From an uncultured Alphaproteobacteria bacterium (GTDB lineage: Bacteria > Pseudomonadota > Alphaproteobacteria > HIMB59 > GCA-002718135): a stretch of 36,168 bases of DNA. Where the stretch lies: NCBI GenBank assembly GCA_902569865.1, contig CACFVT010000011.1, positions 1 through 36,168 on the forward strand, given 5' to 3'. Shown one piece after another: positions 1 to 36,168 of this stretch. A program made the position numbers and the translations under genes. Under the pieces are notes generated by a model. That model made no database searches. It was not told the DNA's origin and saw only the letters and a list, made by a program, of their open reading frames with translations. Positions within the stretch are counted from its first letter, which is position 1; each line of letters opens with the position of its first letter.

Positions 1-40
1 TGCTGGTGCTTCTGCTGGTGCTTCTGCTGGTGCTTCTGCT
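1..40. repeat. 12-bp tandem repeat in the rpsP tail
   Basis: Three full copies and one partial copy of the 12-mer ggtgcttctgct run to the window edge. On the minus strand they encode the four-residue unit AEAP in the C-terminal tail of S16. The copies are identical in DNA, which suggests recent slippage expansion. The array may continue beyond base 1. Confidence 0.9.
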
Positions 41-387
41 TTAGAACCTTCTTCTTTTTCTTTAGCAGCTGCTAATCTTTCTTTAGTCTTTTTCTTCGGT
101 AAATGTTTTTTTGTTTTTTCAGTTATAATTGGTTTTTGAACTACATTTAAATTACTTAAAAATATAGTTACTCTGTCAGAAGGTTGTGCGCCTTTTGCCA
201 TCCAGTCTTTTGCTTTTTCAACATCAATCTTTACTCTGTCCGGACTATCTTTTGGTAGCATAGGATTGTAAGTACCTAATTGATCAATGAACTTTCCATC
301 CCTTGCACGTCTTGAGTCAGCAACAACAATTCTATAAAAAGGTCTTTTTTTTGCTCCTCCTCTTGATAATCTTATTCTAACTGGCAT
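1..387 (-). CDS. rpsP: 30S ribosomal protein S16 (3' end outside window)
   Basis: This is the small-subunit ribosomal protein S16, needed for 30S assembly. Translation from the ATG at 387 begins [20 protein letters not shown], followed by [11 protein letters not shown] and LGTYNP, which are hallmark S16 segments. An AAAGGA ribosome-binding site lies just upstream. The conserved core takes about 80 residues. After it comes a Lys/Glu-rich extension (about residues 95-115) and a run of AEAP repeats that is still open at base 1, so at least 129 codons are present and the stop lies outside. ffh ends 18 bases upstream on the same strand, so the two are probably cotranscribed, as is common in bacteria. 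The identity is certain; the length of the tail is unknown. Confidence 0.96.
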
Positions 388-405
388 AATATTTCCTTTC
401 TTATT

Positions 406-1770
406 TTAGTTTATTTTGGGTGGGAAGTTGCCTTGCAATTTTTGCATTAAATCAGTAGGTATTCCGCCCTTACCCATTGATTTCATTCTCTTCATCATTT
501 TCTGTGATTGGAGAAACTGTTTTAAAAGTTTGTTTACATCCTGAACTTTAGTTCCAGATCCTTTTGAAATTCTTATTTTTCTTGAAGCCTTGATGAGATT
601 TGGATCAGATCTTTCCTGCTTAGTCATAGAATTGATGATTGCAATTTGATGATTTATTAGTTTGTCAGATATTTTATTTTCTGCCATTAATTTTTGTGCT
701 TTAGAAACACCAGGTAGCATGGACAAAATGCCTGAAACACCACCCATGTTACCCATTTGCTTTAATTGTTTTGCAAAATCATCTAAATCAAAATTACCTT
801 TTGACATTTTTTTTGCCAAAGTTTCCATCTCATTTTGATCAATGTTTTCAGCAGCCTTTTCAACAAGACTAACTATATCTCCCATACCTAAAATTCTTTG
901 GGCAATTCTTTCCGGATGAAAAGATTCAAAATTTTCAATTTTTTCTCCAACTCCAATAAATTTTACTGGAGAGTTAGTTATTGATTTTATAGACAAAGCA
1001 GCACCACCTCTACTATCTCCATCAATTCGTGTAAGTATAGAGCCAGTAATATTAACAGCTTCGCTGAAACTTTTTGCTATATTTGCGGCGTCTTGACCTG
1101 TTAAAGCATCTGCAACTAGCAAAGTTTCTTGTGGTTTAAAAGATTTTTCAATTTCAATTAATTCTTTCATTAAATCTTCATCGATTACCTGTCTTCCAGC
1201 AGTATCAAGAATCACAACATCGATTAAATTTTGCTTAGCATATTCTAGTGTTTCACTAACTATTTGATTTGTAGAATTTAAATTATGGTTAAAAAAATCA
1301 ACTTGAACTTGTTCAGCCAAAATTTTTAATTGTTCTTGTGCTGCCGGTCTATAAATATCTGCAGAAGATAACAAAACTTTTTTCTTAGAAGACTTTACTA
1401 AATGATTTGCAAGTTTTGCTACAGAAGTTGTTTTTCCAGATCCCTGAAGTCCACAAAATAAAATTTTTGTCATCTGAGAGGTAGTAATATTGAGTGGTTG
1501 GTTTTCAGATCCAAGAATGTTTACCAACTCATCTTGAACAAGCTTGATGATCATTTGATCAGGCTTTATTGATTTTAAAACCTCTTTCCCTAAAATGTTT
1601 TCCTTAACTGTGCTAATAAAATCCTTCACAACTATTAAAGCAACATCTGCCTCTAAAAGTGCAATACGAATTTCTCGAAGGGTGGAGTCTAAGTCAGACT
1701 CTGATATAATTGCCTTACCACGTATACCACGAACAATTTTTTCAAACTTATCATTTAATGTTTCAAACAT
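406..1770 (-). CDS. ffh: Signal recognition particle protein Ffh (SRP54)
   Basis: Ffh is the GTPase of the signal recognition particle. With 4.5S RNA it binds signal sequences on nascent membrane proteins and docks with FtsY. The 454 residues fit the family. They show a helical N domain (1-95), a G domain with the P-loop GLQGSGKT (107-114), ADIYRPAAQEQL, DTAGR and TRIDGDSRGGAALS, and a Met-rich M domain (about 300-440) with the SGSGT..V..LL and FLQSQKMMKRMKSMGKGG segments that bind RNA and signal peptides. The ATG at 1770 follows a GGAG Shine-Dalgarno. The mRNA leader can form a three-tier hairpin ending at that site (separate entry). The receptor gene ftsY lies about 2.3 kb away on the other strand. 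Confidence 0.98.
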   Translation of the reverse strand: MFETLNDKFEKIVRGIRGKAIISESDLDSTLREIRIALLEADVALIVVKDFISTVKENILGKEVLKSIKPDQMIIKLVQDELVNILGSENQPLNITTSQMTKILFCGLQGSGKTTSVAKLANHLVKSSKKKVLLSSADIYRPAAQEQLKILAEQVQVDFFNHNLNSTNQIVSETLEYAKQNLIDVVILDTAGRQVIDEDLMKELIEIEKSFKPQETLLVADALTGQDAANIAKSFSEAVNITGSILTRIDGDSRGGAALSIKSITNSPVKFIGVGEKIENFESFHPERIAQRILGMGDIVSLVEKAAENIDQNEMETLAKKMSKGNFDLDDFAKQLKQMGNMGGVSGILSMLPGVSKAQKLMAENKISDKLINHQIAIINSMTKQERSDPNLIKASRKIRISKGSGTKVQDVNKLLKQFLQSQKMMKRMKSMGKGGIPTDLMQKLQGNFPPKIN

Positions 1771-1778
1771 ATTTCTCC

Positions 1779-1828
1779 AATAGCGTTACTTCACCAGGGC
1801 ACGAAACTCGTGGGCTAGTGTACCTATC
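1779..1828 (-). promoter_or_regulatory. Candidate structured leader RNA of ffh
   Basis: This is the most GC-rich stretch of the ffh/dapF spacer. As minus-strand RNA it folds into stacked helices. The inner stem CACGA/UCGUG (1808-1812 with 1800-1804) has a GUU loop. The middle stem CACUA/UGGUG pairs 1816-1820 with 1792-1796. The outer stem GAUAG/CUAUU pairs 1824-1828 with 1779-1783. The outer stem ends directly beside the ffh Shine-Dalgarno GGAG (1775-1778), so folding could affect initiation. A candidate cis-regulatory RNA upstream of ffh has been described from 'Ca. Pelagibacter ubique' by comparative analysis. I infer this is a relative from its position and GC signature, not from an alignment. 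Confidence 0.55.
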
Positions 1829-1965
1829 ACAATTGTAACAAGCTTTTTACTTTACAATTTAGGATTTGTAAGAACCCCTCTATTTATTGATACTAATAAA
1901 GTCAAGGTTTCTTAAAATTTAAAGAATTTCCAGGATTTCTGGGTAAATTGAGGTATAGAGACTTT

Positions 1966-2784
1966 ATGCAAAAAATTGAATTTACAAAAATGCATGGTTT
2001 AGGAAATGATTTTGTTATCATTGATAGAAGGTCAAAAAAGATTGAAATAAATGATAATTTAATTCAAAAATTAAGTGACCGCAGAACAGGTGCTGGTTGT
2101 GACCAACTAATTACTATTAATGATCCAAAAAAAAATGATGTTGATGTTAGTATTGATATTTTTAATCCAGCAGGTGATAAAGCAGAAGCATGTGGAAATG
2201 GAACTAGGTGCGTTGCAAAAATTCTTTTTGATGAAAATAATGAAAAAGAAACTCTAAAAATAATTTCAGACGCAGGAACTTTGATTGCTAAAAAAGCTGG
2301 TGATGACATTAGTGTTAATATGGGTAAAATAACAACTGACTGGAAAAAAATACCGCTTATTAAAGAAATGGATTCATTAAATATTCCAATTCATGTTGAA
2401 GGATTTGATAAAGGAGTTGCAGTAAATATAGGCAATCCTCATATTGTTTTTTATGGGAAATCAATTGAAGACGTGGATTTAAATGCAATAGGACCGATGG
2501 TCGAAAAACATCATTTTTTTCCAAATAAAACTAATGTTGAATTTATCGAAGTAGTAAATTCGAATACAATTAAAATGAAGGTTTGGGAAAGAGGAGCAGG
2601 AGTAACACTTGCATGTGGTAGTGGTGCTTGCGCTGCTGTTTATGCTGGATGGAAAAAAAAATTGATAGAAAAAAATTCTCAAGTTCAGCTTGAAAAAGGA
2701 TCTTTAAACATAAATATAGATGATGATGAAGCTATCATGATTGGTCCAGCAGAAATTAGTTACAATGGTTATATTGAAATTTAA
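1966..2784 (+). CDS. dapF: Diaminopimelate epimerase
   Basis: DapF interconverts LL- and meso-diaminopimelate in lysine and peptidoglycan synthesis, using two cysteines as acid and base. Both Cys motifs are present: EACGNGTRC in the N-terminal half and LACGSGACA in the C-terminal half. The N-terminal signature KMHGLGNDFVIID is also clear. I place the start at the ATG at 1966 (272 residues, the usual family length). A TTG six codons upstream is in frame but would add a non-conserved MRYRDF. The stop is followed two bases later by the mtaB start, so this begins a rightward operon dapF-mtaB-ftsY-yciB, an arrangement familiar from alphaproteobacteria. Confidence 0.97.
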   Translation: MQKIEFTKMHGLGNDFVIIDRRSKKIEINDNLIQKLSDRRTGAGCDQLITINDPKKNDVDVSIDIFNPAGDKAEACGNGTRCVAKILFDENNEKETLKIISDAGTLIAKKAGDDISVNMGKITTDWKKIPLIKEMDSLNIPIHVEGFDKGVAVNIGNPHIVFYGKSIEDVDLNAIGPMVEKHHFFPNKTNVEFIEVVNSNTIKMKVWERGAGVTLACGSGACAAVYAGWKKKLIEKNSQVQLEKGSLNINIDDDEAIMIGPAEISYNGYIEI

Positions 2785-2786
2785 TA

Positions 2787-4046
2787 ATGAATAAAAAAAA
2801 TTCACTTATTAATCTTGGTTGTAGACTTAATATTTACGAAGGTGAAATTATTAAAGATCATTTAAATAATAATAATATAAAGAATGTTACAGTTATAAAT
2901 TCATGTGCAGTTACTGCTGAAGCAGAAAAAAAAGTTGCATATGAAATTAGAAAGGCAAAAAAAAATAATCCCAAAAATAAAATCATTGTTACAGGATGTG
3001 CTGCTCAAATTAATCCTAAAAAATATGACACAATTAAAGAAGTTGATTTAGTTTTAGGCAATAAAGAGAAATTAATTTCAAATGTATGGAACAATTTAAA
3101 TTTTGAAAAATCAATTCAGGTTGAAGATATTTTATTAGAAAAAAAAACAGTTCCCACTTCAATTGAAAAGTTTGATGGTAAATCAAGAGCATATATTGAA
3201 ATTCAGCAAGGTTGTGACCACCGTTGTACTTTTTGCATAATACCATATGGCAGAGGAAATAATAGAAGTGTACCTGCTGGAGAAATAGTCGAGAGAATAA
3301 AAAAAATTGTTAATAATGGCTATAAAGAAGTTGTTTTGACAGGAGTTGATATAACTGACTATGGTAAAGATTTACCTGGAAAGCCAACATTTTCAAATTT
3401 AATTAAAAGGATTATAAAACTTGTTCCGGATTTAGAACAATTAAGATTATCTTCAATAGATTGTGCTGAAATTGATGAAGAATTTTGGGATTTATTATCC
3501 GAAAAAAAATTAATGCCTCACTTCCATATAAGCTTGCAAGCAGGTAATAATTTGATTTTAAAAAGAATGAAAAGACGGCATTCAAGGGAAATGGCAATAA
3601 GTTTTTGCAATAAAGTTTTAGCAATAAGAAAAGATGCAACTTTTGGAGCTGATTTAATTACTGGTTTTCCAACTGAAACGCACAAGATGTTTATAGATAC
3701 ATTAAATTTAGTAGATGAATGCCATCTTACTCACCTACATGTATTTCCATATTCTGCTCGTGACAATACGCCTGCTTCACGCATGCCACAAGTTGAAAAA
3801 TATGTAATCAAAGATAGAGCAAAGATTTTGCGTCAAAAGGGTATGGAAAAATTAAAAAAATATCTTAACAAAAAAGTTGGAGAAAAAGATTTAATCTTAA
3901 TTGAAAAAAATCAAAATGAAAAATCTATCGGTAAGGACCAAAATTTTTTTAATGTCATTCTTGATGAAAAAATAAGAGAGGGAGATATTGTTCCCTGTGT
4001 TTATGTTGGAGTTAATAATGATGTGTTAATGGCTAGAAGAATATGA
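2787..4046 (+). CDS. mtaB: tRNA t6A37 methylthiotransferase MtaB
   Basis: MtaB is a radical-SAM enzyme that adds a methylthio group to t6A at position 37 of ANN-decoding tRNAs. The 419 residues show the N-terminal UPF0004 domain with cluster ligands C12, C40 (NSCAVTAEAE) and C71 (VTGCAAQ). The radical-SAM motif GCDHRCTFC gives C143, C147 and C150. A C-terminal TRAM-like segment follows. The phrase SCAVTAEAEKK favours MtaB over MiaB. Its TGA overlaps the ftsY ATG by 4 bases, indicating translational coupling. Confidence 0.93.
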   Translation: MNKKNSLINLGCRLNIYEGEIIKDHLNNNNIKNVTVINSCAVTAEAEKKVAYEIRKAKKNNPKNKIIVTGCAAQINPKKYDTIKEVDLVLGNKEKLISNVWNNLNFEKSIQVEDILLEKKTVPTSIEKFDGKSRAYIEIQQGCDHRCTFCIIPYGRGNNRSVPAGEIVERIKKIVNNGYKEVVLTGVDITDYGKDLPGKPTFSNLIKRIIKLVPDLEQLRLSSIDCAEIDEEFWDLLSEKKLMPHFHISLQAGNNLILKRMKRRHSREMAISFCNKVLAIRKDATFGADLITGFPTETHKMFIDTLNLVDECHLTHLHVFPYSARDNTPASRMPQVEKYVIKDRAKILRQKGMEKLKKYLNKKVGEKDLILIEKNQNEKSIGKDQNFFNVILDEKIREGDIVPCVYVGVNNDVLMARRI

Positions 4047-4951
4047 GCCTATTTTCTAAATTTAAAAACAAACTTCACAAAACATCTAATTATTTATCTT
4101 CTAATATACTTAACTCTTTTCAAAATAAAAAAGTGGATAATCAAACATTGGGAGAATTAGAGTCTATTTTAATTTCTGCTGATATAAGTTTAGATGTAGT
4201 AGAAAAATTAATAAATTCTGTACGTAAAGTTAAAACATTAGATCAAGATATAAACACTGTGGTACTTGAAACATTGGCTAAAGAAATTGAAATTATACTT
4301 CAACCAAGAGAAATACTTGAAGAAAATGATCACAAGCAAAAAATACTAATTTTTGTTGGTGTTAATGGAAGTGGAAAAACAACAACTATAGGTAAAATAG
4401 CAAATCAAATAGGTAATGAAAAAAAAGTCTTAATTGCAGGTTGTGATACATTTAGAGCTGCGGCCATAGATCAATTAAAAGATTGGGTAGAAAATAATAA
4501 AAATGATTTTTTTTCAGGAAGTGCCAACCAAGATCCTGCCAGTGTTGCTTTTCAAGCAACAGAAAAATTTAATAAAGAAAATTATGACTATCTAATTATT
4601 GATACAGCAGGAAGATTATCTAATAATACAAATTTAGTTAATCAACTAGTAAAATTAAAAAATGTAGTCTCCAAAATAAATAATGATACTATTATTGAAA
4701 CTATTTTAGTGCTTGATGGAACCAATGGTTCAAACATGATTAAACAAGTTGAAATATTTGGAAAAGAATTAGATGTTTCAAGTATTATCATTACTAAATT
4801 AGATGGTACTGCTAAAGGAGGGGCTTTAATTTCGATTGCAAATAAATATGAAATACCTATAAGTTATGTTGGTCTTGGAGAAAAACCTGAGGATCTTTCA
4901 GTCTTTAGTGCTAAGAATTTTGCAAGATCTATATTAAATTTGGAAGAGTAA
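4043..4951 (+). CDS. ftsY: SRP receptor FtsY
   Basis: FtsY is the membrane-associated GTPase that receives the SRP-ribosome complex. The 302 residues contain an N domain (about 20-95) and a G domain with P-loop GVNGSGKT (106-113), DTFRAAAIDQL, DTAGR and TKLDGTAKGGAL. The closing GLGEKPEDL segment is typical of FtsY. The long acidic A domain found in E. coli is absent, so this is the short NG-type form. The N-terminus begins with a basic, amphipathic-looking helix (FSKFKNKLHK) that could bind lipid. It overlaps mtaB by ATGA and is followed one base after its stop by yciB. Confidence 0.97.
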   Translation: MSLFSKFKNKLHKTSNYLSSNILNSFQNKKVDNQTLGELESILISADISLDVVEKLINSVRKVKTLDQDINTVVLETLAKEIEIILQPREILEENDHKQKILIFVGVNGSGKTTTIGKIANQIGNEKKVLIAGCDTFRAAAIDQLKDWVENNKNDFFSGSANQDPASVAFQATEKFNKENYDYLIIDTAGRLSNNTNLVNQLVKLKNVVSKINNDTIIETILVLDGTNGSNMIKQVEIFGKELDVSSIIITKLDGTAKGGALISIANKYEIPISYVGLGEKPEDLSVFSAKNFARSILNLEE

Positions 4952-4952
4952 A

Positions 4953-5495
4953 ATGAATTCATTTATCAAACTATTTATTGATATTGGGCCATTAGCAGTA
5001 TTCTTTATATATTATAAAGTTAGTGGTGATTTAATTGAAGCAATATTACCTCTGATGTTAGCAACTATTATCTCCGTTGTTATTTCATATATTTTAGAGA
5101 AAAGAATTCCTATCATGCCTACTCTCGGAGCTGGAATAGTTGTTATTTTTGGTGGATTGACAATAATATTTGATAATAAAATTTTTATTTTTATGAAACC
5201 TACAATTATTAATATTATCTTTGCTGCTATTCTATATGGAGGAATAATCTTAAAAAAACCTCTTTTAAAATATTTGCTTGGAAGTGCTCTTAAGCTTGAA
5301 GAAGAAGGGTGGTCTATATTAACTCAAAGATGGGCAGCCTTTTTTATTGCTCTTGCAGTTCTAAATGAAATTGTTTGGAGAACTATGAGTGAAGAATTTT
5401 GGGTAAGTTTTAAAGTTTTTGGAATACTCCCAATAACTTTTATTTTTACGATGACCCAATTTCCTTTAATTAAAAAATATCAAGTTGAGGATTAA
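4953..5495 (+). CDS. yciB: Inner-membrane septation protein A family (YciB/IspZ)
   Basis: This is a 180-residue, five- or six-helix inner-membrane protein of the YciB (IspZ, 'septation protein A') family, linked to cell-envelope integrity and septation. The C-terminal signature GWSILTQRWAAFFI followed by LAVLNEIVWR is diagnostic. The ATG is one base after the ftsY stop, so it is the last gene of the dapF operon. Its TAA interleaves with the stop codon of convergent pgk in the 4-bp TTAA at 5492-5495. I see no terminator hairpin at that junction. The biochemical role of the family is not settled. Confidence 0.93.
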   Translation: MNSFIKLFIDIGPLAVFFIYYKVSGDLIEAILPLMLATIISVVISYILEKRIPIMPTLGAGIVVIFGGLTIIFDNKIFIFMKPTIINIIFAAILYGGIILKKPLLKYLLGSALKLEEEGWSILTQRWAAFFIALAVLNEIVWRTMSEEFWVSFKVFGILPITFIFTMTQFPLIKKYQVED

Positions 5496-6688
5496 ATAAA
5501 ATTATTTTCTTTTATTGCAATAACTCCTGGAGACTGATTGCCCTCTAACCATTCTAAAAAAGCACCTCCTGCATTGGATATATAATCAAAGCCATCTTCT
5601 GCATTTGCATTTTTAATTGAAGAAATAGTATCGCCACCACCAGCAAGAGTGCTAATATTAAATTTTTTTGCATTCTCTTTAATGTATATTGCGATTGTTG
5701 AAGTAGCCTTATCATATGGTTTATATTCAAATGCTCCAACAGGACCATTCCATAAAACCATTCTTGATTTTTTAATTTTCTGATTGATTGTTTCAGTTGT
5801 TTTTTTTCCCAAATCTAAGATCATAAAATCTGATGTGATTTCATTTATACTAAACTCAAAAGGTTTTTTGTCTTCTATACTTTTTCCGCAAACTACATCG
5901 GTTGGTAAAACAATTGTGCAATTATATTGATTGGCTTTTATTTGTATATTTTTTGCTTCTTCGACTAAGTCTTTTTCTACAAGAGATTTTCCCACATCTA
6001 TATTATTTGCTAATAAAAATGTATTAGCCATAGCTCCACCAATGACTATACAATTGAACTGCTTAACTAAATTATTTAAAAGTTTAATTTTAGTAGATAT
6101 TTTAGATCCTCCAACTATTGCCATATTAGGTTTTTTTGAATTTTCTAAAAATGAATCAATTTTTTTAATTTCTTGAATAAGGTGGTTTCCAGCAACAGCT
6201 GGAATATATTTTGCAAAACCTATAATTGATGTATGATTTCTATGAGACGCAGAAAATGCATCATTTACATAAACATCAAACAAGCTACTTACATTTTTTG
6301 CGAAATTTAAATCAATTTTTTCTTCGTTTTTTTGAAATCTAATATTTTCAACAAGACAAACTTCACCATACTGCATATCATTAAATTTTTTGCTAATCTT
6401 ATCCTGTTGTAAATTTTCTAAAAAATGAATTTTATCAATTCCAAGCATTTCTCTAAGAGGTGAAAGAATAAACTTTAAAGAATATTTTTTCAAAACTTCT
6501 CCTTTTGGTCTTCCAAAATGAGCTATTATAAAAATCTTATTTTGATTTAAAATTAGATCTTTAATTGAAGATTTAATTGCTAAAATCCTAGAACTATCAG
6601 TTATAACTTTATCTAAAACCGGAACATTTAGATCGGCTCTAAATAATACTTTTTTATTAACTATCTCATAATTCCTAAGGTTTTTCAT
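5492..6688 (-). CDS. pgk: Phosphoglycerate kinase
   Basis: Pgk transfers the acyl phosphate of 1,3-bisphosphoglycerate to ADP in glycolysis and works in reverse in gluconeogenesis. At 398 residues it has normal length. The N-terminal domain shows the substrate-binding RADLNVP, AHFGRP and VENIRF segments. The C-terminal domain carries the nucleotide-binding WNGPVGAFE and the loop TLAGGGDTISS. gap and fba, which often flank pgk, are not in this window, so it stands alone. The 144-bp spacer upstream is shared with divergent gcrA. Confidence 0.98.
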   Translation of the reverse strand: MKNLRNYEIVNKKVLFRADLNVPVLDKVITDSSRILAIKSSIKDLILNQNKIFIIAHFGRPKGEVLKKYSLKFILSPLREMLGIDKIHFLENLQQDKISKKFNDMQYGEVCLVENIRFQKNEEKIDLNFAKNVSSLFDVYVNDAFSASHRNHTSIIGFAKYIPAVAGNHLIQEIKKIDSFLENSKKPNMAIVGGSKISTKIKLLNNLVKQFNCIVIGGAMANTFLLANNIDVGKSLVEKDLVEEAKNIQIKANQYNCTIVLPTDVVCGKSIEDKKPFEFSINEITSDFMILDLGKKTTETINQKIKKSRMVLWNGPVGAFEYKPYDKATSTIAIYIKENAKKFNISTLAGGGDTISSIKNANAEDGFDYISNAGGAFLEWLEGNQSPGVIAIKENNFI

Positions 6689-6755
6689 TGTTTTATTAAA
6701 CTATATTAAGAAATACATGTTATTTATTGGTTTTTTATAAAAAATCCCAGTTTTT

Positions 6756-6784
6756 TCTTTATGAGGTTATACATTTAGTATAAT
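6756..6784 (+). promoter_or_regulatory. Putative gcrA promoter
   Basis: A perfect TATAAT -10 box lies at 6779-6784, about 49 bases before the gcrA ATG. Only a weak -35 match (TTCTTT or TCTTTA around 6755-6761) is found at suitable spacing. In such AT-rich DNA chance matches are frequent. Confidence 0.35.
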
Positions 6785-6832
6785 AGTGTTATAAATTACT
6801 ACTATATATAGATAAATTAAAAAGAATAAATT

Positions 6833-7306
6833 ATGCCTTGGGATGATAACAATGTTTCAAAATTGAGAGAGTTATGGGATCAAGGCTTGCCTACTGCTCA
6901 AATTGGAAAATTGCTTGGTTTTACAAAAAACGCTGTTGTTGGTAAAGCTCATAGAATTGGTCTTGAAAGAAGACCATCTCCGATAAGACGTACTGCTGTA
7001 AAACCAGATAGAAAAAAGGCAAGATCTCCGATTATTCCAAAATTAAATTTTGAAATTGCGAAAAAAGAAGAAACAGTAATTCCAATATCTCAGCAAAATT
7101 TTCAGCCTGTAGTTAAAAATCTTTTTACTAAAAATTTAAAAAGAGGGTGTGAGTGGCCTGAAGGTCATCCTGATGAAAGTGATTTTAAATTTTGTGGCAA
7201 AGAAAGATTCGAAGATAAGCCATATTGCATTGACCACTGTGCTGTTGCATATGTAATTCCTGAAAAAGAAGAAACAGAAAAACAACCAATTATTCAAACA
7301 ACTTAA
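6833..7306 (+). CDS. gcrA: GcrA-family cell cycle regulator
   Basis: GcrA is an alphaproteobacterial sigma-70 cofactor. In Caulobacter it acts at promoters methylated by CcrM at GANTC sites and controls cell-cycle genes. The N-terminal 45 residues (WDDNNVSKLRELWDQGLPTA, then QIGKLLGFTKNAVVGKAHRIGL) are the conserved DNA-binding helix-turn-helix. A basic linker follows. The C-terminal part (about 105-145) has the conserved CEWPEGHP, FKFCG and YCIDHC segments used for sigma binding. The length of 157 residues is slightly below that of Caulobacter GcrA. It lies alone between divergent pgk and a cotranscribed-direction MFS gene. No CcrM gene is in the window. Confidence 0.95.
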   Translation: MPWDDNNVSKLRELWDQGLPTAQIGKLLGFTKNAVVGKAHRIGLERRPSPIRRTAVKPDRKKARSPIIPKLNFEIAKKEETVIPISQQNFQPVVKNLFTKNLKRGCEWPEGHPDESDFKFCGKERFEDKPYCIDHCAVAYVIPEKEETEKQPIIQTT

Positions 7307-7357
7307 TTTCTAATAGATTAGTTTTTTATAAACTGTTACTTTCATTTAATCATTTTT

Positions 7358-8608
7358 ATGAATCAAAAAAATAATACAAATATTTTTACTCCTGTGCTTA
7401 TAGGTGGAAGTTTAATTTTATTAATTAGTTTTGCTATACGATCAACATTTGGTCTTTTTCAAATACCAATAGCTGATGAATTTATGTGGGCTAGATCAGA
7501 ATTTTCAATGGCTATAGCTATTCAGAATTTAGCATGGGGTATTGGAACTCCAATCTTTAGCGCTTTTGCAGAAAAATTCGGAGACAGAAAAGCAATAACT
7601 TTAGGATTAATCTTGTATGCCATCGGAGTTTTTATTAGCAGCTCAGCATCATCTCCTGAGGCTCATCAATTTCTAAATATTTTAATAGGTTTTGGAATTG
7701 CTGGGAGTGGTTTTGGTCCAATACTTGCAGTAGTAGGAAGAACTGCTGCTCCTGAAAAAAGATCTTTGGCCTTAGGTATAACAACTGCAGCTGGATCAGC
7801 CGGACAAGTTGTAGGACCTCCATTTGCCGCTGGACTTCTTGATATAATGCCATGGTCATCAGTTTTTATTATTTTTGCAATAATTAGTATTGTAACAATT
7901 GTATTAGTTCCTCTTCTAAAATCTAAACCAAAAATTTCAAAAAAAGAAATTGAGGAAAATTTAAGTGATGCTCTTAAAGAGGCATTTAAGGATCCGACTT
8001 ATACTATGCTTTTTCTTGGTTTCTTTTCTTGTGGTTTTCAACTCGCATTTATTACTGCGCATTTTCCTGCTTTTATAGCAGAATATAGTAGTCCAATTAT
8101 TAAAGGAAGTTTAATTAGTATAGTTTGTAATTCTGCTTCTTCTTTAGGAGCATTATCAATTGCCTTGATTGGACTTTTTAATATTATTGGATCAATAACA
8201 GCAGGTGCAATGGGAAAATATTATACAAAAAAATACTTGTTATCTACAATATACACTGGAAGGACAATCGCAGCAATTATATTTATAATGCTACCTATTA
8301 CACCAACTTCAGTTGTTATATTTTCGATTGTTATGGGCTCATTGTGGTTAGCAACTGTACCTCTTACCTCTGGTATAATCGGATATATTTACGGTCTTAA
8401 ATTTATGGGAACTTTATATGGAATTGTATTTTTATCTCATCAGATTGGTTCTTTTGTAGGCGTGTGGCTTGGTGGTTTGTTTTATGATATTTATGGAAGT
8501 TATGACATAGTTTGGTGGGTTGGCATTGGTGTTGGTGCTTTTTCTGCAATAATACATCTGCCTATAAAAGAAACACCTTTATCAGAAAGAAAATTAAAAT
8601 TAGCTTAA
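7358..8608 (+). CDS. MFS transporter
   Basis: This is a 416-residue major facilitator superfamily permease with about 12 hydrophobic helices in two halves, split by a charged loop near residues 190-215. The helix 2-3 loop AEKFGDRKAI is the family's motif A. The helix 4-5 region (GIAGSGFGPILAVVGR, then GSAGQVVGPPFA) resembles the monocarboxylate / oxalate-formate antiporter-like group, so a small organic acid is a reasonable but unproven substrate. The start is the ATG at 7358, 51 bases after gcrA, and no strong ribosome-binding site is visible. It converges with the FkbM gene 12 bases away. Confidence 0.88.
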   Translation: MNQKNNTNIFTPVLIGGSLILLISFAIRSTFGLFQIPIADEFMWARSEFSMAIAIQNLAWGIGTPIFSAFAEKFGDRKAITLGLILYAIGVFISSSASSPEAHQFLNILIGFGIAGSGFGPILAVVGRTAAPEKRSLALGITTAAGSAGQVVGPPFAAGLLDIMPWSSVFIIFAIISIVTIVLVPLLKSKPKISKKEIEENLSDALKEAFKDPTYTMLFLGFFSCGFQLAFITAHFPAFIAEYSSPIIKGSLISIVCNSASSLGALSIALIGLFNIIGSITAGAMGKYYTKKYLLSTIYTGRTIAAIIFIMLPITPTSVVIFSIVMGSLWLATVPLTSGIIGYIYGLKFMGTLYGIVFLSHQIGSFVGVWLGGLFYDIYGSYDIVWWVGIGVGAFSAIIHLPIKETPLSERKLKLA

Positions 8609-8620
8609 TTCAAATTTAAT

Positions 8621-9412
8621 TTATTTATAAAAAAGATACTCTGCATAACCTTTGTGAGGTCCTGATTTTCTTTTTGCATCCTCAACTTGATTTTTATCAT
8701 AACTAAAACCAATTTTTTTTAATGAATTAATAATAAAAATGTCTTCTTCTCTGTTTTCGTTAATTTCAATTAATACCGACTCTAAAGTAGGATCACTAAG
8801 AGTTTTTTTTGCTTCAGCTATTATTTTGCTTTCTATCCCGTCTACATCAATTTTTAGATATGAAGGAATTGGTAATTTCCACTTAAAACATAATTCGTCT
8901 AAAGTTGTAGAAAATATTCCTTGAGATACTTTGTTTGAAATTATTTTTAAAGTATTGTGATCTAAATAATTGATTCCCACAGTATGATGCGAAGATCCTG
9001 CTTCAAAAATACCTATTTGCAATTTTGTAAGCTCAGTTTTGTTTGAAATCCCAATTGGAAATGGTGATATAAGTTCATTCAAATTATTAATAACTAAATT
9101 TTGCATTAAATTTTGAAAATTATTGGATTCAGGTTCAAAAGCATAAACTTGCACCATTCTAGTTAATGCGGCATAAATTGAATACATGCCTACATTCGCA
9201 CCTACATCAAACATTGTTTTGTTTTTTTTAAAACTTCTAATCCACTTAATTGTAATTGGCTCTTTATTAAAAAGAGTTTCAGCCCTCCATAAAGTAGTCT
9301 TGTTTACAATATTGTATTTAATTAAATCATTTGTTATTGGGTCAGTAACACTAGCAGTTATTTTTTCTTGTTTGAGTTTTAATTTTTCAAATAGTTCATC
9401 ATTTTGATTCAT
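8621..9412 (-). CDS. FkbM-family methyltransferase
   Basis: This is a 263-residue SAM-dependent O-methyltransferase of the FkbM type. Motif I is FDVGANVGMYSIYAAL (about 68-83). The acidic SAM-ribose loop is YAFEPESNNF (about 90-99), and LKIDVDGIESKII is the FkbM-typical post-motif. Such enzymes methylate sugar hydroxyls in polysaccharides and glycosides. It lies 20 bases downstream of the 2OG-oxygenase gene on the same strand, so the two probably form a small operon. The acceptor cannot be inferred. Confidence 0.88.
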   Translation of the reverse strand: MNQNDELFEKLKLKQEKITASVTDPITNDLIKYNIVNKTTLWRAETLFNKEPITIKWIRSFKKNKTMFDVGANVGMYSIYAALTRMVQVYAFEPESNNFQNLMQNLVINNLNELISPFPIGISNKTELTKLQIGIFEAGSSHHTVGINYLDHNTLKIISNKVSQGIFSTTLDELCFKWKLPIPSYLKIDVDGIESKIIAEAKKTLSDPTLESVLIEINENREEDIFIINSLKKIGFSYDKNQVEDAKRKSGPHKGYAEYLFYK

Positions 9413-9432
9413 AAATATTTATATTTTTTAAA

Positions 9433-10149
9433 TTATTTATAGTAATAATTTAACAGTAACAAATTTCTCTCATAAGAACCCGTATTTATTGCACTAACAC
9501 CATGAAATGAAAAGTCTGTTCTTGGAAAAATAAATACTGAATTAGGTAAAAATTCTGCTAATTTAACTTCTTCAAATAATTTTTTTGTTTCTTCGTCTGA
9601 ATAGTGCCCATCTTGTGAAGAATTAAATTTAACATTATCTTTTAATTTATACATTGATGTCCCTATATGTTTGTGTGATTGGTCCTCAGGAAGATAAAAT
9701 AAAAAAGTCATAAATTTTTTATTTGTATCAGTATGGGCGCCAAGATTATATTTTGTTAAATCTTTTACTAAAGAAATTCTTAAGTCTATATTTTGTGGAT
9801 TAACTTTTGTTATTTTATCATTAAATTTTTTAGTAACTGAATTAAAAAACTCTACTGACATAAGACTTGTTACAACTTGTCCAAAAAAAGATTTTTGCTC
9901 TGGATGAAAAATTTTGAATGTATCTGGGGTTATATTTAATATATATCTCTCATCTGAATAATTTTTGGATACAGATTTAGTTTTATTAATTTGAATATAT
10001 TGATCTTTAGTAGGAAGATATTTTAAAATATTTAAATAAAATTCATTTGTAAAAAAATTGTTAATATATAGATGATAAAATGGATCATCATGCAATGTGC
10101 TATCTTCAATAGAATTGCAAATATTTTGGGTTTCTGCAGAAATATTCAT
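9433..10149 (-). CDS. 2-oxoglutarate/Fe(II)-dependent oxygenase-like protein
   Basis: This 238-residue protein has the arrangement expected of a prolyl-4-hydroxylase-like oxygenase. The iron ligands H139 and D141 are in GAHTDTNKKFMTFLFYLP, a distal H216 is in FSFHGV, and R228 sits 12 residues later as the 2-oxoglutarate-binding base. The facial triad is therefore intact. The substrate is unknown; homologues hydroxylate proteins, sugars or small molecules. It is upstream of, and probably cotranscribed with, the FkbM methyltransferase, which suggests paired modification of one glycan or metabolite (inference). Confidence 0.8.
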   Translation of the reverse strand: MNISAETQNICNSIEDSTLHDDPFYHLYINNFFTNEFYLNILKYLPTKDQYIQINKTKSVSKNYSDERYILNITPDTFKIFHPEQKSFFGQVVTSLMSVEFFNSVTKKFNDKITKVNPQNIDLRISLVKDLTKYNLGAHTDTNKKFMTFLFYLPEDQSHKHIGTSMYKLKDNVKFNSSQDGHYSDEETKKLFEEVKLAEFLPNSVFIFPRTDFSFHGVSAINTGSYERNLLLLNYYYK

Positions 10150-10247
10150 TTTTTTTCTTTAATCTAAATAAACATTAATAAGTTATTTAAGCTTTATATG
10201 TAATTAATAATCTTATAAATGTAATATTAGTTATATCTTATATTTTT

Positions 10248-10946
10248 ATGAAAAAAACAGCAGTATTTATAGCTTCAGGCAGTGGTATGGGTGCAGATGC
10301 AGCAAAACACTTATTTTCAAAAGGATTTGATATAGCTATAATGTCTTCATCTGGAAAAGGAGAAGAGTTGGCTCACAAATTAGGTGGGTTAGGATTCACA
10401 GGTTCAAACTTAATCCCCCATAACATTGAAAAGTTTATTGAAAAAGTTTTAACAAAATTTGGCAAAATAGATGTGCTTGTTAATAGTGCTGGACATGGTC
10501 CAAAAGGAGATATTTTAGAAATAAAAGATGAAGAGTGGATAAAAGGTATGGAGATATATCTTTTAAACGTTGTAAGATCTTCAAGAATAATTACCCCAAT
10601 AATGCAAAAACAAAAAAATGGTTCAATAATTAATATTTCTACTTTTGCAGCTTTTGAACCAGATCCAAGCTTTCCAACTTCAGGAGTTTTTAGATCTGGG
10701 CTAGCTAGTTTTACCAAACTTTATTCAGACAAATATGCCAAATACAATATTAGAATGAATAACATATTGCCTGGATTTATTGATAGCTTGCCTGAAAAAG
10801 AAGAATTTTTAAAACGAATACCTTTAAATCGTTATGGAAAAGTTAGTGAAATTTCTGCAGTTGTTGAAATGTTAGCCTCTAATGGTGGGGCCTATATAAC
10901 TGGCCAGAATATCCGTGTTGATGGTGGAATAACTCGTTCTGTTTAA
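10248..10946 (+). CDS. SDR-fold protein lacking the YxxxK catalytic pair
   Basis: This is a 232-residue short-chain dehydrogenase/reductase fold. The nucleotide-binding glycine motif SGSGMG is at 10-15, LVNSAG (about 77-82) replaces NNAG, and N107 and S131 are at the active-site positions. The C-terminal YITGQNIRVDGG is typical of the family. Where canonical enzymes have Tyr-x3-Lys, this protein reads F148-RSG-L152, so both the proton donor and the lysine are missing. It may be a non-redox binding protein or use different chemistry. I recall alphaproteobacterial relatives with the same replacement, so this looks like a family trait rather than decay. panB starts 10 bases downstream. Confidence 0.85.
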   Translation: MKKTAVFIASGSGMGADAAKHLFSKGFDIAIMSSSGKGEELAHKLGGLGFTGSNLIPHNIEKFIEKVLTKFGKIDVLVNSAGHGPKGDILEIKDEEWIKGMEIYLLNVVRSSRIITPIMQKQKNGSIINISTFAAFEPDPSFPTSGVFRSGLASFTKLYSDKYAKYNIRMNNILPGFIDSLPEKEEFLKRIPLNRYGKVSEISAVVEMLASNGGAYITGQNIRVDGGITRSV

Positions 10947-10956
10947 AATTATAAAA

Positions 10957-11748
10957 ATGCAAAAATTAAATTATAAAAATTTATTAATAAAAAAAAATAA
11001 AATTCCTATTACTTGTTTAACAGCTTATTCAAAACCATTAGCAAATATATTAGATGGAAAAATTGATTTAATTCTAATAGGTGACTCCCTTGGCACAACT
11101 TTATACGGAATGCAAAATACACGAGGTGTTACTATTGAAATGATAAAAAATCATGGAAAGGCTGTAGTGTTAAATACTAAATTTTCAATGACAATCATTG
11201 ATATGCCATACAATACCTATCGTAATAAAAACGAAGCATTGAATAATGCACAAGATATTTTAAATTTTACTAAAGCAGATTTTGTCAAAATTGAAACAGA
11301 TAAAAAAAATATTGGTATAGTTAAATATTTAACAAAGAATAAAATAAAAGTTGTTTCCCACATAGGGGTCACTCCCCAAAAATTTCAAGATTTTAGTAAA
11401 ATTAAAAGTGTAGGAAAAAATATAAAGGACAAAAATAATTTATTAAATCTAGCAAAAAAACTTGAAGATGCGGGATCTAAAATGATTGTGCTAGAATGTA
11501 TAGGTTTAGATACATCAAAAAAAATTACTGAAAATTTATCAATACCAACTATTGGCATAGGTTCTTCCAAATATTGTGATGGCCAAGTCTTAGTGATAGA
11601 TGATATTTTAAACTTTAATGCAAATAAAAAAAAACCAAAATTTATAAAAAATTATATTAACATAGAAAAAAATATAGATAATGCTGTCAAAAAATTTGTT
11701 AAAGAAGTTATAAATAAAAAATTTCCCTCAAAAAAATATTCTTATTAG
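10957..11748 (+). CDS. panB: 3-methyl-2-oxobutanoate hydroxymethyltransferase
   Basis: PanB transfers a hydroxymethyl group from 5,10-methylenetetrahydrofolate to 2-oxoisovalerate, giving ketopantoate for pantothenate and CoA. The 263 residues show the family's LTAYSKPLA, IGDSLG (metal-binding Asp), VVSHIGVTPQ, LECIG and IPTIGIGSSKYCDGQVLV segments. The usual partner panC is not adjacent. The gene follows the SDR gene by 10 bases and converges with the carbonic anhydrase gene, with only 3 bases between stops. Lysine and asparagine are unusually frequent, in keeping with the AT-rich base composition. Confidence 0.95.
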   Translation: MQKLNYKNLLIKKNKIPITCLTAYSKPLANILDGKIDLILIGDSLGTTLYGMQNTRGVTIEMIKNHGKAVVLNTKFSMTIIDMPYNTYRNKNEALNNAQDILNFTKADFVKIETDKKNIGIVKYLTKNKIKVVSHIGVTPQKFQDFSKIKSVGKNIKDKNNLLNLAKKLEDAGSKMIVLECIGLDTSKKITENLSIPTIGIGSSKYCDGQVLVIDDILNFNANKKKPKFIKNYINIEKNIDNAVKKFVKEVINKKFPSKKYSY

Positions 11749-11751
11749 TAT

Positions 11752-12396
11752 TTAAAGATTTTCAAAGTATTCAGTAATTGGATTTAAAAACTTTAGTCTA
11801 CCAGATCCAATATCATAAATTAATCCATGAATTGATAAATTTTTATCTTCAACTGCTTTTTTAATATACGGAAAACTAAACAAATTCATTAGTGAATTTT
11901 TTATACTTTCTTCCTCAAGTTGCTCAATTTGTTTTGCTTTGGAAACATCTTTTGTAATTTTATTAAATACGGGCAAAAGTATTCTCAGCCATTTATTTAT
12001 AAATTCATAATCTACATTTGGTTTATTTGAATAAAGGTCGTGCGCACTTTTAATGCCCCCGCAGTCTGTATGACCTAATAAAATTAAATGTTTAATTTTC
12101 AGTTCTTTTACAGCGTATTCAATAGCTGCTGAAGTTCCATGACTGTCACCATTAAGAGAGTGCGGTGGCACAAGATTTGCAATGTTTCTATGAATAAAAA
12201 ACTCTCCTGCATCTGCTCCAAAAATAGAAGTTGCATGAACTCTAGAGTCACAGCATGAAATTAACATTGATGAAGGATTCTGACCTAAAGATGCCAAATC
12301 TTTAAAATGATCTTCACTACTTAAATACAAGGTAGATTTCCAATTTCTGTATCGGCTAACTAAAAAATCTGGAAGTGGGGCAAGTTTGTTAATCAT
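11752..12396 (-). CDS. Beta-class carbonic anhydrase
   Basis: This enzyme interconverts CO2 and bicarbonate and supplies bicarbonate to carboxylases. The 214-residue protein has the full zinc set: C48, D50 and R52 in CCDSR, then H109 and C112 in LLGHTDCGG. The segment GEFFIHRNIANLVPP is also characteristic. It is a single gene, convergent with panB and divergent from the dus gene. The 93-bp spacer upstream has no clear operator. Confidence 0.94.
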   Translation of the reverse strand: MINKLAPLPDFLVSRYRNWKSTLYLSSEDHFKDLASLGQNPSSMLISCCDSRVHATSIFGADAGEFFIHRNIANLVPPHSLNGDSHGTSAAIEYAVKELKIKHLILLGHTDCGGIKSAHDLYSNKPNVDYEFINKWLRILLPVFNKITKDVSKAKQIEQLEEESIKNSLMNLFSFPYIKKAVEDKNLSIHGLIYDIGSGRLKFLNPITEYFENL

Positions 12397-12464
12397 AATA
12401 TGCTTATATTTTTAATTTTATATTAACTAATTATTGTAGGCAAGGAATTACAAGTTTATTTAGA

Positions 12465-12470
12465 TATAAT
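12465..12470 (+). promoter_or_regulatory. Putative -10 box for the dus gene
   Basis: A perfect TATAAT sits 22 bases before the dus ATG. No good -35 is found at normal spacing, so this is a weak call in AT-rich DNA. Confidence 0.25.
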
Positions 12471-12492
12471 ATTTTTAAAATGTGTTTTAGTG

Positions 12493-13479
12493 ATGAAAAA
12501 AATTATTGATAGAAAATTTTGTGTAGCTCCAATGATGGGTTATACAACGCCATACGCAAGAAAACTCTATAGAATTTTATCAAAAAAAACATTTTTGTTT
12601 TCTGAGATGATTGCTTCGAAAACACTTATTCATTCAAAAGACATTAGCTCAATAATAGCAAACGAATCTCAAAACCCAATTGCACTTCAAGTAGGGGGTT
12701 CTGAATATAAAGACCTACGACTAAGTTCTAGATTAGCCTATGAGCTAAATTATGATGAAATAAATTTAAATGTTGGCTGTCCTAGTAAAGCTGTACAAAA
12801 GGGAAGTTTTGGTGCATGTCTAATGAAAGACAAATTGCTAGTAAAAAATTGCCTAGATGCAATGCAAATTAATAGGAACATTGAAGTTTCAATTAAATGT
12901 AGAATAGGTCTTGGAAAAGATTTTAATTATGAATTTTTTGAAGAATTTATTGATGAAATTTTGAAAAGTGGAATTAGGTTAGTTTATGTCCATGCTAGAA
13001 ATGCAATTTTAAATGGAATAAGCCCAAAGGGAAATAGAAATATACCCCCTCTAAATTATGACTTTGTTTCAAAAATTAAATCTAAATACCAAAACACTAC
13101 TTTTATCTTAAACGGCGGGATTGATAGTATGAATAAAGCATTAGAGTTATCTAAGCTACATGATGGAGTTATGGTAGGAAGATTAATACAAAGTAATCCT
13201 TTTTGTCTTAAAAATGTTGATAGACAATTCTATAACCAAAAAAATAATTATATTATTTCTGACAAAACTATAAAAGATTACTTTAATTTTATAAGACCTA
13301 AATTTGGTAAAGACTCCGTATATAGGTTGTTAAGCCCATTATTAAATATTTTTTTTGGAGTGCCTAATTCTAAAGAATTTAAAATTGAAATTCACTCAAG
13401 AATGCAGGAAAACAATTTTGAAATACTTGAAAAAATATTTCTTAATTTTATAAAAGAAAAGAAAATATTAATTAACTAA
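12493..13479 (+). CDS. dusA: tRNA-dihydrouridine synthase (DusA-type)
   Basis: This is an FMN-dependent TIM-barrel enzyme that reduces uridine in the tRNA D-loop. APMMGYTTPYARKLYRIL opens the protein and matches DusA rather than DusB (normally APMxGVTD). NVGCPSKAVQKGSFGACLM carries the catalytic cysteine C96. IKCRIG, VHARNA and LNGGI line the barrel. The start is taken at the ATG at 12493; a GTG one codon upstream is also in frame. At 328 residues the length is normal. Its TAA interleaves with the TAG of the convergent PagL-like gene in CTAA at 13476-13479. Confidence 0.93.
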   Translation: MKKIIDRKFCVAPMMGYTTPYARKLYRILSKKTFLFSEMIASKTLIHSKDISSIIANESQNPIALQVGGSEYKDLRLSSRLAYELNYDEINLNVGCPSKAVQKGSFGACLMKDKLLVKNCLDAMQINRNIEVSIKCRIGLGKDFNYEFFEEFIDEILKSGIRLVYVHARNAILNGISPKGNRNIPPLNYDFVSKIKSKYQNTTFILNGGIDSMNKALELSKLHDGVMVGRLIQSNPFCLKNVDRQFYNQKNNYIISDKTIKDYFNFIRPKFGKDSVYRLLSPLLNIFFGVPNSKEFKIEIHSRMQENNFEILEKIFLNFIKEKKILIN

Positions 13480-14009
13480 AAAGGTTTTTGATAAGACAGA
13501 CTAATAATTTCTGCACCAGGATTTTTATTGCCAATATTCGCATTAGATATGTGACCAAGTGAAAAACCAATTCTATCATCATTATTTAACTGATAGCTTA
13601 ATTCTAAAGTTGTTCTAAACTCTAATTTATTTCCCAATTTTTTACCATTTCCATCATCATAATAACCTAAACCAAAACTAGGAGTAAAATTCCATTTATT
13701 TTCTTTTCCAATAAAAAGTTTTCCTAAATTATCTTCTAGGTATATACCTCCTAAAAAGTAAATTGCAGAATCTGATGTTGCTTCAATTCCAAAAAATGGT
13801 TTTAGATAAAAAAAATTATCTTCTTCGGGACCTATATCAAATAATGTGTTATCAAAACGTCTTTCATATCTAATGTCTGTAGCATAGTTAGATGATGATC
13901 CATCAAACTTAACATCATATATTCCTAAGCCAAAGACATCATAACCCTGAGCAGATAAAGTAGAAGTTTTAAATAATAAAACAATAATAAACAAAAAAGA
14001 ACGAAACAT
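13476..14009 (-). CDS. pagL: PagL-like lipid A 3-O-deacylase (outer-membrane beta-barrel)
   Basis: This 177-residue secreted protein has a signal peptide (about 1-20, ending STLSA), amphipathic strands and a C-terminal Phe, as expected for an outer-membrane beta-barrel. The segment GHISNANIGNKNPGAE gives H153, S155 and E167. Their spacing (+2, +14) is the same as the catalytic His-Ser-Glu triad of PagL. PagL removes the 3-position acyl chain of lipid A and so remodels the outer leaflet. Overall identity to characterised PagL is probably low. It lies 31 bases downstream of rpoH on the same strand, so it may be read through with the heat-shock sigma gene. Confidence 0.8.
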   Translation of the reverse strand: MFRSFLFIIVLLFKTSTLSAQGYDVFGLGIYDVKFDGSSSNYATDIRYERRFDNTLFDIGPEEDNFFYLKPFFGIEATSDSAIYFLGGIYLEDNLGKLFIGKENKWNFTPSFGLGYYDDGNGKKLGNKLEFRTTLELSYQLNNDDRIGFSLGHISNANIGNKNPGAEIISLSYQKPF

Positions 14010-14040
14010 AATTTAACTTTATTTTATAGAAACAAAAGTA

Positions 14041-14904
14041 TCAAATAAAAAATTCTTTTTTTTGTTGAGAAATTTTAAGAATTATTATTTTTAATTTTTC
14101 TAGTGCCTTTGTCTCAATTTGCCTTACGCGTTCTTTACTTATTTTAAGCATTTGCCCTAATTCATCTAAAGTAATGCTTTTTTCTCTAAGTTTTCTTAAC
14201 TTAATAATTGTTCTTTCTCTTTCGTTAAGTGTTAAAATAGCCTTCTCTATATAATTTTTTTTAATTTTACCATCATTGAAATCTTGAAATGATTCTTCAG
14301 GATTAGCTCTATCATCTTCTAATAAACTCATAAGATCATTTTCTGAATCATTATCAATTTTTTGATTAAGAAATACATCTCCACCACTTAGTCTAGATTC
14401 CATATTTTGGACCTCAAAGTTTTTTACATTTAGGATTTCTGAAACTTTATCAATTTCTTTTTGACCCATATAATCAGAAGATACATTACTTATTTGTTTT
14501 TTTATTTTTCTTAAGTTAAAGAAAAGAGCTTTTTGAGATGCTGTTGAGCCAGTTTTGACTACAGACCAATTTTTTAAAATATAATCTTGGATTGATGCTC
14601 TAATCCACCACGAAGCGTAAGTGGATAACCTAAAACCTTTAGAGATATCAAATTTTTCTAGAGCATGCATTATTCCTAAAACACCCTCATGAATAAGATC
14701 ATCAAGTGGCAATCCATAGCTTTTGTATTTTTTTGCGAAAGAAACAGCTAATCTCAAATATGAATTTAATATAACTTTTAAGGATTCTGAATTTCTTTTA
14801 TTTCTCCAGTTTTCTATATGATAATATTCTTCTTTTTTATCAAGTATTTTAGATTTCTTAGAAAACTCAACCAAATTATTTGAGACTAATGTTTTAATTG
14901 TCAT
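14041..14904 (-). CDS. rpoH: RNA polymerase sigma-32 factor RpoH
   Basis: This is the heat-shock sigma factor. Region 2 contains LPLDDLIHEGVLGIMHALEKF and STYASWWIRASIQDYIL. Directly after it, NWSVVKTGSTASQKALFFNL is the 'RpoH box' that sets sigma-32 apart from the housekeeping sigma. Region 4 has LTLNERERTIIKLR and the helix-turn-helix TLDELGQMLKISKERVRQIE. I use the ATG at 14904 (287 residues); an in-frame TTG at 14922 would add six residues, and neither has a convincing ribosome-binding site. It follows the carD-phosphoesterase genes with a gap of about 33 bases and precedes the PagL-like gene. Confidence 0.95.
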   Translation of the reverse strand: MTIKTLVSNNLVEFSKKSKILDKKEEYYHIENWRNKRNSESLKVILNSYLRLAVSFAKKYKSYGLPLDDLIHEGVLGIMHALEKFDISKGFRLSTYASWWIRASIQDYILKNWSVVKTGSTASQKALFFNLRKIKKQISNVSSDYMGQKEIDKVSEILNVKNFEVQNMESRLSGGDVFLNQKIDNDSENDLMSLLEDDRANPEESFQDFNDGKIKKNYIEKAILTLNERERTIIKLRKLREKSITLDELGQMLKISKERVRQIETKALEKLKIIILKISQQKKEFFI

Positions 14905-14937
14905 ATACTTAGTTATACGCAAAAATTTTAATTTAGA

Positions 14938-15750
14938 TCATTTTGATTCAAATAATTCTATAATGTCTCCATTTTTACTAAAAATACCTGCTAAAATCTT
15001 TTTATTATTAAGTGGTTGTTTAAAAAGTGTACATAAAACACTAGTTTTAGAATTCTCAATGTCATTATGATGATTTGACTGATAACCCCTTACTATTCTT
15101 TTAAATGATAAATAAGGCTTGTTAATCTGAGAAAAATTTTGATAACCCCACCAAAAGCAATCATTTTGTGCAGATAATGGTCTTGAGAGATCCACGCCCC
15201 TGTTTACAAATAATACATCTTTTGTTTCTGTATATGCAGCATGCTTTAAATTTGAAAAAAATTCCTTATGTCCAGGATTTGATGCTATCTCATAATTCAA
15301 CTTAGTAGTTAGTTTATTTATTTTAATGGTTCCTTGTAGTGCAATTTTTCTAAATTCATCAGGATTAAATCCATATGAAATTATTGTTTGATCTACACCA
15401 TGGCTAAAAACCCAATTTAAAATTTCTGTTGGATTAGGAGCAATATGTAATTGAAGAAGCTTACTAAGCATTTCTTCTTGTGCCCCTCTAAGAAAAACTA
15501 TGTCTTTATTTTTTAATTTATATTTTGCCATAAGTTTAAATCTTAATTTTAAAACTTCAGTAATAATTTCTTTAGATTTATTTTCAAACCCTATTACATT
15601 GCCTAAAAAAATTAATTTATCACCTATTTCAAAGTTCGATAAAATATATTTTTTAATTGAATAAAATGATTCTAAACTTGAATGCAAAGAACCAATTGCC
15701 CAAACTTTGTTTGTTTTTTGTAATTCTAAAAACTTACTAGTGTTGTCCAA
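14938..15750 (-). CDS. Metallophosphoesterase-like protein with degenerate metal site
   Basis: This 270-residue protein has the layout of a PPP/diadenosine-tetraphosphatase-type phosphoesterase, but most metal ligands are replaced. GDxHG reads GSLHSS (20-25; only the His kept), GDxxDRG reads GNVIGF (50-55), GNHE reads RGAQEE (88-93), and the late HGHT-like motif reads RGYQSN. Canonical hydrolase activity is therefore unlikely. The position beside carD, and the blocks FLRGAQEEML and LQLHIAPNP, fit a conserved alphaproteobacterial family found next to carD, as far as I recall. The start is a TTG directly after the carD TAG, because no Met follows until residue 74. A regulatory or binding role is inference. 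Confidence 0.75.
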   Translation of the reverse strand: MDNTSKFLELQKTNKVWAIGSLHSSLESFYSIKKYILSNFEIGDKLIFLGNVIGFENKSKEIITEVLKLRFKLMAKYKLKNKDIVFLRGAQEEMLSKLLQLHIAPNPTEILNWVFSHGVDQTIISYGFNPDEFRKIALQGTIKINKLTTKLNYEIASNPGHKEFFSNLKHAAYTETKDVLFVNRGVDLSRPLSAQNDCFWWGYQNFSQINKPYLSFKRIVRGYQSNHHNDIENSKTSVLCTLFKQPLNNKKILAGIFSKNGDIIELFESK

Positions 15751-16251
15751 CTACTTATTTCTTAATATTGATTCAATTTTTTCGGTAGATTGAAAGTAAT
15801 CTGTTTTTTCAACAGCAGCTACTTCTCTAGCCAATCTTTCAATTGCAATCTGAAACATTTGTCTTTCACTGTAAGATTGTTCAGCTTGACTGGTTTTTCT
15901 AAATAAATCCCTAACTACTTCTGCTATTTTAATTGGATCACCAGAAAAAATTTTTGCATCATATTCTTGAGCTCTTCTACTCCACATAATCCGTCTTATT
16001 TTTGGTTTTAATTTTAAAATATTCAATACTTCTTCAATAATTTTTTTTGAAGAAATTTTTCTTAAACCCACCTCTTCAAGCTTATCTGTTGGAACTCTAA
16101 TGGTTAATTTTGATTGTTCCATTTTAACAACATAAAAATTTGTTTTAATGCTTTCTATTTCCATTGTTTCGATTTTTGTAATTTCACCTACACCATGCTT
16201 TGGGTATACGACAGTTTCACCTTCTTTAAATTGTGTGGTTTTTTTTACCAT
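15751..16251 (-). CDS. carD: CarD-family transcription regulator
   Basis: CarD proteins bind the RNA polymerase beta subunit through an N-terminal Tudor-like domain and stabilise open promoter complexes. The 166 residues begin with FKEGETVVYPKHGVGEITKI, the RNA-polymerase interaction domain signature. A helical C-terminal DNA-binding domain follows (about 75-160), including RRAQEYDAKIFSGDP and YSERQMFQIAIERLAREVA. It starts 2 bases after the fdxA stop and abuts the next gene with no gap, so it is inside an operon with ferredoxin, helicase and phosphoesterase-like genes, as in many alphaproteobacteria. Confidence 0.95.
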   Translation of the reverse strand: MVKKTTQFKEGETVVYPKHGVGEITKIETMEIESIKTNFYVVKMEQSKLTIRVPTDKLEEVGLRKISSKKIIEEVLNILKLKPKIRRIMWSRRAQEYDAKIFSGDPIKIAEVVRDLFRKTSQAEQSYSERQMFQIAIERLAREVAAVEKTDYFQSTEKIESILRNK

Positions 16252-16253
16252 AT

Positions 16254-16586
16254 TTATTTACCTGATTTTTCACTAAAATAGTCTTGAAATTTATTTTGAA
16301 TACCTTGCCATTTCTTAGCATCAATAGGTGGTTCTTTTTTTTCAATAATTACAGGCCATATCTCCGAATACTTACGATTAATTTCTGCCCATTTTTCCAT
16401 TCCATCTTCTGTGTCAGAATGAATTGCATCAATAGGGCACTCTGGTTCACAGACTCCACAATCAATACATTCATCTGGATGTATAACTAACATATTTTCA
16501 CCTTCATAAAAACAATCTACAGGACAAACTTCAACACAATCCATATGTTTACATTTTATACAATTTTCATCAACTACATATGTCAT
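16254..16586 (-). CDS. fdxA: 7Fe ferredoxin FdxA
   Basis: This is a 110-residue soluble electron carrier with one 3Fe-4S and one 4Fe-4S cluster. Cysteines at 9, 17 and 50 match the 3Fe-4S ligands. Those at 21, 40, 43 and 46 match the 4Fe-4S set. C12 and C25 are the usual extra ones of the Azotobacter FdI type. The C-terminal extension with [16 protein letters not shown] is typical of FdxA. Its ATG overlaps the stop of the upstream TerB-like gene by 4 bases. Its redox partner cannot be told from context. Confidence 0.95.
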
Positions 16587-17035
16587 AATTTATTTACTTT
16601 ATTATTAGCTCTTTTTTTTGCATTTCCACATTCAATATCTGATATATATAATAATCCGGCAAGTCTTCTTAAAAGATTAGATTCAAAATCATGAATTTCA
16701 TTGTCCGCAAGGATAACTTCCCACAATACTTCAATTAATAATAATTTTTTTTCATGAGAAAAAGATTTATTTAATTTTGAAGTATAATAATGTAGTGAGC
16801 GGGAATTATCTTTATCATCAAGTGCTTTAGAAAGGACCATCTCAACTTCTTTTGGATCTTCTTTAAAAATATTTATAAGACTTAAAGAAATTTTATTTAC
16901 CTCATCATGTGATATATTGCCATCAGTATTGGCTGCCTCTATCATCAACCCTGCAAGAATATCAATATCTTTATTATAATCTTCTTTATTTTGATTAATA
17001 TTATTAGAAAATATATTTCTTAGAGATTGTAACAA
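16583..17035 (-). CDS. TerB-like tellurite-resistance-family protein
   Basis: This is a 150-residue all-helical protein. [23 protein letters not shown] and a second [20 protein letters not shown] repeat give the two acidic, metal-binding-like helical hairpins of the TerB fold (residues about 25-50 and 95-125). The start is a TTG with AAGG seven bases upstream. No in-frame ATG is available. In related alphaproteobacterial clusters a small S4 RNA-binding gene often sits between the helicase and fdxA; here this gene occupies that slot. The function of stand-alone TerB proteins is unclear; a link to tellurite should not be assumed. Confidence 0.75.
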
Positions 17036-17069
17036 TTGAACACCTTATAAATTTCTATTTTTAATTTAT

Positions 17070-19634
17070 TTAAAGTAGTTTTTCCAAAACTGCAAAAGGA
17101 GAATTTGGATCTGCTTGTTTTTTATTTTTATTTGAAAGTTTGGCAATTTTAGTATTTTTTTTAATTTGTATTTTTTTTGTTTTATTTTTTATGATTTTTT
17201 TGGGATGTTTTTTTAGCTCATTATAATATAAATCTCTATCATTATTCAATTTTAAGGCGCTAAAACCACAAAATATCAGTATATCTTTTAATTGATTTCT
17301 ATCACAACCAACTGGATTCATTAAATCTGAAGAATCTAAAAAAGGACCATTTTTAATTTTCTGCCTAGCTAAGAAAAATATTCTTTCAAAAACGTCTACC
17401 CTTAACGCAAAATTATTAACTTTTATGTATCCAATAGAGGACCAATATTCTTTTTTCATTTCATTCTGAATATCAAAAGATACCCTGCCATCTTTTGGCA
17501 ATGGTGCTGGACCCTCAAATTTGTAATCATTAAACAAGCACCACAAAAGAGCAGAAAGCTCCATTGGTGCTTTCTTTAAAAAATTAGGAACAAAAAAATA
17601 CTTTGCTCCTATTCGAATACCTGATTTAGATATTATGTTTTTATCTTCCTCTGATATATTTTTTAAATAGTCACTAAATTGCTCTATTGGAAGTGTGCCT
17701 AGGTTTTCAAAAATATTAAATTTTATAGCCCTTAGATTAGCAGATATATTTTTACTATCGTCTGCATTAAGCGGCCATAATAATACTTTGATTAATTCAT
17801 CTATCCACTTTTGCAGTTTTGCTGAAATAAGTAACCTGTTTTCGCTACTGATATATTCAGTATTTAAAGCCTCTGCAATAGGAGTAGATATATTGGATCC
17901 TTTTGTTAGATATCCTATAATTTCTTCTCCCCAAAAAATATTTATGCCTTTACTAAAATTAATTTCGTTAATTTTGCCAAAGCTTATTGACTCATTAGGG
18001 GCATTTAAAAAATTATTAATTTTTTCTTCAATCATTATTCTAACTAATTTTTTTACATGAGTTAGAGAGAAAAGAGAATGAGAAATTGCATCTTTATTTA
18101 ATTTTAAATTAAAACCATAAAGTGTACCGTATTCTATATTATTAATAGTGATAGTTTTGTCATTATTTACAGTTATATCGTGATTTAAATCATCATTATT
18201 AGAATTAATGAAATATTTTGAAGTTAAGTCAACAAATCTATTAGTTAATCCCTGATGGAGATTATCGGATAAATCATTTTCAATTTTTTTAGTAATTTCC
18301 TGCCAATATTTTTCATTATCAATCCAATTTTGATGATTTGATATGTATGTCCATGTTCTGACTTGAGAAATTTTTAATGAAAGTTCTTCTATTCCTCCAT
18401 TAAAATTTTGAAGCCCTAAAATATTTTTTTCGAGCCATAATTTTGGTATTTTTTCATTTTTTATTAAAAGTAAAAAAATTGTCTTGAGAAACTGAAGATA
18501 AGTATCATTAAATAATTTCTGAAAATCTGGAATTCTACATACATCCCATAATACTTTGATTCTATCTTTGCTTGTTAGTAATTTCCTGATATCTTTATCA
18601 TCTATTAAAAATCTAAAATTTAATTCATCTACTGCATTTTTTTTATGAATAAAATAATTATGAACAGGAAACTGCTTTAAACTTGCAAGAAAATTTTCAA
18701 CACTTGAAAAATCATACAGGGTATTTCTCCAATAAATTCTAGTAATTGAATCAAAGTTGCTTTCTTCAATATTTTGAATAGTTTTTATGTCTATTTGCCC
18801 AGCATTTTTTAATAACGAAAAAGTTCCATTATTTTCATATCTTCCTGCCCTTCCTGCTATTTGACCTATTTCAATTGGTCTTAAATTTCTTTTGAATTTC
18901 CCATCAAATTTTTCAATAGAAGAGAAGGCTACATGATCAATATTTAAATTCAAACCCATGCCAATAGCATCAGTAGCAACTAGGTAATCTACTTTTTTTT
19001 CTTCATACATTTCTACTTGAGAGTTTCTGGTTCTTGGACTTAATGATCCCAGAACAACTGCTGCCCCACCTCTATGAGATCTAAGACTTTCAGCAAGTGC
19101 ATAAACGCTGTTTATATTAAATGCGATTACGGCTGTCCTAGGTTTAAGTTTTGAAAAATTTTTATTAGATGTAAAACTTAGTTTTGAAAATCTTTCTCTG
19201 CTTTCAATTTTTATATTAGAAAAAATTTTTAACAATAAGGACTTTATTGTTAGTGAGCCTAATAATATTGTTTCAAAATCCCCTCTTGTATTTAATATGT
19301 GTTCAGTAAATATGTGACCTCTCTCATAATCTGATGCTAATTGTACTTCATCGATAGCTACACACTCTACATTTAAATTTTTAGGAATAGACTCCACGGT
19401 GCAGAAAAAATATTTTGCCTCTTTTGGTATAAATTTTTCTTCACCGGTTATTAATGCAACATTATTTATTCCAACTCTTTTAACTGCTTTGTCGTAGTTT
19501 TCTCTTGCTAATAAACGTAATGGGAAGCCAAATATTCCAGATTGATAGGACATCAATCTATCAAAGGCTAGATGAGTTTTCCCAGTATTAGTAGGACCTA
19601 AAATGGCTATTAAATTACCACCAACGTCACTCAC
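17070..19634 (-). CDS. Suv3/MgpS-type superfamily 2 helicase
   Basis: This is an 854-residue ATP-dependent RNA/DNA helicase. Walker A GPTNTGKT is at 13-20. The DEVQ motif II is at 94-97, as in mitochondrial Suv3, instead of DEAD. SALES-like motif Ia segments follow, and motif VI QIAGRAGR is near 255. A long C-terminal region (about 330-820) matches the alphaproteobacterial 'helicase' family beside carD, and the tail is Lys-rich. The start is a GTG at 19634, five bases after the acnA stop. Suv3 relatives act in RNA decay; in this bacterial branch the role is not established. Confidence 0.85.
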   Translation of the reverse strand: MSDVGGNLIAILGPTNTGKTHLAFDRLMSYQSGIFGFPLRLLARENYDKAVKRVGINNVALITGEEKFIPKEAKYFFCTVESIPKNLNVECVAIDEVQLASDYERGHIFTEHILNTRGDFETILLGSLTIKSLLLKIFSNIKIESRERFSKLSFTSNKNFSKLKPRTAVIAFNINSVYALAESLRSHRGGAAVVLGSLSPRTRNSQVEMYEEKKVDYLVATDAIGMGLNLNIDHVAFSSIEKFDGKFKRNLRPIEIGQIAGRAGRYENNGTFSLLKNAGQIDIKTIQNIEESNFDSITRIYWRNTLYDFSSVENFLASLKQFPVHNYFIHKKNAVDELNFRFLIDDKDIRKLLTSKDRIKVLWDVCRIPDFQKLFNDTYLQFLKTIFLLLIKNEKIPKLWLEKNILGLQNFNGGIEELSLKISQVRTWTYISNHQNWIDNEKYWQEITKKIENDLSDNLHQGLTNRFVDLTSKYFINSNNDDLNHDITVNNDKTITINNIEYGTLYGFNLKLNKDAISHSLFSLTHVKKLVRIMIEEKINNFLNAPNESISFGKINEINFSKGINIFWGEEIIGYLTKGSNISTPIAEALNTEYISSENRLLISAKLQKWIDELIKVLLWPLNADDSKNISANLRAIKFNIFENLGTLPIEQFSDYLKNISEEDKNIISKSGIRIGAKYFFVPNFLKKAPMELSALLWCLFNDYKFEGPAPLPKDGRVSFDIQNEMKKEYWSSIGYIKVNNFALRVDVFERIFFLARQKIKNGPFLDSSDLMNPVGCDRNQLKDILIFCGFSALKLNNDRDLYYNELKKHPKKIIKNKTKKIQIKKNTKIAKLSNKNKKQADPNSPFAVLEKLL

Positions 19635-19639
19635 TAATT

Positions 19640-22279
19640 TTAAGATGCTTTTTTAATAATTGAATTTAACACGTATTGAAGAATACCACCATGTCTGTAA
19701 TAATCCAGTTCTTTAATTGTATCTATTCTGCAAAGGAGTTTTATAATTCTTTTTTGATCTGATTGAATCTCACAATCAAGTTCTGAGTTTACGCTGATGT
19801 TAGCTAAGCCTTTAATCGAAATTATCTCACTTCCATTAAGTTTTAGTGATTTTTTGTTTTGCTTTGCTGTAAACTCTAAAGGCAAAACACCCATACCAAT
19901 TAAGTTTGACCGATGTATTCTCTCAAAACTTTCGGCAATTACAGCCTTTACACCTAATAATTTAGTCCCTTTAGCAGCCCAGTCTCTGGAAGAACCAGTT
20001 CCATATTCTTTGCCTGCAAAAACAACAAGAGGTACATTGTTCTCTTCATATTTAATTGCAGCATCATAAATTGACATTTTTTCATCTTGATCAAAAAACT
20101 TAGTAACCCCTCCTTCTATTCCAGGAACAATTTCATTTTTAATGCGAATGTTAGCAAAAGTGCCTCTCATCATTATTTCATGATTTCCTCTTCTAGAGCC
20201 ATAAGAATTGAAGTCTTTTCTGCTTATTTGTCTCTCATTTAAATATTTACCTGCAGGACTATCCAATTTTATTGCACCCGCTGGGGAGATGTGATCAGTG
20301 GTAACACTGTCGCCAAGAATAGCAAGAATTCTTGCATTAATTATATCTTCAATCTGATTTTTTTCATCATTAAAAAAGGGTGGGTGTTTTATATAAGTGC
20401 TTGATGCACTCCAAGCATAAGTCTTGTCCGGAATGCTTTCTATTGATTGCCAATTTTGATCACCATTATAAATCTCCTTATATCTTTTTTTAAACATTTC
20501 AGTAGATATTGAATTATCTACTATTTCATTTATTTCAGATGCAGATGGCCATAAGTCCCTAAGAAAGACATCTTTTCCTAACTTACTTATTCCAATAACT
20601 TCATTAAAAATATCAATATTCATATTACCTGCAATAGCAAAAGCTACAACCAAAGGAGGTGAGGCTAAAAAATTTGCTTTTACTTCTTGATGAACTCTGC
20701 CTTCAAAGTTTCTATTGCCTGATAAAACTGAACATACTGTTAAATTGTTATTTTTTATTTCATTAGAAATCCACTCCTCCAGTGGTCCTGAATTACCTAT
20801 GCAGGTAGTGCAGCCATAACCAACCAAATTAAAACCAATTTGGTTAAGATATTTAGACAAATTTGCTTTATCTAAATAATCACTAACTACTTTACTTCCA
20901 GGCGCTAAGCTTGTTTTAACCCACGACTTTGCAGACAAACCTAATTCTACAGCTTTTTTTGCAACTAAGCCCGCAGCAATCATAACATTAGGGTTTGAAG
21001 TGTTTGTACAGCTTGTTATGGCTGCAATCACAACATCACCAGATTGAAGTTTATTATTAGTAATTGATTTGTCATAAGGAGTATTATCAATTGTTTTAAA
21101 TACTTCAGGAACATCTCTAACAAGTATCTTATCTTGTGGTCTTTTTGGACCAGAAACTGATGGCTCTATTTTATTTAAATCTAAACTAATTTTTTCATCA
21201 AAATTAGGATTGTAAGTATCGTTAGTCCACATCTTTTGCATTGATGTATATTTTTTTACAATATTAATTTGATGCTCATTTTTACCAGATAACTTCAAAT
21301 ACTTTATTGTTTCTTTATCTGTAGAAAAAAAACCACATGTCGCACCGTACTCAGGTGCCATATTTGAAATTGTTGACCTGTCTGAAAGAGATAAATTCTT
21401 TAATCCCTCACCATAAAACTCTACAAATTTTCCAACCACCCCATGCTTCCTTAGTATTTCAGTTATAGTTAAAACTAAATCTGTAGCAGTAATCCCTTCT
21501 TGAAGTTTGCCATTTAACTTGCAACCTAAAACTTTTGGAATATTCATAGATATCGGTTGACCTAACATTGCAGCTTCTGCCTCTATCCCGCCAACACCCC
21601 AACCTAAAACTGAAAGTGCGTTAACCATTGTTGTATGACTGTCAGTTCCAACAACTGAGTCTGGATAGAGATAATTATGTTCACCAATATTACTTGACCA
21701 AATAGTAGTTGCAATATTCTCAAGGTTTACTTGATGACATATTCCTCCACCTGGTGGTGCTACATAAAAATTATCAAAAGCGTATTGGCCCCATTTTAAA
21801 AATTCGTACCTTTCTTTATTTCTTTCAAATTCTTTTTTTACATTTTCTTCATAGGCTTTATCATTTCCAAAATGATCAACCATTACAGAGTGATCTATTA
21901 TAAGATCTACTCTTGATAATGGATTAATTTTATTAGGATCGATTCCCTTCTGCTTTAATGCATCCCTCATTGCAGCTAAATCAGCTACTACTGGAACACC
22001 TGTAAAATCCTGCATAAGAACTCGTGTTGGTGAAAATGAAATTTCGAAATTATCCTTAACACTATTTATTTTTATGCATAAATTAGAGATCATCTCTTTA
22101 GTGACTGACACACCATCTTCATTTCTAATTAAGTTTTCCAAAATAACTTTTATTGAATTAGGAATTTTAGATAAATCAAAATTATACAAAGTAGCGATGG
22201 TATTTAAGTCAAAATACTTATAATTTTTATTATCAATAGTTATATCTTTAAATGCATCGAATGAATTGAGAGATTCCAT
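19640..22279 (-). CDS. acnA: Aconitate hydratase A
   Basis: Aconitase converts citrate to isocitrate in the TCA cycle with a 4Fe-4S cluster. The 879-residue length fits AcnA/IRP1-type enzymes. Cluster cysteines are in AITSCTNTSNP and YGCTTCIGNSGPL. GTDSHTTMVNALSVLGWGVG, the swivel-domain AGKEYGTGSSRDWAAKG and SFERIHRSNLIGMGVLP are intact. It is the first gene of the leftward series that includes the helicase, fdxA and carD. Across a 343-bp spacer lies the rightward histone-like/ccm region. The acnA-ccmABC neighbourhood is common in alphaproteobacteria. Confidence 0.98.
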   Translation of the reverse strand: MESLNSFDAFKDITIDNKNYKYFDLNTIATLYNFDLSKIPNSIKVILENLIRNEDGVSVTKEMISNLCIKINSVKDNFEISFSPTRVLMQDFTGVPVVADLAAMRDALKQKGIDPNKINPLSRVDLIIDHSVMVDHFGNDKAYEENVKKEFERNKERYEFLKWGQYAFDNFYVAPPGGGICHQVNLENIATTIWSSNIGEHNYLYPDSVVGTDSHTTMVNALSVLGWGVGGIEAEAAMLGQPISMNIPKVLGCKLNGKLQEGITATDLVLTITEILRKHGVVGKFVEFYGEGLKNLSLSDRSTISNMAPEYGATCGFFSTDKETIKYLKLSGKNEHQINIVKKYTSMQKMWTNDTYNPNFDEKISLDLNKIEPSVSGPKRPQDKILVRDVPEVFKTIDNTPYDKSITNNKLQSGDVVIAAITSCTNTSNPNVMIAAGLVAKKAVELGLSAKSWVKTSLAPGSKVVSDYLDKANLSKYLNQIGFNLVGYGCTTCIGNSGPLEEWISNEIKNNNLTVCSVLSGNRNFEGRVHQEVKANFLASPPLVVAFAIAGNMNIDIFNEVIGISKLGKDVFLRDLWPSASEINEIVDNSISTEMFKKRYKEIYNGDQNWQSIESIPDKTYAWSASSTYIKHPPFFNDEKNQIEDIINARILAILGDSVTTDHISPAGAIKLDSPAGKYLNERQISRKDFNSYGSRRGNHEIMMRGTFANIRIKNEIVPGIEGGVTKFFDQDEKMSIYDAAIKYEENNVPLVVFAGKEYGTGSSRDWAAKGTKLLGVKAVIAESFERIHRSNLIGMGVLPLEFTAKQNKKSLKLNGSEIISIKGLANISVNSELDCEIQSDQKRIIKLLCRIDTIKELDYYRHGGILQYVLNSIIKKAS

Positions 22280-22622
22280 ATTAAATATATAGTTTTTTAA
22301 AAAAATACTTACACATAATTGACAATATTTAAAAAATAAAAAATTATTTAGCTCTGTAATAAGTTTTTACCTAATAATACTAAAAAAAAAATTGTATACC
22401 TGTTTTGTAAATTTTTAATTAGAATTCTGCGAAAAAAACGAATATAAATAAAAAAAATTTATAAAAAAATACTAAAAATTTTTCATCTTTAATAGATTTT
22501 CTTATATTGTTGACTTTGTGCGTAAGTTTTGGGAAAAAAAGAAAGCCTTTTATGTTTGTCACTTATTTTAAGTGATGATGGAGGGGGGTTCCTCCACTTT
22601 AACCCAATACAAGGAGCATTAA
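22280..22622. other. 343-bp AT-rich divergent spacer between acnA and the histone-like gene
   Basis: This is the longest gene-free stretch in the window. Bases 22280-22500 are nearly all A/T homopolymer runs. They include a rightward TTGACA at 22319-22324 with an imperfect -10 (AATTAT, 22342-22347). On the leftward strand GTATACAAT (about 22391-22399) could be a -10 for acnA. A second rightward TTGACT is at 22510-22515, without a good -10. The last 65 bases are GC-richer and hold the structured leader listed separately. I see no tRNA or small ORF. Confidence 0.5.
22560..22616 (+). promoter_or_regulatory. Structured leader with possible H-type pseudoknot ahead of the histone-like gene
   Basis: Three elements are seen. 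Hairpin A is CACTT (22560-22564) with AAGTG (22570-22574). Hairpin B is TGGAGG (22579-22584) with CCTCCA (22591-22596). The loop bases GGGTT of B (22586-22590) are exactly complementary to AACCC at 22601-22605, which gives an H-type pseudoknot with a 1-nt first loop and a 4-nt (CTTT) third loop. A second CACTT (22595-22599) can compete for AAGTG, so A and an extended B are mutually exclusive. The strong Shine-Dalgarno AAGGAG (22611-22616) follows 5 bases later, so folding could control translation. I match it to no named riboswitch class. Confidence 0.55.
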
Positions 22623-22868
22623 ATGGCAAAGAAGAAAAAGAAAGCTGCAGCTAAGAGAAGAAAAGCAGCACCTAAGAGAAAGAAAGCAGCACCTAAGAGA
22701 AAGAAAGCTGCTCCTAAGAAGAAGAAGAGAGCGGCACCTAAGAAGAAGAAAAGAGCTGCTCCTAAGAGAAAAAAAGCAGCACCTAAGAAGAAAAAGAAGG
22801 CAGCTAAGAAGAAGAAAAGAGCTGCTCCTAAGAAAAAGAAAAAGGCTGCAAAGAGAAGAAGAAGATAG
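22623..22868 (+). CDS. Histone H1-tail-like Lys/Ala/Pro/Arg protein
   Basis: This 81-residue protein uses only five amino acids: one Met, 22 Ala, 7 Pro, 39 Lys and 12 Arg by my count. It is built from seven- or eight-residue units of the type AAPKRKK or RAAPKKKK and ends in KRRRR. There is no hydrophobic core or acidic residue, so it should be disordered and bind nucleic acid, like the C-terminal domain of histone H1 and bacterial Hc1/AlgP-type proteins. Expression signals are strong: AAGGAG six bases before the ATG, a structured leader and a perfect terminator behind. Nucleoid compaction or RNA binding are the likely roles (inference). Repetition is at protein level with varied codons, which argues that it is a selected coding sequence. 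Confidence 0.85.
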   Translation: MAKKKKKAAAKRRKAAPKRKKAAPKRKKAAPKKKKRAAPKKKKRAAPKRKKAAPKKKKKAAKKKKRAAPKKKKKAAKRRRR

Positions 22869-22934
22869 GCTATTTTCTAGAGTTAGAAAAAAAAATATAT
22901 TTTTTTTCTTTTTCTTAATTTTTCTAAAAATTAC

Positions 22935-22960
22935 AAAAAACGGGGGTAACCCCGTTTTTT
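22935..22960 (+). terminator. Rho-independent terminator after the histone-like gene
   Basis: The stem CGGGG (22941-22945) pairs with CCCCG (22950-22954) around the loop GTAA. It is flanked by six A upstream and six T downstream, which extend the helix and supply the U-tract. The symmetry would let it work in both directions. It separates the histone-like gene from ccmA. Confidence 0.92.
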
Positions 22961-22996
22961 ATTGTGTAATGAATAAAATACTTTTAATCAGTCGAT

Positions 22997-23602
22997 ATGC
23001 TTCTCATTAACAATTTGTCTTTTTCAAGAAATGATAACATAATATTCCAGAATTTAAATTTATCATTAAGTAATCGAAGCATAGCACAAATTAGAGGTAA
23101 AAATGGTTCAGGTAAAACAACTTTCCTTAACGTAATTTTAAATTTTTTAGAATCCAAAACAGGAGAAATATTTTGGGAAGGTAAAAATATAAAAAAAAAT
23201 ATTTTCAATTTTTACAATAAAACAACATTTATAATGGATCATAATACTTGTACAAGAAAGATGACTGTCCTGGATAATATAAATTTTTGGAGTAGATTAT
23301 CTTCTTCAAAATTAACTAAAGATGAAATTGTATTATTATTGGAGACTTTTAATATACAAAAATATCAAAATACTAAAACAATGTATTTATCTTCTGGGGA
23401 AATAAGAAAACTAGAATTACTTAGACTGATTCTAGAGCAGAAAAAATTATGGATTCTAGATGAACCATATAATCACCTAGACGATTTATCTATAGAAATA
23501 CTGAATCAAACTTTTATTGATCATATAAACAAAGATGGGGTTATTTTATTTACATCGCATTTAAAGCCAAGTATCAATAATTTAGAGGTTGTAGACTTAT
23601 AA
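22997..23602 (+). CDS. ccmA: Heme exporter ATP-binding protein CcmA
   Basis: CcmA is the ATPase of the CcmABCD complex, which releases holo-CcmE for cytochrome c maturation. The 201 residues show Walker A GKNGSGKT (34-41), signature LSSGEIRKLELLRL (in place of LSxGQ) and Walker B LWILDEPYNHLD. The size is typical. It is the first gene of an eight-gene operon with ccmB starting after one base. It lies 36 bases after the terminator of the histone-like gene, so a promoter should lie in that short gap or transcription reads through. Confidence 0.94.
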   Translation: MLLINNLSFSRNDNIIFQNLNLSLSNRSIAQIRGKNGSGKTTFLNVILNFLESKTGEIFWEGKNIKKNIFNFYNKTTFIMDHNTCTRKMTVLDNINFWSRLSSSKLTKDEIVLLLETFNIQKYQNTKTMYLSSGEIRKLELLRLILEQKKLWILDEPYNHLDDLSIEILNQTFIDHINKDGVILFTSHLKPSINNLEVVDL

Positions 23603-23603
23603 T

Positions 23604-24275
23604 ATGAAACTTATACAGAAAATATTCTTTTTTTTTAATAGGGAAGCAAAGCTATTTTATAGCAATATTGGAGATCTTTTTTCAAATATTTTATTTTTTT
23701 TCTTATCTATTTTTATTTTTGTGTTTGCTTTAGGCGCAGATGAACAGCTGCTAAGAAATGTTGGTATGGGAATAATTTGGAGCTTATTGCTTTTAAGTTC
23801 TACTCTTAGTTTAAGAAAGTTCTATGAAGATGATTTCAATAATAGTGTTATTAAAATCATCCATATGGGTGGCATGAGCTATGAATTGATTGTTTTTCTT
23901 AAAATACTGTCACATTTTTTCTTTGTTCAAATACCTTTCTTAGCTTCTATTCCAATAGCTTGTGTTTTTTTTAATCTTCCAATTAATGAGGTCTATAATT
24001 TAATCTTAACATTTATTATTGGTTCATTTATTTTATCCTGTTTAGGGTCTATTTCAGCATCAATGAATTTATTAAACAAAACTAACTTTTCAATTGGAAG
24101 TTTAATTGTTCTTTTATTTTTTATACCAGTCATTATTTTCTCAATTGGTACAAATAATTCTGAAAGTGATTTCAACTCTCTCATAAGTTTGCTTTTGGGT
24201 ATAGCTTTGATATTTTTAGGTATTTCCCCATGGTCTAGCGCTGCCTTTATCAAATTAGCTTTAAGGAATAAGTGA
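23604..24275 (+). CDS. ccmB: Heme exporter membrane subunit CcmB
   Basis: CcmB is the membrane partner of CcmA in System I cytochrome c biogenesis. The 223 residues contain about six hydrophobic helices. The N-terminal cytosolic FFNREAKLFYSNIGDLFSNI and the central LSLRKFYEDDFNNSVIK loop agree with the family. The final ISPWSSAAFIKLALR is also typical. It sits between ccmA and ccmC and overlaps ccmC at TGATG, consistent with translational coupling. Confidence 0.92.
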   Translation: MKLIQKIFFFFNREAKLFYSNIGDLFSNILFFFLSIFIFVFALGADEQLLRNVGMGIIWSLLLLSSTLSLRKFYEDDFNNSVIKIIHMGGMSYELIVFLKILSHFFFVQIPFLASIPIACVFFNLPINEVYNLILTFIIGSFILSCLGSISASMNLLNKTNFSIGSLIVLLFFIPVIIFSIGTNNSESDFNSLISLLLGIALIFLGISPWSSAAFIKLALRNK

Positions 24276-24970
24276 TGTTTAATTTTTTAATAAATCCTTA
24301 CAAATTTAATAAGTTTGTAGACATTATATTTAAACCACTTGTAATTCTTACATTGCTGGTTCTTACAGCAGGATTATTTTTAGTTTATTTCTCACCCTTA
24401 GATTATCAACAAGGTTTAACAGTAAAAATTATGTATATACACGTTCCATCAGCTTGGTTAGCTCTGCTCACCTATGCTATCATGACTATTTACAGCATTA
24501 TAGGACTAGCTTTCAAAATACCATTCAGTTTCATAATTAATAAGGCCATAGCTCCTATTGGCGCTGTATTTACTATATTATGTTTAATATCTGGCTCAAT
24601 GTGGGGAAAACCAATGTGGGGAACTTGGTGGGTATGGGATGCAAGATTAACATCTGTTGCTATTTTATTTATTGTATACTTATTGATAATTTTTTTAAAC
24701 CAAACTTTTGAAAATAGAGAGGTAAGAGAAAAAACTATAGCAATATTTATTCTAATAGGTTCAATTAATCTTCCTATTATTAAATTTTCTGTAGATTGGT
24801 GGAATACTTTGCATCAAACAGCTAGTATAAGTAAATTGTCTGCCCCCTCTATAGATATGTCTATGCTTCAACCTCTTCTAATTATGACCATAGGTTTTAG
24901 CATGATAGGCGTAATTATTGCAATATTGAGAATAAAGGCTGAAATTCTATTAAGAAAGAAATTTCTGTAG
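24275..24970 (+). CDS. ccmC: Heme handling protein CcmC
   Basis: CcmC binds heme at the outer face of the inner membrane and loads it on CcmE. The 231-residue, six-helix protein carries the WWD heme-binding domain MWGTWWVWDARLTS. Conserved flanking histidines are in YIHVPSAW and in WWNTLHQTASI. I use the ATG at 24275, whose A is the last base of the ccmB TGA. A GTG one codon upstream (24272) is an alternative. A 63-bp gap to ccmD holds no evident structure. Confidence 0.95.
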   Translation: MFNFLINPYKFNKFVDIIFKPLVILTLLVLTAGLFLVYFSPLDYQQGLTVKIMYIHVPSAWLALLTYAIMTIYSIIGLAFKIPFSFIINKAIAPIGAVFTILCLISGSMWGKPMWGTWWVWDARLTSVAILFIVYLLIIFLNQTFENREVREKTIAIFILIGSINLPIIKFSVDWWNTLHQTASISKLSAPSIDMSMLQPLLIMTIGFSMIGVIIAILRIKAEILLRKKFL

Positions 24971-25033
24971 CTCTTTGTGACCTTTAGTCATCGCTTTAAT
25001 TTAAATTAAGTTTTATATAAGGAATTATAAATT

Positions 25034-25135
25034 ATGTATTTTTGGTTTGTATTTATTACTTATTTTGTTGCCTTTTTATTAATTTTTGGGTTGCTACTTT
25101 TATCTTATTTAAAGCTTAAAAAGCTTGAAAAATAG
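25034..25135 (+). CDS. ccmD: Heme exporter small subunit CcmD
   Basis: This is a 33-residue ORF in the exact ccmD position between ccmC and ccmE. It has a single hydrophobic helix (about residues 2-24) followed by a basic C-terminal end (SYLKLKKLEK), the usual CcmD pattern. AAGG about 11 bases before the ATG is the likely ribosome-binding site. CcmD stabilises the CcmC-CcmE complex and helps to release holo-CcmE. The sequence is too short for homology alone, so position and topology carry the call. ccmE begins 2 bases after its TAG. Confidence 0.85.
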   Translation: MYFWFVFITYFVAFLLIFGLLLLSYLKLKKLEK

Positions 25136-25137
25136 CT

Positions 25138-25578
25138 ATGAGCCTTAGGTTTCAAAGACTGATATTAATATTGATAACATTAGTTTTTTTGAGTGCGGCA
25201 GTAGTATTAATACTTTTTAACACTAAACAAAATATAGTTTTTTTTTACACACCTACTGAATTAATAGAAAATGATTTTATCTTAAACAAAAAAGTTAGAA
25301 TTGGCGGTTATGTAAAAAAATCTTCATTTATTAAAAAGTCATTAAATACTTATGAATTCAAAATAACTGATAATGTGAATGAGCTGTTAGTTTTTTACAA
25401 TGGTATTTTACCAGATTTATTTAGAGAAGGACAGGGAACAGTAATTGAGGGGTTTTTAAATAATAATAACAATATTGTAGCTTCTAAAGTTTACGCAAAA
25501 CATGATGAAAACTACATGCCTGCATCAATAAAAAAAGAATTAGAAAAAAACAATCAGTGGAAAAAAAATTACAAATGA
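25138..25578 (+). CDS. ccmE: Periplasmic heme chaperone CcmE
   Basis: CcmE carries heme covalently in the periplasm and hands it to CcmF/CcmH. The 146 residues have an N-terminal membrane anchor (about 8-27) and an OB-fold beta domain with VRIGGYVKKSS, KITDN and VIEGFL. The heme-binding H122 is followed by Y126 in AKHDENYMP, matching the H-x3-Y signature. The start is the ATG at 25138, 2 bases after ccmD. Its TGA overlaps the ccmF ATG at 25575-25578. Confidence 0.95.
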   Translation: MSLRFQRLILILITLVFLSAAVVLILFNTKQNIVFFYTPTELIENDFILNKKVRIGGYVKKSSFIKKSLNTYEFKITDNVNELLVFYNGILPDLFREGQGTVIEGFLNNNNNIVASKVYAKHDENYMPASIKKELEKNNQWKKNYK

Positions 25579-27440
25579 TTTCATTAATAGGTTTTTGCTC
25601 ACTATGTCTGTCTACTATTTTTTCTTTTGTAGTTTTAATTCCATATTCTATTTTACAGATTAAAGTAAAATACTTATTCTTTATCTTTAGATCTTCAACA
25701 TTTTTAGTATGTGTCTCGTTTGTGTCACTTATTTTTGCATATATTAATTCAGATTTTTCTAACTTTAATGTGTTTCAAAATTCTCATTCAAACAAACCTC
25801 TAATTTATAAAATTACAGGAGCTTGGGGAAATCATGAAGGATCTATTCTTCTTTGGGTTTGTATGATTTCAATATATGGTTTTTTTTATTCTATATTTGG
25901 TAAATCGTTTAATGATTTTAAAATAACAGTTCTTAAAATTCAAAGTGCTTTATTTATAATTTTTGCTCTTTTTATTATTTTTACTTCCAACCCATTCCTT
26001 CTAAACCCTGTATTAGTTGAAGAGGGGTTGGGTTTAAATCCAATTTTACAAGATCCTGCATTAGCAATTCATCCCCCCATGTTGTACTTAGGCTATGTTG
26101 GTTTTTCTTTAGTGTTTAGCTTAGCAATAGCAAGTTTGTTAAAAACAAATCCAGATCAAATTTGGATAATGGAAATAAGAAAATGGTCAATGATTAGTTG
26201 GGGTTTCTTAACAGCTGGAATAGCCCTAGGTTCATATTGGGCATATTATGAACTTGGTTGGGGAGGATGGTGGTTTTGGGATCCAGTCGAAAATATTTCC
26301 TTAATGCCCTGGATAGCTGGATTAGCATTGGTTCACTCAGTAATAATGATTAGAGGAGAACAGGCAATTGAGAAATGGATTATTTTTCTATCAATACTAT
26401 GTTTTTCTCTAAGCATACTTGGAACATTTCTAGTCAGATCTGGGATTTTAACAAGCGTTCATTCTTTTGCTGCAGATGCTTCAAGAGGTCTCTTTATTCT
26501 TTTAATTTTTTTTGTAACTACAGGCTTTGGGTTGCTTGTTTTTTTAATTAAATCACCATCAAAAAAAAATGATTTACATTTACTTTTGATCAACAAAACA
26601 TCAGCTCTAATAATCAATAATATTCTGATGATGATAGCTGTGTTAACTATATTACTTGGAACTATTTATCCAATAATAATAGAAGTCTTAACTAATACAA
26701 GAATTTCTGTTGGTGGTCCTTATTTTAACTCAACTGTTTTGCCAATTCTACTTCCAGGTTTTTTATTAATGAGTGTTGCTCCTGTACTATCTTGGCAAAC
26801 AAACAAAATCAAAAAATTTAAAATTTATGTAATATGTTTTTTTATATTAAGTGCTATTGTTTTATTGCAATCCTATTTTACAAATTTTAATCCTTGGGGA
26901 TTTATCGGTTTGATACTCGGAGTATGGATAATATTTGCCTCAATATTGTCTATTGTTTTGAGGTACAAATTTTCTATTACAATACACTATGTCAAAACGA
27001 TAAATAGTTTTATAGCCCATATTGGTGTTGGTATAATGATAATAGGAATTACTTTTTCAAGTATTTATCAAAAAGAGTTTAATTTTAATATTGCAGTTGG
27101 TGAAGAGGTAATTTTAGATAATGATTTTTTAAAATTTCAAGATACAAAAATAATTGAAGAAAAAAATTACCAATCTTTAATAGCTATCTTTTCTTTAGAA
27201 AAAAAAGACAGAATAGTTAGTTATATTGAAACAGGTAAAAATTATTATCCTGTATCAAAAACAATAACTTCAGAGGTTGGAATATATCATGACTGGTTTA
27301 AAGATGTTTATATAATTCTTGGTAGCGAAAATAACGATATTTGGTCTATTAGAGTATACTTAAATCCATTAGTAAGCTTTATTTGGATTGGGGTTTTTGT
27401 AATGATATTTTCAAGTATTATAGCAGTTATAAAAAAATGA
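25575..27440 (+). CDS. ccmF: Cytochrome c heme lyase subunit CcmF
   Basis: CcmF, with CcmH (and usually CcmI), joins heme to apocytochrome c. The large polytopic protein (621 residues from the ATG at 25575) has the WWD domain LGWGGWWFWDPVENISLMPW. Conserved His-containing loops include AWGNHEGS, LAIHPPMLYLGY and LALVHSV. The ATG is chosen because it overlaps the ccmE TGA; a GTG at 25557 would add six residues. Its own TGA overlaps the ccmG ATG at 27437-27440. Confidence 0.96.
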   Translation: MISLIGFCSLCLSTIFSFVVLIPYSILQIKVKYLFFIFRSSTFLVCVSFVSLIFAYINSDFSNFNVFQNSHSNKPLIYKITGAWGNHEGSILLWVCMISIYGFFYSIFGKSFNDFKITVLKIQSALFIIFALFIIFTSNPFLLNPVLVEEGLGLNPILQDPALAIHPPMLYLGYVGFSLVFSLAIASLLKTNPDQIWIMEIRKWSMISWGFLTAGIALGSYWAYYELGWGGWWFWDPVENISLMPWIAGLALVHSVIMIRGEQAIEKWIIFLSILCFSLSILGTFLVRSGILTSVHSFAADASRGLFILLIFFVTTGFGLLVFLIKSPSKKNDLHLLLINKTSALIINNILMMIAVLTILLGTIYPIIIEVLTNTRISVGGPYFNSTVLPILLPGFLLMSVAPVLSWQTNKIKKFKIYVICFFILSAIVLLQSYFTNFNPWGFIGLILGVWIIFASILSIVLRYKFSITIHYVKTINSFIAHIGVGIMIIGITFSSIYQKEFNFNIAVGEEVILDNDFLKFQDTKIIEEKNYQSLIAIFSLEKKDRIVSYIETGKNYYPVSKTITSEVGIYHDWFKDVYIILGSENNDIWSIRVYLNPLVSFIWIGVFVMIFSSIIAVIKK

Positions 27441-27961
27441 AAAAAATTCTTTTAATTTTACCTTTATTTTTACTAACAACAATTTGCTTATTCTTTCTTT
27501 TATTTATTTTACTTAAAAAAGACCCTAATGATCCCCCAAGCGCACTACTAAATAAGAGTATACCAATTTTTTCTTCAACCAATCTCTATAATGATAGTGA
27601 ATTTTTAGAATCAAACAATCTAAAAGGGCAATATATACTTATTAACTTTTTTGCTTCATGGTGTGCGCCATGTAGGGTTGAGCATCATCTTTTTTTTGAA
27701 ATAAAAAAACAAAAACCAGAGTTGTATATTATAGGATTTTCACATAAAGATGATCCCAATAACTCAAAAAAATATCTTGAAGAAGAAGGTAATCCTTATT
27801 CTTTTGTTGGCCTTGACCAAGATGGAAAAATAGCTTTTGAATTTGGTGTTTTTGGATTACCTGAAACATTTTTGATTAATAATAAAGGTAAAATAATTTT
27901 TAAACATACAGGAATATTAACCAAAGAAATTATAGATAATGAAATTTCAAAGCTCTTTTAA
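27437..27961 (+). CDS. ccmG: Thiol:disulfide oxidoreductase CcmG (DsbE)
   Basis: This is a membrane-tethered periplasmic thioredoxin-fold protein that keeps the apocytochrome CxxCH cysteines reduced. The 174 residues have one N-terminal helix (about 2-27) and active site WCAPC (W75, C76, C79). The cis-Pro segment GLPETFLINNKG and GxxDQDGKIAFEFGV are typical of CcmG. The ATG at 27437 overlaps the ccmF stop. An upstream in-frame start would lie inside ccmF and is not used. The 3' end overlaps ccmH by 23 bases. Confidence 0.95.
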   Translation: MKKILLILPLFLLTTICLFFLLFILLKKDPNDPPSALLNKSIPIFSSTNLYNDSEFLESNNLKGQYILINFFASWCAPCRVEHHLFFEIKKQKPELYIIGFSHKDDPNNSKKYLEEEGNPYSFVGLDQDGKIAFEFGVFGLPETFLINNKGKIIFKHTGILTKEIIDNEISKLF

Positions 27962-28304
27962 ATTTTTATTTTTTTTATTTTTTTCTTTCAATGCTTTTGC
28001 AAATGAAAACATTGATGAAAAAGTAAAAAAATTAACACTAGAGTTAAGGTGCATGACATGTCAAAATCAAAGTGTTTATGAATCTGACTCTGATTACGCG
28101 AAAGATGTAATGATAATAGTAAAAGAAAAATTTAAAGAAGGACTGGACGAAAGAGAAATTAAAGAATTTTTAACTGAACGATATGGCGAGTATATTTTAT
28201 TCAAGCCTTATTTTAGTTCAAAAAATGTACTTTTATGGCTTTTTCCATTTATTTTAATTATTGCTTCAATGTTAGTTTTCATAAGAAATTTAAAAAAAAA
28301 GTAG
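27939..28304 (+). CDS. ccmH: Cytochrome c maturation protein CcmH
   Basis: This is the CcmH/CycL thiol-reductant that works with CcmG on apocytochrome c. The 121 residues consist of a signal peptide (about 1-21, ending AFA), a periplasmic three-helix domain with LRCMTCQNQS (C38, C41), KEFLTERYGEYILFKP, and a C-terminal anchor (about 98-116). It is the short, alphaproteobacterial type, without the fused TPR part seen in E. coli CcmH. No separate ccmI follows. It ends the ccm operon. Confidence 0.95.
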   Translation: MKFQSSFKFLFFLFFSFNAFANENIDEKVKKLTLELRCMTCQNQSVYESDSDYAKDVMIIVKEKFKEGLDEREIKEFLTERYGEYILFKPYFSSKNVLLWLFPFILIIASMLVFIRNLKKK

Positions 28305-28371
28305 AGTAGAGGAGTATTTAAATTGTATTTTTTTATTTAGGATATAAGGATTCTTTATAAATATATTTAAA

Positions 28372-28390
28372 ATTACTTGCCTAAAGTAAT
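28372..28390 (+). promoter_or_regulatory. Leader hairpin before the binding-protein gene
   Basis: The perfect 7-bp inverted repeat ATTACTT / AAGTAAT has the loop GCCTA. It ends 4 bases before the strong Shine-Dalgarno AAGGAGG (28395-28401) of the binding-protein gene. It may protect the 5' end of an abundant mRNA or modulate initiation. There is no U-tract, so it is not a terminator. Confidence 0.5.
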
Positions 28391-28405
28391 ACACAAGGAG
28401 GAAGA

Positions 28406-29239
28406 GTGAAAAAAATTTTATTAATCTTATTTTCATTAAGCTTACTTAGTTTAACTACTATTAGTAATGCAAAATCTATTAGAATTGGTACCGAGGGGGC
28501 TTACCCTCCTTGGAACAATCTAAATTCAGCAGGAGAACTTGAAGGTGCAGAAATTGACTTTGGTAATGAAGCATGTGCAAGAATGGGTGTTGACTGTGAG
28601 TGGGTAACTCAAGACTGGGATGGAATTATTCCAGCTCTACTTCAAGGAAAATATGACATCATCATTGCCGGTATGTCAATTACTGAAGAGAGAAAAGAAA
28701 AAGTAAACTTCACAAATGGCTATATGACTGATGGTGCTAGATTTGCTGTATTAAAAGATAGTGGACTAGCTGATCTCAATATTGCTGGTATGGCAAAAGT
28801 TAACTTAAATAATGCTGGTGGTAAAGAACAAGCAGCTATTGGTCAGCTTATTGCAGCAATGAATGGCTCTACAGTTTGTGTTCAATCTTCTACTATTCAT
28901 CAAAACTTTCTAGAAAAACATATGTCTGGAGCTGTTAAAGTTAAATTGTATCAAGCTGTCGATGATCATAATTTAGACTTAGCTGCTGGTAGATGTGATG
29001 CTATTCTTGCTGATGTTGGATCTATAATTGATTTTATGGAGTCTGATGGAGGTGTTGATGTAGCGTTTACTGGTCCAACATTCTCAGGCGGTGTTTTTGG
29101 AGACGGTGTAGGTGGAGCTGTTAGAAAAGAAGATACTGATATTGTAGAAATGTGGAATGCAGCTATTGCTGAGATGTCTGCTGATGGAACAACTGCTGAA
29201 ATCACAAAGAAATGGTTTGGTAGAGATATTTCTATGTAA
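28406..29239 (+). CDS. ABC transporter amino-acid-type substrate-binding protein
   Basis: This 277-residue periplasmic binding protein is of the lysine/arginine/ornithine-octopine type (SBP family 3). It has a signal peptide (about 1-22, SNA before the cleavage). The N-lobe starts with IRIGTEGAYPPWN, and GAEIDFGNE, DWDGIIPALLQGKYDIIIAGM and SITEERKEKVNFT are family hallmarks. It ends ITKKWFGRDI. A GTG start follows a perfect AAGGAGG four bases upstream. The coding sequence is visibly richer in G/C third positions and Ala/Gly than its neighbours, which suggests high expression. No permease or ATPase gene is adjacent, so it must pair with components elsewhere. The ligand is probably a cationic or similar amino acid, but this is not certain. 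Confidence 0.92.
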   Translation: MKKILLILFSLSLLSLTTISNAKSIRIGTEGAYPPWNNLNSAGELEGAEIDFGNEACARMGVDCEWVTQDWDGIIPALLQGKYDIIIAGMSITEERKEKVNFTNGYMTDGARFAVLKDSGLADLNIAGMAKVNLNNAGGKEQAAIGQLIAAMNGSTVCVQSSTIHQNFLEKHMSGAVKVKLYQAVDDHNLDLAAGRCDAILADVGSIIDFMESDGGVDVAFTGPTFSGGVFGDGVGGAVRKEDTDIVEMWNAAIAEMSADGTTAEITKKWFGRDISM

Positions 29240-29260
29240 TTAATCAAACAAAAATTATAT

Positions 29261-29292
29261 AAAAGCGGTCAACTTTAAAGACCGCTTTTTTT
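29261..29292 (+). terminator. Rho-independent terminator after the binding-protein gene
   Basis: The stem GCGGTC (29265-29270) pairs with GACCGC (29280-29285) around a nine-base loop. It is preceded by AAAA and followed by seven T (29286-29292). The last T is directly before the ATG of the next gene. Confidence 0.92.
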
Positions 29293-29955
29293 ATGTCTAA
29301 AAATATACCCTCAAAAGAATATTTACAAAACTTAGAATATTATAAAAAAATGCATAATGAAGGATTTAATCTTATTAGTGGTAAAAGAAGAAGCGCAAAT
29401 GAAGCGTACGATGGTCATAGCACACTGGCTTTTGCAAAATTAATTAGAGATATAATAAATAAGAATCAAATAAAATCGATGCTTGATTATGGAAGTGGAA
29501 AAGGTTTTTATTATGAAAACCCATTTAATATAAAAGGTTTAAAAATTAATTCCTTAAAAGATTATTGGGGTATAGAAATTGACTTATTTGATCCTTGTTA
29601 TAAAAAAAATTCATTAATTGATGAAAATAAATTATATGATTTAGTTGTCTCAATAGATGTTTTGGAACACATACCGTCTCAAGATATAGACTGGGTTTTG
29701 GAAAAAATTATAAGTAAAGCTAAAAAATTTGTTTTTCTAAATGTTGCCTGTTATTCAGCTGTAGCACTTTTACCCAATGGTGAAAATGCTCATATAAATG
29801 TAAATAATCCAAATTGGTGGCATGAAAAATTTTCGTTTTTAAAAAAAAAATATTTAAATACTAAGATTATTTGTGTGTGTACTCTAAAAGAAAATGGAAT
29901 TAATAAATATTTTCCTTTGCAATATGATGATAAAATAACTAATTACGAAAAATAA
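29293..29955 (+). CDS. Class I SAM-dependent methyltransferase
   Basis: This is a 220-residue methyltransferase-fold protein. Motif I is MLDYGSGKGFYY, a post-I acidic residue is in YWGIEIDLFDP, and motif IV reads DLVVSIDVLEHIPSQD. The closing AHINVNNPNWWHEKF resembles a group common in marine alphaproteobacteria. The substrate is unknown. The ATG follows the U-tract of the preceding terminator with no spacer, so no ribosome-binding site exists. The N-terminus (IPSKEYLQNLEYYKKMHNEG) looks conserved, which supports this start over M20. yggT begins on the last base of its stop. Confidence 0.83.
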   Translation: MSKNIPSKEYLQNLEYYKKMHNEGFNLISGKRRSANEAYDGHSTLAFAKLIRDIINKNQIKSMLDYGSGKGFYYENPFNIKGLKINSLKDYWGIEIDLFDPCYKKNSLIDENKLYDLVVSIDVLEHIPSQDIDWVLEKIISKAKKFVFLNVACYSAVALLPNGENAHINVNNPNWWHEKFSFLKKKYLNTKIICVCTLKENGINKYFPLQYDDKITNYEK

Positions 29956-30236
29956 TGACTTCACTTTTAGGGTTAATAATTCAAATAATAAATCTTTATC
30001 AGTTTATTTTGTTAATTTATATTATTGCAACTTGGTTGCTTAATTTTAATATAATTAATTCATCTAATCGTTTTGTTTATAGTGTTATGGAAGCTATGTA
30101 TCGTCTGTGTGAACCAAGTTTGAACTTAGTTAGAAAATACATACCAAACTTTGGAACTATAGATATATCACCCATAATTGTATATTTAGGATTATGGTTT
30201 ATAAAAAGTTTACTAATTGAATATTGGCCTAGGTAA
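29955..30236 (+). CDS. YggT-family membrane protein
   Basis: This 93-residue protein has two hydrophobic helices (about 2-28 and 64-88) separated by RLCEPSLNLVRKYIPNFG, the YggT signature, followed by DISPIIVYLGLWFI. YggT proteins are linked to membrane stress, osmotic tolerance and positioning of cell-division or photosystem components in various bacteria, but have no defined activity. The ATG overlaps the methyltransferase TAA by one base. folD begins one base after its stop, so the three genes probably share one transcript. Confidence 0.9.
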   Translation: MTSLLGLIIQIINLYQFILLIYIIATWLLNFNIINSSNRFVYSVMEAMYRLCEPSLNLVRKYIPNFGTIDISPIIVYLGLWFIKSLLIEYWPR

Positions 30237-30237
30237 T

Positions 30238-31125
30238 ATGACAAAATTAATTAATGGCAAAGAAATTGCCAAGAATCTTAGAAACACACTTAAAAAAGAA
30301 ATTGATAATTTAAAATCTAAAACAGGAAAAGTTCCTGGATTAGCTGTTGTTCAAGTTGGTGAAGTTGCTGCAAGTAACGTTTACGTCAAAGCAAAAACTA
30401 AAAGTGCAAAAGAGGTTGGTTTTGAAGTAATTGATCATCATCTTATTGAACAAACCTCAGAGGAAGAATTGCTTCAATTAGTTATGAATCTTAACAAACA
30501 AGAAAATGTAAATGGTATATTAGTTCAACTTCCTCTTCCTGATCATATTAATGAGCAAGTAATCTTAGATTCAATTCATCCCGATAAAGATGCAGATGGT
30601 TTTCATCCCTTAAATGTTGGTAAATTATCAATTGCGAGTCACAATGATCAAAACTTACTAATTCCATGCACTCCTTATGGATGCATTATAATGTTAAAAA
30701 GTCTTGAAATAAATCTGTCTGGAAAGAATGCTGTAGTCATAGGAAGATCAAATATTGTTGGTAAACCAATGGCTCAGCTTTTATTAAAAGAGTCTTGCAC
30801 TGTTACTATCGCACACTCTAAAACCCAAAATTTGGAAGAAGTATGCCAAAATGCAGATATTGTTGTTGCAGCAGTTGGAAGACCTGAAATGGTAAAAGGA
30901 AGTTGGATAAAAAAAGGTGCAGTTGTTATAGATGTTGGAATAAATAGAATTGAAGCTAATATAAAAGGAGAGAATAAAAATAAATTAGTTGGAGATGTAG
31001 ATTTTAAAGAAGCAGAAAAAAATGCTTCTGCAATAACCCCAGTTCCTGGCGGTGTAGGTCCAATGACAATTGCATGCTTATTAAGAAATACAACGGTAGC
31101 ATTTAAAAATAAACAAAAAAGCTAA
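30238..31125 (+). CDS. folD: Bifunctional methylenetetrahydrofolate dehydrogenase/cyclohydrolase
   Basis: FolD interconverts 5,10-methylene-, methenyl- and 10-formyl-tetrahydrofolate and so feeds purine and formyl-Met synthesis. The 295 residues include the catalytic-Lys region SNVYVKAKTKSAKEVG, VQLPLPDHI, DKDADGFHPLNVG, the dinucleotide-binding VIGRSNIVGKPMAQLL and the closing TPVPGGVGPMTIACLL. I start at the ATG at 30238, one base after the yggT stop. Its TAA interleaves with the TAG of the convergent glycosyltransferase in CTAA (31122-31125). Confidence 0.97.
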   Translation: MTKLINGKEIAKNLRNTLKKEIDNLKSKTGKVPGLAVVQVGEVAASNVYVKAKTKSAKEVGFEVIDHHLIEQTSEEELLQLVMNLNKQENVNGILVQLPLPDHINEQVILDSIHPDKDADGFHPLNVGKLSIASHNDQNLLIPCTPYGCIIMLKSLEINLSGKNAVVIGRSNIVGKPMAQLLLKESCTVTIAHSKTQNLEEVCQNADIVVAAVGRPEMVKGSWIKKGAVVIDVGINRIEANIKGENKNKLVGDVDFKEAEKNASAITPVPGGVGPMTIACLLRNTTVAFKNKQKS

Positions 31126-31979
31126 TTATTTAATATTGAAATCACTTTATTCAGGATATTGTCTACAGTTATAGTTTTTCTTGCTTCGTCACAATGGGAA
31201 CAAATATATCCTACAGTACCACAGGGAGACATAGAATGATCAAAATATATGTTTTCATGAGAATCATAGCCAGTAACTTTAGGGTGTATCCAGCCGCCAA
31301 AATACACAATTGCTTTTTTTCTAATTGCTGCAGCTGCATGACTAAATCCACCCTCTGGACCTAAGAAAAGGTCACAATAATTCATAATCGCACAAGCGGT
31401 TCTAAAATCAAAATCAACTGATGAGTAATAGACTCCTTCATATTTTTTGCTTTTTTCATGCTTTGATTGAATTATTAAATATTTATCCTTTAATTTTAAA
31501 ATTAATTCTTTCCAATTTGACTCTCCCCAGTCTTTATTTTTCATTTTATAATAAAAAAAACTATCATCAATTTTGGTTGATGTTGACTCAAAAAAAATTA
31601 TTCCTTTAGACTTTGCTTTATTATTTTTTTTCCAATAATCTTTTGCAGCACTTAAGATTGATATAGCCTTATTTTTCTCACTATCTGTAAAATATAACTT
31701 TCCTGGAGTCGGACTAAAACTCATGTTCCATTTCCAGTTTTTATCACTACTCCTTTCATAATCTATGTAAGGACGAGCTTCGTTGTAATAATTGATAAAA
31801 TGAATAGGTTTATTTCTATCAACTTTATTTATAGGAGTGATATTTGGATTATTTTTATAAATTGGAGAATCATAAATTATTTTTTTTTTTAAGTCGCCAA
31901 TTACAATTTGTTTGTTTGGATGCTTCTTTTTTTCTTGTTCAACAAAACTTGTTATCATTAGTTCATCCCCAAGGCCCAT
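31122..31979 (-). CDS. Glycosyltransferase family 9-like protein with a C-terminal CxxC
   Basis: This 285-residue protein resembles heptosyltransferase-type GT9. It opens with GLGDELMITSF (equivalent to GIGDxLLxTP), and residues about 201-229 (YCDLFLGPEGGFSHAAAAIR, then KKAIVYFGG) match the nucleotide-sugar site. It is shorter than classical LPS heptosyltransferases (about 320-350). An unusual cluster, C253, C260 and C263 in MSPCGTVGYICSHC, near the C-terminus could bind a metal or form a disulfide. A role in LPS or other surface glycan synthesis is likely; donor and acceptor are unknown. It lies 8 bases downstream of argG on the same strand. Confidence 0.78.
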   Translation of the reverse strand: MGLGDELMITSFVEQEKKKHPNKQIVIGDLKKKIIYDSPIYKNNPNITPINKVDRNKPIHFINYYNEARPYIDYERSSDKNWKWNMSFSPTPGKLYFTDSEKNKAISILSAAKDYWKKNNKAKSKGIIFFESTSTKIDDSFFYYKMKNKDWGESNWKELILKLKDKYLIIQSKHEKSKKYEGVYYSSVDFDFRTACAIMNYCDLFLGPEGGFSHAAAAIRKKAIVYFGGWIHPKVTGYDSHENIYFDHSMSPCGTVGYICSHCDEARKTITVDNILNKVISILNN

Positions 31980-31987
31980 TTATTACC

Positions 31988-33169
31988 TCATTGCTTTAAT
32001 CTTAATGAATTTATTTTAATAAATCCTTCCGCATCTCTCTGATTATAATCGCCTACTTCATCAAATGATACAAGGGATAAATTATATTTACTAAAAGGAG
32101 ATCTTCTGCCCTTTACAATTACATTGCCTTTAAAAAGTTGTAATCTGACATCTCCAGTTACTTTCTGCTGAGTAACGTCTATCAAGCTTTGCATACTTAG
32201 TCTTTCAGAAGAAAACCACAGTCCGTTATAAATAGTCTCAGCATATTTTGGCATAATTTCATCCTTTAAATGCGCTTCACCTCTATCTAATGTAATACTT
32301 TCGATAGCTCTATGTGCTTTGGATAAAATTGTTCCACCAGGTGTTTCATAAACACCCCTAGATTTCATGCCAACAAAACGATTTTCAACAATATCTTCTC
32401 TGCCTATTCCATGATTAAATCCATATTCATTTAGGTTTGATAATAATTCATGAGCTTTTAATTTTTTTTGATTTATTGAAACTGGGTCACCCTGCTCAAA
32501 TGATATTATTATTTCATCTGGTGTTGAGTTTGCGTCCTTAATAGATTTAGTTCGTGTATATACAAAATCTGGGGCATCTATCCATGGATCTTCAAGGATT
32601 TTACCTTCTGACGAAGTATGAAGTAAATTCGCATCAGTGCTGAACGGAGCTTCTCCAAGCTTGTCTTTAGGTATATTTATTTGATATTTTTCTGCAAAAT
32701 TGATTAAATCATTCCTTGAACTAAGTTCCCATTCTCTCCAAGGAGAAATTACCTTAATTTTTGAATTGTTTGCATAATACCCCAATTCAAATCGAACTTG
32801 ATCATTACCCTTGCCAGTAGCGCCATGTGCCACTGTATCTGCCCCAACCTCTTTTGCAATTTCAATTTGTTTTTTAGCTATTAATGGCCTTGCTATTGCA
32901 GTCCCTAAAAAATACATTCCTTCATAAAGGGCATTTGCACGAAACATAGGAAAAACATAATCTTTTACAAACTCTTCTCTTAAATCTTCTATGAAAATTT
33001 CTTCCACCCCTAATGTTTGTGCTTTACATTTAACTGGCTCAAGTTCCTCACCCTGTCCTAAGTCAGCAGTAAATGTAACTACAGGACATTTGTATTTAAC
33101 TTGAAGCCATTTAAGGATAACACTTGTATCTAGACCTCCTGAATAAGCTAAAACAATTTTCTTTGGCAT
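31988..33169 (-). CDS. argG: Argininosuccinate synthase
   Basis: ArgG joins citrulline and aspartate at the cost of ATP in arginine synthesis. The P-loop-like [16 protein letters not shown] opens the protein. [32 protein letters not shown]-like [15 protein letters not shown] and the C-terminal [14 protein letters not shown] are all present. I use the ATG at 33169 (393 residues), one base after the stop of the IalB-like gene. An ATG five codons upstream (33184) overlaps that gene and is an alternative. argH is not in the window. Confidence 0.96.
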
Positions 33170-33170
33170 C

Positions 33171-33644
33171 TTAACAATTTTCATTTAATTGATTTATTGC
33201 ATTAGTAAATCCTTTTAGAGTGTAAATATCATTTGTTATTGTTCCTCTTGTTGACTCGCCCGTAAGAGTTAATTCAAGGCCTTTTTTCATTGCGTAGACA
33301 ACTTTATTATCATCGTTAGTCCACGCTGTCTCTGATGAATCCTCAGTTGAATAAAAATCAAAATTAGTATTATCAATTTTTACATTAATTGTTTTTTCAA
33401 GATCATACTTATAACCAGCTTCGATCTGAATAATATTTTCTTCACTTCCAATAATTTTGTAAACCAGAATATAATTGTCACCCCTTTTTTTTGTTTCTGG
33501 CAAGTCAGATTTAATAGGTGATGAACCTATATAACACCAGTCTTCATCTTGAACAAAAGACCATTTGCCCTTTTCTATTGAAAGAGATTGCTTGGTAATA
33601 CAAATTATAAAAACTACCAAAAATGTATGTGCTATTTTTTTCAT
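33171..33644 (-). CDS. IalB-family (invasion-associated locus B) secreted protein
   Basis: This 157-residue periplasmic or envelope protein has a signal peptide (about 1-22). The body has W28..W36-C37-[10 protein letters not shown], a beta-rich QIEAGYKYD, the family's [17 protein letters not shown], and [18 protein letters not shown]. The last residue is C157. C37 and C157 probably form the conserved disulfide. IalB is named from Bartonella erythrocyte invasion, but the family is widespread in free-living alphaproteobacteria, so no virulence role is implied. It is upstream of and nearly contiguous with argG. A perfect minus-strand TATAAT at 33671-33666 could be its promoter. Confidence 0.82.
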
Positions 33645-33665
33645 TTATTAATGTATGATTTTGTT

Positions 33666-33671
33666 ATTATA
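33666..33671 (-). promoter_or_regulatory. Putative -10 box for the IalB-argG transcript
   Basis: A perfect TATAAT reads on the minus strand 21 bases before the IalB start. The -35 region is weak (ACTTTA). A second TATAAT-like match lies just upstream. The spacer also has to hold the promoter of the divergent sigma-factor gene. Confidence 0.3.
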
Positions 33672-33714
33672 CCATTATATAGTAGTATTAAAGTTTAAGA
33701 TTAATAAAATTATT

Positions 33715-34242
33715 ATGGAAAATGAAAGGCTAATTGATCTTGTAACAAAGATTTCTAAAAATAGAGATGAGAGAGCATTCTCTGAATTATTCGATTTTTT
33801 AGCCCCTAAGATCAATGCTTACTATCTAAAAAATAACTTAAGTTTTGAACAATCTGAAGAATTAACCCAGGAAGTCCTTAGTACAATTTGGACAAAGACA
33901 AATTTATTTGACCCTGAAAGATCTAAATTTATAACTTGGGCTTATACTATTGCTAGAAATAAAAAAATTGATCTCTATAGAAAAACAAAAAACAAAACGG
34001 CAGAAGATGAGGATATTAGACACTTTTTATATCAAAATAATAAAATTAATGATTATGAGATAGAATTATCAATAAATAAAATAAAGAAAGAATTAGATGA
34101 AAATCAACAAAAATTGCTAAAAATGAGCTTTTTTGAGCAAAAAAGTCACAAAAAAATAGCTGAAGAACTTGAAATCCCTCTAGGCACAGTTAAATCTAGG
34201 ATAAGATCTACACTAAACAAAATGCAAAAATACTTATCATGA
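33715..34242 (+). CDS. ECF-type RNA polymerase sigma factor (RpoE/ChrR group)
   Basis: This is a 175-residue group IV sigma factor. Region 2 is RAFSELFDFLAPKINAYYLK, then EELTQEVLSTIWTKTNLFD and FITWAYTIARNKKIDLYRK. Region 4 is DENQQKLLKMSFFEQKSHKK followed by IAEELEIPLGTVKSRIRSTL, a helix-turn-helix. Region 3 is missing, as in all ECF sigmas. I take the ATG at 33715; an earlier in-frame start (33655) adds a hydrophobic, non-family stretch. The next gene overlaps by ATGA and is ChrR-like, so this belongs to the group known in Rhodobacter for the singlet-oxygen response. That stimulus is inferred from the family, not shown here. Confidence 0.92.
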   Translation: MENERLIDLVTKISKNRDERAFSELFDFLAPKINAYYLKNNLSFEQSEELTQEVLSTIWTKTNLFDPERSKFITWAYTIARNKKIDLYRKTKNKTAEDEDIRHFLYQNNKINDYEIELSINKIKKELDENQQKLLKMSFFEQKSHKKIAEELEIPLGTVKSRIRSTLNKMQKYLS

Positions 34243-34874
34243 ATACAGCGGCTCAAAAAAACGAACTTATATTTGGTTATTCAAGTGGCAACCTGAGTGA
34301 AGCTAAATCTTTATTTGTTTCAATGTATCTGTTTCTAAATAGTGTTGCGGCAAAAAAAGCTTCAATATTTGATAATATTTTAGCAGATAATCTTTCTAAT
34401 TTAGATGAAGTTGCTCCCAAAAAAATAAATTATAAAGATTGCATAAATGCAAGCTCTAATCAAAATTTAGAATTTAAAATAAGCAAAAATTATAACCCCC
34501 TTACAAACCTTATAGGAAGCATTGACAATCTCAATTGGAAATTAATCTATAAAGGTTTTAGAGAATTTAATATTCCCTTAAAAGGTAGTGACTCTATTAA
34601 ACTAATTAAAATGGATCCGGGAACTTCTGTCCCTCTACACTCACATAATGGAAAAGAATATATTCTTGTAATTGATGGAAGTTTTTGTGATGAATATGGC
34701 GAATATAAAAAAGGTGATATGCAAATAAATGATCAAAAAATAAAACACCACCCAACAGCTTGTGATAAGAATGGTTGTATTTGTCTGACAATAACTGAGA
34801 GAGATATAGTTTTCTTCGGTAAGCTTGGTTCGGCATTAAATTTATTTACATTTATAAAATCATTTTTTAAGTAA
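34239..34874 (+). CDS. ChrR-like cupin anti-sigma factor lacking N-terminal zinc ligands
   Basis: This is the partner of the preceding ECF sigma factor. ChrR consists of an N-terminal zinc-bound anti-sigma domain and a C-terminal cupin. The cupin is intact (about 115-195): H134, H136, E140 and H170 in VPLHSHNGKEYILVIDGSF and KHHP match the zinc site, and GCICLTI follows. The N-terminal fold is recognisable (ELIFGYSSGNLSEAKSLFVS), but the H-x25-H-x3-C-x2-C ligands become A5, Y30, N34 and A37. The domain must therefore fold or bind sigma without that zinc, or the protein has changed role. The 211-residue length is normal and the frame is intact. Confidence 0.85.
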   Translation: MNTAAQKNELIFGYSSGNLSEAKSLFVSMYLFLNSVAAKKASIFDNILADNLSNLDEVAPKKINYKDCINASSNQNLEFKISKNYNPLTNLIGSIDNLNWKLIYKGFREFNIPLKGSDSIKLIKMDPGTSVPLHSHNGKEYILVIDGSFCDEYGEYKKGDMQINDQKIKHHPTACDKNGCICLTITERDIVFFGKLGSALNLFTFIKSFFK

Positions 34875-34890
34875 ATTTTAAATTTTGCTC

Positions 34891-34896
34891 TATAAT
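34891..34896 (+). promoter_or_regulatory. TATAAT box immediately before the asparaginase-like gene
   Basis: A perfect TATAAT ends 5 bases before the ATG at 34902. If used, transcription would begin at about the start codon and give a leaderless mRNA. No good -35 is seen, so this may be chance. Confidence 0.25.
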
Positions 34897-34901
34897 AAGT
34901 T

Positions 34902-35897
34902 ATGAGCAAAGTTACAACTCTATTTTACCGTGGAAAATTAGTTGAAAGTATTCATAATATAAAATGTTACATTGGCTCTGTTGATGGTAAAAAAATATTT
35001 ACAACTAACAATGATGATGATTTTATTTATCCGAGATCTTCTGTAAAAATTTTTCAGGCAATTCCTTTTGCATCTTCAAATGCCTTTAAAGTATTTAATT
35101 TAAATCAAAAACAAATTGCACTTTCTTGCTCGTCACATTGTGGAGAATATTTTCATATTAGAGAACTAAAAAAATGGATAAATAAAACTAATTTAAAATT
35201 ATCTAATCTAAAATGTGGAGTTCACAATCCATTAGATAGCAAATCTGCAGAAAAGCTTTTTCTTTCAGGTAATAGGCCTTACCAACTTTATAACAACTGT
35301 GCTGGAAAACACTTAGCTATGTTAACAACATGCAAACTTAATAAATTTTCTATAAATAATTACTTAGATTTTGATCACCCGCACCAAATTAACATAAGGA
35401 ATATTTTTTCAAAATTTACTGAAGCGAAAATATTAATAAAAAATTATGGTATAGATGGTTGCAGCGCACCTCAATATTCTTTCAAAATTAAAAAGATTGG
35501 TAGAGCTTTATCAAATCTTTATAAAAGTTATCACTCTAAATTTGAATATTCTTTTAGTACAAAAACTATGATTGATTCTATATTAAAGAACCCTTTGTTT
35601 ATTGGTGGAAGTAAAAACCTTGACAGTAATTTAATAAAAATTTCCAATGGCAGTATATTTTGTAAAGGTGGTGCAGAAGGTGTTTTTTTATTTTTGCATT
35701 TAAAAAAAGGAGTTTTTGGAATTCTTAAAGTATCAGATGGCAATGAAAGAGCGCTACCGTCAGTTATTTACAATTTTTGTAAAAAATTCAAATTGCTAAA
35801 TAACAAAGAAATTAATCAATTTAAATTGTGGAATAATTTAACATTATATAATCATGCTAATACTAAAATAGGGGACATAAAAACAATTATTGAATAA
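34902..35897 (+). CDS. Asparaginase II-family protein
   Basis: This 331-residue protein is of the asparaginase family typified by the Rhizobium etli thermolabile enzyme (Pfam asparaginase_II), which is unrelated to E. coli AnsA/AnsB. Family segments are YRGKLVES, YPRSSVKIFQAIPF, the Ser-rich LSCSSHCGEYFH, KCGVHNPLD, NNCAGKHLAML, GIDGCSAPQYSF and the closing FCKGGAEGVF. Deamidation of asparagine is the expected activity; some members act on related amides. It starts 27 bases after the ChrR-like gene in the same direction, so it may belong to that transcript. It converges with the DUF3429 gene and overlaps it by 11 bases. Confidence 0.88.
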   Translation: MSKVTTLFYRGKLVESIHNIKCYIGSVDGKKIFTTNNDDDFIYPRSSVKIFQAIPFASSNAFKVFNLNQKQIALSCSSHCGEYFHIRELKKWINKTNLKLSNLKCGVHNPLDSKSAEKLFLSGNRPYQLYNNCAGKHLAMLTTCKLNKFSINNYLDFDHPHQINIRNIFSKFTEAKILIKNYGIDGCSAPQYSFKIKKIGRALSNLYKSYHSKFEYSFSTKTMIDSILKNPLFIGGSKNLDSNLIKISNGSIFCKGGAEGVFLFLHLKKGVFGILKVSDGNERALPSVIYNFCKKFKLLNNKEINQFKLWNNLTLYNHANTKIGDIKTIIE

Positions 35898-36168
35898 TAA
35901 TTAAACTTAATACTATTAAGATTGTTAAAGGTAATCTTAAAAAGTAATAGGCATTTTTGTGATTACTTTTTTTATAAATTATAAAATAATCTAAAAATAC
36001 CTGTATCAATAAATAAGAAATTAATAAAATAAAAACATTAAAATTATACAAATAAATTATAATAATAAAAACTGAAAAAAAGCTTGGCAAAAAACCATAT
36101 AAAACCATTTTTTTTGAAATTTTTTCTTTTAAATCCCAATTGATTGCTCCAATAAATACTAAAATAAT
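35887..36168 (-). CDS. DUF3429-family membrane protein (5' end outside window)
   Basis: The reading frame is open to the right edge. At least 93 codons are visible, and the first ones read IILVFIGAINWDLKEKISKK. This resembles the FLGxxHWGLA segment of DUF3429 proteins (TMEM69-like), which have five or so membrane helices. Three further hydrophobic segments and a YYFLRLPLTILIV-type C-terminus follow. An internal Met at 36108 should not be taken as the start, because the conserved segment lies upstream of it. The family's function is unknown. Confidence 0.72.
   Translation of the reverse strand: MILVFIGAINWDLKEKISKKMVLYGFLPSFFSVFIIIIYLYNFNVFILLISYLLIQVFLDYFIIYKKSNHKNAYYFLRLPLTILIVLSLIIIQ

Follow-up and report, generated by a model that had tools for sequence, protein, structure and literature searches.

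Does the A/T-rich spacer in front of a small gene for a basic protein hold a regulatory RNA, and if so, what might that RNA do? The gene lies in a window of 36,168 nucleotides (the whole stretch of DNA that we analyzed), which is contig CACFVT010000011.1 from an uncultured alphaproteobacterium of the HIMB59 lineage. We located a structured leader at 22544-22627 on the + strand, directly before the gene and flanked by divergent acnA (19640-22279, - strand) and by ccmA (22997-23602, + strand). The encoded protein of 81 amino acids consists exclusively of M, A, K, R, and P, in agreement with a first-pass annotation that had described a basic product built from five amino acids, and family searches with it returned no matches in Pfam or NCBIfam. 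The features of the locus are as follows.

22509-22535, + strand: block GTTGACTTT...CGTAAGTTTTGGGAA, conserved in 64 aligned leaders, the DNA upstream of it much less so
22544-22557, + strand: 5' strand of closing helix P0, AGCCUUUUAUGUUU, predicted to pair with the start-codon region
22558-22576, + strand: hairpin P1, GTCACTTA...TAAGTGAT, pairing kept through sequence change
22579-22596, + strand: hairpin P2, TGGAGG...CCTCCA, loop ending in GGTT, nearly invariant
22586-22605, + strand: proposed pseudoknot GGGTT/AACCC, not a conserved 5-bp helix
22611-22627, + strand: AAGGAG Shine-Dalgarno, spacer, and AUGGC start, forming the 3' strand of P0, paired with 22545-22557 in the minimum free energy (MFE) fold computed from 22544
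22623-22868, + strand: basic histone-H1-like protein, Lys/Ala/Pro/Arg-repeat, 81 amino acids, from the list of open reading frames
22940-22960, + strand: terminator-like hairpin ACGGGGGTAACCCCGTTTTTT, 3' of the basic-protein gene, read directly from the sequence
22560-22564 and 22595-22599, + strand: the two CACTT copies of the first-pass annotation; its AAGTG at 22570-22574
22579-22584 and 22591-22596, + strand: its TGGAGG and CCTCCA, with GGGTT at 22586-22590
22601-22605 and 22611-22616, + strand: its AACCC and AAGGAG

All of these earlier elements lie exactly where they had been placed, with AAGGAG starting five bases after AACCC. The impression of a GC-rich block in an A/T spacer was also borne out by base composition (51% G+C at 22576-22610 versus 22% over 22280-22622).

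To characterize the distribution of the leader, we combined several searches. The leader DNA recovered 25 loci of the same genus, including the window's own (22 over most of the query, three partial). A pattern scan of named genomes, in which GGTTCCTCC and TAAC are fixed, returned 71 stretches, 70 of them in alphaproteobacterial records; the remaining match, in a Lachnospiraceae record, had an unrelated context and was taken as chance. In 67 of the 70 a protein beginning MAKK lies directly downstream, while two others were truncated by contig ends and one was misread by our script. Since the pattern misses the leaders read in other genera, we take the 70 loci to belong to the window's genus. 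Of 162 genomes of the order, 78 had a covariance-model match, all in six genera of one family, and all but one of them at a single place. In the exception, two contigs bear leaders that differ slightly in sequence, which may reflect an assembly duplicate or two strains. The same Lys/Ala/Pro/Arg-repeat gene follows at all nine other-genus loci examined, so that the leader holds a constant position before one class of gene at these nine loci and at 67 of the 70 pattern loci.

Half of the genomes of the order that are at least 90% complete (10 of 20) match the covariance model, and we infer that the ten without a match are the ten genomes of that quality in a sister family, f2. A class-wide search of 385 genomes with the model R2 gave five matches and no convincing member outside the family. 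Two of the five were the window's genome and genus, and we attribute the other three (L152, L153, and L154; E 0.001 to 0.03) to chance. The helices are missing from L153; in L152 and L154 most of the modelled pairs are retained, and one and two pairs, respectively, are mismatched. None of the three has a basic repeat protein downstream; by eye, their contexts are a hydrolase-like frame, an IF-1-like frame, and the inside of a transporter-like frame. An exact pattern search of viral contigs returned no matches. In f2, 17 of 24 genomes match a pattern drawn from that family's own leader. The 17 leaders, all of which were examined, precede the same kind of basic protein and share GTTGAC, and they carry two other hairpins, GAATAT...ATATTC and TATACTTACTAGTAAGTGTA (in most), just 5' of AAGTAAGGAGG; AA(G/A)TAAGGAGG is also present. 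This different two-hairpin design implies that the present fold is not required for such a gene in general. Because the f2 leader is structured too, the need for a structured leader at the basic-protein gene may be older than the present fold.

We propose that the leader acts in cis, as a structured RNA, to control how the histone-like protein is translated, a reading that we consider probable from the comparison of sequences and that is suited by the leader's position adjoining the ribosome-binding site. The comparison itself demonstrates RNA-level conservation of P1, near-fixation of P2, pairing of P0 in leaders of the window's type, and a link to one gene. Of the earlier proposal of a cis-regulatory RNA, the conserved, structured + strand leader therefore stands, with its pairing-compatible changes in P1 and its retained P2, but the pseudoknot and the mutually exclusive folds do not. 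For the cell, we infer occlusion of the ribosome-binding site, a switch, and an effector, for which the basic product is perhaps the first candidate, through autoregulation. Under this model, the 5' end of the leader (AGCC...) would pair with the start-codon region as P0, enclosing P1 and P2. The default fold would hold the Shine-Dalgarno and/or start codon in the P0 stem (window-type leaders) or in the loop of a separate hairpin (majority-type leaders, those of a sister lineage), and it would have to open for translation. The fixed sequence of P2 (GGAGG, GGUU loop, CCUCC, and downstream AAC) would be the likely recognition site, perhaps bound by the highly basic product in negative autoregulation, as in ribosomal-protein leaders. 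The most specific form of this reading is tentative: a bacterial histone-H1-like protein would regulate translation of its own mRNA through a cis-regulatory RNA of a new family, with the recognition hairpin fixed across the bacterial family and the ribosome-binding-site helix swapped between sister lineages.

It is conceivable, though rather unlikely in our judgment, that the leader is a general-purpose 5' untranslated region whose hairpins protect the mRNA or order the leader for high constitutive expression with no regulator. The different hairpins at the same place in f2, the drift of sequence and arm spacing in P1, and a gene equipped with a good Shine-Dalgarno and a terminator-like hairpin are all consistent with this alternative. 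However, P2, GGTT, AA(C/T), and AGCC are near-fixed across six genera, which is beyond what a generic protective hairpin would need.

Support for the leader acting as RNA comes from P1, whose sequence drifts and whose core arms lie 3 to 9 nt apart across leaders. Its four core positions hold 264 of 264 standard pairs in 66 distinct leaders. When changes were mapped on an AcnA tree (68 of 105 loci, after duplicates were removed), the three variable inner pairs were seen to change 15 times, and every change retained pairing, 12 of them into G.U, three into G-C, and none into A.C. The closing pair changed ten times, with four changes that retained pairing and six that broke it. The arms were located by folding each hairpin, a procedure that favours pairing, and mismatches at the counted positions were nevertheless detectable, as at the closing pair. 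If G.U and A.C were equally likely, 12 of 12 outcomes as G.U would have a probability of ~0.0002. This asymmetry points to P1 being read as + strand RNA, since a DNA operator would not predict it. Base pairing kept through sequence change was thus found for P1; P2 and P0 are mostly invariant.

The same result bears on the possibility that the conserved block is a DNA operator or promoter, in which TTGGGA-N16-TATGTT (TTGGGA-N17-TATAAT in majority-type leaders, by eye) would start transcription inside P1 and P1 would be the operator palindrome. TTTTATAAT does lie just 5' of P1 in 62 of 119 grouped loci, several of which come from one genome, and other TAT... forms occupy this place in most of the others. 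Despite this, the G.U-only changes on the AcnA tree led us to reject P1 as an operator, and the variable distance between its core arms also speaks against one, making the alternative as a whole improbable.

Farther upstream, TTGACT (22510-22515) is likely a -35 element; GTTGAC precedes the same gene in 17 of 17 f2 leaders. With 17-bp spacing, TTGACT would place the start near 22545, so the transcript may begin near AGCC, although the corresponding -10 (GAAAAA in the window) is poor. The stretch GTTGACTTTNNNCGTAAGTTTTGGGAA (22509-22535) is conserved beyond the requirement of a -35 element; an activator site, or some of the transcript, may lie within it.

A feature that the first-pass annotation missed is the closing helix, in which AGCC at 22544 is predicted to pair with the GGC of the start-codon region (AUGGC). 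AGCCTTT at 22544 is present in all 69 pattern-set leaders that reach that far, a set chosen without AGCCTTT, and at nine other-genus loci, and AAGGAG is invariant in an alignment of 34 leaders chosen for diversity from the six genera. In window-type leaders, P0 extends to 12 bp and covers the start codon as well as part of the Shine-Dalgarno. Across 20 distinct leaders of this type, 99.2% of cells in the 12 pairs are paired, with one leader type that has a longer spacer left out of the P0 counts. At pair 8-80, U-A is replaced by A-U in two genera, with both sides changed, and at position 9 a change of A to G gives G.U in one leader. A shuffled 3' strand paired equally well in 104 of 5,000 trials. 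Majority-type leaders have P0 cut to AGCC:GGCU plus scattered pairs, with no sign of compensation; their 3' strands make 11.0 of 14 pairs with window-type 5' strands versus 9.9 with their own. These leaders carry a 7-bp hairpin, AAAAUAC/GUAUUUU, with AAGGA in its loop. All seven pairs are present in 43 of 44 majority-type leaders and six in the other, compared to at most four of seven in window-type leaders.

Folds were computed at 37°C. When 64 distinct leaders (collected by a script that required AGCCTTT and ATGGC) were cut at AUGGCN, MFE structures contained GCC:GGC in 64 and P2 in 63; inner P0 formed in 19 of 20 window-type leaders, and 43 of 44 majority-type leaders formed the hairpin whose loop contains the Shine-Dalgarno. 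Exchanging 5' strands between types (15 donor strands per type) made the folds less stable by a mean of 1 to 1.7 kcal/mol, a small effect. Folds depended on the chosen ends: P0 is absent from the window's MFE structure computed from 22500, and with 30 coding bases added, AGCC pairs elsewhere in both majority-type leaders printed. The model thus needs a transcript start near 22544. We also considered an exchange in which CCUCC, released by the opening of P2, would block the Shine-Dalgarno. In folds that included 30 coding bases, the mean unpaired fraction of the Shine-Dalgarno was 0.54 before and 0.63 after the GGAGG strand of P2 was blocked, so that the exchange is unsupported on average, although some other-genus leaders show it. 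As the window-type P0 stem and the majority-type hairpin each place it in predicted structure, the ribosome-binding site appears to be held in structure in the designs of both lineages.

A helix over the Shine-Dalgarno raises the prospect of an RNA thermometer, in which P0 would melt on warming. RNA thermometers of the fourU and ROSE classes pair a U-rich strand over the Shine-Dalgarno. The leader resembles them in having such a strand, and the window-type pairing AUGUUU/GAGCAU, which lies over part of the Shine-Dalgarno, includes U.G pairs. Unlike those classes, the leader has an extra conserved hairpin and no Rfam match, and its P0 is lost in the sister lineage and replaced by another helix. 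Given that a thermometer would also leave the conservation of P2 unexplained, we regard this possibility, modelled on predicted pairing, as quite improbable.

P2 is nearly invariant in sequence. The stem TGGAGG/CCTCCA had been proposed with six pairs, and five of them are upheld: all 67 genus leaders pair GGAGG with CCTCC, two of them through a change of A-U to G.U, and 98.8% of cells are paired in the 34 leaders from six genera. The sixth pair varies among the 67 (T.G in 45, T-A in 15, and a mismatch in seven). These 67 are drawn from 71 sequences (the window's own and the 70 pattern matches), four being cut by contig ends, and were gathered with a pattern fixing GGTTCCTCC, which makes the invariance of P2 in this set partly a matter of choice. 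The same holds for the distinct-leader sets, because the scripts require AGCCTTT, GGTTCCTCC, and ACAAGGAG, and all but the P1 core count also an ATGG(C) start. As a pattern-free control, we used loci found by BLAST or covariance model, and 55 of 55 have the element and GGTTCCTCC. All 55 match R2, a model built from many of the leaders, and several overlap named loci; the script pattern is complete in 50, and contig ends truncate the other five, which retain GGTTCCTCC. From the aligned sequences, P2 shows strong constraint, not covariation.

Constraint of this kind could instead arise from coding, if translation from an upstream ATG at P2 gave a leader peptide or lengthened the protein at its N terminus (MEGGSS...). 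In 37 of 44 distinct majority-type leaders, a frame opened by such an ATG continues through P2 and into the gene, and the window has a 14-codon frame, ATGGAGGGG... (22578-22622), whose TAA stands directly before the gene's ATG (by eye). But read-through occurs in only two of 20 window-type leaders, and in other genera, by eye, the frame stops early or is shifted, or the ATG is missing. On these grounds we rejected coding constraint, which is very improbable; the third positions of GGT TCC TCC are, moreover, invariant in 55 of 55 pattern-free loci.

The first-pass annotation had centered on an H-type pseudoknot between GGGTT and AACCC, which is present in the window but not conserved. Among the 67 genus leaders, the helix is complete in 15, faces AACGC (four of five pairs) in one, and is reduced to GTT/AAC in 51 without compensation, which is the kind of loss that the annotation itself had named as counting against the pairing. 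All 44 distinct majority-type leaders have the 3-bp GTT/AAC and none the 5-bp helix. The longest Watson-Crick match in the 20 distinct window-type leaders is 5 bp in ten, 4 bp in six (including one in a different register), 3 bp in three, and 2 bp in one, which G.U could extend. Furthermore, when the 20 bases downstream were shuffled, a 5-bp complement to the loop arose by chance in 677 of 20,000 trials (3.4%), so that the pseudoknot by itself is weakly significant. We therefore rejected the 5-bp pseudoknot as a conserved core; judged by these leaders, it is lineage-specific. A short GUU/AAC contact may be real, its core being intact in 33 of the 34 leaders from six genera, with one G.U in the last, and too invariant for a covariation test. 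Likewise, the competing CACTT/AAGTG folds are possible in the window, but the second CACTT is absent from 57 of 64 distinct leaders (present in seven of 20 window-type and none of 44 majority-type), and the switch was rejected for this lack of conservation. Among homologous leaders, compensatory changes appear in P1 and one P0 pair is changed on both sides, with P2 nearly invariant and the pseudoknot losing pairs uncompensated. As for a metabolite riboswitch built on such a pseudoknot, the least probable reading, the P2 loop and the downstream AAC can form a second helix of 3 to 5 bp in most leaders, with the GUU/AAC core kept as above, yet this helix shrinks without compensation, no Rfam riboswitch matches, the sole linked gene seen encodes the histone-like protein, and nothing else that we found points to a riboswitch.

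Statistical support for the fold as a whole was modest. Of 200 dinucleotide shuffles, 194 folded less well than the 85-nt leader (22544-22628; z = -2.1); for the longer segment 22500-22640 the signal was weaker (z = -1.6), with 12 of 200 shuffles equalling or surpassing it. Across 11 leaders tested, z-scores ranged from -1.95 to -3.74. General covariation statistics are weak. For the genus alignment, 91 of 500 shuffles reached the observed score (structure including the pseudoknot), which is not exceptional. A model slid by +3 columns scored 0.060 versus 0.068 for the true one in the genus alignment, 0.063 versus 0.094 in the six-genus alignment, and 0.061 versus 0.069 in the alignment of 21 window-type leaders. 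Cells changed on both sides numbered six in the slid model versus three in the true one for the genus, eight versus three for the six genera, and two versus three, on two pairs versus one, for the window type. There is too little variation in P2 and at most P0 pairs for these to tell much about pairing. Our case accordingly relies on comparative sequence evidence of three kinds: the G.U-compatible or compensatory changes in P1, the near-fixation of P2 and AGCC between diverged flanking proteins, and the conserved position. Divergence is far greater in these flanking proteins than in the leader: relative to the window, majority-type and other-genus loci mostly share ~57 to 71% identity in the N-terminal part of AcnA and mostly ~37 to 53% in CcmA.

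The leader is a real, conserved, and previously unrecorded RNA element that most likely serves translational control. The earlier statement that it fits no known class was corroborated: an Rfam search at gathering scores of the window and six loci gave no match for the leader, and none of the 25 matches listed in a permissive search (E ≤ 10) of 22400-23000 falls in it. Models for SAM-II, SAM-V, preQ1, and other H-type pseudoknot riboswitches in Rfam had no match in the leader either. We found no description of the element in the accessible portions of the literature on structured RNAs in Pelagibacter or with histone genes, nor in that on SAR11 histone-like proteins, as represented mostly by titles and the openings of abstracts.

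Among known systems, the rpsB and rpsL motifs are described as ribosomal-protein leaders in "Candidatus Pelagibacter" (PMC2704228). They share with our element a structured 5' untranslated region before the gene of a basic, nucleic-acid-binding protein in marine Alphaproteobacteria, whereas the leader here has another gene, another fold, no Rfam match, and an autoregulation that is putative. H-type pseudoknot riboswitches of the SAM-II and SAM-V classes (PMC2704228, PMC6061858) also occur in marine Alphaproteobacteria, and the leader resembles them in its small hairpin, the loop of which could pair with downstream bases close to a Shine-Dalgarno. The leader differs from them in having no Rfam match, no conserved pseudoknot, and no methionine gene.

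If our reading is correct, streamlined ocean bacteria with small genomes and little noncoding DNA would harbor an unrecorded RNA element, which would offer a testable case of dosage setting for a histone-like protein. It would also be an example of a regulatory fold that keeps its effect while its base-pairing partners change.

Histone H1-like proteins of the AlgP type contain low-complexity Lys/Ala/Pro repeats. The protein encoded here has such repeats as well and is much shorter, with no family match. Its length ranges from ~40 to more than 80 amino acids across relatives, a spread expected from repeat expansion and loss. At one locus, acnA is in the opposite orientation, ~2 to 3.7 kb upstream of the leader, unlike the gene order at other loci.
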